This document shows, one piece after another, positions 1 to 49,203 of a stretch of 49,203 bases of DNA (the stretch's first letter is position 1; each line of letters opens with the position of its first letter). The DNA is from an uncultured Patescibacteria group bacterium. GTDB taxonomy: Bacteria; Patescibacteriota; Patescibacteriia; Veblenbacterales; UBA10138. The stretch is from contig CALFUV010000027.1 of NCBI GenBank assembly GCA_937929825.1, positions 1-49,203 of the forward strand, given 5' to 3'. The notes under the pieces were generated by a model, which saw only the letters and a program-made list of their open reading frames with translations, did not search any database and had not been told where the DNA came from. The position numbers and the translations under genes were made by a program.

Positions 1-441
1 AAAACATCAGAAAAAGTATTTAAAATTGAAGAAGGAAATTCTGAAAAATCAAATAATTATAATAAAGAAAAACCAAATCAAGAAAAAGAAATTGAGATTT
101 ATTTTAATAAGACTCCTTTGTTTGATTATCAACAGGCGGAAAAAAACGCTAAAGAAAAAATAGAATCAAATGAAAAAATAATGAAGTTTGTTAAAGAGCT
201 TGAGGATGCCGGGTATCATGTTTCGGGTTATGGAGAGAGTATCCTTGTTAACAAAGAACAAGGGATTGGCTATTATGTAGATTTGACTAAAACAGAAGAA
301 GAAATAGACGAATATTACCTAACAAGCACTAGTTATTTTGCTAGAGCTTGGCTTTATGAAAACGGGAAGGTGGAGCTTAATGATGATTATTGGCCTGAGA
401 CTAGTACAAAATATATTGGACCCGAAGAAGATGATAAATAA
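1..441 (+). CDS. Unknown protein, 5'-truncated by window edge
   Basis: The reading frame is open from base 1 to the TAA at 439-441, so the gene starts outside the window; a TTG at 118 is only an internal codon. The visible part is 146 residues, very rich in Lys, Glu and Asn at its N-terminal side, followed by a more mixed segment from about residue 55 that includes GYHVSGYGESILV and ends in an acidic tail. No signal peptide, membrane segment or family motif can be recognised. It points away from the minus-strand tsaE group and is separated from it by about 110 bases of AT-rich sequence. Function unknown. Confidence 0.6.
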   Translation, partial: KTSEKVFKIEEGNSEKSNNYNKEKPNQEKEIEIYFNKTPLFDYQQAEKNAKEKIESNEKIMKFVKELEDAGYHVSGYGESILVNKEQGIGYYVDLTKTEEEIDEYYLTSTSYFARAWLYENGKVELNDDYWPETSTKYIGPEEDDK

Positions 442-553
442 CTTTTTCAAGCAGATATTTTTGTGATAAAAATAGTTTAACAGTTTATTTTTTAGGATTA
501 AGCATAACAGATATATAGTCAGCTCCAAAGATACTCTGGTATTATTAGTTTAT

Positions 554-988
554 TTATAATAATTTGATTAATTTTATAAATCGTTCATTTGATTTATTTT
601 TAGTTTTAAATTGTAATTTTATTGTCATCTTGAACTTTTTGGGTATTTTTTCTGCCCACTCAATCGCCACTACAGTATCAGGCTGGTTTAAATAGTCGGA
701 CAAGCCAATAGTTTCCAGTTCAATTCCCGGTACTCGGTAGCAATCAACATGAACGAGTTGCTTAATAGTTTTATGCTTAGTTTTATAAACTTTCATCAAT
801 ACAAAAGTTGGGCTGGTAATAGTTTGTTTTATTCCTAAACCTTTAGCTAAGCCTTTAACAAGAGTGGTTTTACCACTGCCTAAATTACCAATTAGACCCA
901 TAGTTTCACCGCCTTTTAATTTGTTAGCCAGGTTTTTTCCAAATTGATAAGTTTCAGCAGGGCTTGAAGTAATTATTTTTTTAATCAT
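554..988 (-). CDS. tsaE: tRNA threonylcarbamoyladenosine biosynthesis ATPase TsaE
   Basis: TsaE is the P-loop ATPase that works with TsaB and TsaD in forming N6-threonylcarbamoyladenosine at A37 of ANN-decoding tRNAs in the cytoplasm. The 144-residue product has the family length. It shows the Walker A motif GNLGSGKT at residues 34-41, the SPTF segment at 59-62, a VDCYR strand and the conserved AIEWAEK motif near residue 108. The start gives a compact N-terminus with no extension. It is the last gene of a short minus-strand group with two small envelope proteins. tsaD lies about 3 kb upstream on the same strand, separated from it by the antiporter gene. Recognition by motif is strong. Confidence 0.93.
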   Translation of the reverse strand: MIKKIITSSPAETYQFGKNLANKLKGGETMGLIGNLGSGKTTLVKGLAKGLGIKQTITSPTFVLMKVYKTKHKTIKQLVHVDCYRVPGIELETIGLSDYLNQPDTVVAIEWAEKIPKKFKMTIKLQFKTKNKSNERFIKLIKLL

Positions 989-1053
989 ATTTTAATTATA
1001 TAAAAACCCCACTTTTATTACTGGGAAGGTCTGTTGGTAATTTTTGATATTGA

Positions 1054-1842
1054 TTAATCTTCTAATAAATTATTATCTTCACTTAAAGTAGCCTGTAATT
1101 TAGCCACAGCTTCTTTAACAGCTGATTTATAATCATCGACCGTCTTTTTCATATCCTGCTGTTTTTTAGCTCGTTCATCTTCTAGAGTTTTGCCTAAGCT
1201 ATTTAGTTTTTGTCGTTCAGCTCTAAAATTATTTCTGGCTGCTTCTAAACTCGATATTAGGGTAGATCTCACGGTCGCTGGATCAACACCACTTTGGCAA
1301 TCAGCTGCCGCTTTATCAGATGCCGTTTTAACCGCATTTTTAAAATCACTGACGGCTTTGGCAATAGCCGCATCTCGATCAGTTAGAGTTTTTTGTACTG
1401 TCTGTAGCCAAGAATCTATAGCGCTTTGTAAAGTTTCATTTTTTTTACTGCGAGCAGATTCAACAGTCTGCTTAAATTCTGCCACAGCTTGTTTTTGGAC
1501 ATCGGTTTTAGCTGATCGCAGTAATTTTTCATATTGTTTTTCAAAACGTTCTTGGTGTTGAGTAAGCCTTTCTGCCCGTTTGGTTTCGCGATCAAGTTTT
1601 CTGGCATTAGCTTTATTCAAACGCTCGGTATGTCTTTCGGTAATCTTTTTTTCTTTTTCCATTAATTGTTGGCTTAATTTAGAAGCTGAGTTAGTTAATC
1701 TGGTACAAATATTATTAACTATTTGTGCTGATGTACCTTGTTGTTGTATTTGAGCAAGTGTTAGAGTTGGTGCCGTCAGCCAGACGCCAAAAATTAGAAA
1801 AATAACGTATTTAGAAAGATTTTTGATCATATGATTGTTCAA
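1054..1842 (-). CDS. Secreted coiled-coil protein, signal peptide
   Basis: The N-terminus (KYVIFLIFGVWLTAPTLTLAQ) is a clear signal peptide with a cleavage-like ALAQ end near residue 30. The rest, to residue 262, is almost entirely charged helix: long runs of Lys, Glu, Arg, Gln and Ala, with predicted coiled coil from about 45 to 255. The only cysteines of the mature part are a pair at about residues 47 and 183. The ATG at 1830 (MIKN) is an alternative start that trims four residues. It overlaps the end of the upstream small gene by 32 bases, so the two are probably translationally linked. No enzymatic motif is seen. A periplasmic or surface spacer role is only a guess. Confidence 0.75.
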   Translation of the reverse strand: MNNHMIKNLSKYVIFLIFGVWLTAPTLTLAQIQQQGTSAQIVNNICTRLTNSASKLSQQLMEKEKKITERHTERLNKANARKLDRETKRAERLTQHQERFEKQYEKLLRSAKTDVQKQAVAEFKQTVESARSKKNETLQSAIDSWLQTVQKTLTDRDAAIAKAVSDFKNAVKTASDKAAADCQSGVDPATVRSTLISSLEAARNNFRAERQKLNSLGKTLEDERAKKQQDMKKTVDDYKSAVKEAVAKLQATLSEDNNLLED

Positions 1843-2107
1843 TATTTATTAATTCATCATTATCAATATTTATTTGTTCTTCAGATAAGATTTCTAATGA
1901 GGAATCTAATTCAGTTTGGGCTGTATTTGTAAGTTCTGATTCAAGTATATCTAAATCACTCCCCTGAGTTTCTATTGAAGTTTTTGGTGTTTGTAAACTT
2001 TGTATTTGTGGGCTAACGGCTGGCTTTGGTTTAATTATGAGCAACAAAGCCATAATAATCACCAAGCCTATAACTGTACTTATAATTATTTTATTGGTAT
2101 TATTCAT
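1811..2107 (-). CDS. Small single-pass membrane protein
   Basis: The 98-residue product begins with a strong hydrophobic segment (residues 7-25, IIISTVIGLVIIMALLLII) followed by KPKP and an acidic, Ser/Thr/Glu-rich outer part. This is the layout of a membrane-anchored protein with a disordered exported tail. Its 3' end overlaps the start of the coiled-coil secreted gene by 32 bases, suggesting a bicistronic unit. The antiporter gene upstream is closed by a terminator at 2212-2241, so this pair probably has its own promoter in 2108-2210. No family is recognised. Confidence 0.65.
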   Translation of the reverse strand: MNNTNKIIISTVIGLVIIMALLLIIKPKPAVSPQIQSLQTPKTSIETQGSDLDILESELTNTAQTELDSSLEILSEEQINIDNDELINIEQSYDQKSF

Positions 2108-2211
2108 GGTTTAATAAAGTTAATAAATTAATTAATAATTTGACCCTTACTTTATTAAGATAATTTTATTTTATCAAGAATTAAATAGAATTCAAGTTTA
2201 GTCTTGTAATT

Positions 2212-2242
2212 AAAAAACTCCGCTGATAGGGCGGAGTTTTTA
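2212..2242 (-). terminator. Intrinsic terminator of the antiporter gene
   Basis: A 7-bp GC-rich stem, ACTCCGC (2217-2223) with GCGGAGT (2231-2237), is flanked by an A-run on the left and a T-run on the right. It therefore reads as a terminator on either strand. It lies just past the stop of the minus-strand antiporter. Confidence 0.85.
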
Positions 2243-2243
2243 T

Positions 2244-3725
2244 TTAAATGATTTGTGACGGTGAAGGACTTGTCTCAATAGATAATTTTTTTGCTTGTTT
2301 CTTTATTAAATAAGTAAGTACCGGTGGTGTTATAAGAGTAGTTAGTATGACCATAATGACAATAACAGAGAATACTTCATCCGTTACTACGCCTAGCTGA
2401 CGACCAATGGCGGCGAATATTAAACCCACCTCACCTCGTGGTACCATCCCCCAGCCCACCAGCCATTTATTAACTTTACCCGCTGCTGTACCTGCTATAA
2501 CTTTACCAAAGAAGGCGGCTGTAGTTATGCCTAGTGCTACCATTAAAATTGGTATATTGAACATTGTTTCCAAGCGTACATTCATACCTGTTAGAACGAA
2601 GAATATTGGAACTAGGAAAAAACCAAGCGGCTCAACCAAATCTTCAATATTGCGATGAGCATGATGATTAATTATTTCGTTTAATTTTAGGCGAGTTGGT
2701 TCATCAGTTGTTTCCATAGTTTGTTTTAAGTCTTTAACAATCGAAGGATCTTGAAAGCCCCTAAAGTGAACAGCATCTAATACTAGTCCTGCAGCAAAAG
2801 CTCCGACTATAGGTGCTAAGCCAATTTTTTGCGCTAAATAAGCAAATATAAGACCAAAGCTAACTGCTAGAGCAAATTTCATACCAATTCCGGTATTTAT
2901 TTTTGAAAATAAGGCACCTAAGCGAGGGGCAGCTAATTGACCAATAAGTATTGATCCCACCAAGAAGAGAATCGCTTTGGCACTAATCCAAGTAATAGCA
3001 CCAATACTAACTGCACCAAGAGTTACTATAGCGGAGACAACTGCCAAAATAATAAGGCCCAAAACATCGTCTATTACTGCTGCCCCTAGAACTATTTGCG
3101 CTTCAGCTGTTTGGAGTTTACCTAGATCTTTAAAGACGCGGGCAGTAATTCCAACTGATGTTGCCGTTAAGGTGGCGCCTAAGAACAAGTAAGCATTAGT
3201 ATTTAGGCCTGGAAGCAACCATGGACCAATAAGATAAGTACCAATCGCGAAAGGCGTAATTACACCTATTATAGCTACTAATAATGCTTTTAATCCTACT
3301 TTTCTCATTTTGGAGATATTACTTTCCAAACCAATTTGGAAGAGCAGTATCACTACACCAAGTTCAGCCAAGAAAGCAATGATTTCATCCCTTTTAATAA
3401 AATCAAACCAATGAATCCCCAGTAAAGCCAAGTTTCCCAAGATAACACCGATAACTAGTTCCCCCAAGACAGAGGGCTGACCCCAACGTTCAATTAGGCG
3501 CGAGATCATGGCCGCTATTAATATAACGGCAATAGCAAAGAAAGTTAGACCTACATTATGAGCTGGCATTTCACTGCCTTCGCTGCTAGCAAAAGCGTAT
3601 TCTACCAAACCTGAGCTTAAGATAAGAGCTAACCCAAAAATGGCATAATAAGTCATTTTTTTAATAATTTTTAACATAAGGGTGGCTAAATTAGGCATAA
3701 ATAAAAAAGACATACGAACTCTCAT
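2244..3725 (-). CDS. CPA2-type Na+/H+ or K+/H+ antiporter (KefB/NapA-like)
   Basis: This is an integral membrane cation/proton exchanger of the CPA2 superfamily, expected in the cytoplasmic membrane. About 12-13 hydrophobic segments are visible between residues 24 and 475. Diagnostic stretches are ELGVVILLFQIGLE, the GAAVIDDVLGL motif whose paired aspartates bind the ion, and PRGEVGLIFAAIG near the end of the membrane domain. There is no C-terminal RCK/TrkA-N nucleotide-binding domain, unlike full-length KefB. The printed start gives a 20-residue basic preface; internal Met codons near residues 10, 17 and 24 are possible starts. Ion specificity cannot be read from the sequence. Confidence 0.88.
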   Translation of the reverse strand: MRVRMSFLFMPNLATLMLKIIKKMTYYAIFGLALILSSGLVEYAFASSEGSEMPAHNVGLTFFAIAVILIAAMISRLIERWGQPSVLGELVIGVILGNLALLGIHWFDFIKRDEIIAFLAELGVVILLFQIGLESNISKMRKVGLKALLVAIIGVITPFAIGTYLIGPWLLPGLNTNAYLFLGATLTATSVGITARVFKDLGKLQTAEAQIVLGAAVIDDVLGLIILAVVSAIVTLGAVSIGAITWISAKAILFLVGSILIGQLAAPRLGALFSKINTGIGMKFALAVSFGLIFAYLAQKIGLAPIVGAFAAGLVLDAVHFRGFQDPSIVKDLKQTMETTDEPTRLKLNEIINHHAHRNIEDLVEPLGFFLVPIFFVLTGMNVRLETMFNIPILMVALGITTAAFFGKVIAGTAAGKVNKWLVGWGMVPRGEVGLIFAAIGRQLGVVTDEVFSVIVIMVILTTLITPPVLTYLIKKQAKKLSIETSPSPSQII

Positions 3726-3786
3726 ATTTTTTGTATTTGTTTGCTGATTATTTTGTTTTTAACAAAGCCTAAAATCGGCTGAAGAT

Positions 3787-3815
3787 AAGTAAATCATCTA
3801 CAGTGACTTTGTCAA
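3787..3815 (-). promoter_or_regulatory. Candidate promoter of the antiporter gene
   Basis: Reading the minus strand, TTGACA (3815-3810) and TTACTT (3792-3787) are separated by exactly 17 bases, about 60 bases before the antiporter start. The -10 box is imperfect. Confidence 0.45.
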
Positions 3816-3834
3816 GCCCCTTTTCTTTTAGAGA

Positions 3835-4893
3835 TTACCATAATTCCCAGTTAGCTTGCGCCTGAATTTTGCTCCAGCCATTTTTAAAATTTTTAAGACC
3901 TTGTTTTTTAGCTTCAATACCACCAGCCAAAGCAATCATAGCAGCATTGTCGCCGGTATATTTTGTATTAGGAAATAGCAGGTGGTTTATTGTTTGTAAT
4001 GATTTTGTATTGGATATAAAACGTTGTTTAAGTTCTTTATTAGCCGCAACTCCGCCGGCAACTATTATGGTTTTTACTTTATAATCTTGAGCAGCCTTAA
4101 GAGTTTTAAGTACCAAGACTTCCGTGGCGGCAGCCTGGAAAGAGGCACAAATATCTGCTTTAAGTTTGGTTGTGATTTTTGACGGGGAAAATTTTTGTAA
4201 AGTATAAAGCACAGCAGTTTTTAAACCGGCAAAACTAAAATCATATTTAGGTTTGTTTAGCATTGGTCTGGGGAAAACAAAAGCTTGCGGATTTCCTATC
4301 TTTGCTAATTTAGCGACTTGCGGTCCGCCTGGATAAGGAAGTTTTAAGAGTTTGGCGGTTTTGTCAAAAGCTTCACCAACTGCGTCGTCCAGCGTGCGCC
4401 CTAGTAAATGCCAATCTCCAGCTTTATTAAGTAGATGAATTTCTGTATGTCCTCCTGAAATAACCAGAGCGACAGCCGGCCAGGTTGATTTGTTGTTGAT
4501 TAATTTCCAATTATTAATATTTAAAAAAGGGCTCACTAGGTGACCGGCAATATGGTTTACTCCAATAAGTGGTTTTTTCCAAACTAAAGCTAAAGCGCGG
4601 GCTGTTTCCACACCTACCTGAAGTGCGGTAATAAGCCCCGGGCCAGCAGTAACTGCTATTAAATCAATATCAGATGATGTAAGCCCTGCTTTCTTTAAAG
4701 CTTGATCAAGCAGAGGAATAATAACTTCCGTGTGACGCCGCGCTGCTAGCTCGGGTACCACACCTCCCCACGGTGCATGCAGTTTGGCTTGCGAAGAGAT
4801 TAAATGTGCGGCTAGTTTTATTTGCCGTGAGCCATAATTTAGTATAGCGACAGATGTTTCATCACAGGATGTTTCAATACCTAGTATCATCAT
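3835..4893 (-). CDS. tsaD: tRNA N6-adenosine threonylcarbamoyltransferase TsaD
   Basis: TsaD (Kae1/Gcp) transfers the threonylcarbamoyl group onto A37 of ANN-decoding tRNAs. The 352-residue length fits the family. The N-terminal ILGIETSCDETSVAI signature is present, as are the metal-binding histidines in HIAGH (H114, H118), the ASTSK-fold phosphate loops VISGGHTE and GGVAANKELK, and the C-terminal YTGDNAAMIA motif. Two ATGs occur in tandem at the start; the second (MILGIETS) is the usual family start. The gene is divergent from the FnIII-protein gene, with 128 bases between. A hairpin sits directly upstream of its start codon. Confidence 0.96.
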   Translation of the reverse strand: MMILGIETSCDETSVAILNYGSRQIKLAAHLISSQAKLHAPWGGVVPELAARRHTEVIIPLLDQALKKAGLTSSDIDLIAVTAGPGLITALQVGVETARALALVWKKPLIGVNHIAGHLVSPFLNINNWKLINNKSTWPAVALVISGGHTEIHLLNKAGDWHLLGRTLDDAVGEAFDKTAKLLKLPYPGGPQVAKLAKIGNPQAFVFPRPMLNKPKYDFSFAGLKTAVLYTLQKFSPSKITTKLKADICASFQAAATEVLVLKTLKAAQDYKVKTIIVAGGVAANKELKQRFISNTKSLQTINHLLFPNTKYTGDNAAMIALAGGIEAKKQGLKNFKNGWSKIQAQANWELW

Positions 4894-4899
4894 AATGTG

Positions 4900-4929
4900 C
4901 CTGTCAGATGACAGGTGAGGTTAAGTATA
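4900..4929 (-). promoter_or_regulatory. tsaD -10 box and 5' hairpin
   Basis: On the minus strand a TATACT box (4929-4924) is followed by a perfect 6-bp hairpin, CCTGTC and GACAGG with a 4-base loop (4915-4900), and then the tsaD start. The RNA would begin at about 4917, at the foot of the hairpin. No convincing -35 box is seen. Confidence 0.45.
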
Positions 4930-4971
4930 ACTTAAAATTTATTTTGAGTGTAGTTAGGATTTTATTATCTC

Positions 4972-5000
4972 TTGACAATTTTGTTACACTGTGATAGGAT
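4972..5000 (+). promoter_or_regulatory. Promoter of the FnIII secreted-protein gene
   Basis: TTGACA (4972-4977) and TAGGAT (4995-5000) are separated by 17 bases. This predicts a start near 5007 and a leader of about 15 bases. Confidence 0.65.
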
Positions 5001-5021
5001 AGATCGTTATATATTTTGATT

Positions 5022-6320
5022 ATGACTACACATAAGTTAATCTTAGTTATTATTACTTTAATGATTTTGATCGCGGCTTTACCTCAAGCTGTTTTAGCTC
5101 AGCTTATAATTGATCGTATTACAGTTAAAGAAAAAGCGGATGAACAGGGGCGCATTATTGGCATGCAAATAAGTTATCATACAAATTTACCTGCTACTAC
5201 CAGAATTGATTATGGCACCACAGTAGATTACGGATTTTTTAATGGTACTTCGTTATCAAATACGTATCACGAAGTGGTTTTGTCTGGTTTAAAAAGCAAT
5301 ACCACATATAATTATCAAATAACCGCTTTTGGTGGCGGTTATACAGTGTCCACTATAAATTATACTTTTCGAACAGGAAAGGTATTACAACCGAAATATA
5401 ATAACGCATCAATTACCGATATTAAAGTAACTCATGTCGGCGGCACTTATTTTATTGTTACTTGGAAGGCTGATGAATCAATGACTGGACAAATTCGATA
5501 TAACATAGTGGAAAATTTTACTAAACCAGCTGTAGCCAAGTCTACACGCTTTGGTAATCAGTTTGAGGCGGTGGTGCCTAATCTTAAAGTGAATACCAAA
5601 TATTATTGGCAGATTTATGTTTATGACAGCAATGGCAATTCCGGCACCAGTTCTGTGCAGACAGTTACTACCGGCTCTTCTAATACCCACAATACGCCAA
5701 TATTTATAAGTGAAATATCCCCCTTGAGCCAGACTGATTATTATGTAACAGATACTACAGCTGTAGTACGATGGCGAACAAATTTGCCAGCTAAAGGTAT
5801 AGTAGATATGCGTTCAACAGTTCGCGGTGTACAGGGCGGCGGGAAAATTAACACCAAGCTTTTTTCCACTTCTCATGAGGTTACTTATACTAAATTAGTG
5901 CCTAATACCAATTATGTTTTTACAATTAACATTACTGATGTTCATGGTAAAAGAACCACCACCGGACAATTAGGTTTTACTACCAAACCAAAAATAGAGT
6001 CTGCGCCAGCGCCGCAAGTAGCAGGAGTAAGCGTTGAGTGTTTTCAGGCTAGTTGGACTTATCAACATTGTCGTAATTTAAACGAAGAACGTGCCAGAGC
6101 GGTTGAACTTAAAAATTATTTAAATCAGGTTTATAAAAATAATGTTCCAGCAGCAGCTTTAAGAAATTGGTATACATTGGTTAATGCCTATACTTATGGA
6201 GGTTATCCTAAAGAGGCAATATTTAAGGCAGTGAAGCATGGTGGTAAAACAGTGCACCCGACAATTCCATATTCCGCTTGGCAGAACAGTAAAGATTACA
6301 AAGATTATATAAATAAGTAA
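5022..6320 (+). CDS. Secreted protein with fibronectin type III / PAP-like repeats
   Basis: The ATG at 5022 was chosen over a TTG two codons upstream because it gives a clean signal peptide (LILVIITLMILIAALPQAVLAQ). Three beta-rich repeats of about 100 residues follow, at roughly 30-125, 130-230 and 235-335. Each carries the W/Y...RIDYG or GxIRY strand, then H.V.L.GL..NT.Y.Y, typical of FnIII and purple-acid-phosphatase N-terminal domains. The last 90 residues form a separate helical module with three cysteine/aromatic positions (ECFQASWTYQHC) and a conserved WYTLVNAYTYGG segment. No catalytic residues are visible. It is probably a surface adhesin or binding protein. It is monocistronic, bounded by a promoter and a bidirectional terminator. 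Confidence 0.82.
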   Translation: MTTHKLILVIITLMILIAALPQAVLAQLIIDRITVKEKADEQGRIIGMQISYHTNLPATTRIDYGTTVDYGFFNGTSLSNTYHEVVLSGLKSNTTYNYQITAFGGGYTVSTINYTFRTGKVLQPKYNNASITDIKVTHVGGTYFIVTWKADESMTGQIRYNIVENFTKPAVAKSTRFGNQFEAVVPNLKVNTKYYWQIYVYDSNGNSGTSSVQTVTTGSSNTHNTPIFISEISPLSQTDYYVTDTTAVVRWRTNLPAKGIVDMRSTVRGVQGGGKINTKLFSTSHEVTYTKLVPNTNYVFTINITDVHGKRTTTGQLGFTTKPKIESAPAPQVAGVSVECFQASWTYQHCRNLNEERARAVELKNYLNQVYKNNVPAAALRNWYTLVNAYTYGGYPKEAIFKAVKHGGKTVHPTIPYSAWQNSKDYKDYINK

Positions 6321-6350
6321 AGAACTAGTTATTTTTAATAACTAGTTCTT
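6320..6350. terminator. Bidirectional terminator between convergent genes
   Basis: A perfect 13-bp inverted repeat, AAGAACTAGTTAT (6320-6332) and ATAACTAGTTCTT (6338-6350), with a 5-base T-rich loop lies between two convergent genes. Confidence 0.75.
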
Positions 6351-6367
6351 TAAATTTAATAAAAATA

Positions 6368-7495
6368 TTATTCAACTATTCTTTCGCCTAACTTAGCTTT
6401 TAAGGTTATTTCCGTACCGCCGCGCAGAACTTTGAGTATTACTTCTTGTTCTGGTTCATATTTAGAAATAGCCGTAGCTAAGGAATTAGTAGTGGTTAGT
6501 TTGGCGCCATTAACTTCCAAAATTACATCACCGGGTTTTATACCCGCTTTTTCTGCTGGACCACCGGAGATAACAGTTGGTTCACCTGAAGGAATTTCTT
6601 TTAATATATAAGCACCTTGTTGTACCGGTAATTTATTAGCGAATGATAAATAACGATTAAGCATAATATACCTTACTCCCAAGAAAGTACGTTTAATTTC
6701 ACCGTATTTGCGGAATTTAGCCAGCGCATCTTTAGCTACATTAATAGGAATAGCAAAGCCTAGGGCCTCGCCAGAACGGTAAATAGCCGTGTTAATGCCA
6801 ATTACTTCACCATTTAGATTAACCAGTGGTCCACCGGAATTACCCGGGTTAATGGAAGCATCGGTTTGAATAGCACCTTCAATTGTTTCGGTAATATTGG
6901 AACCGGAAGCAGTTATTGTTCGTCCTACTCCGGATATTATGCCGCGGGTAACAGAATTTTGGAATTCCGTTAGTACATTGCCAATAGCAATTACAGTTTG
7001 GGCAATGCGTATTTTATCCGAATCACCCAGTTTGGCTGGTTTAAAACCAGAACCTTCAATTTTCATAATAGCTATATCAAACAAAGGATCTTGTGCCAGC
7101 ACTGAGCCAACATATTCTTTGCCGGTGTTAGTAATTACTGTGTAATTGACGTTTTTTTGTGATACCACGTGTTTATTGGTAATTATATAACCATCGTTAG
7201 AGACAAAAAATCCAGTGCCGCCGCCAGTTTCCTGTAACGAAATTTGACCTAAGTCATTGTAAACCCTTTCGGTAATAAGAATACTTACTACTGAGGGTAA
7301 GAGTGTTTCATATGTTTTAATAACCTGTTCTTCTTCACTAATTGCTGGTTGAACTGCGGCAATTTGATAAGTTGGTCTAGTTAAAGCCTCCAAATCAATT
7401 GGCCCCGGGATAGTTGGTATGTATGGCCATTGGGCAATAGTGACGACAGGCAGAATTATAAATATGGCCAATATAGCCCAAAAGTATTTTTTCAT
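6368..7495 (-). CDS. HtrA/DegP-like membrane-anchored serine protease with PDZ domain
   Basis: This is an envelope quality-control protease of the trypsin-like HtrA family. Residues 5-20 are a signal anchor. The catalytic triad is visible as H109 in TNKHVV, D140 in DPLFDIAIMKI and S220 in NPGNSGGPL. One PDZ domain follows at about 285-370 (AGIKPGDVILEVNG). Length 375 matches single-PDZ HtrA proteins. All three catalytic residues are intact, so it is expected to be active. It has its own promoter in the gap to the glycosyltransferase operon and ends at a shared terminator with the FnIII gene. Assignment to degP, degQ or degS is not possible from sequence alone. Confidence 0.93.
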   Translation of the reverse strand: MKKYFWAILAIFIILPVVTIAQWPYIPTIPGPIDLEALTRPTYQIAAVQPAISEEEQVIKTYETLLPSVVSILITERVYNDLGQISLQETGGGTGFFVSNDGYIITNKHVVSQKNVNYTVITNTGKEYVGSVLAQDPLFDIAIMKIEGSGFKPAKLGDSDKIRIAQTVIAIGNVLTEFQNSVTRGIISGVGRTITASGSNITETIEGAIQTDASINPGNSGGPLVNLNGEVIGINTAIYRSGEALGFAIPINVAKDALAKFRKYGEIKRTFLGVRYIMLNRYLSFANKLPVQQGAYILKEIPSGEPTVISGGPAEKAGIKPGDVILEVNGAKLTTTNSLATAISKYEPEQEVILKVLRGGTEITLKAKLGERIVE

Positions 7496-7527
7496 ATATG
7501 CGAAATTATTAAATGTTTAGCTATCAT

Positions 7528-7556
7528 ATTATAAAAATAAAAACGATCTTTTTCAA
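7528..7556 (-). promoter_or_regulatory. Promoter of the HtrA-like protease gene
   Basis: On the minus strand TTGAAA (7556-7551) and a perfect TATAAT (7533-7528) are separated by 17 bases. The leader would be about 25-30 bases. This is the closest match to the sigma-70 consensus -10 seen in the window. Confidence 0.75.
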
Positions 7557-7578
7557 GACCATTTTATATAACTAGAAA

Positions 7579-8928
7579 TTAAACTATTAGGGGCAAATTA
7601 GCTAGTTCAACTTTTTTCCCGGTAATAATGCTTTCAATACGGTAAGTACCATGGGTAGGCGCCTCAATAAATCCGTTCCAAGCCAAGCGTGCCAAGCCGC
7701 CCGAATCAACCCAGTCAAATAACCATTCGTTGGTGTAGCGGGGATCATTTTGTGTAACTCCACCATTTACACTTTTAAGCCAAATTCTATTAAATTCTTC
7801 CTGACTGCCAATGGGCGGAGCAATTATTATTGGTAGACCAAGACCGGTATAAAAAGATAGTTCCGAAGGTTTAGTCCAAAGAATATCGGTTGTGTGCAAA
7901 ATTTCACTGAATTTTTTAAAATATTCAGTACGATTGGCGGTGTGACAAATGTTTATTGTTTTACCCAAATACGGTGTTAGTTTAAGTGCACGTACAACTG
8001 ATTGATAATAAGGCACCACGTCGCTGTGTGTACCGGTAAGAAGATTAAGTCTAAGTTTGCCCTGCCTTATTTTTTCCTGAAGACTTTCGGTTATTTGGCG
8101 GCCAATATGTCTTTGGGCGCCAGCGCCACCTACTGAGAAAGTGAGAGTAAGTGGATGTTTGTGATTTAGTTTTTGCCAGCTGCGCCCTAAATAAGAAACT
8201 AGAGTGCGATTGTATTTTTTACGGAATATACCTTTGGGATCCAAGTTTTGTAAACGCCGTGAAAGATCCCGCTTTATTACTGGTCCCTTAGGTCCGCCGA
8301 TAAGTTCTTTGGGCATAGGGAAGCCGGTTAAAAATATATTTTCCGGGCGTACGCCGTAAAGTTTAAGCCGCTCTACTACCCGTCCGTTGGGCGCAAAATA
8401 TTTTATGCGACTGATAGCTGGATTTAGGGGCGCCCAAGCCCGCGAGCAATCAGCATCACAAATCACACAGTAAATATCTCCCGGATAATCAAATTCCTCG
8501 GCTGCAAAAGCCGCCTGAAAAAAAGTGGCAATAAGAGGTAGAGGTTTACGGGCGCAGTGGTCTATGAGGTTTTTACCTAAACCTTTGCGAATTAAATAAT
8601 AAGTTTGTCTAACTTGAATAGTTGGATTAGAAAGATCGCGGCGCGGGTAAAATGGATCTATTTGTTGCATACGATTCATAACCTCAAAAACCATTTCGCC
8701 CACTAGTGGCGTTGATTTAAAACGAGAAACTGTTTCATAAAGCTCACGCAGTTTTTGCCAACTTTCCTTTTCTTTTTTGGGAATGCCCGGATATTTATTG
8801 GCAATTAAAATGTTTCCTCCTTGAGCCAGATGCCTAAGAGCGTAAGCTGCTCTTTCGTGTCCATAACCCATATCTACGGCTACCACCCAAGCTTTGGCTG
8901 TTGTGGAAGTTTTTTTTGAATTACTCAT
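7579..8928 (-). CDS. GT-B-like glycosyltransferase (MGDG synthase/MurG-like), conserved
   Basis: The N-terminus contains VVAVDMGYGHERAAYAL, which resembles the GxGHxxAA donor-side motif of MGDG-synthase and MurG-like GT-B enzymes. Later segments (LTFSVGGAGAQ near residue 268 and TKPSELSFYTGLGLPIIIAPPIGSQE near 355-380) resemble the second Rossmann domain and the nucleotide-sugar binding region of the same fold. There is no signal peptide or obvious membrane span, so it is probably cytoplasmic or membrane-associated. The 449-residue length is plausible for GT-B. The start lies one base after the stop of the upstream gene, indicating an operon. Substrate is unknown; the glycosyltransferase call is an inference from motif similarity. 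Confidence 0.6.
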   Translation of the reverse strand: MSNSKKTSTTAKAWVVAVDMGYGHERAAYALRHLAQGGNILIANKYPGIPKKEKESWQKLRELYETVSRFKSTPLVGEMVFEVMNRMQQIDPFYPRRDLSNPTIQVRQTYYLIRKGLGKNLIDHCARKPLPLIATFFQAAFAAEEFDYPGDIYCVICDADCSRAWAPLNPAISRIKYFAPNGRVVERLKLYGVRPENIFLTGFPMPKELIGGPKGPVIKRDLSRRLQNLDPKGIFRKKYNRTLVSYLGRSWQKLNHKHPLTLTFSVGGAGAQRHIGRQITESLQEKIRQGKLRLNLLTGTHSDVVPYYQSVVRALKLTPYLGKTINICHTANRTEYFKKFSEILHTTDILWTKPSELSFYTGLGLPIIIAPPIGSQEEFNRIWLKSVNGGVTQNDPRYTNEWLFDWVDSGGLARLAWNGFIEAPTHGTYRIESIITGKKVELANLPLIV

Positions 8929-8929
8929 A

Positions 8930-9295
8930 TTAAAAACAGGTCTTAGCTTTAAGTAAATCCATTGGTGTGGGGATGGCTCCAGCTTTAATTTGGGCAGAGC
9001 GCTCTTTTCCTATAGCATTAATTAAGCACTGTTCAAGTTCAGGAGAAATATCAGTTGGTATGGCGGTTGGATCAATCCCTAACTTATTAAGCGCTTCCAA
9101 TTGAGCTGGACTTAAGCTATTAACTGGATTATATGTAGAAGATGTTTCGGTATTTGAATTAATGTTGCTTGTTGTTGGTTTAAATAAGGATTTAATACCA
9201 AAAGGATCGGCTAAATACAGATAAACACCAACAATAATAGTCAAGGCTCCTATAGTAGCCAAAAAAAAGACAACAATTTTGCCCAGCAGTTTCAT
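8930..9295 (-). CDS. Small membrane-anchored protein, possible helical domain
   Basis: A 121-residue protein with one N-terminal membrane segment (residues 5-28, IVVFFLATIGALTIIVGVYLYL), a Ser/Thr/Asn-rich linker, and a C-terminal helical region from about residue 60 (LSPAQLEALNKLGIDPTAIP, then a helix ending KAKTCF). Two cysteines at about residues 90 and 120 could form a disulfide outside the membrane. It is directly upstream of, and probably co-transcribed with, the glycosyltransferase-like gene (1-base gap). No named family is recognised. A role linked to the downstream envelope glycosyltransferase is inferred from position only. Confidence 0.7.
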   Translation of the reverse strand: MKLLGKIVVFFLATIGALTIIVGVYLYLADPFGIKSLFKPTTSNINSNTETSSTYNPVNSLSPAQLEALNKLGIDPTAIPTDISPELEQCLINAIGKERSAQIKAGAIPTPMDLLKAKTCF

Positions 9296-9342
9296 ATTTT
9301 AATTATAAACCGAAAAAGCGGGTAGGGCGAATTTATTGAAAA

Positions 9343-9861
9343 TTAGTTAATCCTTTTATTTTTTGGATTTTTTAGTTTAGCTGTCTCTTTCTTTTTTAAG
9401 GCATTTATTTCAGCTAATAAAGATTTAAGCTGATTTTCTATACGAGCATAGGTTTCGGTATCATTAAGATTTTCTTTTTCTGCTTCTGCTTGTATTACAT
9501 CTATATCTTTAGATATCTCTTCCACATCTTCGGAAATATCTTCTACATCTTTGGAGATTTCTTCTACGTCTTTAGATATCTCTTCCACATCTTCGGAAAC
9601 CTCATCAATATCTTCAGCTACCTCGGTAATCACTTTGTCTTGTTGATTAATGCTATACTGAATGAATATAGCCAAATATATAGCTTCAAGCGATACAATT
9701 GTAGTCAGCACCAGCATTACTGTGTTGGCATTAAAACCAAGTTCTATTAGAGCCAGCATAACTATAAAAAATACAGTGTGTAGAATAATAGAGCTTGGTG
9801 AGCCAATCCAGACAGTTGCTTTTTGCGCCATTTGATCAAGTAGATTTTTCTTTAGAGGCAT
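9343..9861 (-). CDS. Two-span membrane protein with heptad-repeat coiled coil (DUF1003/iron-permease-like)
   Basis: Residues 18-75 hold two hydrophobic helices. The text around them (WIGSPSSIILHTVFF, then TTIVSLEAIYLAIFIQYSINQQ) recalls the membrane hairpin of DUF1003 and low-affinity iron permease families. From about residue 80 to 125 the protein is built of 7-residue units of the form (E/K)DVEEIS or close variants, encoded by near-identical 21-base repeats. This would make a regular, very acidic coiled coil or helical rod. A further helix and a basic tail follow. It may be a homo-oligomeric membrane scaffold. The family link is tentative. The neighbouring genes do not suggest a pathway. 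Confidence 0.65.
   Translation of the reverse strand: MPLKKNLLDQMAQKATVWIGSPSSIILHTVFFIVMLALIELGFNANTVMLVLTTIVSLEAIYLAIFIQYSINQQDKVITEVAEDIDEVSEDVEEISKDVEEISKDVEDISEDVEEISKDIDVIQAEAEKENLNDTETYARIENQLKSLLAEINALKKKETAKLKNPKNKRIN
9495..9620 (-). repeat. In-frame 21-bp tandem repeats encoding 7-residue units
   Basis: Read on the plus strand, units such as TCTTCCACATCTTCGGAAAT and TCTTCTACATCTTTGGAGAT recur about every 21 bases, roughly six times. The unit length is a multiple of three, so unit gain or loss keeps the frame. Confidence 0.7.
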
Positions 9862-9929
9862 AATTTTAAGATAATAAAATATATCATTAACTTAGGTATC
9901 ATATACTTTTTTTGTTTTAATAACAAGCA

Positions 9930-9945
9930 AAAGGAACCCTCCTTT
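9930..9945. terminator. Weak hairpin, possible terminator
   Basis: AAAGGA (9930-9935) and TCCTTT (9940-9945) form a 6-bp stem with a 4-base loop between two minus-strand genes. The following T content on the minus strand is only moderate. Confidence 0.35.
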
Positions 9946-10007
9946 CTTTGCGGCGGTCAATTATAATTTGTTTAAAATATATTTAGGAATAAAGATAAGT
10001 AATGATA

Positions 10008-10502
10008 TCAATTATCCTTTTTATTTAATTCATTTTCCGCCTCTTCCCCGAGTTCTATAAGAAGGTTTATTTCATCAATAGATAAAGTTCTTGGTTTAGT
10101 GTCTTTTATACAAAGGACACCAATAGGTAATTTAGTTAGATGGTCATGCAGAGCGATGCCAGCATAAAAACGAATATAAGGCGGTCCAATGACGTAGGGG
10201 TTATCGGCGAATCGTTGATCTTTAAGAGTGTCTTCTATAATGAAGATATGTTTTGAATACATAGCATGACCGCAAAAAGATATGTCTCTTTTACCTTCTT
10301 TTTCGCTCCAGCCTTGGCAGGATTTAAAAAGTTCCTGGTCTTTGGTAATTATGGAGAGAGTGGCTATTGGTACTTTAAATTTTTGAATCAATTTTTTTGT
10401 AATCACATCAAACCGCTCTTCAGGTTTTGTATTCAAAATTCCCAGCCTTTCTAAGGCTTTAAGTCTATCTTTTTCGTTTTCAAAAATCGGAGCGAGTTGC
10501 AT
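10008..10502 (-). CDS. GAF-domain protein
   Basis: A 164-residue stand-alone GAF domain. The N-terminal helix (ENEKDRLKALERLGILNTKPEERFD) and the following ITKKLIQKFKVPIATLSIITKDQELFKSCQG match the common GAF sensor opening. FCGHAMYSKHIFIIEDTLKDQRFADNPYV and RFYAGIALHDHLTKLPIGVLCIKD match the ligand-pocket strands. There is no output domain (no GGDEF, kinase or HTH), no signal peptide and no membrane span, so it is a cytoplasmic single-domain sensor or ligand-binding protein. Its gene neighbours are envelope proteins; no partner is obvious. Ligand unknown. Confidence 0.85.
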   Translation of the reverse strand: MQLAPIFENEKDRLKALERLGILNTKPEERFDVITKKLIQKFKVPIATLSIITKDQELFKSCQGWSEKEGKRDISFCGHAMYSKHIFIIEDTLKDQRFADNPYVIGPPYIRFYAGIALHDHLTKLPIGVLCIKDTKPRTLSIDEINLLIELGEEAENELNKKDN

Positions 10503-10572
10503 ATTGATACTTTATTTAATTGTTTAGAGAAGTATAAATATATTAAATAATATATTATTTAGTAGATAGTCG

Positions 10573-10962
10573 TTATTCCAATTTACCCATTTCAAAATTT
10601 TGTAATTTTTGTTCTTGCTGAGCCATGCCACCATGTTTATTTACAAACAAAGAAGTGCCGTCAATGCCACAAAGTTTAAGAATATTTTTATCGCCGCCCG
10701 GATGTTTATTAATCCAAGCAGTCAGGTCGTATACAATACCTCTAATTACTGTCAAACACTTATCAGGGGTATTAGATTTCTGAATTTCATCCATAGTGTA
10801 TGTTTTTGAGATATTGGTAGTTGCGGATTGGTTGGTGGTAGAAGGAGATTGATTGGTGGTAGAAGGAGATTGGTTGGTTGGTGTTGGTTTTTTAGATGAA
10901 CAACCGGCGCCCAAAAATGTAATAATTATCAATGTAAATAAAAAAGGTTTTATTTTTAACAT
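10573..10962 (-). CDS. Cytochrome b5-like heme-binding lipoprotein
   Basis: The N-terminus is a lipoprotein signal with lipobox LGAGC (C21), so the mature protein should be anchored by a lipid on the outer face of the membrane. A Thr/Ser/Gln/Asn linker with three near-identical NQSPSTT units spans residues 30-50. Residues 54-128 match cytochrome b5: YTMDEIQ..., VIRGIVYDLTAWINKHPGGD with H87 as first axial ligand, and H110 in NKHGG as the second. The mature core is about 75 residues, the family size. Both axial histidines are present, so heme binding is expected. A possible redox partner, a ferric-reductase-like protein, lies at the other end of the window. Confidence 0.87.
   Translation of the reverse strand: MLKIKPFLFTLIIITFLGAGCSSKKPTPTNQSPSTTNQSPSTTNQSATTNISKTYTMDEIQKSNTPDKCLTVIRGIVYDLTAWINKHPGGDKNILKLCGIDGTSLFVNKHGGMAQQEQKLQNFEMGKLE
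10815..10885 (-). repeat. Short tandem repeat encoding the lipoprotein linker
   Basis: A unit of about 21-24 bases containing TTGGTGGTAGAAGGAGATTG on the plus strand occurs twice, with a degenerate flanking copy. It encodes the NQSPSTT repeats. Confidence 0.6.
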
Positions 10963-11165
10963 ACAAATAAAGGAATTAATAATAATTATTATTATTTATT
11001 TTAATACTTGGTGATAATTAATTTTATCCATTGTCCCCCTTATAATTATACTAAAAATTAGTTTTTTAGGTTAGTTAAGGAATTTTAGTCGAATTTTAGG
11101 CAAATTGATTGACGATTAGAACAGGTGGTTACTGAGTTGGAAAGCTCTTATTAGGAGTAGTTTAT

Positions 11166-11193
11166 TTGACAATAGTTTAATTAATCTTAAAAT
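11166..11193 (+). promoter_or_regulatory. Promoter of the Hcp-like gene
   Basis: TTGACA (11166-11171) and TAAAAT (11188-11193) are separated by 16 bases. The predicted RNA start (about 11200) falls exactly at the 5' edge of the structured leader. Confidence 0.65.
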
Positions 11194-11197
11194 AATT

Positions 11198-11273
11198 AAA
11201 GCAAGACCCGTTGCTCGAAGCCATTAATTATGGCAAAGGTCGACGAGATAATAATGACGGAAAGTCATGCTTT
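11198..11273 (+). ncRNA. Candidate structured 5' leader RNA (unclassified cis-element)
   Basis: Three hairpins follow one another. The first is GCAA-6-TTGC (11201-11214), the second GCCAT-5-ATGGC (11220-11234), and the third ATGAC-5-GTCAT (11254-11268). The loop of the first contains GACC (11205-11208), complementary to GGTC (11238-11241) after the second hairpin, so a pseudoknot is possible. AAAGCA (11198-11203) can also pair with TGCTTT (11268-11273), which would close the whole element and compete with hairpin one. An ATG at 11267 lies in the 3' strand. It matches no riboswitch class that I can identify. Structure is seen in the sequence; function is inferred. Confidence 0.5.
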
Positions 11274-11296
11274 TATTTATTAATCAATCTAGAAAT

Positions 11297-11911
11297 ATGA
11301 ATTTAACTAGTTTGAATTTTAAATCCCGAAGTCTGGTGCGTACTTTTATTTTAGCGACCGCAGGCCTGCTTGTTTTTTCTTTAGCTCTAATAGGAGTTTT
11401 AGGGAAAGGAAACAGTCGTATTCCTTCGGTTTATGGTGCGCAAGCTGATTACTTCTTGAAAATTGATGGTATAGAAGGTGAATCTAAAGACCCCCAATAT
11501 ACAGGTGCTATAGAAATAGAATCGTGGAGTTGGGGCGAAAATAATCGTGGTGTAGTACGTAGTAACAAAGGTGGCGGCAAAGCTACTTTTCAAGATATAT
11601 ACTTTACTGTTAAGGTTAATAAAGCTACCCCTGTAATTATGTTATCCTCAGCTAGAGGAACTCGTTTTCCCAAAGCTACTTTATTTGTACGTAAGGCCGG
11701 TAGTGCACAGGATACTTATTATAAGGTAATTTTATCTGATGTGATGGTTACTTCTTATGGTGTTGGTGGTAGTGGTACCTTTTTACCAACTGAACAATTC
11801 AGTCTTAGTTTCACCAAGATAGAATTTGAATACGTACCATCAAGTACAGATGACAGGGTTAGTGCGCCTGTTAAAGCTGGTTGGGATCTAAAACAAAATA
11901 AAGGTATTTAG
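11297..11911 (+). CDS. Exported Hcp-like protein (T6SS tube/effector Hcp fold)
   Basis: From about residue 47 the protein matches the Hcp (Hcp1/T6SS_HCP) family: ADYFLKIDGIEGESKDPQYTGAIEIESWSWG, then a GGGKATFQDIYFTVKVNKATPVIM strand pair, TLFVRKAGSAQDTYYKVILSDVMVTSY and EQFSLSFTKIEFEY. Unlike tube Hcp of a type VI system, it has an N-terminal signal peptide or anchor (residues 13-36). The start at 11297 was preferred because it yields a normal n-region; an ATG at 11267 would add 10 residues but lies inside the leader RNA. No other type VI genes are present here. It is monocistronic, with a promoter, structured leader and terminator. It probably forms ring assemblies outside the membrane; that is inference. 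Confidence 0.85.
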   Translation: MNLTSLNFKSRSLVRTFILATAGLLVFSLALIGVLGKGNSRIPSVYGAQADYFLKIDGIEGESKDPQYTGAIEIESWSWGENNRGVVRSNKGGGKATFQDIYFTVKVNKATPVIMLSSARGTRFPKATLFVRKAGSAQDTYYKVILSDVMVTSYGVGGSGTFLPTEQFSLSFTKIEFEYVPSSTDDRVSAPVKAGWDLKQNKGI

Positions 11912-11948
11912 CCAGTTTAGATTTGTATCTTTATAAATTACTTTATAC

Positions 11949-11978
11949 AAAAACCCTTCCGATAAGGAAGGTTTTTTG
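11949..11978 (+). terminator. Intrinsic terminator of the Hcp-like gene
   Basis: ACCCTTCC (about 11953-11960) pairs with GGAAGGT around a 5-base loop, followed by a run of six T. Confidence 0.88.
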
Positions 11979-12172
11979 TATATAAAAATTTAATTATCCC
12001 AAATTGAATTTTAGTGGAATCAGTTTATTCTAGAGTTCAAGCAATGACATTTTTGGAGTCTAGGTAAAGAAGATTACTTAGAGACTGTGAATATTATATA
12101 AGATTTATTTTAGTTTAATAGAAAGCAGGAGTAGAATAGTAATATGATTGATACCTCTTTGTACACCAAAAA

Positions 12173-12785
12173 ATGTGGGGATTTGTTATAGTGATTTTTA
12201 TTTCAATATTCTTACTGAAAATATATTGGCCGAAGTTAATAGGTAAAAGCGGAGAGAATTTTGTCAAAAGAAAATTAAAAGAGTTAAATCCACAATACTA
12301 TAAAGTTTTAAATGATTTATTATTACCATCTTCTGGTAATACAGTCACTACTCAGATAGACCATGTAGTCGTGTCAAACTATGGAATTTTTGTTATAGAA
12401 ACAAAGAATTATGAGGGTTCAATTTATGGAAGTGAAGGGCAAGAATATTAGGCTCAGTACATAAGTGGATATAAAAATAATTTTTATAGCCCCTACGACA
12501 GAATTTTGCTCATATTAAAGCTCTTGAAGCGCTCATTAAACCAATATACCCAAGTGTGTTAGTTGTAGGCTTTGTAGTTTTTTGCGAGCAGACAGAATAA
12601 AAGTGGCCGGCACTGATTGCGTTGGTTATGCTAAAGATGTAATTAGAAAAATTAGGGAGTATGGTACTCAAATATTGAGTGATGATGACAGGGATAAAAT
12701 AGTTGAATTGTTATCTAATGCAAATATTATAGATGAGAAAAAACGCAAGCAACATGTTTTACAAACCAAAGAAATCAGAAAGTAA
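12173..12785 (+). pseudogene. Decayed NERD-domain gene
   Basis: The first 92 residues are an N-terminal membrane helix followed by GKSGENFVKRKLKEL and QIDHVVVSNYGIFVIETKNYEG, the core of the NERD (nuclease-related) domain. An in-frame TAG (12449-12451) stands where the family normally has Trp. The homologous text continues past the stop, shifts frame near 12494 (RQNFAHIKALEALIKPIYP) and shifts again near 12580 (RADRIKVAGTDCVGYAKDVIRKIREYGTQ). The three pieces occupy three successive frames. One nonsense and two frameshift changes make a pseudogene; sequencing error could explain one but hardly all. The intact protein would be a membrane-bound putative nuclease. Confidence 0.8.
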
Positions 12786-12796
12786 AATTTTTAATT

Positions 12797-12822
12797 AAAA
12801 GCAGGCTTACTGGCCTGTTTTG
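12797..12822. terminator. Bidirectional terminator between NERD pseudogene and tRNA-Glu
   Basis: CAGGC (12802-12806) and GCCTG (12813-12817) form a stem flanked by A4 on the left and T4 on the right, serving the minus-strand tRNA and the plus-strand pseudogene. Confidence 0.65.
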
Positions 12823-12827
12823 ATTTT

Positions 12828-12899
12828 TAGCCCCAGGGGGAATCGAACCCCCATTACCACATTGAAAGCGTGGTGTCCTGACCATTAGACGATGGGGCC
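12828..12899 (-). tRNA. tRNA-Glu (UUC)
   Basis: The minus strand folds as a full cloverleaf: acceptor GGCCCCA with TGGGGCT (G1-U72 wobble), anticodon stem CCACG/TGTGG with loop CTTTCAA (anticodon TTC), and T arm GGGGG-TTCGATT-CCCCC. The discriminator is A. CCA is not encoded. Confidence 0.95.
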
Positions 12900-12970
12900 A
12901 TGTGTGTTTAGCCTGAATATTATAGGTGAAATATCTTTGTAAGTCAATGTTTTGTATAAGGCTTTGGCTT

Positions 12971-12978
12971 GTTATACT
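12971..12978 (+). promoter_or_regulatory. Extended -10 promoter of hsp20, predicted leaderless
   Basis: TGTTATACT (12970-12978) is an extended -10 box. It ends 8 bases before the ATG at 12987, so the transcript should start within about two bases of the start codon. No good -35 is seen. Confidence 0.55.
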
Positions 12979-12986
12979 ATTATAGT

Positions 12987-13424
12987 ATGCCCTTGGGGAA
13001 AATTTTTAAACAAGAAGAAGATTTGTTAGTTATGTCATCTGTTGGCTCATCTGCAGTTGAAAATATGAGCTGGTACAGTAGTGAATATGAGGGCCAGTTG
13101 TCAGTTGATGTTTATCAGACTAAAGACAGTTTAGTGGTACGTTCTACTATGGCCGGCGTTAAACCAGAGGATTTGGAAATAACCCTAAACGATGATGTTA
13201 TTACTATTCGTGGCAAGAGGTATCAGGAGCAAGAGGTGCCCAAAGAAGATTATATTTATCAAGAATGTTATTGGGGAGGTTTTTCGCGTTCCATAGTATT
13301 GCCGGTAGAAGTGGTTTCAGCCAAAGCTAAAGCTAATTTAAAAAATGGTATTTTAACAGTTATATTGCCTAAGGCCGAAAAGCGTCCGTCTGCTGTTTCC
13401 GTGGCAGTAAATACAGAGGATTAA
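12987..13424 (+). CDS. Small heat-shock protein Hsp20 (alpha-crystallin family)
   Basis: This is an ATP-independent holdase chaperone. The alpha-crystallin domain covers about residues 50-135: GQLSVDVYQTKDSLVVRSTMAGVKPEDLEITLNDDVITIRGKR, then YQECYWGGFSRSIVLPVEV and the closing ANLKNGILTVILPK (GxLxxxLPK motif). The short C-terminal tail follows. The start at 12987 was chosen because a TATACT box lies 8 bases upstream; an upstream TTG would place the start inside the promoter. It heads a run with the DUF3006-like and VanW genes: stop to next start is 4 bases, then a 1-base overlap. Confidence 0.9.
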   Translation: MPLGKIFKQEEDLLVMSSVGSSAVENMSWYSSEYEGQLSVDVYQTKDSLVVRSTMAGVKPEDLEITLNDDVITIRGKRYQEQEVPKEDYIYQECYWGGFSRSIVLPVEVVSAKAKANLKNGILTVILPKAEKRPSAVSVAVNTED

Positions 13425-13428
13425 TTAT

Positions 13429-13650
13429 ATGTCTATATCAGCAACTATAGATAGATTTGAAGACAAATTGGCCGTATTAAGGTTAGATGACGGTCAGGAG
13501 CTGGTTTTACCGGTTGTTAATTTGCCAAGTGGAGTTCGTGAAGGTTCTCGTTTAATCTTAGAAGTAATGACAGCTGAAGAAGATGAAGCTAAGCGAGTTG
13601 AACGAGCTCGGCAACTTCTTAATGATTTATTAACAAATAAACAGTCATAA
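13429..13650 (+). CDS. DUF3006-like small protein
   Basis: A 73-residue protein: ISATIDRFEDKLAVLRLDDGQELVLPVVNLPSGVREGSRLILEVM followed by a charged helix. The pattern (DRFE...AVL.LDDG...LP...LP.GVREG) is that of the DUF3006 family of small beta-barrel proteins of unknown role, frequent in Firmicutes. It follows hsp20 by 4 bases. Its TAA overlaps the ATG of the VanW gene in the form TAATG, so the two are probably translationally coupled. There is no signal or membrane segment, so it is cytoplasmic. The family match is good; the function is unknown. Confidence 0.8.
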   Translation: MSISATIDRFEDKLAVLRLDDGQELVLPVVNLPSGVREGSRLILEVMTAEEDEAKRVERARQLLNDLLTNKQS

Positions 13651-15590
13651 TGTCAGTTAAAAGCAGTGCTAAAAAGCCAGTAACTAAAGAAAAAAAGGAT
13701 ACTTTGATTGAATTAAAGCCGGCTGTTCAAAAGCCAAATTTTTTATATGCCAGATTAGTCTATTTTTCTTGTCAGGTATTAGCATCGGTGGTTTTGATTT
13801 TTGCCAGCCTGGCTTTTTATCAAATTTCTTTTGCTGGCCGTATTTATTCCGGTATAGCCGTGGGAGGAATATCTTTATCAGGACTTACTCCGGTTGAGGC
13901 TAAAAATTTATTAAGCAACGCCTGGAATTATTATTCTGATCAGGGTTTGCTTTTAAAACTTAACGAAACAGGCGTTATTTTAACTAATCGGGTAACTTCT
14001 ACTAGCGATCCCGATTTGGCATATGAGTTGGTAAGTTTTAATCCCAGTAAAGCAGTTTATTCTGCTTATAGCCAAGGTCGTCAGGGAAACTGGTTAATGA
14101 GGTTAATTAAACCTGTATGGTTAAGTCTTAAAGCTATTAATTTGCCAGTTGCTGGTTTGGAAATTGAACATGAAAAAATAATGCAGTATGTTCGTGACAG
14201 TTTTCCGGGAGTAGAACAACTTCCACGCCCAGCCAGTTTAAATGTTGATTTAGATGGTAATATTTCTTTTGAACCTGAAATTGAAGGTTCGGTAATAGAT
14301 GAACAAACTTTACAAAGAGATATTGTAAACCGTTGGCAATATATGAATTCAGAGCCAGTACAAATTGTTTTACAGCCCAAACATCCTCTTTTAACACAGA
14401 CTATAGTTACCGCTTTTTTGCCCCAAGTTCAACAAATTTTAACAGATCAGACAATAATTTTCAGGTTTGGTGATAAAAAGTGGTTTGCCGAACCTGCTGT
14501 GTGGTATCGGTGGTTAGGGGTTGAGTATAATGAATATAGCGGGCAGGCTGAGTTATCTTTTTTATCAAGCAAGGCTGATGATTTTTTTGAGCCTATTGAA
14601 AAAATAATCAATCGGCCAGCACAGGACGCGAAGTTTGAAATAAAAGATGGTCGGGTAACAGCTTTTCAAGCTAGTCAGCAAGGGCGTAGTCTTGATAGAA
14701 TTGCTTCTTTACAAGCAGCTTGGACTAAGGTTTTAGAGAAAAAATTTGAAGAAGTTGAATTTATAGTGCAAACAACCGAACCGTCAGTTACTACAGCTGA
14801 GGTTAACGAACTTGGTATTAGTGAAATACTTGGTATTGGACACTCTAATTTTAAAGGCAGTCCAGCTAATCGCCGTCATAATATTAAAGTTGGTGCCGCG
14901 GCACTTAATGGTTTGCTTATTAGACCCGGGGAGGAATTTTCTTTATTAAAGGCCTTGTTACCAGTAGATGCCTCCGCTGGTTATTTGCCGGAGTTAGTTA
15001 TAAAAGGCAATCGTACTATCCCAGAATATGGTGGTGGATTATGCCAGATTGGTACAACTATTTTTCGTGCTACTCTAAGTTCAGGTTTGCCAGTAACTGC
15101 CCGGCGCAATCATTCTTATCGCGTGGTTTATTATGAGCCAGCAGGTACCGATGCTACTATTTACGACCCAGCGCCTGATTATAAATTTGTAAATGATACC
15201 GGTAGTACTGTATTAATTCAAACCAGAATAGAAGGCGATGATTTATATTTTGAATTTTGGGGTAAATCTGATGGTCGTCAGACAGTACAAACCAAACCAC
15301 GCATTTATAATGTAGTATATCCACCGCCAACCAAAATAATTCAGACAGAAGATCTTGAACCTGGTGTTAAAAAATGCACAGAAAAACCTCACGCTGGCGC
15401 CGATGCTGAATTTACTTATACGGTTACTTATTCTAATGGCGAAGTTAAAGAAACGATTTTTAAAAGCCATTATATTCCTTGGCAGGAAGTTTGTTTAATA
15501 GGCGTACCCAAAGGAACACTGAATCCGCCAACACTTGATTTAAACAATGAAAATAATAGTGACGAACAAAAAGAGCCACCTTCAGTTTAG
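13650..15590 (+). CDS. VanW-family protein with peptidoglycan-binding (YoaR-like) domains
   Basis: A 646-residue membrane-anchored envelope protein. A single hydrophobic span at about 35-60 is preceded by a Lys-rich cytoplasmic tail. Two related putative peptidoglycan-binding domains (PG_binding_4-like; GIAVGGISLSGLTPVEAKNLL opens the first) cover about 65-380. The VanW domain follows at about 395-535, with the signature RPGEEFSLLKAL, GGGLCQIGTTIFRATLSSGLPVTAR, NHSYRV and GTDATIYDP. A G5-like or spacer region and an acidic tail end the protein. VanW was named from vancomycin-resistance clusters, but its biochemical role is unknown and its presence here does not indicate resistance. It probably binds or modifies cell wall. 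Confidence 0.88.
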   Translation: MSVKSSAKKPVTKEKKDTLIELKPAVQKPNFLYARLVYFSCQVLASVVLIFASLAFYQISFAGRIYSGIAVGGISLSGLTPVEAKNLLSNAWNYYSDQGLLLKLNETGVILTNRVTSTSDPDLAYELVSFNPSKAVYSAYSQGRQGNWLMRLIKPVWLSLKAINLPVAGLEIEHEKIMQYVRDSFPGVEQLPRPASLNVDLDGNISFEPEIEGSVIDEQTLQRDIVNRWQYMNSEPVQIVLQPKHPLLTQTIVTAFLPQVQQILTDQTIIFRFGDKKWFAEPAVWYRWLGVEYNEYSGQAELSFLSSKADDFFEPIEKIINRPAQDAKFEIKDGRVTAFQASQQGRSLDRIASLQAAWTKVLEKKFEEVEFIVQTTEPSVTTAEVNELGISEILGIGHSNFKGSPANRRHNIKVGAAALNGLLIRPGEEFSLLKALLPVDASAGYLPELVIKGNRTIPEYGGGLCQIGTTIFRATLSSGLPVTARRNHSYRVVYYEPAGTDATIYDPAPDYKFVNDTGSTVLIQTRIEGDDLYFEFWGKSDGRQTVQTKPRIYNVVYPPPTKIIQTEDLEPGVKKCTEKPHAGADAEFTYTVTYSNGEVKETIFKSHYIPWQEVCLIGVPKGTLNPPTLDLNNENNSDEQKEPPSV

Positions 15591-15604
15591 AGATTTTTTA
15601 AAAT

Positions 15605-15825
15605 AAAAAGATACCCCTGAAGGGGGTGGCAAGAAATTTACTTTAGGATGAGTCTAGCCTGAGCCAGATTCACCTAGCAGATAAATTTCCATACTTGTCG
15701 TGCCACCTCCTTCAGGGGTACCTTCTTAAAGGCTGTATTTTCTAAATATTAAGGGCTATGTGTCCTAAATTTATTTAATTTATATATATTTTCGTATTAG
15801 CCTATTAAAGGTGGTTAGTACGAAA
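15605..15825 (-). ncRNA. Candidate new ~220-nt small RNA
   Basis: No protein gene covers 15591-15891. On the minus strand a TTGACA-N17-TAAGAT promoter (15860-15832) predicts a start at about 15825. The RNA would open with a hairpin, TTTCGTA (15825-15819) with TACGAAA (15796-15790). It would end with a 20-bp stem, arms 15701-15720 and 15612-15631 (one wobble pair), then a T-run (15609-15605). The 69 bases inside the stem fold further: an 8-bp GAAATTTA/TAAATTTC stem and a TCTGGC-TCAG-GCTAGA tip. CCACCTTT in the 5' loop can pair with GGAGGTGG in the terminator arm, giving an alternative fold. The next gene downstream is antisense, so this is probably a free-standing RNA. The fold and promoter are seen; transcription is inferred. 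Confidence 0.6.
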
Positions 15826-15831
15826 CAGCCC

Positions 15832-15860
15832 ATCTTAGCACAGTGTTAAATTCTTGTCAA
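15832..15860 (-). promoter_or_regulatory. Promoter of the minus-strand ncRNA, overlapping the ruvB promoter
   Basis: TTGACA (15860-15855) and TAAGAT (15837-15832) are separated by 17 bases on the minus strand. The -35 shares TTGTCAA with the -35 of the opposing ruvB promoter. Confidence 0.6.
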
Positions 15861-15883
15861 GAGTATGGTTGAAATGGTAGTCT
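15854..15883 (+). promoter_or_regulatory. ruvB promoter, predicted leaderless
   Basis: TTGTCA (15854-15859), an 18-base spacer and extended -10 TGGTAGTCT (15875-15883). The box ends 8 bases before the ruvB ATG. The sequence TAGWCTARTGTCGTATG is shared with polA. Confidence 0.6.
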
Positions 15884-15891
15884 AGTGTCGT

Positions 15892-16926
15892 ATGACAACA
15901 AACAAATCCGGCGAGCGCTTAATAGAGGGGGACTTTCAAATAGAAGACAAAGCGCTTGATAAACAATTACGACCACGTCACTTAAAAGAATATATTGGCC
16001 AGCAACAGATTAAAGAAAATCTGAATATTTTTTTGACTGCTGCTAAACAACGCGGCGAACCTATAGAACATGTTTTACTGTATGGTCCACCGGGTTTGGG
16101 TAAAACAACTTTAGCTCATATTATAGCCAATGAGGTTGGTTGTAATATAAAAGTAACTAGCGGACCAGCTATTGAGCGAGCTGGTGATCTGGCGGCTATT
16201 TTAACAAATTTGGAAGCGGGCGATATATTATTTATCGATGAAATCCATCGCTTGAATAAAGTTATAGAAGAAGTTCTTTATCCTGCTATGGAGGATTTTG
16301 CCTTAGATTTGGTGATTGGTAAGGGTCCTTCAGCTCGTACGGTCAGGCTTGATTTACCACATTTTACTTTAATAGGAGCCACTACTCGTTATCATCTTTT
16401 ATCTGGGCCTTTACGTAATAGATTTGGCGTTACTTATCGCTTAAACTTTTATGAACCCGATGAAATGTTGCAAATTATCAATCGTTCAGCTAGATTGCTT
16501 GGTTTGTCAATTGAAAAAAAGGCAGCTGAAGTAATTTCTAGCCGTGCCAGAGCCACGCCTCGAGTGGCTAATCGCTTGTTAAAAAGAGTGCGGGATTTTG
16601 TGCAGGTTAAAAAATCTCCAATCGCTACTGCCGATTTAGCCCAAGCAGCTCTTGATCAATTAAAGGTAGATCCTTTAGGTCTTGATGATCTCGATCGGCA
16701 AATACTTAGAGTAATAATTGAGAAATTCAAAGGTGGGCCGGTAGGCGTTAGTTCGGTGGCAGCTGCTTTACAGGAGGAGGCTGCTACTATTGAGGAGATT
16801 TATGAACCTTTTTTGATGCAGCTTGGATTTTTACAACGTACACCACGTGGCCGAACAGTTACTCAGGCGGCTTATGAACATTTGGGTTTAAAGTTTCCCA
16901 GCGAAAAACAGCCTAAAATGGTTTAA
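15892..16926 (+). CDS. ruvB: Holliday junction branch migration helicase RuvB
   Basis: RuvB is the hexameric AAA+ motor that drives branch migration at Holliday junctions together with RuvA. The 344-residue length is typical. Visible motifs are Walker A GPPGLGKT (65-72), Walker B and following LFIDEIHR (113-120), sensor 1 GATTR, the arginine-finger LRNRFGV, and the C-terminal winged helix ending with [10 protein letters not shown]. It is not in an operon with ruvA, which lies about 12 kb downstream, and no ruvC is present in the window. Its -10 box sits 8 bases before the ATG, so the mRNA is predicted to be leaderless. Confidence 0.97.
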
Positions 16927-16931
16927 TAAAT

Positions 16932-17195
16932 ATGGATATACCATACACATTATTTTTAGGATTATATTTTTTTGGAGTATTAATCTTGATGATTTATGCG
17001 GCTATAAATTTGCTGCATGTTATGAGATTAAGCAATCTTTCTAATCAAGTGGTGACTGTGACTTTTATATTTATTGCTGGTCTACTTTTTATTTTATTTA
17101 TGTCTTACCGTAGTTTGATAAAAATTGATTGGCAGAAGAGATTTAATATTGGCAATACCATTCAAAGTTCTTTGGAGGAGTTTAATCCGCTTTAA
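16932..17195 (+). CDS. Small two-helix membrane protein
   Basis: An 87-residue protein with two membrane helices, at about residues 5-29 (TLFLGLYFFGVLILMIYAAINLL) and 40-60 (VTVTFIFIAGLLFILFM). A short basic loop lies between and a polar C-terminal tail follows. It begins 5 bases after the ruvB stop and ends 3 bases before the PH-domain membrane gene, so it is likely co-transcribed with both. No named family is recognised; similar small proteins often sit between recombination and envelope genes in CPR genomes, which I cannot verify here. Confidence 0.75.
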   Translation: MDIPYTLFLGLYFFGVLILMIYAAINLLHVMRLSNLSNQVVTVTFIFIAGLLFILFMSYRSLIKIDWQKRFNIGNTIQSSLEEFNPL

Positions 17196-17198
17196 TTT

Positions 17199-17765
17199 AT
17201 GTTGTTCACCAATAAATTATTGCCTTCTACTTTGCCAGGTGAAAAAGTTATTATGGAGTTGAGGCGACACTGGTTTTCTTTTGCTAAGCAGGCTGTTGTT
17301 TATTCTTTATTAATCATCAGTCCTTTATTGGCAGTTTATTTTATCAATGAATTTGAAATATCTTTATGGACTCACTTATATAATGGCGGCTTGACAGAAG
17401 TCATCTTTCGTTTAATGGTCAGTTTGTATTATCTTGGTGTTTGGATTTTTTTCTTTCATGCTTGGTTAGATTATCATTTGGATTTTTGGCTGGTAACGAA
17501 TGAGAGAGTTATTTCTTTGGAACAAAAGGGTTTATTTAATCGTAAAGTAGCGGAGCTTAGATTATCTCGTATTCAGGACGTTTCCAGTCATGTGAAAGGT
17601 GTATGGGAAACATTTTTACATTATGGCAATATAAAAATTCAAACTGCTGGTGAGGAGGCCAAATTCTTGTTATATGAAATACCTAATCCTTATGAAATTT
17701 CCGAACGTTTAATGCGTTTAGTAGATGATTGGCACAGGGAACATCCACAAACCCCAGAGGCTTGA
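17199..17765 (+). CDS. Membrane protein with bacterial PH domain (YdbT/DUF304-like)
   Basis: Two membrane helices occur at about residues 28-48 and 70-92. They are followed by a bacterial pleckstrin-homology-like (bPH2) domain: DFWLVTNERVISLEQKGLFNRKVAELRLSRIQDVSSHVKGV, then FLHYGNIKIQTAGEEAKFLLYEIPNP. This is the YdbT/DUF304 layout, in which the PH-like domain faces the cytoplasm. The 188-residue length fits a single-unit member. The gene follows the small two-helix protein by 3 bases. The last codons overlap the -35 box of the next gene's promoter. Function of this family is not established. Confidence 0.85.
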   Translation: MLFTNKLLPSTLPGEKVIMELRRHWFSFAKQAVVYSLLIISPLLAVYFINEFEISLWTHLYNGGLTEVIFRLMVSLYYLGVWIFFFHAWLDYHLDFWLVTNERVISLEQKGLFNRKVAELRLSRIQDVSSHVKGVWETFLHYGNIKIQTAGEEAKFLLYEIPNPYEISERLMRLVDDWHREHPQTPEA

Positions 17766-17790
17766 CAAAAAATTGATTTGGTGATAAACT
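17762..17790 (+). promoter_or_regulatory. Promoter of the 3D-domain gene
   Basis: TTGACA (17762-17767) and TAAACT (17785-17790) are separated by 17 bases, with TGA making an extended -10. The discriminator is GC-rich (GCGGCC), a feature of growth-rate-controlled promoters. Confidence 0.7.
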
Positions 17791-17802
17791 GCGGCCTGTA
17801 AG

Positions 17803-17827
17803 AAATCCTCCCAAAAGGAGGTTTTTT
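17803..17827 (+). terminator. Terminator-like hairpin immediately after a promoter (attenuator candidate)
   Basis: AATCCTCC pairs with GGAGGTT around a CAAAA-type loop and is followed by six T. It lies only about 6-30 bases after the predicted RNA start, before the 3D-domain ATG. It may close the upstream operon, act as an attenuator, or both. Confidence 0.6.
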
Positions 17828-17846
17828 GTTTTTAAGAATATTAAAT

Positions 17847-18353
17847 ATGAAGTTTTTTTCATTAGCCTTTTATCGTCAATATAGATTACAAATAGCTTTT
17901 TTTGCCTTGTTTTTGGTGGTTCCATGGGTATTTCCCCAGTTACCAGCCACCGCCGCCACAAATACATCTTTAAGCATTGTTGAGATCAAGCCTTTGTTTA
18001 TTCCGGTTTTAACTACTGCCCGGCCAGAATTTTTACTTTTTCCAGAAGCCGGCCCTAGGCCAGCTAGAAATCAAATAATAGTTACGACAACTGCCTATTC
18101 TTCCACTCCCGACCAAACAGATGATACGCCTTTTATAACAGCTTCAGGCACCAATGTTCGCTGGGGTGTAGTGGCAGCCAATTTTTTGCCTATAGGTACT
18201 TTACTAAGAATTCCTGATTATTATGGAGAGCAGATTTTTGTGGTGGAGGATAGAATGAATACCCGTTATGATTACCGCTTGGATATTTGGATGGAAACCC
18301 GTGTTGAAGCTAAACAATGGGGTATTAGGAATGTTAGAGTAGAGATCTTATAA
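17847..18353 (+). CDS. Secreted 3D-domain protein (lytic transglycosylase-like double-psi barrel)
   Basis: The ATG at 17847 gives a signal peptide (residues about 10-35, ending VFPQLPATAAT). The C-terminal 100 residues are a 3D (Asp-Asp-Asp) domain: VTTTAYSSTPDQTDDTPFITASGTNVRWGVVAANFLPIGTLLRIPDYYG, then VVEDRMNTRYDYRLDIWMETRVEAKQWGIRNVRVEIL. The catalytic-type aspartates (VEDRMN, RLDIWM) are present, as in the MltA/YuiC family of peptidoglycan-cleaving barrels. A TTG at 17826 in the same frame has a strong AAAGGAGG upstream, but that sequence is one arm of the hairpin. It is a probable cell-wall remodelling enzyme, with its own promoter. Confidence 0.87.
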   Translation: MKFFSLAFYRQYRLQIAFFALFLVVPWVFPQLPATAATNTSLSIVEIKPLFIPVLTTARPEFLLFPEAGPRPARNQIIVTTTAYSSTPDQTDDTPFITASGTNVRWGVVAANFLPIGTLLRIPDYYGEQIFVVEDRMNTRYDYRLDIWMETRVEAKQWGIRNVRVEIL

Positions 18354-18356
18354 AAA

Positions 18357-18385
18357 TTGACAAATAAATTTTTGAATTTTAAACT
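18357..18385 (+). promoter_or_regulatory. Promoter of the SD-led small gene
   Basis: TTGACA (18357-18362) and TAAACT (18380-18385) with a 17-base spacer. The start near 18392 leaves a leader of about 197 bases. Confidence 0.7.
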
Positions 18386-18391
18386 AATCAA

Positions 18392-18588
18392 CAATATGAT
18401 CTATTATCACCAAGCAAAGCATATACAGACGATAAGATAATGTGTTTGAAAACAAAGGCTTGGATTGTGGTTTAATGATTTAATTTGTAAATTATAAATT
18501 AACCCCCCAAGTTTAATATCTAGGAGTTGATTTATTTTAAATAAAAAAGTTCTTTAAAACTAAATAAATAAAAAGAAAAGGAGGATAA
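18392..18588 (+). promoter_or_regulatory. Long structured 5' leader of small orphan gene
   Basis: The leader contains a long-range stem, CCAAGC (18410-18415) with GCTTGG (18458-18463), enclosing a weaker ACA/TGT stem. An AT-rich hairpin (TAATTTGTA, 3-base loop, TATAAATTA) follows near 18480-18500, then a C6 run. It is long for an otherwise leader-poor genome. No known riboswitch is recognised. Confidence 0.4.
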
Positions 18589-18882
18589 ATGGCTATTATA
18601 GATTCTATTCGCGATACTCTCAATGCTTTGGAGTCTTCTTTTAAAAAAGCAAAGGAATGTGGCGTTATACCACCAGAAATTGATTTTAGACCAGTGGCTT
18701 GTTTAAAAGATAAAAAATCAAACCTATATGAGATGTTTTGTTTGGGGTATAACGGCCAACGGTTAAAACAAGTTAAGTCAATTGAGTTCAGGCCAACCAT
18801 TTCCAGCACTACCTATGTTCAGGAGGTGCGTTGGGAAAATGAGTGGCAGAGATATGTTAATGTGAATGTATTAGATAATTAA
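18589..18882 (+). CDS. Small orphan protein with strong Shine-Dalgarno site
   Basis: A 97-residue cytoplasmic-looking protein. The N-terminal 25 residues form an amphipathic helix (DSIRDTLNALESSFKKAKE), and the rest is beta-rich (IDFRPVACLKDKKSNLYEMFCLGYNG, then YVQEVRWENEWQRYVNVNVL). It has two cysteines and no signal peptide. AAAAGGAGGATAA sits directly before the ATG, one of very few perfect Shine-Dalgarno sites in this window. Together with a consensus promoter and a strong terminator this suggests high expression. It stands alone. No family is recognised and no function can be proposed. Confidence 0.75.
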   Translation: MAIIDSIRDTLNALESSFKKAKECGVIPPEIDFRPVACLKDKKSNLYEMFCLGYNGQRLKQVKSIEFRPTISSTTYVQEVRWENEWQRYVNVNVLDN

Positions 18883-18888
18883 AAAATT

Positions 18889-18924
18889 AATCCGCTCGTC
18901 TTACTATTAGTCGGGCGGATTTTC
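18889..18924 (+). terminator. Intrinsic terminator of the SD-led small gene
   Basis: AATCCGCTCG (18889-18898) pairs over 10 bp, including one wobble, with CGGGCGGATT (18912-18921), then TTTTC. Confidence 0.88.
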
Positions 18925-18967
18925 TTGATTTACTCATCTCTTGTTGCTAAAATATTTTAGCTTTTAA

Positions 18968-19042
<75 letters not shown>

Positions 19043-19054
19043 GTTTATTTAATT

Positions 19055-19075
19055 ACACCCTAACAGGGTGTTTTT
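19055..19075 (+). terminator. Terminator of tRNA-Cys
   Basis: ACACCCT (19055-19061) pairs with AGGGTGT (19065-19071) and is followed by a T-run. It lies immediately before the polA promoter. Confidence 0.8.
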
Positions 19076-19077
19076 AT

Positions 19078-19085
19078 GTTAGACT
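19078..19085 (+). promoter_or_regulatory. Extended -10 promoter of polA, predicted leaderless
   Basis: TGTTAGACT (19077-19085) ends 8 bases before the polA ATG. The stretch from -10 to ATG is nearly identical to that of ruvB (ARTGTCGT spacer). Confidence 0.6.
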
Positions 19086-19093
19086 AATGTCGT

Positions 19094-21832
19094 ATGCCAA
19101 AGGGAGAAAAATTAGTTATATTTGACGGTAATGCCTTATTACATCGGGCTTATCACGCCCTGCCGCCGCTTACCACCAGTGGTGGCCAGCTTATTAATGC
19201 AGCTTATGGCTTTACCACCATTTTTCTCAAAGTTTTAAAAGAGCTTAAACCAGTTTATGTGGCTGTAACTTTTGATAGGCCGGAGCCAACTTTCAGGCAT
19301 GAAGTTTATAAAGAGTACAAGGCCCAACGAGAGAAAAAGCCACAGGAACTTTATAATCAAATTGATATTATTAAAGATATTGTTAAGGCTTTTGGCGTTC
19401 CAATTTATGAAGCCAAGGGGTTTGAAGCCGATGATGTTATTGGTACTATAACTAAGCAAGTCGGTGATATTGGCATTGAAAGCATTATAGTGACTGGTGA
19501 TTTGGACGTTTTGCAGTTAGTAGATAATAATACCGTGGTTTATACTTTGCGGCGCGGTCTTACCGATACGGTGATTTACAACCAAGAAGCTATTAAAGAA
19601 CGTTACGGACTTAGTCCGGCACAATTAGTAGATTATAAAATTTTGCGAGGTGATCCCTCAGATAACATCCCGGGAATTAAAGGTATTGGTGAAAAGACTG
19701 CGGCTGAGTTAATAGCGGAATTTGGTAGCATTGAGTCTTTGTATAGCTCTTTACAGAAAAATGATGCTAGGGTAAAAAAAATTTCACCACGACTGCGAGA
19801 GGTGCTTTTAGCAGGAGCTAAAGACATAGAAATGTCACGTCAACTAGTATCTATTGTACGTCAAGTACCGCTTAATTTTTCTTTGGAAAAATGTCGTTTG
19901 AAAAGTTTGAATTTGGCAGGTATTGCTGAACTTTTTCATAAATTGGAATTTAAAACTTTGCTAGCCCGTTTGCCGGAATTATCGCAGAAACTTGATTTGT
20001 CTCAGTCAGTTTTATTGCCAACTGCTGTTAAACCTAAAATTAGTGGTCAATACCATCTTGTTAAAGAAGCAAAAAGTGTAATCAGGATGGTTAAAAAATT
20101 ATCTTCAGCTAAAATATTGGCTGTGGATACAGAAACATCTTCTCTGGATGTCAGACATGCCGAGCTGGTAGGTATATCATTATCTGCCCGAGAGGGTGAA
20201 GCTTATTTTATTCCAGCCATGTTGTTTAAGGGAGAGGTTCGGGAAAAAGTAGCCGGTTTATTGGGCAATAAGAAACTGAAAAAAGTATTGCATAATGCCA
20301 AGTTTGATATACATGTTTTAAAAAAAGCAGATTTACCTCTAGTTGGTTTAAAATTTGATACTTTATTAGCCGCCTATTTATTAAAAGGCGGCGAGCGGGT
20401 GCTGGATTTAAAGACATTGGTTTATCAGGAATTTGGTCAGCAAATGACGCCAATCACCACGCTTATTGGTCAAAAAGGCAAGGGGCAGCTTTCTTTATCT
20501 CAAGTGCCTTTGGAGGAGGTGGCTTTATATGCTTGCGCTGATGCTGATTATACTTTACGTTTGGCTCATAAATTTCAACCTGAGTTAAAAAAAGAGGGAA
20601 TGCAAAATCTCTTTGAGGGGGTGGAAATTCCTTTAGTAGGAGTTTTGGTTGATATGGAACAGGCCGGGGTTAAGATGGATACAATTTATCTTAATGAGTT
20701 GGCAAAAGTAATGCAGTCTAAAATAAATAAGTTGAAGAATGATATTCATGAATTGGCTGGTGAAGATTTTAATATCTCCTCACCCAAACAACTAAAAGAA
20801 GTTCTTTTTGAAAAATTAAAAATTTCACCTGAAGGTTTGCGACACACAAAAACTGGTATTTCCACAGCTGCTTCAGAATTGGAAAAAATGCGCGGTCTGC
20901 ATCCAATAATTGATTATATCTTTGATTATAGAGAACTTACCAAACTGCTTTCTACTTATGTGGCGGCTTTGCCCCAAATGGTAGATAAATTTTCTGGTCG
21001 GGTACATTCCAGCTTTAATCAAACTATTACTACCACTGGCCGTTTATCATCGTCTGATCCTAATTTACAGAATATTCCGGTACGTGGTGAATGGGGTAAT
21101 AAAATTAGGCGTGCTTTTATAGCCGAAGATAATAATGTTTTATTAGCTGCTGATTATTCTCAAATAGAGTTGCGTGTAGCCGCTCATCTTTCGGGCGATG
21201 AACGAATGATGGAAGTTTTTAAAAAAGGAATGGATATTCACGCCGCTACAGCTAGTTTTATTTTTAATAAGCAGCAAAATAAAGTAACACCAGACGAACG
21301 TCGTACGGCTAAGGAGGTTAATTTTGGCGTACTCTACGGTATGGGAGCTTGGGGGTTATCTGAACGTACTGGCTTAGGGCGTGGAGAAGCACAGGATTTT
21401 ATTAAACGTTATTTTAAGAGTTTTTCACGTTTAAGGGAGTGGTTGGAAGAAGTAAAAGAGGAAGCTCGGCGCACTGGTGCAGTGCGCACGCTTTTAGGGC
21501 GCAAACGTAATTTACCCGAAATTAATTCAGGCGTAGCACAGATGAGATCAGCAGCTGAAAGAATGGCGGTTAATTTACCTATTCAAGGCACAGCGGCAGA
21601 TTTAATGAAAGTAGCAATGGTTAAAATCCATGAAAAATTACCAGAAGTTAGCAGGCAGGCAAAGATGATTATGCAAGTACATGACGAATTGGTGTTTGAG
21701 GTGGCGAAACCTGATGTTAACAAAGTTGCTAAATTAGTGCGGTTGGAAATGGAAAATGCCATAAAGCTCAAGGTGCCAGTAGTGGCGGAAGTTAGAACTG
21801 GTTATAATTGGGCAGAAATGCAGAAAGTTTAG
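19094..21832 (+). CDS. polA: DNA polymerase I with all three domains
   Basis: The 912-residue enzyme fills Okazaki-fragment and repair gaps. The 5'-nuclease domain (about 1-290) shows VIFDGNALLHRAYHALPP, FEADDVIGT and TGDLDVLQL. The 3'-5' proofreading domain (about 315-500) keeps its metal ligands in AVDTETSS, HNAKFDIHVL and YACADADYTLRL, so it should be active, unlike the dead exonuclease of many Gram-positive homologues. The polymerase domain has DYSQIELRV (D687), the O-helix region RRTAKEVNFGVLYGMGAWGLS and VHDELVFEV (D864). It follows the tRNA-Cys terminator directly. The 8-base spacing from -10 to ATG predicts leaderless mRNA. Confidence 0.97.
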   Translation: MPKGEKLVIFDGNALLHRAYHALPPLTTSGGQLINAAYGFTTIFLKVLKELKPVYVAVTFDRPEPTFRHEVYKEYKAQREKKPQELYNQIDIIKDIVKAFGVPIYEAKGFEADDVIGTITKQVGDIGIESIIVTGDLDVLQLVDNNTVVYTLRRGLTDTVIYNQEAIKERYGLSPAQLVDYKILRGDPSDNIPGIKGIGEKTAAELIAEFGSIESLYSSLQKNDARVKKISPRLREVLLAGAKDIEMSRQLVSIVRQVPLNFSLEKCRLKSLNLAGIAELFHKLEFKTLLARLPELSQKLDLSQSVLLPTAVKPKISGQYHLVKEAKSVIRMVKKLSSAKILAVDTETSSLDVRHAELVGISLSAREGEAYFIPAMLFKGEVREKVAGLLGNKKLKKVLHNAKFDIHVLKKADLPLVGLKFDTLLAAYLLKGGERVLDLKTLVYQEFGQQMTPITTLIGQKGKGQLSLSQVPLEEVALYACADADYTLRLAHKFQPELKKEGMQNLFEGVEIPLVGVLVDMEQAGVKMDTIYLNELAKVMQSKINKLKNDIHELAGEDFNISSPKQLKEVLFEKLKISPEGLRHTKTGISTAASELEKMRGLHPIIDYIFDYRELTKLLSTYVAALPQMVDKFSGRVHSSFNQTITTTGRLSSSDPNLQNIPVRGEWGNKIRRAFIAEDNNVLLAADYSQIELRVAAHLSGDERMMEVFKKGMDIHAATASFIFNKQQNKVTPDERRTAKEVNFGVLYGMGAWGLSERTGLGRGEAQDFIKRYFKSFSRLREWLEEVKEEARRTGAVRTLLGRKRNLPEINSGVAQMRSAAERMAVNLPIQGTAADLMKVAMVKIHEKLPEVSRQAKMIMQVHDELVFEVAKPDVNKVAKLVRLEMENAIKLKVPVVAEVRTGYNWAEMQKV

Positions 21833-22071
21833 TATGTTGATAGATATTATATTTTGTTATCAACTAAAGAACAATGGCCATTAATTATACCTACTAAACC
21901 CCTGAGCAAAAATATAAGGCTAGATATATAATTAATAACAAAAAGTCAGCCACCTTATTTCTTGTATTATATTTGGTTTTCTATGAATCTTTTAAGAGTT
22001 TTGAAAATCAAAGTTAAGAAAGTAAATAGATAATTTGGTATAGTTGATTCTTTTATTAAAGAATTTTAGGG

Positions 22072-22077
22072 TATAAA
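22072..22077 (+). promoter_or_regulatory. -10 box of holA, predicted leaderless
   Basis: TATAAA (22072-22077) ends 6 bases before the ATG at 22084. No clear -35 is seen. The rest of the 250-base gap after polA is AT-rich without a recognisable element. Confidence 0.4.
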
Positions 22078-22083
22078 AAAATT

Positions 22084-23133
22084 ATGTCTGTCAAGAAAAT
22101 AACTAAAGATATTAAACCAGTATTAACATCTTCCATACAATTGTGGCATGGAGAAAATCAGTCTTTATTATCAGTCGAGTTGGTAAAATGGATTAATATT
22201 TTTCGTAATAAGTATCCACAAGCTAAAGTTTTACAACTTGATTGTGAACAAAGTAATGAAACAAAAATTGTTGAGGCACTTCATCAAATCATAAGTGGTG
22301 GAAGTTTGTTTAGCCAGCGGATATTAATTGTTTTACATGGAGTTCTAACGATTGATATCAAAAGTCAACTGGCGGGGCTTATTGAACAAGCCTTTATGCA
22401 AAAATCGTCAGAGTTAGTAATGATATTAGTGGAAAATAAAAAAGTTTTATGGTCCAAAGCTTTGGCAAAAACTTTTAAAAAAGCAGCCGAGTCTGGTGAA
22501 TTAAAAATAAAAGAATTCAAAAATTTATCAATAACCGACATAGAGCTTTGGATATTAGATAAAACTAAGAGATCGGGCGGTAAAATTAGCAGTTCAGCTG
22601 CACGTCATTTGGCAACGGTGACAGGTAACGACTTTTGGGCGCTTGATAATCAAATAGCCAAGCTTATGGCTTGGCGTAAGGGTGAAGAAATCATCGTAGC
22701 GGATATTGATTTGTTGGTTAGTCCTAAGACGGAAGACGATATTTTTTCTTTTATTGAAGCTGTGGGACGCCGTGATATACGCTTAGCTCAATGGGTACTT
22801 AATAGACAATTTAATGCCGGTACCAGTCCCCAAAGTCTGGTAGGACTTCTTGCTTGGCAGTTAAGGGTTTTGGGATTGATTAGGCAGGCATTGGATAATA
22901 GTCAGCAAAGAATGACGCCTAAACAATTAGCCAACACGTTGAATTTACACCCATTTATAATTAGTAAGGCCCTACAACAAATACCTTATTATTCTGCAGA
23001 AAGAATTGCTTGGCTTTATGGCGAGCTGTCTTCATTGGATATAAGGTTAAAAAACAGCCGAACAGAACCTGAAGTTTTATTCAGTTTGTTTTTAAATAAG
23101 TTAAATATTCTTAAGTCAACTGACTCTCAATAA
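22084..23133 (+). CDS. holA: DNA polymerase III delta subunit (clamp loader)
   Basis: HolA is the clamp-opening wrench of the replicative clamp loader. The 349 residues follow the family: an N-terminal RecA-like fold (LWHGENQSLLSVELVKW; LDCEQSNETKIVEAL; GGSLFSQRILIVLHG), then the lid (DIELWILDKTKRSGGKISSSAARHLATVTGNDFWALDNQIAKLMAW) and the C-terminal collar (DDIFSFIEAVGRRDIRLAQWVLNRQFNAG, LLAWQLRVLGLIRQAL). No Walker A motif is expected or seen. It is followed by rpsT on the opposite strand, an arrangement in which holA and rpsT are neighbours, as in many bacteria. Confidence rests on the whole pattern rather than one motif. Confidence 0.9.
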   Translation: MSVKKITKDIKPVLTSSIQLWHGENQSLLSVELVKWINIFRNKYPQAKVLQLDCEQSNETKIVEALHQIISGGSLFSQRILIVLHGVLTIDIKSQLAGLIEQAFMQKSSELVMILVENKKVLWSKALAKTFKKAAESGELKIKEFKNLSITDIELWILDKTKRSGGKISSSAARHLATVTGNDFWALDNQIAKLMAWRKGEEIIVADIDLLVSPKTEDDIFSFIEAVGRRDIRLAQWVLNRQFNAGTSPQSLVGLLAWQLRVLGLIRQALDNSQQRMTPKQLANTLNLHPFIISKALQQIPYYSAERIAWLYGELSSLDIRLKNSRTEPEVLFSLFLNKLNILKSTDSQ

Positions 23134-23160
23134 AAAATATAAAATAATTTTTACACATAA

Positions 23161-23196
23161 CATAAAATACTTCGCTATGTGACCGAGTATTTTATG
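23161..23196. terminator. Bidirectional hairpin between holA and rpsT
   Basis: A perfect 11-bp inverted repeat, CATAAAATACT (23161-23171) and AGTATTTTATG (23186-23196), with a 14-base loop lies between two convergent genes. Confidence 0.65.
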
Positions 23197-23202
23197 AAAG
23201 CA

Positions 23203-23463
23203 TTATTTATTTTTTTGCCAATATTTTATTAAGCGCGATTTAAGTCTGGAGACAGTATTTTTTTTCATAACACCTTTTTGCCAAGCTTTATCTAATTTCT
23301 TAACAGCTATAGCAACTAATTTAGCAGCTTCATTTGATTGGGCAGTTATAGCTCGGCGGGCAAGTCTAAGATTTATTTCCACTTCAGCCATAATCTTACG
23401 ATTGCGAAGTGTTCTTTTTTGAGTTTGCCGTATAGCTTTAGCAGCCGATTTGGTATTGGGCAT
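23203..23463 (-). CDS. rpsT: 30S ribosomal protein S20
   Basis: S20 is a primary 16S rRNA-binding protein of the 30S subunit. The 86-residue, strongly basic, all-helical protein has the family opening MPNTKSAAKAIRQTQKRTLRNR and the later KAWQKGVMKKNTVSRLKSRL. It stands alone, convergent with holA. Its consensus promoter lies about 75 bases upstream, and the leader could carry a CTAC/GTAG-closed stem; autoregulation of S20 is known in other bacteria but cannot be shown here. Confidence 0.95.
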   Translation of the reverse strand: MPNTKSAAKAIRQTQKRTLRNRKIMAEVEINLRLARRAITAQSNEAAKLVAIAVKKLDKAWQKGVMKKNTVSRLKSRLIKYWQKNK

Positions 23464-23544
23464 AGAAAATTAAAATATCAATAAATTTAAAATATGATTA
23501 GCTACTTCTGAACCGAGAGCGCACGATTCGTCTGTAGTTAATTT

Positions 23545-23573
23545 AGTTTAAAGTAGTGTTAAACAAATGTCAA
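23545..23573 (-). promoter_or_regulatory. rpsT promoter
   Basis: On the minus strand TTGACA (23573-23568) and TAAACT (23550-23545) are separated by 17 bases. The -35 overlaps the stop of the upstream cytidylyltransferase-like gene. Confidence 0.75.
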
Positions 23574-24010
23574 TTAGCTTGGTATAATTTTTTTCTTAAG
23601 ATGGAACTTTTATAAAGATGAGCCTGATACGGCTTGAGTCTCTTTATTATAATATTATTAAGCCCCAAAGCTATTAGATCATTTTTCAGGGTAGTAGTCA
23701 TTAAAAATTGATCATAGCCAAGCGCGATTATGCCCGGATTAATTTCTTTTACCAGTTTATAACGATGATTTATTTCTTTTTGGCCAAGCAAGGCGCGTGT
23801 AACAAAGGGTAATTTAGCTATCGCATTTAGCCTAAATTGCTCGTTTTGTATAGGTTTCCTGCCTTTTAATTTTTTCGAGTTTTCATCACGCGCTACTACG
23901 ACATACAATTCCTTGCCCAATTTTCTGGCTTGACGCAAAAAAGAAAGATGTCCAGGGTGTAGTAGGTCAAATGTGCCAAAAACTAAAACTCTTTTATTAT
24001 CTTGACTCAT
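23570..24010 (-). CDS. Cytidylyltransferase-like nucleotidyltransferase
   Basis: A 146-residue protein of the HxGH nucleotidyltransferase superfamily. VLVFGTFDLLHPGHLSFLRQARKLG opens the Rossmann-like fold and contains the HPGH catalytic motif (residues 18-21). VVVARD and the later IIALGYDQF (GYD motif) fit the glycerol-3-phosphate cytidylyltransferase / archaeal FAD synthase (RibL) branch. The ISTSxIR-type end motif appears as YKSSILRKK. It should transfer a nucleotidyl group from CTP or ATP onto a phosphorylated small molecule. Which substrate is used cannot be told. Its stop codon region overlaps the rpsT promoter. Confidence 0.85.
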   Translation of the reverse strand: MSQDNKRVLVFGTFDLLHPGHLSFLRQARKLGKELYVVVARDENSKKLKGRKPIQNEQFRLNAIAKLPFVTRALLGQKEINHRYKLVKEINPGIIALGYDQFLMTTTLKNDLIALGLNNIIIKRLKPYQAHLYKSSILRKKLYQAN

Positions 24011-24075
24011 AATAATTATTATTATAGTTTAGCAACAAGAATGAAACTAATTTTAATATAAAAATAGAGGTTAAA

Positions 24076-24702
24076 ATGTCCATTAAAATTAAAAGAAGCT
24101 CAAATTCCTACAAATGGGAAGGAGATGTGCCTTTATTATTTGTTTCTGAGGAGGAAATAAATTTATTAACAGAATATTTAGCAGAGCAGATAATAAAAGC
24201 TGATTATAAATCCCAGTTGATTATTTCAATAGCTCAAAGCGGTATGATACTTGGTGAGATATTAGCCAAAATTTTTGATATACCACACGCGATTTTTCGC
24301 GCCCAATCATATAATAGTAATAGTTCTAAGAACGTAAAAAAAGAAACCAAAGTCCACCATGTTTTGATAGCCCAGAATTCATTGTTAATAGATATTAATC
24401 ATCAATTAACTGAACTGCCGATTAATTTTACCATTTATTATACAAGAGTTATGGTAATAGACGATTTGATTAATTCAGGTGATTCTATCAAGACTGTGAT
24501 TAATCAAATACAAAAGAAACATGTTAGTAATTATTATATTCAGACGGCTTGTTTGTGGTTAAAATCTTGCTCTGCTTATAAACCTAATTATTACGACACT
24601 CTGGTAGAACCAGAACCAGAAAGCGGTAAAATACCTTGGATAGTTCAACCCAAGGATGTGCTTATTTATGAATTAAGAAAAAAATTTATTGCTGCCAATT
24701 AA
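24076..24702 (+). CDS. Type I phosphoribosyltransferase
   Basis: A 208-residue phosphoribosyltransferase fold. The PRPP-binding loop is RVMVIDDLINSGDSIKTVI (about residues 132-150), with the paired acidic residues followed by the small-residue loop. SIAQSGMILGEILAKIFDIPH is the preceding pyrophosphate-loop strand. The C-terminal LVEPEPESGKIPWIVQP resembles the hood and tail of archaeal-type hypoxanthine/xanthine-guanine transferases. It probably salvages a purine base using PRPP, which would fit an organism with limited nucleotide synthesis, but the base cannot be assigned. It is divergent from the cytidylyltransferase-like gene and convergent with uvrB. Confidence 0.85.
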   Translation: MSIKIKRSSNSYKWEGDVPLLFVSEEEINLLTEYLAEQIIKADYKSQLIISIAQSGMILGEILAKIFDIPHAIFRAQSYNSNSSKNVKKETKVHHVLIAQNSLLIDINHQLTELPINFTIYYTRVMVIDDLINSGDSIKTVINQIQKKHVSNYYIQTACLWLKSCSAYKPNYYDTLVEPEPESGKIPWIVQPKDVLIYELRKKFIAAN

Positions 24703-24720
24703 AATTTTCAAGGACTATCA

Positions 24721-26727
24721 TTATATAGTCCTCTTTCTTTTTTTTAAGAAACTATTAAGTTCATTTATTTGATCTCTTAATTGGGCAGCTTTTTCAAATT
24801 CCAAATTTTGAGCGTTTAATTCCATCTGGGCTTCAAGATTTGAGATTATATGTCTAAGTTCGTCTGAAGATATTTTATCAAGTTTTAATTCTTTTAGTAG
24901 CGGCACATTTTCAGATTGATCTTTGGCGCCAGCCAGCCTAGATTCACTAATAGCTTTGGTAATAGTTTTTGGTTTTATACCATGTTCTTTATTATACGCT
25001 TCTTGGAAAATACGGCGACGATTAGTTTCAGAAATTGCCCGTTTCATTGAACCGTTTAGAATATCGGCATACATTATTACATGTCCTTGAGCGTGTCTGG
25101 CTGCTCGACCCATGGTTTGTATAAGAGCCGTCTCACTTCTTAAAAAACCTTCTTTATCAGCATCTAATATAGCTACTAAGCTGACTTCTGGTAAATCTAA
25201 ACCTTCACGCAATAAATTTATACCCACCAGCACATCAACTTTTCCCAAACGCAAATCTCGTAAAATTTCCAAGCGCTCCATAGTATTGATCTCTGAATGG
25301 ATATAATGGACTTTTATACCGTCATCATTTAAATAATCTGCCAAATCTTCAGCCATTCTTTTGGTTAGAGTAGTTACCAGTACACGCTGTTTTTTTTGTA
25401 CACGTTGTCGTATTTGCTGAATTAAATCATCTATCTGGTTTTTGGTTGGTTTTATTTCTATAGTCGGATCTAATAGTCCGGTGGGACGGATAAGTTGTTC
25501 CACAATTTGTTCTGATACCTTTTTTTCATAGTCTCCCGGCGTCGCAGAAACATAGATAAGCTGGTTAACTTTTTGATTGAATTCATCAAAGCTCAAGGGG
25601 CGGTTATCTAAAGCAGCCGGCAACCGGAAACCAAAATCAATCAGCGTTTGCTTACGCGACCGGTCACCAGCCAGCATGCCAATAATTTGTGGAATGGTCA
25701 TGTGTGATTCGTCAATAAATATAAGGGCATTATTTGGCAAATAATCAAGCAGGGTATAAGGTGGTTCGTTAGGCTTTCGGCCATCAAAATAACGCGAATA
25801 ATTCTCAATGCCATTGCAGTAGCCTACAGTTCGCATCATTTCCAAATCATAATTGGTTCGTTCTTTTAAACGTTGGGCCTCTAGTAATTTACCAGCATGT
25901 TTAAGTTCATTAAGTCTGATAATTAAGTCTTTTTCAATTTCTTTTAAAGATTCTTCAAATCTTTCGCTTGGTGCAACATAGTGAGTGGCGGGATAAATAT
26001 CAATCGTTGGTAAGCTAGCTATTTTTTCACCGGTTAAAATTATGCGTTCTTCAATATTTTCTATATTATCTCCATTAAAACTTAAATGAATATATTTATC
26101 TAAGGAATCTGCCGGAAAAATTTCCACTATTTGTCCTTTAACACGGAATGTACCGCGGTAAAAATCAAGGTCGTTACGTTTATATTGTAATTCAGTCAGC
26201 TGGCGTAAAAGTTTTTGTCTGGGGAATAAGTTATTTTTTTTTAACTGGATCCGTACTTTAGCATATTCCGCCGGACTACCCAGACCGTAAATACAGGAAA
26301 CGGAAGCTACAATTATTGTGTCACGTCTTGATAAGATGCTTTGGGTAGCGGCGTGCCTTAATCTGTCGATTTCCTCGTTTAATTGAGTTTCTTTTTCAAT
26401 ATAAGTATCCGATGATGGGATATAAGCCTCCGGCTGATAATAGTCATAATAAGAAACAAAATAGTTCACAGCGTTTTGGGGAAAGAATTGTTGAAATTCA
26501 GCCGCTAATTGCGCTGCTAAGGTTTTATTGTGAGATATTATTAAAGCTGGTCGTTGCGTTTTAAAAATCACATTAGCCATGGTAAAAGTTTTACCTGAAC
26601 CAGTAACGCCAAGCAGTGTTTGATGGCGTAGCCCCTTATTAATACCATCGGTTAATTTGGCAATAGCTTGGGGTTGATCGCCGGTGGGTTTGAATTTAGC
26701 TTTTAGATGGAATTGAGCTTGGTTCAT
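24721..26727 (-). CDS. uvrB: Excinuclease ABC subunit B
   Basis: UvrB is the damage-verifying helicase-like subunit of nucleotide excision repair. The 668-residue length is typical. Walker A GVTGSGKT is at 40-47, the beta-hairpin [20 protein letters not shown] follows at about 92-112, and DESH marks Walker B. The second RecA-like domain holds [31 protein letters not shown] and QTMGRAARH. The C-terminal UVR domain that binds UvrC is present ([24 protein letters not shown]). TATAAA ends 9 bases before the ATG on the minus strand, again suggesting a very short or absent leader. uvrA and uvrC are not in the window. Confidence 0.98.
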
Positions 26728-26736
26728 AAAGTTAGG

Positions 26737-26742
26737 TTTATA
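26737..26742 (-). promoter_or_regulatory. Extended -10 box of uvrB
   Basis: On the minus strand TGCTATAAA (26745-26737) ends 9 bases before the uvrB ATG. Confidence 0.45.
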
Positions 26743-26771
26743 GCAACTGCCTCGCCCCGTAGTGTACGAAT

Positions 26772-26844
26772 GTAAGCGAGTTCTGCTGCTGCCTCGCTTA
26801 GAGTTTTCTGAAAAAGAATCTGCCAGTAATGGCCGATTCTTTTT
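26772..26844. terminator. Two hairpins upstream of uvrB
   Basis: An 8-bp stem TAAGCGAG/CTCGCTTA (26772-26779 with 26792-26799) is followed by a terminator-like stem AAAAAGAATC (26811-26820) with GATTCTTTTT (26835-26844) and an inner GCC/GGC pair. The second lies exactly at the end of the Avd-like pseudogene and would terminate it on the minus strand. Confidence 0.65.
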
Positions 26845-27216
26845 ATTTAGTTAAATATTTAAGCCAACCATTTGTTATTTTGGGTAATTCTTGCAAGTCA
26901 ACTATATTATAAAATAAACTTTTTCGTTAATTATGTTTAATTCTGCCATATTTCTAATAAGATGTTTTATTACTTCAGTAGCCAAGCGTAGTTTGGCAAG
27001 TGTTTGAGGTTTATCAGCTTTATTTTGCAAGGCGGCGTGTGATAACTATTTCAAGCACAATCAGACAGTGTTCTTCTAGCAGGCGATGAATACCAAACCT
27101 ATCTCTTTTTGGTATTTTTTACCCAAATGGTAGATTGTTTGGTAGAATTGAGCTGTCTTATGAACCAAAGGAGCCAAAATTTAGTCAGGGGCTTTAGTGG
27201 AAGTGTTGTTGAGCAT
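26843..27216 (-). pseudogene. Decayed four-helix-bundle protein (Avd-like)
   Basis: No intact frame exists, but joined minus-strand frames spell a four-helix-bundle protein of the S23/Avd type: APLVHKTAQFYQTIYHLGKK, then GIHRLLEEHCLIVLEIVIT, then AKLRLATEVIKHLIRNMAEL, then [19 protein letters not shown] and a stop at 26845-26843. The pieces lie in different frames, with frameshifts near 27100, 27040 and 26920, and an early in-frame TAA is present near 27181. In other genomes this family accompanies diversity-generating retroelement reverse transcriptases, and a dead one lies directly next to it here, divergently oriented. The proposed start at 27216 is uncertain. Confidence 0.72.
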
Positions 27217-28230
27217 AGTTTATTTGAGAAAATTATAGTTTAATAAAATTTGCTGGTGGTTTGGCACTAGTTTAGGCGAGACAAACATGGTAACCTGACG
27301 TGCAGGAATTTGAACTTGAGTTGGAAGATAATTTATGGTAATTACATGATGAATTAATGGCTGGAATTTGGCGACCAGAGTCGTACGTTGCTTTTTTGTC
27401 CGCGATCCCAAATTGCGATATATTCACAAGGCCAGCGTTCGTAACCAAGTATTTCACCAACCCATTTTTCATATTATTTTTTCGTATTATATTATACCAG
27501 ATTTTTAAGAAAGAGTTTATCTTTGATTCCTATACCTGTCGTATTAACAAAGGAATACATCGAGCAGTTAAGAGATTAGCTTTGTTTTTTAGGCAGGTGA
27601 GTCATAATTATCATCAACCAGTGTTTGCTTTAAAGTTTGATGTTAAAAAGTTTTTTGGGGCTGTAGACCAAAAAGTTCTTCTAAAATTATTACATAAAAG
27701 AACAAAAGACCGTAATACCGTTAGGCTTTTAGGCCAGATTATAGAAAGTTTTTATGTTAGTTCAGGCAAAAGATTCCCCTTAGGCAATGTCACCAGCCAA
27801 CTTTTTCCAATATTTACCTGAATAAGCTTAACCAGTTTATGAAACATAAGCTTAAGGTCGGGTATTATTTAAGATATTGCGATGACTTTGTCATACTTAA
27901 TCAAAATGAGAGTTACTTGAAAGAACTAGTACCCAAGATAGCTAATTTTCTAAAAAATAAGTTAAAACTTAGCCCGCACGAGAGAAAGATTTTTATTCGT
28001 AAAGGCAGGCAGGGAGTTGATTTTTTAGGTTATGTAACATTGCCTCATTATTGCGTACTACGGACTAAGATCAAGCGCAGGCTATTCAAGAAACTTTTAA
28101 TAAAACATAATTAAGTTGTGGCTGGAGTTTTGGACCAAGAAAATTTCAACTAGTCAGCCCAGTCTTATTTAAGTATCTCAAAAAATTGCAGTGGTTATAA
28201 TCTGGCAGTAAAAGTACAAAAATTTATGTA
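27211..28230 (+). pseudogene. Decayed reverse transcriptase (DGR-like)
   Basis: Three frames together spell an RT. The N-terminal part (NLLVVWH, stop, FRRDKHG; then DVQEFELELEDNLW, stop, LHDELMAGIWRPESYVAF) contains several nonsense codons. PKLRYIHKASVRNQV sits in another frame at about 27410-27450. The palm follows in the open stretch ending at 27821: FIFDSYTCRINKGIHRAVKRL, FALKFDVKKFFGAVD and LGNVTSQLF. A one-base loss near 27805 shifts frame. The catalytic YCDD (27875-27886) and RQGVDFLGY lie in the 27839-28114 frame, and a C-terminal remnant (QSYLSI..NCSGYNLAVKVQKFM) runs to about 28229. The motif order resembles DGR/group II-type RTs. No variable-protein or template repeat was found nearby. 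Confidence 0.8.
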
Positions 28231-28273
28231 GTAAAATAAATGGAGTATAAGTTTAATTAAGTCTATCAATGCT

Positions 28274-28302
28274 TTGTCAATCAAGGATAAGAGCTTTATA
28301 CT
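28274..28302 (+). promoter_or_regulatory. ruvA promoter, predicted leaderless
   Basis: TTGTCA (28274-28279) and TATACT (28297-28302) with a 17-base spacer. The -10 ends 6 bases before the ATG, which places the predicted RNA start on the A of ATG. Confidence 0.65.
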
Positions 28303-28308
28303 AGAATT

Positions 28309-28878
28309 ATGATTACTCAAATAAAAGGCCAAGTGTTATTAGTTACCGAAAAGTCAGTTGTGGTAAATATTGGGGCTATTGGTTATGAGGTTTTTATTAC
28401 CCGTGATTTAGTGTCTAAATTGAAACCGGGGCAAGAAATTACTCTATTTACGTATTTTAATGTGCGTGAGGATGCTCATGAACTTTATGGTTTTGCTACT
28501 CAGGCTGATTTGGCATTTTTTAAACTTTTATTAACCGTTTCTGGTATTGGTCCTAAATCAGCTCTTAATATCATAGATACAGCTAAACCAGATGATATTC
28601 GTCAGGCTATAACACATGAAGATGTAACAACCCTCCATCGTATTCACGGTTTGGGTAAAAAAACTGCCGAAAGATTAGTTACAGAATTAAAAGATAAACT
28701 AGAGTTAGCAGGCACAGCAGCGGTTACTAGTAGTGATGAAGCAGCTTTATTGGAAGCCATAGTGGGGCTTGGGTATTCGTTAGCCGAGGCTCGGCAAGCC
28801 GTTAAGGAAATAAAAGGGCAGGGAGATAGTTTATCAGCTAAAATTAAGCTCGCCTTACAGTACTTGGGGCGGAAGTAA
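28309..28878 (+). CDS. ruvA: Holliday junction DNA helicase subunit RuvA
   Basis: RuvA binds the four-way junction and loads RuvB. The 189-residue protein has its three usual domains. The OB-fold (1-65) contains MITQIKGQVLLVTEKSVVVNIGAIGYEVFI. The twin helix-hairpin-helix domain (66-140) contains LLTVSGIGPKSALNIID and LHRIHGLGKKTAERLVTELKDKL. The C-terminal RuvB-contact domain (145-189) contains EAIVGLGYSLAEARQAVKEIKG. The acidic pin (HEDVTT region) is present. It is separated from ruvB by about 12 kb. Its promoter predicts leaderless mRNA. Confidence 0.97.
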   Translation: MITQIKGQVLLVTEKSVVVNIGAIGYEVFITRDLVSKLKPGQEITLFTYFNVREDAHELYGFATQADLAFFKLLLTVSGIGPKSALNIIDTAKPDDIRQAITHEDVTTLHRIHGLGKKTAERLVTELKDKLELAGTAAVTSSDEAALLEAIVGLGYSLAEARQAVKEIKGQGDSLSAKIKLALQYLGRK

Positions 28879-28962
28879 TGTGAATATAAATAAAATAATG
28901 TTAAAAATATAAATTAAAATTTAAGAAATATTTTATAATGTTTAGTTTTGAAGCTTGTTTTT

Positions 28963-29979
28963 ATGTTTTGGCAGGAAATAAAAAACGAAGAGGAGATTTG
29001 GAATTTTATTTATCACTTACCTTTTAGTTCTGGATTTTTTTTACAAACTCCAGCTTGGCAAAAATTTTTACACCAGCAAAAGGTTAACACTAAAACTTTG
29101 GGTTGGTATTCAGCTATTGGCTTGCAGGCTATTGTTTTATTGGCGCGTCATAAACTTCCGGCGGGATTTTTTTATTGGTTTGCCCCTAAAGGTCCGATTT
29201 GGGCAGTTGGTGTGACTGATAAACTAAAAGTTGAAAGTATAATAAAACTTCTGGAGTTAATTAAAAAAGATAAAGCATTATTTGCTCGTTTTGAACCAGT
29301 TATAGAGAGATCGTATTTACAATTACAATTTTCCAAAGCTGTCCGTATTCGTGATGTTAATCCCCGTGCCACTTCCATAGTTGATTTAAAATTAGATTTT
29401 CAAGAAATATTAGCCAAGATGCATCCTAAGACTCGATATAATTATCGTTTGGCGAAAAAAAAGGGTTTAATCTTTCGCTGGGGTAATATTTCTGATTTTG
29501 ATAATTTTTGGCAACTATTACAAATAACTGCTAAACGTGATAATTTTCGTACGCATAATCTTAGTCATTATCGGGGAATGATACAGATTTTTGGACAAGA
29601 ACCAATTAATACCCGGCAATTAGCTTGCCGACTAGGCTTAGTGGAGTTATCAGGAAAATTATTAGCTGCTAGCTTGATACTTATTGCCAACAAACAAGCG
29701 GTTTATCTTCATGGTGCTTCCAGCCGTGAGTATCAAGAATTAATGGCGTCCTATTTATTGCACGGTGAAACTATTAAATATTTAAAACAAGCCGGTTGCG
29801 AGACCTATGATTTATGGGGAGTACAACCAAAGACTGGAGAATTATTAAACTGGACTGGTTTTTCACGTTTTAAATTAGGCTGGGGAGGCGAATATTATGA
29901 ATCTGCCGGAACTTTTGATTTTCCTATTTATTCAACTTTATATTTTTTGTACAAAACCTTGCGCCATTGGCGTGATTAA
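28963..29979 (+). CDS. FemAB-like peptidoglycan interpeptide bridge transferase
   Basis: FemA/FemX enzymes add amino acids from aminoacyl-tRNA to the peptidoglycan stem peptide. The 338-residue protein from the ATG at 28963 (a TTG 15 bases upstream is less likely) shows two GNAT-like halves. SSGFFLQTPAWQKFLHQQ is the family opening, KMHPKTRYNYRLAKKKGLIFRWG is the central motif, and AVYLHGASSREYQELMASYLLHGETIKYLKQAGCETYDLWGV is the conserved second-half motif. The GFSRFKLGWGGEYYESAGTFD end matches the family as well. It overlaps no gene; the nucleotidyltransferase-like gene starts 4 bases after its stop. The MurE-like ligase downstream fits the same pathway. Confidence 0.9.
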   Translation: MFWQEIKNEEEIWNFIYHLPFSSGFFLQTPAWQKFLHQQKVNTKTLGWYSAIGLQAIVLLARHKLPAGFFYWFAPKGPIWAVGVTDKLKVESIIKLLELIKKDKALFARFEPVIERSYLQLQFSKAVRIRDVNPRATSIVDLKLDFQEILAKMHPKTRYNYRLAKKKGLIFRWGNISDFDNFWQLLQITAKRDNFRTHNLSHYRGMIQIFGQEPINTRQLACRLGLVELSGKLLAASLILIANKQAVYLHGASSREYQELMASYLLHGETIKYLKQAGCETYDLWGVQPKTGELLNWTGFSRFKLGWGGEYYESAGTFDFPIYSTLYFLYKTLRHWRD

Positions 29980-29983
29980 AAAT

Positions 29984-30928
29984 ATGGATAATTTATCAAA
30001 AGCCGTTTTAAGAACATTGAGCTGGTTTGATTTACAGCAGTATCCTTTAACCACCTATGAATGTTGGTTTTTTTTGTGGCAGGAGGAAACTTTGCCGGCA
30101 AATATTAGTTACCGACAAATTGAGGAAACACTCCAAGCTTTGAAAGGTGCAGGTTGGGTGGTTGTGAATAATGGTTTTTGGCAGTTAGCTGATTCACCTC
30201 CTTTAGTTGGTATTAGGATGGAACGCGCGCGTTGGTCTATTGCCAAAAAAAGAAGGGCTGAAAAAGCAGCGCGACTTATTGCTGCTCTCCCTTTTGTGCG
30301 TTTAGTTGCTTTGGCTAATACTTTATCTTTAAATAATGCCAAACAAGAAAGTGATATTGATTTTTTGATAATTGTTCGGCAGGGCAGGATTTTTTTTGTG
30401 AGATTAATAACCATTATTTTAATACAATTACTTGGTTGGCGTAGATACGGTAGAAAAGTGACTAACAGAATATGTTTATCTTTTTATTTAGCAGATGATC
30501 ATTTGAATATTCAGTCCTTGGCTTATGACGATGATCCTTATTTAACTTATTGGCTGGTTAGCTTGCGTCAGCTGGCCGGTAATTTATCTTTGGCTGAATT
30601 TTTACGCGCCAATTATTGGCTGGAGAATCATTTGCCCAATTCCTCAAAAATTTGGCAATTAGATTCAAGTGAAAATTTATTAAAAAAGAGTCAAATCTCT
30701 TTATTAGAGAGGTTTTTGGCATTAAAACCTTTAAATATGTTAGAATATTTAGCCCGTTGGTTTGAATTAAAACTTATAAAAAGTCATCCTAAGTCGCGCC
30801 TAGGGGATGGTTCATCGGCCGTGGTAGTTAATGATAGTGTTTTAAAATTTCACGAAAACGATCAACGTCCATTTTTAGCCATACATTGGCGTGAACACTC
30901 GCGTCAGATATTAAACAGAGCAGTTTAA
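29984..30928 (+). CDS. Nucleotidyltransferase-like protein
   Basis: The ATG at 29984 was chosen; an upstream in-frame start at 29897 would overlap the FemAB-like gene by 83 bases. The first 100 residues look like a winged-helix (LRTLSWFDLQQYPLTTYECWFFLW, EETLQALKGAGWVVVNNGFWQL). Residues about 120-150 (PFVRLVALANTLSLNNAKQESDIDFLIIVRQGRIF) resemble the catalytic core of MNT-type nucleotidyltransferases, where the SDID aspartates bind metal, but the usual Gly-Ser before them is Asn. The rest, about 150 residues, is helical. It sits between the FemAB-like and sugar-nucleotide transferase genes. It may be an enzyme of envelope polymer synthesis or a minimal nucleotidyltransferase-toxin relative; unresolved. 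Confidence 0.65.
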   Translation: MDNLSKAVLRTLSWFDLQQYPLTTYECWFFLWQEETLPANISYRQIEETLQALKGAGWVVVNNGFWQLADSPPLVGIRMERARWSIAKKRRAEKAARLIAALPFVRLVALANTLSLNNAKQESDIDFLIIVRQGRIFFVRLITIILIQLLGWRRYGRKVTNRICLSFYLADDHLNIQSLAYDDDPYLTYWLVSLRQLAGNLSLAEFLRANYWLENHLPNSSKIWQLDSSENLLKKSQISLLERFLALKPLNMLEYLARWFELKLIKSHPKSRLGDGSSAVVVNDSVLKFHENDQRPFLAIHWREHSRQILNRAV

Positions 30929-30963
30929 AATATTTTTACTCTCAGTTTTTTATATCTATTCTT

Positions 30964-31692
30964 ATGATTCCGATAATTATTGCCGCTGCCGGTCGCGGCA
31001 CCAGAATGAAAGAATTATCAGAAAACATACCCAAGCACTTAATTAGAGTGACAGGTAAACCATTTCTTTATTATTTACTTAAACATATTCAGGTTGCTAA
31101 TTTACGACCCATTATTCTAGTTATTGGTCATTTATCAGAAGCTTTTGAAAAGTTTGTTCAGGAATATAAAGAAGAATTTATTAGTTTACAAATTGTAAAT
31201 CAATATACCGTAGTTGGACGTGAAAAGTATGGTTCGCTAATGCCATTATTAGCTGCACGTTCCTTGATAGGTGAACAGCCATTTTTAATGGTTAATGGTG
31301 ATCATTTATATTCAGTCAGGGATTTAAGTTTTTTTACTCAAAATAACGGAGAATATAATTATGTGGCGGCTATACAAGTAGATGAACCTTCAAAATTTGG
31401 TACACTAGTAACTGATATTGATGGTTTTTTAATGCGAATAGATGAAAAAGTACCCAACCCAGTTACTAATTTAATTAATGCTGGTTTGTATCGTTTTACT
31501 CCGGATATTTGGACTGCGGCTGGAAATGTTCAATTATCGCCCCGCGGTGAATATGAAATAACTGACGCCATTACTGCTTTGGCACAAAATAAAAAAGTTA
31601 AAATAGTACCTTTACGCGATTATTGGTTGGATTTTGGCCGTCCGGAGGATATGGCTTTGGCACAAAATATTATTGCTAATAACTTTAAATAA
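30964..31692 (+). CDS. Sugar-1-phosphate nucleotidyltransferase
   Basis: A 242-residue protein with the nucleotide-binding signature IIIAAAGRGTRMKELSENIPKHLIRVTGKPFLYYLL, matching the GxGTRLxPxTxxxPKPL consensus of the RmlA/GlmU-N/mannose-1-phosphate guanylyltransferase fold. FLMVNGDHLY is the metal-binding GD motif, and NAGLYRFTPDIW, SPRGEYEITDAI and DYWLDFGRPEDM are the sugar-site motifs. It should form a NDP-sugar for envelope polysaccharide. There is no left-handed helix domain, so it is not bifunctional GlmU. NTP and sugar cannot be told. It lies in the envelope cluster with the FemAB-like and O-antigen-ligase genes. Confidence 0.9.
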   Translation: MIPIIIAAAGRGTRMKELSENIPKHLIRVTGKPFLYYLLKHIQVANLRPIILVIGHLSEAFEKFVQEYKEEFISLQIVNQYTVVGREKYGSLMPLLAARSLIGEQPFLMVNGDHLYSVRDLSFFTQNNGEYNYVAAIQVDEPSKFGTLVTDIDGFLMRIDEKVPNPVTNLINAGLYRFTPDIWTAAGNVQLSPRGEYEITDAITALAQNKKVKIVPLRDYWLDFGRPEDMALAQNIIANNFK

Positions 31693-31700
31693 AAATTCAG

Positions 31701-31772
31701 GCCCTCGTAGTTCAATGGATAGAACACAGGCCTCCGGAGCTTGGGATCCAGGTTCGATTCCTGGCGAGGGCA
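31701..31772 (+). tRNA. tRNA-Arg (CCG)
   Basis: Cloverleaf with acceptor GCCCTCG/CGAGGGC, D arm GTTC/GAAC, anticodon stem CAGGC/GCTTG with loop CTCCGGA (anticodon CCG), T arm CCAGG-TTCGATT-CCTGG and discriminator A. CCA is not encoded. Confidence 0.94.
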
Positions 31773-31814
31773 CAATTCATATTTTGAACAGCAAACGGAC
31801 TAATCGCACGCCTC

Positions 31815-31832
31815 GCGTGCGTGGTGACTTGA
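31815..31832. repeat. Short GC-rich palindrome after tRNA-Arg
   Basis: CGCACGC and GCGTGCG around a CCTC-type centre lie about 45 bases past the tRNA. They could act as a terminator stem, but there is no T-run. The rest of 31773-32056 shows no gene or clear element. Confidence 0.4.
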
Positions 31833-32056
31833 AACTAAATCGTATGCTCGTATCGTTACGCCACTGCCTCAAATTTATGGAGTTTATTTAGATTTATAAT
31901 AGTATTAGAATTTAATATCTTAAGTCTTGTTACAACATCTAATTAGCGGTTATAATTGATTTGTTATATAATATTACTTGTATTATTAATTTAATTAGTA
32001 AACATTAACTTTGCTCAATTATTCTTTTAAAAAAGGTTTTTGAGCTGTCAAATACT

Positions 32057-34432
32057 ATGCATCTAAGTCAAATTACCTCTATGTTCTCATCAACCTCATC
32101 TTCAGCCGAAGGAGGTGTTGTTGGTATATTAAAAAAAGTGAATCAATGGGGGTTGAGGTTGTTGGCCTTTTTAATACCCTTATTTTTCCTACCTTTTACT
32201 TATGAGGCTTTTGAATTAAGTAAGCAAACATTGCTAATAGGGCTTGGTTTTATACTGTTGGTAGTTTGGTTTTCCCAGTCTGTTGCCAGCCGCCAGGCCC
32301 AATTATTAAAATCACCTCTTAATTGGGCAATCCTGGCTTTATTAGCGGTTACAGTAGCGTCTGTTTTTACATCGATTGATCCTATTACTTCCATCATGGG
32401 TTTTTATGGTAGATTTAATGGCGGATTATTAAGTTTGCTGGGTTATTTACTTGTTTTCTTTTTAGTAACAGTTAGTATTCGTACTCGTGAGGAAATTCAC
32501 TGGTTAGTTGGCTCTTGGTTAAGTGGTGTTGGTTTAAGCGGCATTATTTTATTGTTACAACTTTTAGGTGCTCGTTTATTGCCATTTGCTTTTGCTCAAA
32601 TATCGAGTTTTACACCTCTTGGTGGAGCACTAAACGCAGTGGTATTGATTTTGGCGGCCTCTTTTCCAATGGCAATTTATTTGGCTCGGGGCGCGGTTAA
32701 ATCTTGGTTGCGTATTTTAAGTTTTTTGTTGGCCGTTTTGATTATAGTTTTGATTTTCATGGTTGATTATCATTTAGGTTGGCTTGGCTTGGGAGTCGGT
32801 TCTTTGGTTTGGTTGGGGTTGTTGTTCTATAAAAATGAAAGTACTAGTTTTCAATGGACAGTTATTCCAGCCATTGCCATTATTTTAAGTTTGATTGCTT
32901 GGCCGATTGTGTTAGTTAATATTACTCGCATCTCCGTGCCGGTAGAAGTAAATCTTTCGTTACCTGCCAGTTGGCGTATTGCTATCCAGAACGCCAAAAG
33001 TAATCCTTTGCTGGGCACTGGGCCGGATACTTTTAATTATGGTTTTTCCAAATTTAAACCGGAAGGTTTTAATGATTCCAATTTTTGGGCTTTTCGTTTT
33101 GACCGGGCTACTTCTGAATTAGCACAACTTTTAAGTACCACCGGTTTTATAGGTTTGACTGCATATTTGGCTACTTTAATTACTGGTCTTTATTTATGTT
33201 GGCGTTCGTTAAGGGATAAACAAGCCGAAGATTGGTATTTGAAAGCAGCTATTGTTACGACTTTTGTAATTTTATTATTAGCCCAAGTATTTTATTTCTT
33301 GAATACAGTTTTAGCCGTGATGACTTGGTTGGTTTTTGGGTTGTTGGCTGTGGTATCAAGTTCTGGAGAAAGAAAATTATCTCTTACTGATTCTCCTCGA
33401 ACCTCACTCTCTTTCTCTTTTGGATTGGCGGTGGTGGTTTTATTGGCTGTGGCTGTTTGGTTGGGTATGGGTAGATTTTGGCTGGCTGATGTGGCATATG
33501 CCAAAGCTCAGCGTCAACAGCTAACTATTGAAGGCTTAAGACAAGCGGAAACACATTTACTTAACGCCATAAATCTTAATCCTTGGCGGGACACTTATCG
33601 TGTTACTTTAGCTCAAGTTTATCTAGGCATGGCTAATTATGAGGCTAATCAACCAGTTTCCGAGAATCAAGAAGAGCGTGATTTACAGGTTTTAAGGTTG
33701 CAAACATACATTGCTTCTTCTATTGCTGCCGCTCGTTCAGCTACCGAGTTGGCGAGTCAAAGTGTGGCTAATTGGGAAGTACTTGGTTCTATTTACCGGG
33801 GTACTGTTTTGTTTGCGCGTGATGCTGAGCCTTGGGTAATAAGTTCTTTCCAAAAGGCCGTAGAACTAGATCCAACTAATCCTGCTCTATTAACCGAACT
33901 TGGTAAAGCATATTTGATTTCAGCTAGTCGCTTAACACAGCAGGCCAATCAATCTACACCTGAACAAAAAAGTCGTTTAGAGCTGGAAGCTTCTGAACAG
34001 TTAAGCCGGGCTTTGGAACAATTTAGTCGGGCTATAGCTCTTAAACCTGATTATTCTCCGGCACACTTTCAGGAAGTTTTAGCTTTAGAATTGCAAGGCA
34101 AATTTTCTGAGGCTATAGATAAACTGGAACGTTTGCGAGCTTCCATTCCTCAGGATCTTGATGTTCTTTTTGAGCTTGGTAGTTTAGCTTATAACACTGG
34201 CGATTACAATAAGGCTGAAGAAGCTTTTATAACTATAACTCGCTTGGTACCCAACCATTCCAACGCTCATTTTGGTTTAGGTTTGGTTTATCAGCAAAGA
34301 GGCGAAAAGGAAAAAGCCTTAGCTGAATTGGAAAAAGTTTTGGAGTTGAATCCTGATAATGAACAAATAAAGCAGTTAATGGAAAATATTCGTAGCGGCA
34401 ATACTGAATCGGTAACTTCACCCCAACCCTAA
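32057..34432 (+). CDS. O-antigen ligase/polymerase-like membrane protein with TPR tail
   Basis: A 791-residue protein in two parts. Residues about 30-480 have 11-12 membrane helices with the Wzy/WaaL (O-antigen ligase) layout, including the large external loop carrying LPASWRIAIQNAKSNPLLGTGPDTFNYGFSKFKP, the usual PLxGxGxGxF motif region, and the conserved LAQLLSTTGFIGLTAYL. Residues about 490-780 form tetratricopeptide repeats (AVELDPTNPALLTELGKAYL; AIALKPDYSPAHFQEVLAL; GDYNKAEEAFITITRLVPN). This fusion joins a polysaccharide ligase or polymerase to a protein-binding scaffold. It follows tRNA-Arg by 285 bases and is followed closely by the MurE-like gene. Confidence 0.88.
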   Translation: MHLSQITSMFSSTSSSAEGGVVGILKKVNQWGLRLLAFLIPLFFLPFTYEAFELSKQTLLIGLGFILLVVWFSQSVASRQAQLLKSPLNWAILALLAVTVASVFTSIDPITSIMGFYGRFNGGLLSLLGYLLVFFLVTVSIRTREEIHWLVGSWLSGVGLSGIILLLQLLGARLLPFAFAQISSFTPLGGALNAVVLILAASFPMAIYLARGAVKSWLRILSFLLAVLIIVLIFMVDYHLGWLGLGVGSLVWLGLLFYKNESTSFQWTVIPAIAIILSLIAWPIVLVNITRISVPVEVNLSLPASWRIAIQNAKSNPLLGTGPDTFNYGFSKFKPEGFNDSNFWAFRFDRATSELAQLLSTTGFIGLTAYLATLITGLYLCWRSLRDKQAEDWYLKAAIVTTFVILLLAQVFYFLNTVLAVMTWLVFGLLAVVSSSGERKLSLTDSPRTSLSFSFGLAVVVLLAVAVWLGMGRFWLADVAYAKAQRQQLTIEGLRQAETHLLNAINLNPWRDTYRVTLAQVYLGMANYEANQPVSENQEERDLQVLRLQTYIASSIAAARSATELASQSVANWEVLGSIYRGTVLFARDAEPWVISSFQKAVELDPTNPALLTELGKAYLISASRLTQQANQSTPEQKSRLELEASEQLSRALEQFSRAIALKPDYSPAHFQEVLALELQGKFSEAIDKLERLRASIPQDLDVLFELGSLAYNTGDYNKAEEAFITITRLVPNHSNAHFGLGLVYQQRGEKEKALAELEKVLELNPDNEQIKQLMENIRSGNTESVTSPQP

Positions 34433-34467
34433 AACCTCCCTGAAAAAGCAGGCAGGATTAATTGTTT

Positions 34468-35760
34468 ATGCAATTTAAGCGCTTTATCCGAACGTTATTG
34501 CCTGCGCCCGTACTTTCACTTTATCATTGGACAGTGGCTTGGTTAGTTGCTTTGTTTTATGGTTTACCCGCTCGATATTTAAAAATAATTGGTATTACCG
34601 GCACCAAGGGTAAAACCACTACTGCCAACATGCTTTGGTATTTACTGCAGGGTTCGGGGCATAAAACTGCTCTTGTTTCCACAGCTTTAATGGCTATTGG
34701 CGAGAAAAACTGGTTAAATAATTTAAAAATGACCATGCCCGGACGTGTTCATATGCAAAAGTTTCTACGTCGGGCGGTAAAAGAGGGTTGTAGTCATGTT
34801 GTTATTGAAACTTCTTCCGAGGGTTTAGCACAATGGCGTCATGTTAGTTTACCTTATCAAGTAGCTGTTTTTACAAATTTATCTCCTGAACATTTGGAAG
34901 CGCACGGCAGTTATGAAAAATATCGTGCCGCTAAAATACGGCTGTTTAAGGTAGTAGCTAAAAAAAACGGTCTATCAATTATTAATTTAGATGATGATTC
35001 AAGTCAGTATTTCATAAATCAATCAGGCTCGAATATTTGGGGATATACTTTTCAAAATTCTGAAAATAATAAGACAAAAAAAATTATTAAAGGAAGTATT
35101 AAGGAAATATCCCCCTATCAAGCAATTTTTGAAGTTAATGGCTTTGAGGTAAATTTATCCTTAGGAGGAGAGTTTAATGCTTATAACGCTTTAGCTGCCA
35201 TGACTACAGCTTTGGCCTTAGGTATTGGTCTAAAAAAATCTGTCCAAGTTTTAGAAAGTTACAAAGGGACGCCGGGTAGATTGGAATTTATTCAACAGAA
35301 CCCTTTTTCTATAGTAGTGGATTATGCACATACACCTGAATCGCTCGAGGCTGTTTACAAGACGTTTAAGAGAGAAGGTAGACTTATAGCTGTGCTAGGT
35401 TCGTGTGGTGGTGGACGGGATAAGGCCAAGCGTCCTATTTTAGGTAAATTAGCCGGTGAGTATGCTGATTACGTTATAGTAACCGACGAGGATCCTTATG
35501 ATGAACCACCGCGTTCAATTATGGAGGCGGTGGCGGAGGGAGTAAAAGAGACAGAAAAAAAAGAAGGCGAAGATTATTGGATTATTGAAAATCGTCGTGA
35601 GGCTATTCATAAAGCCTTAACTCTTGCCAGAGAGGGAGATGTAGTAGTCATTACCGGTAAAGGAGCTGAGCAGTGGATGTGTGTGGCAAATAATAAAAAA
35701 ATTCCTTGGGATGATAGACAGGTAGTCAGAGAACAGTTGGCTGATTTGGAAAATAATTAA
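34468..35760 (+). CDS. MurE-like UDP-MurNAc-peptide ligase without N-terminal domain
   Basis: Mur ligases add amino acids to the peptidoglycan precursor. The 430-residue protein has the ATP loop GITGTKGKTTT (about 43-53), IETSSEGLAQWRHVSL, FTNLSPEHLEAHGSYEKYRAAK with the carbamate-lysine region, GEFNAYNALAA, GTPGRLEF and VDYAHTPESLE of the central and C-terminal domains. The ~90-residue N-terminal domain that holds the UDP part in classical MurE is replaced by a short hydrophobic segment. The specificity motif, DNPR in meso-DAP enzymes, reads EDPYDE here (from E341), so a DAP substrate is unlikely; Lys or another residue is possible. It could instead be a MurE paralogue. Confidence 0.85.
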   Translation: MQFKRFIRTLLPAPVLSLYHWTVAWLVALFYGLPARYLKIIGITGTKGKTTTANMLWYLLQGSGHKTALVSTALMAIGEKNWLNNLKMTMPGRVHMQKFLRRAVKEGCSHVVIETSSEGLAQWRHVSLPYQVAVFTNLSPEHLEAHGSYEKYRAAKIRLFKVVAKKNGLSIINLDDDSSQYFINQSGSNIWGYTFQNSENNKTKKIIKGSIKEISPYQAIFEVNGFEVNLSLGGEFNAYNALAAMTTALALGIGLKKSVQVLESYKGTPGRLEFIQQNPFSIVVDYAHTPESLEAVYKTFKREGRLIAVLGSCGGGRDKAKRPILGKLAGEYADYVIVTDEDPYDEPPRSIMEAVAEGVKETEKKEGEDYWIIENRREAIHKALTLAREGDVVVITGKGAEQWMCVANNKKIPWDDRQVVREQLADLENN

Positions 35761-36072
35761 AAAAGTTACCTGGCATTATGTGATTTGTATAAGTTATTTG
35801 AGAGCTTTAGTTTATTTTTTAGGCATCATAATTTATATCACAGATAATTTTAAAAGTAATCATCAAATCAAGAGTTGCTTGGTTTTTTTAGAGCCGACCT
35901 CTTTTATTGATTAGTTGATGAATAAATATTATTAAGTAGCAGTTATTTGGTTTTTTATTTTTATTTAATAGTTGATTTTATTCCTTTGTTGATTTTAATA
36001 GCGTCTTTGTTAATAAGTAGACTACTGAAAATGGTGAGAGTATTTTTATTTAAGGAAAGATAAATTTAGTGT

Positions 36073-36081
36073 TGTGGATAA
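36073..36081 (-). promoter_or_regulatory. Perfect single DnaA-box consensus
   Basis: The minus strand reads TTATCCACA, the consensus DnaA box. It is isolated: I see no second good copy in the 627-base gap. AT-rich sequence follows it. Confidence 0.35.
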
Positions 36082-36093
36082 CTTTTATTAATT

Positions 36094-36134
36094 TTTTGGC
36101 TAATATTAAATAAAATAGCTAATATTAGCCAAAA
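36094..36134. terminator. 15-bp perfect inverted repeat upstream of rpoB
   Basis: TTTTGGCTAATATTA (36094-36108) and TAATATTAGCCAAAA (36120-36134) with an 11-base loop. It may terminate the upstream operon, with T-rich sequence after, or be an operator, since it ends 37 bases before the first TTGACA. The region 35761-36090 shows no gene and no other clear element. Confidence 0.5.
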
Positions 36135-36178
36135 TTATTATTTTTATTTAGTTTTAATTTTTCCACCAGCTTGACAGC

Positions 36179-36207
36179 TTGACACTAATAATTATTATTG
36201 TTAAACT
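36179..36207 (+). promoter_or_regulatory. rpoBC promoter
   Basis: TTGACA (36179-36184) and TAAACT (36202-36207) with a 17-base spacer. A second TTGACA lies 8 bases upstream (36171-36176). Predicted start about 36214; leader about 174 bases. Confidence 0.75.
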
Positions 36208-36233
36208 CAACATTACATTTTTCGCAAAATTCT

Positions 36234-36254
36234 ACAGGGATGTACCCTGTTTTT
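36234..36254 (+). terminator. Attenuator-like hairpin in the rpoB leader
   Basis: ACAGGG (36234-36239) pairs with CCCTGT (36245-36250) and is followed by TTTTT. A second hairpin GACGC/GCGTC with a T-rich tail lies at 36286-36306, and a third, AATAAA/TTTATT flanked by CCCA/TGGG, at about 36349-36375. Promoter-proximal terminator hairpins suggest attenuation. Confidence 0.55.
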
Positions 36255-36387
36255 GTGAATCAGCTTATTTTAAAAAGCAAATATTGACGCCCGTTTTTCA
36301 TGCGTCTTTATTTTTTAGCTGAATTTTAAATTAAACACAAACTCGTTCCCATAAATAAAGATGTTTATTGGGAAGGGGTAATTTTTT

Positions 36388-39300
36388 ATGTCTATTATAA
36401 AAAATGATTCACTGGTCGGTTTAAGAAACCGCCGCACCTTTACTCCTATTAAAGACGCTATACCCCTACCTGATTTGATTGAGATTCAGCGTTCTTCTTA
36501 TGATTGGTTTTTTTCTGAAGGACTTAAAGAGCTATTTGATGAGATTAGCCCTATTCGGGATTTTATTGGACGTGATCTGGAATTATATTTTTTAGATTAT
36601 AAACTGGATGATCCCAAATTTGATGAAGTAACGGCTCGAGCAAAAAATACAACCTTTGAATCTGCCTTGCGAGTTAAAACGCAGCTGGTGAATAAACGAA
36701 CGGGCGAAATAAAAGAACAGCAGGTGTATTTGGGTGATTTTCCTATAATGACACCGCGGGGAACCTTCGTGATTAACGGAATTGAGCGTGTGGTGGTTTC
36801 GCAATTGATTCGTTCAGCCGGAGTTTTCTTTACCTCGGAATTTTTACGTGGGCGTCGTTATTATGGCGCCAAGATAATTCCGAACAGAGGTGCTTGGTTA
36901 GAATTTGAAACTGATGGCAATAATGTTATTTGGGTAAAAATAGATCGTAAAAGAAAAGTGGCTGCTACTTCTTTAATGCGAGCGTTTGGAATTTCCAGTG
37001 ATGATGATATCAAATCTCGTTTTGCCGATGTTGATACTCATCCTGATAATAAATATATTGAAGCAACTTTAGCTAAAGATTTGGCTAAAGACGAAGCTGA
37101 GGGTTTAATAGAAGTTTATAAACGTATTCGTCCGGGCGATTTGGCTACAGTTGATAATGCTAAGCAGCTTATACACAATATGTTCTTTAATTTTGCACGT
37201 TATGATTTTGGACGGGTAGGACGTTATAAACTTAATCAGAGATTTGGTTTTGATATACCCAATAATAAAGCCACTCGTGTTTTAAGGCCGGAAGATTTAG
37301 TCATGATTATTAAGGAAATTATTAGACTTAATAATACTCAAACCGAACCTGATGATATTGATCACCTTGGCAATCGACGCGTACGCGCTGTTGGAGAATT
37401 AGTACAAAATAAATTTCGTGTTGGTTTAGCAAGATTAGAACGCATTGTTAAAGACAGAATGTCAACACAGGATATTGCCACTTTAACACCCAATCAATTA
37501 ATTAACGCCCGGCCAATAATTGGTGCTATTAAAGAATTTTTCATGTCTTCTCAACTTTCCCAATTCATGGACCAAACTAATCCTTTGGCTGAATTGGAAC
37601 ACAAGCGGAGGCTTTCAGCTATGGGCCCTGGTGGATTATCGCGTGAGCGGGCTGGTTTTGATGTACGTGATGTACACCGGACTCACTATTCGCGTATTTG
37701 TCCAATTGCTACGCCTGAAGGCCCAAATATTGGTTTGGTGGGGCATTTGGCATCTTATGCTCGCGTTAACAGTTATGGTTTTATTGAGACCCCTTTTCGC
37801 AAAGTTATACATGATATAGCTAACGACGGTCAGTCGGCTGTAGGTGAAATTTTACGTGAGGATATAACTAATGAAGGCGGTTATGTAATTGCTAAAGCCG
37901 GGGAGAAAATAACTTCAGACATCGCCCAGAGATTAAAAGAAGTGAAGCTAAGTTCATTGCCTATTAAACCTCGTGTAACCAATGAAATAGTTTGGCTGGA
38001 TGCTTTTGAAGAAGAGCAGCTGGTAACAACCGCTGCTACTACACCAATTGATGAAAATGGTTATTTTATTAATGACAGACTGGAGGTTAGAGAGCATGGG
38101 GAGCCAACTATTGATTTCAGTTTTAAAGTTGATTGTATGGATGTAAGTCCTAAGCAAATAGTTTCAGTTACCACCTCTCTTATTCCTTTTTTGGAACATG
38201 ATGACGCGGTGCGCGCGCTTATGGGTACAAATATGCAACGACAAGCCGTGCCATGTGTTCGCCCACAAGCTCCTTTGGTAGGTACAGGAGTAGAAGCCAA
38301 GGCAGCCAAAGATTCAGGGCAAACTATTTTGTCGCAGGTTGATGGGGAAGTAACATTAGTACAAGCTGATAGGATTGAAATAAAGGATGAAAAAAACAAA
38401 ACACATGTTTATTCATTATTGAAATTTATGCGTTCTAACGCTTCCACTTGTCTTAATAATAAACCTTTAGTGAGCAAGGGGCAGCGAGTTAAAAAAGGTG
38501 AAGTAATAGCCGATGGAGCGGCTACTGAATTAGGAGAATTGGCTTTGGGACAGAATTTGGTGGTGGCTTATATGTCTTGGGAGGGTGGTAATTATGAAGA
38601 CGCAGTTTTACTATCTGAAAAATTGGTTCGTGATGATCGTTATACCTCTATTCATATAGAGGATTACACCATTGATGTACGAGATACGAAGTTGGGACCA
38701 GAAGTGGTAACGCGAGATATTCCTAATGTTGGTGAAGAAAAACTTAAAAATCTTGACGAAGAGGGCATTATTCGTATTGGCGCCGAGGTTTCTTCAGGTG
38801 ATATTTTAGTGGGCAAGATTACACCTAAAGGTGAAACTGAACTGTCAGCCGAAGAAAAGCTCTTGCGGGCCATTTTTGGAGAAAAAGCTAAAGATGTACG
38901 TGATAGTTCTTTATATTTAGAACACGGTGAACACGGTAAAGTAGTGGATATTAAAATTTTCAGCCGCGAAAACGGCGATAAATTATCTTCAGGAGTAATA
39001 AAATCCATTCAAGTATCTATTGCTCAATTGCGAAAAATACAAGTAGGCGATAAAATGGCCGGGCGACACGGTAACAAGGGTGTTATTTCCCGGATTGTTC
39101 CTCAGGAAGATTTACCTTTTCTACCTGACGGGCGACCAGTTGATATAATTTTGAATCCTTTAGGCGTAGCTTCTCGTATGAATTTAGGACAAATTTTGGA
39201 AACCCATTTGGGTATGGCGGCACAAGCTCTTGGTTATTATGTGGCTACACCAGCGTTAGATGGAGTACCAGAGGAAATTATTCGTCAGGAACTTAAAAAA

Positions 39301-39783
39301 GTCGGTTTACCGGAAGACGGAAAAATTACTTTGTATGATGGTCGTACCGGCGAGGCTTTTGATGAAAAAGTAACAGTTGGTGTAGCTTATATGTTAAAAC
39401 TTAATCACTTAGTGGAAGATAAAATTCATCAGCGTTCTATTGGCCCATATTCTTTGGTAACCCAACAGCCCCTAGGAGGTAAAGCGCAGTTTGGCGGGCA
39501 GCGTTTTGGGGAAATGGAAGTCTGGGCTTTAGAGGCTTATGGTGCAGCTCATAGTTTACAGGAAATATTAACCATTAAATCAGATGATGTACCCGGTCGC
39601 TCCAAAGCTTATGAATCAATAATTAAAGGTGAACCTATTCGTAAATTAAACGTGCCGGAGTCTTTTAATGTTCTTGTCAGGGAACTTAAAGGATTAGGTT
39701 TGGAAGTTGAACTTTTGAAAGAAGGTAAAATAATAGAATCGGATAAATCAGAGTCGACCCCTAAATCACAGGAAGGAGAATAA
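36388..39783 (+). CDS. rpoB: RNA polymerase beta subunit
   Basis: The beta subunit forms half of the RNA polymerase active cleft. At 1131 residues it lacks the large lineage-specific insertions of the proteobacterial protein. The rifampicin-pocket region is well conserved: [20 protein letters not shown] followed by [20 protein letters not shown]. Other hallmarks are [35 protein letters not shown] and [23 protein letters not shown]. In the segment after the pocket, R431 replaces the usual Pro of VHPTHY and A441 replaces the Glu of [21 protein letters not shown] stretch 9 bases before the ATG may serve as ribosome binding site. rpoC follows by 4 bases. Confidence 0.98.
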
Positions 39784-39787
39784 TTAT

Positions 39788-42700
39788 ATGTTTCCAGAAA
39801 GAGAATCGCTTCAATCAAACGATTTTGACTCCATTAGGCTAAAGTTAGCTTCGCCTGAGGATATAAAAAAATGGTCTTATGGTGAAGTAACAAAACCGGA
39901 AACCATTAATTACCGCACACAAAAACCGGAAAAAGATGGTTTGTTTGATGAACGTATTTTTGGGCCCACCAAAGATTGGGAATGTTATTGTGGAAAATAT
40001 AAGCGCATTCGTTATCGTGGTATTGTTTGTGATAAGTGTGGTGTGGAAGTTACCAGATCAGTAGTCAGACGAGAAAGATTTGGACATATTGCCCTAGCCA
40101 CCCCGGTTTCTCACATTTGGTTTTTGCGAGGAGTGCCTTCAAAAATAGGCTTGGTGCTTGGTTTATCGGTTCAGGAATTGGAAAAAGTTATTTATTTTGC
40201 CAGTTTTATTATTACCAAAGTTGATGAGGAAAAAAAGAAAAATTTGCTTGATCAAGTTACTGCTGAATATAAATCAAAACGTAAAGTTATTGAAGCTGAT
40301 GCTCAACGTCAGAAAATTGAGATTAGTAAAAAATTACAAGGTAAAGAATTAGAACAAGAAGAAAAGTCGATCATTAGTCTAATGGAAGAGCGTCTTAATA
40401 AACTGGAAGAAGCTTTTGAAATAGCTCGCAAAGAACTTAAAGAATTAAGACCTTTGCAAATTATTTCGGAAAGCCAGTATCAGGATTTATCTCTAAAATA
40501 TGGCCAAGTTTTTGAAGCCTCGATTGGCGCAGAAGCTATTCAAGGATTATTACAACAAATTGATTTGAAAGCTGAGATTAAAGCATTGGAAAACGAAGCT
40601 AAAGAAACACTGCCCGCTAAGCACCGAAAGACAATCAGGCGTTTGAAATTACTTAAAAGTTTACAGTCAGTTGGTTTGCGGCCAGAGTGGATGATAATCA
40701 GCGTTTTGCCAGTTATACCTCCGGATTTACGGCCAATGGTTCAGCTTGACGGCGGTCGCTTTGCCACCTCTGATTTAAATGATCTTTATCGTCGTGTTAT
40801 TAATCGTAATAATCGTTTACGTCGTTTAATGGAGTTAAATGCCCCCGAAGTTATTTGCCGTAACGAAAAACGTATGTTGCAGGAAGCTGTGGACGCGTTA
40901 ATAGATAATGGTGCTCGTCACGGTAAAACAGTAACCGCTTCCACTGGTCAACGTCGTATGCTTAAATCCATAGCTGATATTTTAAAGGGTAAGCAGGGTC
41001 GATTCCGTCAAAATTTATTAGGTAAACGTATTGATTATTCAGGACGTTCGGTTATTGTGGTTGGCCCCAAACTTGAACTTCATCAGTGTGGTTTGCCTAA
41101 ACGCATGGCTTTGGAGCTGTTTAAGCCATTTGTTATTTCTAAACTGATTAGTCGAGAGCTGGTGCATAATGTTCGTTCAGCTAATCGTTTTATTGAATCA
41201 GGCAGGAGCGAGGTTTGGGATATCTTGGAAGAGATAATTAAAGGTGCTCATGTTTTACTTAATCGTGCGCCTACTCTACATAGGCTTGGTATCCAAGCTT
41301 TTCAACCGATTTTAATAGAAGGTAAGGCTATTCAGGTTCATCCTTTGGTGTGTCCGGCTTTTAACGCTGATTTTGACGGCGACCAAATGGCCGTGCACGT
41401 ACCCTTAACCGAAGAAGCTAAATGGGAAGCTAGAGAAATAATGCTATCAGCAAAAAATTTACTCAAACCAGCTACTGGTGAGCCTGTGGCTAATCCAGAA
41501 AAAGATATAGTTCTAGGTTGTTACTATATGACTAATATGGAAAAAACAGCAGAACAGACAAAGTACAAAATCTTCAGTAGTGAATCAGAAGCCATTTTGG
41601 CATATCAAAGCAAAATTATCCGTTTACAAGAACCGGTTGAGGTAAGACTTAATTTGGGTGAGCGTGTGATTACTTGTGTTGGTCGATTATTATTTAATGA
41701 AGTATTGCATCCGGAATTGAGATATTTTAATAAAACAGTTGACAAAAAAGCCTTGAAAGGTTTGGTGGCTGAATCATTGCGTAGATTTGGTGTTGATGCT
41801 ACTGCCAAATTTTTGGATAAAGTCAAAGAATTAGGCTTTGAATATTTAACTATTTCCGGATTATCTTGGGGTATGTCAGATATTCCTGATTTGCCGCAAC
41901 GACAGGATATTTATCGTCAAGCTGAAGGTATGGTTCAGGAAGTTTATGATCAATACCAGCAAGGTTTGTTGACAGATGAAGAAAGGCAAGCCAAAGTGAT
42001 TGAAATTTGGGCCAGAGTTAAAGAAAAGATAACTGAACTTTCTCGAGCTAGTTTACCTGCCCGTGGTTCTGTTTTTTCCATGATTGAATCAGGAGCTCGG
42101 GGTAGTTGGGCTCAGATTACCCAAATGATGGGTATGAAAGGATTGGTGACAAATCCCGCCGGCGAAACCATTGAATTGCCGGTGAAGGGTAATTTTAAAG
42201 AAGGTTTTGATGTGTTGGAATTCTTTATTTCTACCCACGGTACACGTAAGGGTTTAACCGATACAGCTCTGCGTACTGCCAATGCTGGTTATTTGACTCG
42301 TCGCTTGGTAGATGTTTCACATGATATTGTGGTAGTAGAAAAAGATTGCGGCGATAAGGAAGGGTTTTTGATAATCCAAGCGGAAAGTGAAGAAATGGGA
42401 GAAGGTATAGGGACTTATGCTATTGGGCGTTATTCTTTACAGGAAGTAAAAAACGATAAAGGCGAGGTAATATGTAAAAAGAATGATTTAATTACTCCTG
42501 AATTGGCGGCTCAGATAGATAAATTAGGATTGCCAGAATTTAGAATAAGATCATTGCTGACTTGTAAGACAACTAGAGGAGTTTGTCAGCGTTGTTATGG
42601 GTTAGATTTGGGTACTAATACTTTAGTGCAGCTTGGTACAGCAGTTGGCATTATTGCGGCTCAATCAATTGGTGAACCCGGTACTCAATTAACCATGAGA

Positions 42701-43792
42701 ACATTTCATACTGGTGGTGTAGCTTCAGCTGAGGATATTACTCAGGGTTTGCCACGGGTGGAAGAAGTATTTGAAGCTAGGCCGGTGAAAAGGCCGGGGT
42801 TACTGGCGCCGGGAGCCGGTAAGGTTGAAGTAATACATCAAGGACGACAAAAATTAATCAAACTTAGTTATCTGGATAATTTTGAAGAAACTATTAATTT
42901 ATCTGTTTATCAAAATCCTAAAGTTTTGGTTAAAAAAGGAGTTAAAGTAAAAATTGGTGAGCCGTTAATTGAAACTGATAAAGAAAAAATAACAGCTTCC
43001 CGGGATGCTAAAGTTAAAGAAGTTACTGATCAGCAGATAGTTTTAACCGGTGAAGTTAATACGATAAAAGAATTTATTGTACCGCCCGGTGTTTCTTTAT
43101 GGATAAAAGATGGTGATGAAGTATCTAAGGGACAGCAATTAACTGAAGGATCTTTGGATTTGCATGAGCTTTATGCTCTTCGCGGTAAGGAGGCTGTTCA
43201 GCGGTATATTATGAAAGAAATTCAGTATATTTACTCTTCCCAAGGGCAGAAACTTAATAGCAAACATATTGAACTTATTATTAGACAAATGTTTTCTCGG
43301 GTTTATGTAACAGATTCTGGTGCTACTGAATTATTGCCTGGTGAAATTGTTACAATCGCACAATTTATTGAGGCAAATGAAACGGCTAAAATTAAAGGTG
43401 GTGAGCTGGCTAAAGGTGATACTTTATTACTGGGAATTACCAAAGCTTCTTTATCAACTGATAGTTTTTTGTCTGCCGCTTCCTTTCAGGAAACCGCCCG
43501 GGTGCTTATTGATGCTGCTGTAAATGGCCGTATTGATCATCTTCGTGGCTTAAAGGAAAATGTTATTATTGGACGTTTGATTCCCGCGGGCACTGGTAAT
43601 GGCGAACTTAAAGAGAAGCTAAGTGAAGCTATGGAGGAGTTTAGGAAACAAGAGGCTAAGCGAGCTGAAGAAGTAGCTAGATTAGCAGCTGCCGCTGCCG
43701 AAGCTGAGGCTATAGCCGCCGCCGAAGCTGAGGCTATGACTTCACAAATTGGTTTAATGCCCGAAAATATCAGCAAAGATGAGGATATTTAG
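39788..43792 (+). CDS. rpoC: RNA polymerase beta' subunit
   Basis: The catalytic subunit, 1334 residues. The catalytic [12 protein letters not shown] lies at 526-537, with Mg ligands D528, D530 and D532. The N-terminal zinc ribbon [20 protein letters not shown] and the second zinc site (DCGDKEG plus [13 protein letters not shown]) are complete. The trigger-loop region [16 protein letters not shown] is intact. A charged coiled-coil insertion occupies about residues 140-290, and the C-terminus is an Ala/Glu helix of about 35 residues. A good ribosome site (AGGAGA, 8 bases before ATG) lies in the rpoB tail, so translation is coupled. A terminator follows. Confidence 0.98.
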   Translation: [1334 protein letters not shown]

Positions 43793-43821
43793 AGAATTTT
43801 GTATTCTATTATTTATATTAC

Positions 43822-43855
43822 ACACCCCTGCTAGCTGCGGGGGTGTTGATTTTTA
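43822..43855 (+). terminator. rpoBC operon terminator
   Basis: ACACCCCTGC (43822-43831) pairs with GCGGGGGTGT (43837-43846) over 10 bp with one wobble, then a T-rich tail. Confidence 0.88.
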
Positions 43856-43961
43856 AATTATAAATAACCCTGATTAAGTCTGGCTTTTAGCTTATTTTCC
43901 AGTTATAATTAAGTTTGTTATCTTAGGTGCAGTAATACTTGAATTACCTTATTTTTAATAT

Positions 43962-46202
43962 ATGGCGAGAAAAAAAACAGATTCTGATCGTTCTAAAATT
44001 AGTTCAACCCAAGGATTGGCTCCATATACCAAACATGGTTTAGCAGTAATTTTTTTGTTTGCTTTAGCTTTAATATTATTCTTTTCTTTTTTTGGTTTGG
44101 CTGGTTTGGTAGGAAATTTTATTAAGAATTTTTTGTTTATTGGATTAGGTTGGGTGGCTTACGTTATTCCCTTAGCTTTAATTTTATGGGGCTATGTTTT
44201 TTTGGTAACTGAACAATTACTTAGACCTAGACAATTTTTTGGTTTTGCTTTGTTGATTATTGGTACGACAGCTCTAATTCATAGCGGTTATGAAATTAAT
44301 CAAGGCAGAATTGCCGCTAGCCAGGGAAATGGTGGCGGTTTTTTAGGTTACATAGTTTTTTATCCTTTAATGCAAGCTTTGGGTAAATGGGGGGCCATTG
44401 TTTTTTTGTCAGCCTTTTCTATTGGCGGAATACTTATTTTATTTGAAACATCATTAGGCGAGCTGGCCGCTAAAGCCACTGCGCCGTGGCATAGTTTTTG
44501 GTCAATAGTTAGCAAACTCAGTTCTACCAAGTCTCCAATAAATTACAATAGACGTTCCTCAATCGAATCAGCCACTCTTGTTAGTGAAAAGGATTTTTCT
44601 CCTTTGGAGACCAAACAATTTGAAAGTCGTTCTATGGTAAACACTGTTGATTTAGACAATAAATCTAAGACCCAGCCACCACTTTTAGAAATTAAGAAAA
44701 CTAAAGCACCAAAAGTGGAAATCCCCCTAGATTTATTAATTGAACATGATGGCGAGCCGAATGTCGGTGATATTGAAGCTAATCAGGAAAAAATTCAAAG
44801 AACATTGGCAAATTTTGGCATAGAGGTGGAGATGGGTTCTGTTAATGTTGGTCCCACAGTCACACAATATACCTTAAAACCGGCTGAAGGAGTAAAATTA
44901 GCTTCTATAACCGCTTTATCTAATGATTTAGCTTTAGCTTTGGCAGCTCATCCTATTCGCATTGAGGCGCCTATACCCGGTCAATCATTAGTTGGTATTG
45001 AAGTACCAAATAAGTCAGTAGCTACAGTATCGTTACGTGAAATATTAACCTCGCCTGAATTTAAACAACGCAAGAGTAATTTGACTATAGCTTTGGGCAA
45101 AGATGTGGCTGGTCGGTCAATAATTGCTGACATTGATCGTATGCCACATCTTTTAATCGCTGGGGCTACTGGTTCGGGTAAATCTGTGTGTATAAATGGC
45201 ATTATTTTATCTTTACTATATACAAATTCACCTGATGAGCTTAAATTAATAATTGTTGATCCTAAAAGGGTAGATTTGGCTTCTTATAATGATGTGCCGC
45301 ATCTGTTAACACCTGTTATTACTGATGTGCCAAAAACAATTAACGCTCTTAAGTGGGTGGTAGGTGAAATGGATAGGCGATATAAAGTTTTATCGGCTGC
45401 CGGCAAACGTAATTTATCTTCTTACAATCAATCAACCTCTGAAACCATGCCATATATTTTGGTTATTATTGATGAATTAGCTGATTTAATGGCGGTGGCC
45501 GCAGCTGATGTTGAGACAGCTATCATTCGTTTAGCCCAAATGGCTAGAGCTGTTGGAATTCATCTGATTGTGGCCACTCAACGTCCTAGCGTAGATGTAA
45601 TAACGGGTTTGATTAAGGCCAATATTACTTCACGTATTGCTTTTGCTGTAGCTTCACAGACTGATTCCAGAACTATTTTGGACAGTGGTGGTGCGGAAAA
45701 ATTATTAGGCCGGGGTGATTGTTTATTAGTTTTGCCTGATTTATCAAAACCAAAAAGATTACAAGCCGCTTTAGTAACTGATAATGAAATTGAAAAAGTC
45801 ACTTCATTTTTGAAAGAAAAAGCCAAGCCAGAATATAATGATCAAGTAATAGAAAAAGCTACCCGTGGATTAGAAGGAGGAGGGTTTGGTTCTGGCGATG
45901 GTGATGATTTGCTGGCTGAAGCTCAAGAATTAGTGGTTCGGACACAGAAAGCGTCAGCTTCATTTTTACAGCGTCGTTTAAGAGTTGGCTATGCTCGAGC
46001 TGCGCGATTACTTGATTTGCTGGAAGAGCGTGGTGTTATAGGTCCGGGGGAGGGAGCTAAACCACGTGAAGTTTTAGTTAGGCCTTCAGGTATGGAATTT
46101 ACGTCAGACTATGATAGATCTGAGGAATCAATGGAAAATGGTGATGATTTTGAAATTAGTCAGTCAGCAGTTAAGGAAGATGAATTGAATAAGAATAATT
46201 AG
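43962..46202 (+). CDS. ftsK: DNA translocase FtsK/SpoIIIE
   Basis: A membrane-anchored hexameric motor that moves chromosome ends through the closing septum. The 746 residues hold four membrane helices within about 22-165, a short linker, an alpha-beta motor from about 255, and a C-terminal gamma winged helix (ASFLQRRLRVGYARAARLLDLLEERGVIGP), which reads the polar DNA motif. Walker A GATGSGKSV is at about 401-409; IIVDPKRVDLASYNDVPHLL and YILVIIDELADLMAVA are the following motifs, and RLAQMARAVGIHLIVATQRPSVDVITG matches the family. The linker is much shorter than in E. coli FtsK. The RodZ-like gene follows 19 bases later. Confidence 0.96.
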   Translation: MARKKTDSDRSKISSTQGLAPYTKHGLAVIFLFALALILFFSFFGLAGLVGNFIKNFLFIGLGWVAYVIPLALILWGYVFLVTEQLLRPRQFFGFALLIIGTTALIHSGYEINQGRIAASQGNGGGFLGYIVFYPLMQALGKWGAIVFLSAFSIGGILILFETSLGELAAKATAPWHSFWSIVSKLSSTKSPINYNRRSSIESATLVSEKDFSPLETKQFESRSMVNTVDLDNKSKTQPPLLEIKKTKAPKVEIPLDLLIEHDGEPNVGDIEANQEKIQRTLANFGIEVEMGSVNVGPTVTQYTLKPAEGVKLASITALSNDLALALAAHPIRIEAPIPGQSLVGIEVPNKSVATVSLREILTSPEFKQRKSNLTIALGKDVAGRSIIADIDRMPHLLIAGATGSGKSVCINGIILSLLYTNSPDELKLIIVDPKRVDLASYNDVPHLLTPVITDVPKTINALKWVVGEMDRRYKVLSAAGKRNLSSYNQSTSETMPYILVIIDELADLMAVAAADVETAIIRLAQMARAVGIHLIVATQRPSVDVITGLIKANITSRIAFAVASQTDSRTILDSGGAEKLLGRGDCLLVLPDLSKPKRLQAALVTDNEIEKVTSFLKEKAKPEYNDQVIEKATRGLEGGGFGSGDGDDLLAEAQELVVRTQKASASFLQRRLRVGYARAARLLDLLEERGVIGPGEGAKPREVLVRPSGMEFTSDYDRSEESMENGDDFEISQSAVKEDELNKNN

Positions 46203-46221
46203 CAACCGAGTTTGAAATTGT

Positions 46222-46920
46222 ATGTCTCGTTTTAAAGCGCAGAAAATCAGGCGTTCCGCTCCGGTTGGCGAAATTTTACAGCAAGCTCGGCAGGAGCGCC
46301 ATTTCTCTGTTAATTTTGTGGCAAAGCAACTTAAAATACCAGAAGCGTATTTGGTTGCTTTGGAAGCTGGCGAGTGGGAGGTTTTGCCGGCTGGTGATTA
46401 TGGCCGTTATTTTTTAAAAAAATATGCCACTTTTCTTAAATTGGAAGTTGATGATTTATTAGAGCAATATCCAGGACCAAATTTGCCGCAAATAATACAG
46501 CCACCTCAAAGACCACTGATAAATAACTATCAATCAATACACCCTCTGAGACGAGCCCTTCTTTTATTAGTTGCTTTAGTAGTGGTTTTTTATTTACTAG
46601 TTGCCTCCCGCGCTATTTTTATGCCGACACATTTGGAAATAATCAGCCCGTCGGCAGATGGAGTTTCATCGTCTTCATCTCTTGTTTTGTCTGGTATTAC
46701 CAAACCGGGGACAGAGGTAACTGTTAATAATGAGGCAATTCAAGTTTCGGAAACAGGAAATTTTAGAATAATAATACCTTTACGTCCCGGTTTAAATCAC
46801 TTAGTCATTAAAGCCAAAAAGTCATTAAGTCGTCAGGTGGTAATTGAGCGTCGTATATATTATTCTCCATTACCTGATAGTTTTACTGATGAATTTGAAC
46901 CTACGATTGGCGGTGATTGA
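46222..46920 (+). CDS. RodZ-like HTH membrane protein
   Basis: The N-terminal domain (about 12-85) is a HTH_25/Xre-like helix-turn-helix: GEILQQARQERHFSVNFVAKQLKIPEAYLVALEAGEWEVLPAGDYGRYFLKKYATFL. It has the GDYGRYFLKKYA pattern of RodZ, which binds MreB in rod-shaped bacteria. A membrane helix (about 112-132) follows, then an external beta domain (LVLSGITKPGTEVTVNNEAIQVSETGNFRIIIPLRPGLNHLVIKAKK), similar to Big/glucodextranase-like folds. It ends with TGA. It sits between ftsK and recA, and its last codons overlap the recA -35 box. A role in cell shape or transcription cannot be separated. Confidence 0.82.
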   Translation: MSRFKAQKIRRSAPVGEILQQARQERHFSVNFVAKQLKIPEAYLVALEAGEWEVLPAGDYGRYFLKKYATFLKLEVDDLLEQYPGPNLPQIIQPPQRPLINNYQSIHPLRRALLLLVALVVVFYLLVASRAIFMPTHLEIISPSADGVSSSSSLVLSGITKPGTEVTVNNEAIQVSETGNFRIIIPLRPGLNHLVIKAKKSLSRQVVIERRIYYSPLPDSFTDEFEPTIGGD

Positions 46921-46958
46921 CGAGCTTCAAAGATTAAGATAAGGTAGTTTTATCTTAA
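46917..46958 (+). promoter_or_regulatory. recA promoter with overlapping inverted-repeat operator candidate
   Basis: TTGACG (46917-46922) and TAAGGT (46940-46945) with a 17-base spacer. A perfect 9-bp inverted repeat, TTAAGATAA (46934-46942) and TTATCTTAA (46950-46958), straddles the -10 box and predicted start, the position of an SOS-type operator. It does not match E. coli or Gram-positive LexA boxes. Confidence 0.55.
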
Positions 46959-46978
46959 GATAATTTATTTAAACACTT

Positions 46979-48022
46979 ATGTCACCAACCAAAAGAACAG
47001 CCAGTTCAGCCACAAGCGCTACCGGAGATCGTAGTAAAGCCGCACAAATGGCTATTGATCAAATTAAAGAGCGTTTTGGTGAAGGAGCTATTATGAAACT
47101 AGGCGAAGCTCATGCTATGGATGTAGAAGCTATTCCAACCGGATGTCTTTCTCTGGATATTGCTTTAGGTGTAGGTGGAGTTCCTAGAGGTCGGGTAGTG
47201 GAAGTTTTTGGACCAGAAGCCTCTGGTAAAACAACACTTACCTTACATGTAATTGCTTCTTTACAAAAAATGGGAGGAGTAGCCGCCTTTGTTGATGCTG
47301 AACACGCCCTTGATCCGGTATATGCCAAAAAAATTGGCGTTAATATTGACGAACTTTTAATTTCCCAGCCAGATACCGGCGAGCAGGCCTTGGATATTGT
47401 AGACACCTTAGTTCGTTCTAATGGGGTTGATGTGGTAGTAGTTGATTCAGTAGCCGCTTTAACACCTAAGGCGGAAATAGAAGGTGATATGGGTGATCAC
47501 CATGTTGGTTTGCAAGCCAGATTAATGAGTCAGGCTTTGCGAAAATTAACTGCTATAGTTTCCAAGAGTAAAACAGTGGTTATTTTTCTTAATCAAACTA
47601 GAATGAAAATAGGTGTTTTTTTTGGCAATCCGGAAACAACTACCGGTGGTATGGCTTTAAAATTTTATTCATCTGTACGTATTGATATACGTCGTATAGG
47701 TCAAATTAAGCAAGGAGAAAATGTAGTTGGTAATCGCGTTAAGGTAAAAATAGTTAAAAATAAAGTCGCGCCGCCATTTCAGAACGCGGAATTTGATATT
47801 ATGTATAACGAAGGTATTAGTCTGCAGGCTGATGCTTTAGATACTGGTTTGCAATATGGTATTATTACAAAATCTGGCAATACATTTTCTTTTGGCGAAA
47901 ATAAATTAGGTGTAGGACGCGAGCAGGTTAAACAATATTTACGCGATAATCCACAAGTAATGGAAGAAATTAAGCAGGCTGTTTGGCAAAAAGTTAAAGA
48001 ACAACGTGCGCTGGAAAAATAG
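46979..48022 (+). CDS. recA: Recombinase RecA
   Basis: RecA forms the filament on single-stranded DNA for strand exchange and repair. Length 347 is typical. Walker [10 protein letters not shown] is at 78-86, Walker B is [19 protein letters not shown], loop 1 lies around [22 protein letters not shown], and loop 2 [22 protein letters not shown] is present, with the family ATP-cap motif [13 protein letters not shown] Ser/Thr/Lys-rich N-terminal extension of about 20 residues ([20 protein letters not shown]) precedes the core. It has its own promoter and palindrome, and is followed by a small acidic protein. A linked recX is not obvious here. Confidence 0.98.
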
Positions 48023-48041
48023 ATTTATTTATAAATTAAAT

Positions 48042-48281
48042 ATGGCTGAACAAAATTATTTAATATCTTCAACAGAAAAATTTGGTGATAAAAAAGCATT
48101 AATTAAGGAAGCAGTAGATAAGTTTACTTCCGGCGAGTGGAGTGATGAAGAAGTGATTGTTTTTTTAAGAGAAAACAGAGAACTGATTACTGAGTTTTGT
48201 TTACGAGTCAATGAAGCCTATAGAGCTGGTGATAATACTGGCGTTATAAAATTAAGTTTAATAATTGAGAAATTATTGTAG
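48042..48281 (+). CDS. Small acidic helical protein downstream of recA
   Basis: The ATG at 48042 (19 bases after the recA stop) was chosen rather than an upstream frame start inside recA. The 79-residue product is helical and acidic: STEKFGDKKALIKEAVDKFTSGEWSDEEVIVFLRENRELITEFCLRVNEAYRAGDNTGVIKLSLIIEKLL. It has no signal or membrane segment and no recognisable family; it does not look like RecX. Close spacing suggests co-transcription with recA, so a role in recombination is possible by position only. A terminator-like palindrome follows. Confidence 0.65.
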   Translation: MAEQNYLISSTEKFGDKKALIKEAVDKFTSGEWSDEEVIVFLRENRELITEFCLRVNEAYRAGDNTGVIKLSLIIEKLL

Positions 48282-48328
48282 ATAAATTATCCAAAACTTT
48301 TTATATAATTTATATAAAGTATCTACGA

Positions 48329-48361
48329 CTTGAATAATTTATAAATTACTCAAGGCTTTTT
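48329..48361 (+). terminator. Terminator after the recA operon
   Basis: CTTGAATAATTTA (48329-48341) and TAAATTACTCAAG (48342-48354) pair with one mismatch, followed by GCTTTTT. Confidence 0.55.
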
Positions 48362-48445
48362 CATATCTTTTGGTAATATTTATCTCTTTCTTTTTTGTGA
48401 ATATATGAATAGTGGTTATTTAATAAGTAAAATTGAGTCAAGAAT

Positions 48446-48474
48446 CTGACAAAATCATAAAGAAAATGTATACT
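48446..48474 (+). promoter_or_regulatory. Promoter of the ferric-reductase-like gene
   Basis: CTGACA (48446-48451) and TATACT (48469-48474) with a 17-base spacer. The -10 ends 10 bases before the ATG, predicting a leader of at most about three bases. Confidence 0.6.
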
Positions 48475-48484
48475 ATGATTTATT

Positions 48485-49203
48485 ATGACCTTAAATCAAA
48501 CTCATAATTTAACTGAATTTAATAGAATATTAAAAACAGGTCATTGGTCGAGATTAATTATTGTTACTGTCGTTACCATCTTTTTTTGGTTAGCGCAATT
48601 TTTCTATCAGTATTACATTTATGAGTCGGGTGTATGGGAAACAGCTTGGGTACGCTCACATGCTTTAGCCGGAACAACCTTATTGGCCGTTTCTTTATTT
48701 TTGAGTATAATTTTTAAATTTCGGCCCGCTTTAGCTGGTCAATGGCTGTGGCGCAGGAATTTGGGTGTGGCCGGCTTTGTGTTGATATTTTTTCATACTA
48801 CAGGTGTAATGCGTTTTTATTTTGGTTTGGATTATTTTAATCCTTGGCCTGCTTGGCAGAGTGTTTTTTATACATTAAATCCTTTTATTAATCCAATACT
48901 TTTTGGCTTGCCGTCTATGGCTATATTAGTTGCTATGGCTGTAACTTCCAGTGATTGGGCTGTGCACAAGTTTAAAAAGTGGTGGAAGTTCATTCATCGT
49001 TTTGTTTATTTGGCAGAGGTTGGCATTGTTTATCACGTTATTTTGACCGGTGGGGCGGTAATGAAAACAATTCCAGGGTATCTATTGTACATCATCGGTG
49101 GATCGGTAATAATAGGACAGATATACTGGTGGTGGCGTATTTCACGTTTGCTTTTATTTAGGAATCTTGGTTTTTGGGTAGGTTGGGGATTAATTATTTT
49201 AAC
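48485..49203 (+). CDS. Ferric-reductase-like transmembrane heme protein, 3'-truncated
   Basis: The frame is open from the ATG at 48485 to the window end (239 residues visible). It holds at least six membrane helices arranged like the ferric reductase transmembrane domain: RSHALAGTTLLAVSLFL, then RRNLGVAGFVLIFFHTTGV (H104), LTSSDWAVHKFKKWWKFIHRFVYLAEVGIVYHVILTGG (here VTSSDWA; H171 and H184). These are candidate axial ligands of one or two b hemes, as in MsrQ, ferric reductase and NOX relatives. Any flavin/NAD domain would lie outside the window. A membrane electron-transfer role, perhaps with the cytochrome b5-like lipoprotein, is inference. Confidence 0.82.
   Translation, partial: MTLNQTHNLTEFNRILKTGHWSRLIIVTVVTIFFWLAQFFYQYYIYESGVWETAWVRSHALAGTTLLAVSLFLSIIFKFRPALAGQWLWRRNLGVAGFVLIFFHTTGVMRFYFGLDYFNPWPAWQSVFYTLNPFINPILFGLPSMAILVAMAVTSSDWAVHKFKKWWKFIHRFVYLAEVGIVYHVILTGGAVMKTIPGYLLYIIGGSVIIGQIYWWWRISRLLLFRNLGFWVGWGLIIL

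What the first reader, a model, noticed from the sequence alone, without database searches (positions are those of the whole stretch)
26843..28230. Back-to-back remnants of an Avd-like protein and a DGR-like reverse transcriptase
Both genes carry several frameshifts and stops, yet nearly every motif remains readable, including YCDD and LGNVTSQLF of the RT. The two are divergent, while avd and RT are normally codirectional. Loss looks recent, and the locus lies between uvrB and ruvA. If a functional paralogue exists elsewhere, this is a dead copy.
Basis: partly seen in the sequence, partly recalled or inferred. Interest (0 to 1): 0.55.

Follow-up and report, generated by a model that had tools for sequence, protein, structure and literature searches.

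The report
Dead copy of a switchable mutation machine
The window holds the decayed remains of a bacterial gene pair that normally helps rewrite a target protein, and most of its living relatives in other small uncultured bacteria carry a slippery DNA repeat that probably turns this mutation machine on and off.

Summary
Between uvrB and ruvA lie a broken bAvd gene (27216..26843, minus) and a broken reverse transcriptase (RT) of the diversity-generating retroelement (DGR) type (about 27193..28231, plus). No template or variable repeat was found in the 49 kb and no other RT in the genome; 7 of 7 family members have no convincing RT or avd match at this site. It is a dead, target-less DGR core.

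The back-to-back layout is not odd: 227 of 240 related loci are divergent, none codirectional.

The unexpected result is in those relatives. 196 of 240 carry a simple repeat (mostly poly-G or GA/CT) across the avd/RT start region (176) or in one RT loop (20), never both. With a junction repeat, avd has an in-frame ATG in 64 of 172 divergent loci, against 51 of 55 without one. 15 of 20 loop-repeat RTs are split at that loop (sampling favoured splits). None of 63 codirectional viral DGRs has such a repeat there. I infer phase-variable DGRs; length change within a strain could not be tested. The window RT groups with junction-repeat relatives and keeps at most a 4-base stub.

The parts
26843..27216 (-). 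decayed bAvd gene (ATG at 27216..27214; three frame changes, stop at 27183)
   Evidence: tblastn E 1.5e-13 to relatives' avd; path and stops
27193..28231 (+). decayed DGR-type reverse transcriptase (six in-frame stops, four frame changes; start codon not identifiable, 5' limit approximate)
   Evidence: tblastn E 1.7e-42; RVT_1 E 2e-7; lesions
27188..27191 (+). GGGG at the position of the poly-G tract of relatives (e.g. G8 in L100); possible stub of a lost tract
   Evidence: sequence comparison, placed by eye; no G7+, C7+ or (GA/CT)5+ run anywhere in the 49 kb
26812..26843 (-). terminator-like hairpin just after avd, with a T-run on either strand
   Evidence: -14.4 kcal/mol, z -5.7
26790..28270 (.). 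extra segment compared with the 204-bp uvrB-ruvA spacer of the same-genus genome G001 (ends placed by eye)
24721..26727 (-). uvrB, intact flank
28309..28878 (+). ruvA, intact flank

Best explanation
The segment is the dead remainder (RT plus avd only) of a DGR of the divergent type found in Patescibacteria. In living relatives the order on one strand is target gene with variable repeat, template repeat, then RT; avd lies between template repeat and RT on the opposite strand, its start close to or overlapping that of the RT. Inferred mechanism there: a simple-sequence repeat, either across the avd/RT start region or in one RT loop, changes length by slippage, puts avd or RT in or out of frame, and so turns retrohoming on or off in individual cells; either gene suffices because both are needed. 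The window copy groups with junction-repeat relatives, sits at a site without a convincing RT or avd in its family, lost or never brought its template and target, has no long repeat, and decayed. Shown here: the homology, the lesions, the layout, the repeats, their positions, mutual exclusion and frame statistics. Inferred: slippage within populations, switching of activity, that the window copy once had a long repeat, and that its loss came before decay.
For: Homology and lesions. No template/variable pair in the window on the same strand or on opposite strands, while the same-strand scan finds adenine-skewed pairs in 25 of 38 relatives' stretches. Site: uvrB-ruvA spacers of 112-1019 bp in 7 of 7 family genomes have no convincing RT or avd match. 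Layout: 227 of 240 divergent. Tract density in 141 living places: 5.49 per kb within 60 bases of the RT model start and 0.92 in the RT loop, against 0.043-0.049 outside the DGR in the same stretches; 84 poly-G, 0 poly-C on the RT strand at the junction. Divergent loci: 172 junction, 18 loop, 37 none, 0 both (Fisher p 7e-13, relatedness ignored); in-frame avd ATG 64 of 172 with a junction tract, 18 of 18 with a loop tract, 33 of 37 with none. Phase 0, 1, 2 of the nearest open ATG against the avd body: 51, 46, 71 of 168. Loop loci: 15 of 20 out of frame, each a two-piece RT broken at the loop. Repeat length and unit differ between close relatives: G15/G7 at 89.9% identity, G11/G9 at 89.4%, G9/G12 at 86.6%, G9/(GA)12 at 84.3%. 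Out-of-frame loci L048, L084, L085 still have template/variable pairs with 13 of 13 and 18 of 18, 21 of 21, and 20 of 21 mismatches at template adenines. 0 of 63 codirectional viral DGRs have such a tract at either place. Window RT groups with five junction-tract RTs, FastTree support 0.906.
Against: No population data: length change within a strain was not seen. No pair above 90% identity carries a tract, except the 23 pairs at 99.95% or more, which can hardly show a length difference and are probably the same assemblies in two collections. 44 of 240 loci have no tract. Tract states cluster on the tree (at least 33 changes, shuffled mean 96; 25 for junction, 8 for loop), so the loci are not independent and the p values are too small. 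Two of the five out-of-frame loop loci that were scanned have no template/variable pair (L082, L083). A -10-like box after the tract is present in 61 of 159 loci, so a promoter role is not established. In 38 of 172 junction loci the RT has no in-frame ATG, GTG or TTG after the tract, so its start is unclear there. A wider scan found a repeat 148 bases before the RT in 1 of 70 codirectional viral loci (L288), and a G-run near the avd start in 2 of 73 viral avd hits, read as a hairpin arm. The stub G4 is placed by eye. Placement of the window RT next to L134 alone has support 0.47.
Confidence: 0.82

Rival explanations
1. The tracts are sites of programmed slippage by RNA polymerase or ribosome, so that a fixed share of full-length Avd or RT is always made, rather than of DNA-level on/off switching.
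For: In the out-of-frame loop loci the RT is broken only at the tract, in two pieces.
Against: Dinucleotide tracts of 7-20 units occur as well as poly-G; phases are close to even (51, 46, 71 of 168) where one fixed offset would be expected; units differ between close relatives.
Confidence: 0.13
2. The junction tract is a promoter, RNA or DNA-structure element; Avd starts downstream of it and the frame data are irrelevant.
For: TANNNT follows the tract in 61 of 159 loci; RT has an in-frame ATG after the tract in 106 of 172.
Against: 108 of 172 avd frames with a junction tract have no in-frame ATG in the test, against 4 of 55 without one; loop tracts lie inside the RT and never coexist with junction tracts.
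Confidence: 0.12
3. The broken frames in the window are sequencing or assembly errors.
For: At least two of the RT frame changes (about 27380 and 27806) fall in T-runs.
Against: Six in-frame stops in the RT are not explained by run-length errors; flanking uvrB and ruvA are intact; template repeat, target and tract are also missing.
Confidence: 0.03
4. The relic comes from another RT class (retron, group II intron).
For: None found beyond the shared RVT_1 domain.
Against: Its relatives carry a bAvd gene and template/variable repeats with adenine-biased mismatches; the RT tree places it inside them.
Confidence: 0.01

Closest known systems
DGR clade 2 of Roux et al. 2021 (PMC8144416; passages read), restricted to Patescibacteria
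   Same: DGR-type RT, host group, cellular; the paper reports that clades 2 and 3 show significantly lower-than-average activity
   Different: Neither frame-shifting repeats nor the divergent avd appear in the passages I saw (avd, accessory, frameshift and orientation: 0 occurrences in the main text). Identity with clade 2 is inferred from host group and RT, not tested against their tree.
Bordetella phage BPP-1 DGR (components described in passages of PMC6642488; gene order and direction recalled)
   Same: RT, Avd, template repeat, variable repeat, adenine mutagenesis; Avd described there as essential for cDNA synthesis
   Different: genes on one strand (recalled); no repeat tract known to me there
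Phase-variable contingency genes and divergent phase-variable promoters (Haemophilus hif, Neisseria; recalled, no call)
   Same: mono- or dinucleotide tract near a start codon or between divergent genes
   Different: none that I know of switches a targeted mutagenesis system

Membership tests
DGR (window copy) | DGR-type RT | tested here: met
   as a broken gene
DGR (window copy) | bAvd accessory gene | tested here: met
   as a broken gene by tblastn; Pfam bAvd itself did not match
DGR (window copy) | template repeat and variable repeat with adenine-biased mismatches | tested here: not met
   none in 49,203 bases, same strand (two weak hits in a tandem repeat at 9494-9614 fail the adenine criterion) or opposite strands; the rest of the genome was not scanned
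DGR (window copy) | target gene | tested here: inconclusive
   no match to G001's target (no positive control) or to FGE-sulfatase (control rang in 4 of 14)
DGR (living relatives) | template/variable repeat pair | tested here: met
   25 of 38 stretches with at least 80% of mismatches at template A, 3 more at 68-71% (L093, L097, L100), 10 without (same-strand pairs only); L050 and L087 among the misses probably hold other RT classes
Phase-variable gene (living relatives) | simple-sequence repeat in or at the start of the coding region | tested here: met
   196 of 240 places
Phase-variable gene (living relatives) | genes found in and out of frame across the tract | tested here: met
   across species, one genome each
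Phase-variable gene (living relatives) | tract length differs between cells of one strain | not testable with these tools
   one genome per species; no reads
Phase-variable gene (living relatives) | length change switches activity | not testable with these tools
   needs experiment

The most novel reading that the evidence does not exclude
Patescibacterial DGRs are phase-variable: a slippery repeat in either avd or the RT, never both, switches targeted protein hypermutation on and off in single cells, so a population holds mutating and non-mutating members at once. This would help explain the lower measured activity of clade 2 DGRs, and makes dead copies such as the window's a likely end state once the switch is lost.
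Probability: 0.72. Interest if true: 0.88.

Novelty: new variant of a known kind. Interest (0 to 1): 0.7.

Why it matters
How cells restrain a system that keeps rewriting one of their own genes is an open question. A heritable, reversible switch placed in either of two required proteins, with different repeat units in different lineages, would be a direct answer for a large group of bacteria. It gives a simple test in long-read metagenomes, and it warns annotators that 'split' RTs of this group may be off-phase rather than dead. The window shows the contrast: the dead copy has many lesions and no repeat, the off-phase copies have one break at the repeat.

Tried and rejected
Rejected: a functional paralogue in the genome; a template or variable repeat in the window (same strand, opposite strands); other copies at the uvrB-ruvA site (7 spacers: best RT match E 0.11; best avd match E 0.002, a 34-residue stretch of L068 with two stops, read as chance; the 1019-bp spacer of G005 holds an unrelated ORF). 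A promoter-spacing role of the tract was considered; the -10-like box is too rare to show it (61 of 159). A first frame count used a faulty pattern that shortened tracts; it was redone and is not used. Two viral avd hits with a G-run near the start (2 of 73) were read: L279 and L284 are near-identical and the run looks like one arm of a G/C hairpin upstream of avd.

Sampling limits: the RT places come from best-scoring rows, which favours unbroken RTs. Nearly all of the 20 regions were chosen because the RT match was partial, and the split loci (L082-L085) were fetched because they were split, which favours split ones. So neither 15 of 20 nor the 5 out, 2 in of the first relatives is an unbiased share. 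Viral loci are the best 80. Places whose RT model starts after column 30 were dropped. Repeat rules differ slightly. Template/variable scans of relatives looked at same-strand pairs only. Fisher values ignore relatedness.

Literature: the 10 searches (listings) gave no report of DGR phase variation that I could see in titles or abstract starts. Two key papers (Paul 2017, Wu 2018; recalled) are not held and were not read, so priority is not settled. Passages of PMC8144416, PMC9948471, PMC9938205, PMC6642488, PMC10053308, PMC4372165 and PMC8867640 were seen without such a report; no paper was read whole.

Full report
What is in the window. The region between uvrB (24721..26727, minus) and ruvA (28309..28878, plus) holds two relics. 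A plus-strand RT relic is recognised by tblastn with relatives' RTs (53 query frames, 102 matches, best E 1.7e-42) and by RVT_1 (E 2e-7 and 0.01 on two pieces). A minus-strand avd relic is recognised by 5 of 48 relatives' avd frames, 4 of them distinct genes (best E 1.5e-13). Reading along the matches, the RT has stops at 27241, 27244, 27268, 27339, 28112 and 28151 and changes frame four times; avd has a stop at 27183 and changes frame three times, with further stops beside the changes. At least two frame changes lie in T-runs; the flanking genes are intact. It is very probably a real pseudogene pair.

The only copy found. G000 has one RT match with RVT_1, two with the sensitive family model (places not listed, I take them as two pieces of this gene), and no bAvd match. 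The 49 kb has no template/variable repeat pair, same strand or opposite strands. No target was found in the genome (without positive control). The genome is 801 kb in 30 contigs, so something may be missing.

The site. uvrB and ruvA are neighbours in 7 of 7 family genomes, with spacers of 204, 112, 1019, 499, 395, 546 and 235 bp. None has a convincing RT or avd match; the best, a 34-residue avd match in L068 at E 0.002, contains two stops. The same-genus genome G001 has a 204-bp spacer that matches both ends of the window's spacer, so about 1.48 kb is extra in the window. G001 has at least two RTs elsewhere (3 matches), one with avd, template repeat and variable repeat (17 of 17 mismatches at template A).

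Layout. In the relatives examined the template repeat lies just past the 3' end of avd, on the RT strand, and the variable repeat some hundreds of bases further. avd runs the other way. In L033 and L036 the start codons abut exactly (RT 1467, avd 1468; RT 1473, avd 1474). Of 240 genome places counted, 227 are divergent, 0 codirectional and 13 have no avd detected; with a wider radius had 1 codirectional of 80. By contrast 63 of 73 viral places are codirectional.

The repeats. While checking relatives I saw that several split RTs break at one place, before the GLPIGNLTSQ motif, each at a simple repeat: G12 in L032, G10 in L082, CT in L083, GA in L084, AG in L085. A scan of 141 living places gave 5.49 tracts per kb within 60 bases of the RT model start (84 poly-G, 8 other, 0 poly-C), 0.92 per kb in the loop, 0.015 and 0 in the rest of the RT, 0.042 in avd, and 0.043-0.049 outside. 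The window has no G7+, C7+ or (GA/CT)5+ run in 49 kb. Junction poly-G runs from 7 to 15, with 9 and 10 commonest (159 loci). In all, 196 of 240 places have a tract: 176 at the junction, 20 in the loop.

Frames. Of 172 divergent loci with a junction tract, 64 have an in-frame ATG before avd; of 37 without any tract 33 do, and of 18 with a loop tract 18 do. The phase (0, 1, 2) of the nearest open ATG is 51, 46 and 71 of 168. Of 20 loop loci 15 are out of frame, each with two RT pieces that meet at the loop (L321 ends at a contig edge); 10 of these 15 came, chosen because partial, and L082-L085 were likewise fetched because split. Junction and loop tracts never occur together: 172, 18, 37 and 0. 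I read this as one switch per system, placed in whichever of the two needed proteins.

Turnover. L138 and L140 are 89.9% identical with G15 and G7; L157 and L400 86.6% with G9 and G12; L157 and L411 84.3% with G9 and (GA)12. The 23 pairs at 99.95% identity or more show no difference, but could hardly do so and are probably the same assemblies in two collections; no other pair above 90% has a tract. In the third set, from genome contigs, 59 of 63 new loci have a junction tract and none a loop tract (6 or more G or 5 or more units, a looser rule); record titles there name Patescibacteria such as Nomurabacteria, Yanofskybacteria and Kaiserbacteria. That the window's organism is one of them is inferred from its kinship. 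On the RT tree the states need at least 33 changes (25 for junction, 8 for loop; shuffled mean 96): changed many times, but also inherited.

Off is not dead. L048, L084 and L085 have an out-of-frame RT but otherwise readable genes and template/variable pairs whose mismatches are at template adenines (13 of 13 and 18 of 18; 21 of 21; 20 of 21). L082 and L083, also out of frame, gave no pair; the L082 contig ends close by. The window differs: many lesions, no repeats, no tract. Its RT groups with five RTs of the junction type, FastTree support 0.906, and GGGG at 27188-27191 stands where L100 has G8 (by eye). A lineage that lost its long tract and then decayed fits, but the order of events is not shown.

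Controls. None of 63 codirectional viral DGRs has a tract at the RT start or in the loop. A wider scan found one repeat 148 bases before the RT in 1 of 70 (L288). Over the whole stretches of 70 codirectional viral loci (361.8 kb) there were 5 tracts, 2 of 73 avd hits having one within 90 bases; those two are near-identical loci with a G/C hairpin upstream of avd. Of 9 divergent viral places 3 have a junction tract.

Function. Avd is described as essential for cDNA synthesis and retrohoming in the paper passages seen (PMC6642488; PMC10053308). Putting either Avd or RT out of frame should therefore stop mutagenesis. Roux et al. report lower-than-average activity for clades 2 and 3, with clade 2 restricted to Patescibacteria; the authors note that purifying selection may mask activity. 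Phase variation is an alternative not mentioned in the passages I saw.

Limits. No reads, no population data, no experiment. Controls outside this lineage are viral contigs only. The place of the RT start is uncertain in part of the junction loci, and a promoter role of the tract is open. Two central papers could not be read.

Noticed in passing
L064, L066, L067, L069 (uvrB-ruvA spacers): A second copy of the 5' end of uvrB (coding [13 protein letters not shown]-like) appears upstream of uvrB in several relatives, next to an element with CGCCCCGTAG...; a similar stretch is in the window at about 26751-26780.
   Followed up: no
L066:482-1500: The uvrB-ruvA spacer of G005 holds an unrelated ORF of about 180 aa, so this spacer differs in content in more than one genome.
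   Followed up: no
L086 and L082, RT loop: In L086 the same RT loop carries roughly 90-100 extra in-frame residues with repeated short motifs (PPLVRG, PLSKGG, SPPFKGG), like an inserted dispersed repeat; L082 has a similar piece near its tract.
   Followed up: no
L061, RT/avd junction: A tetranucleotide repeat (ATTG, 28 bases) takes the place of poly-G at the junction.
   Followed up: partly
L089 and L122: DGRs 84% identical in DNA in genomes of different families (G052, G251), suggesting horizontal transfer of the cassette.
   Followed up: no
L134: The RT nearest to the window's in the tree has a G7 junction run and one in-frame stop in its RT, perhaps another decaying copy.
   Followed up: partly
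window 26812-26843: Strong terminator-like hairpin with T-runs on both strands at the end of the avd relic (z -5.7).
   Followed up: partly
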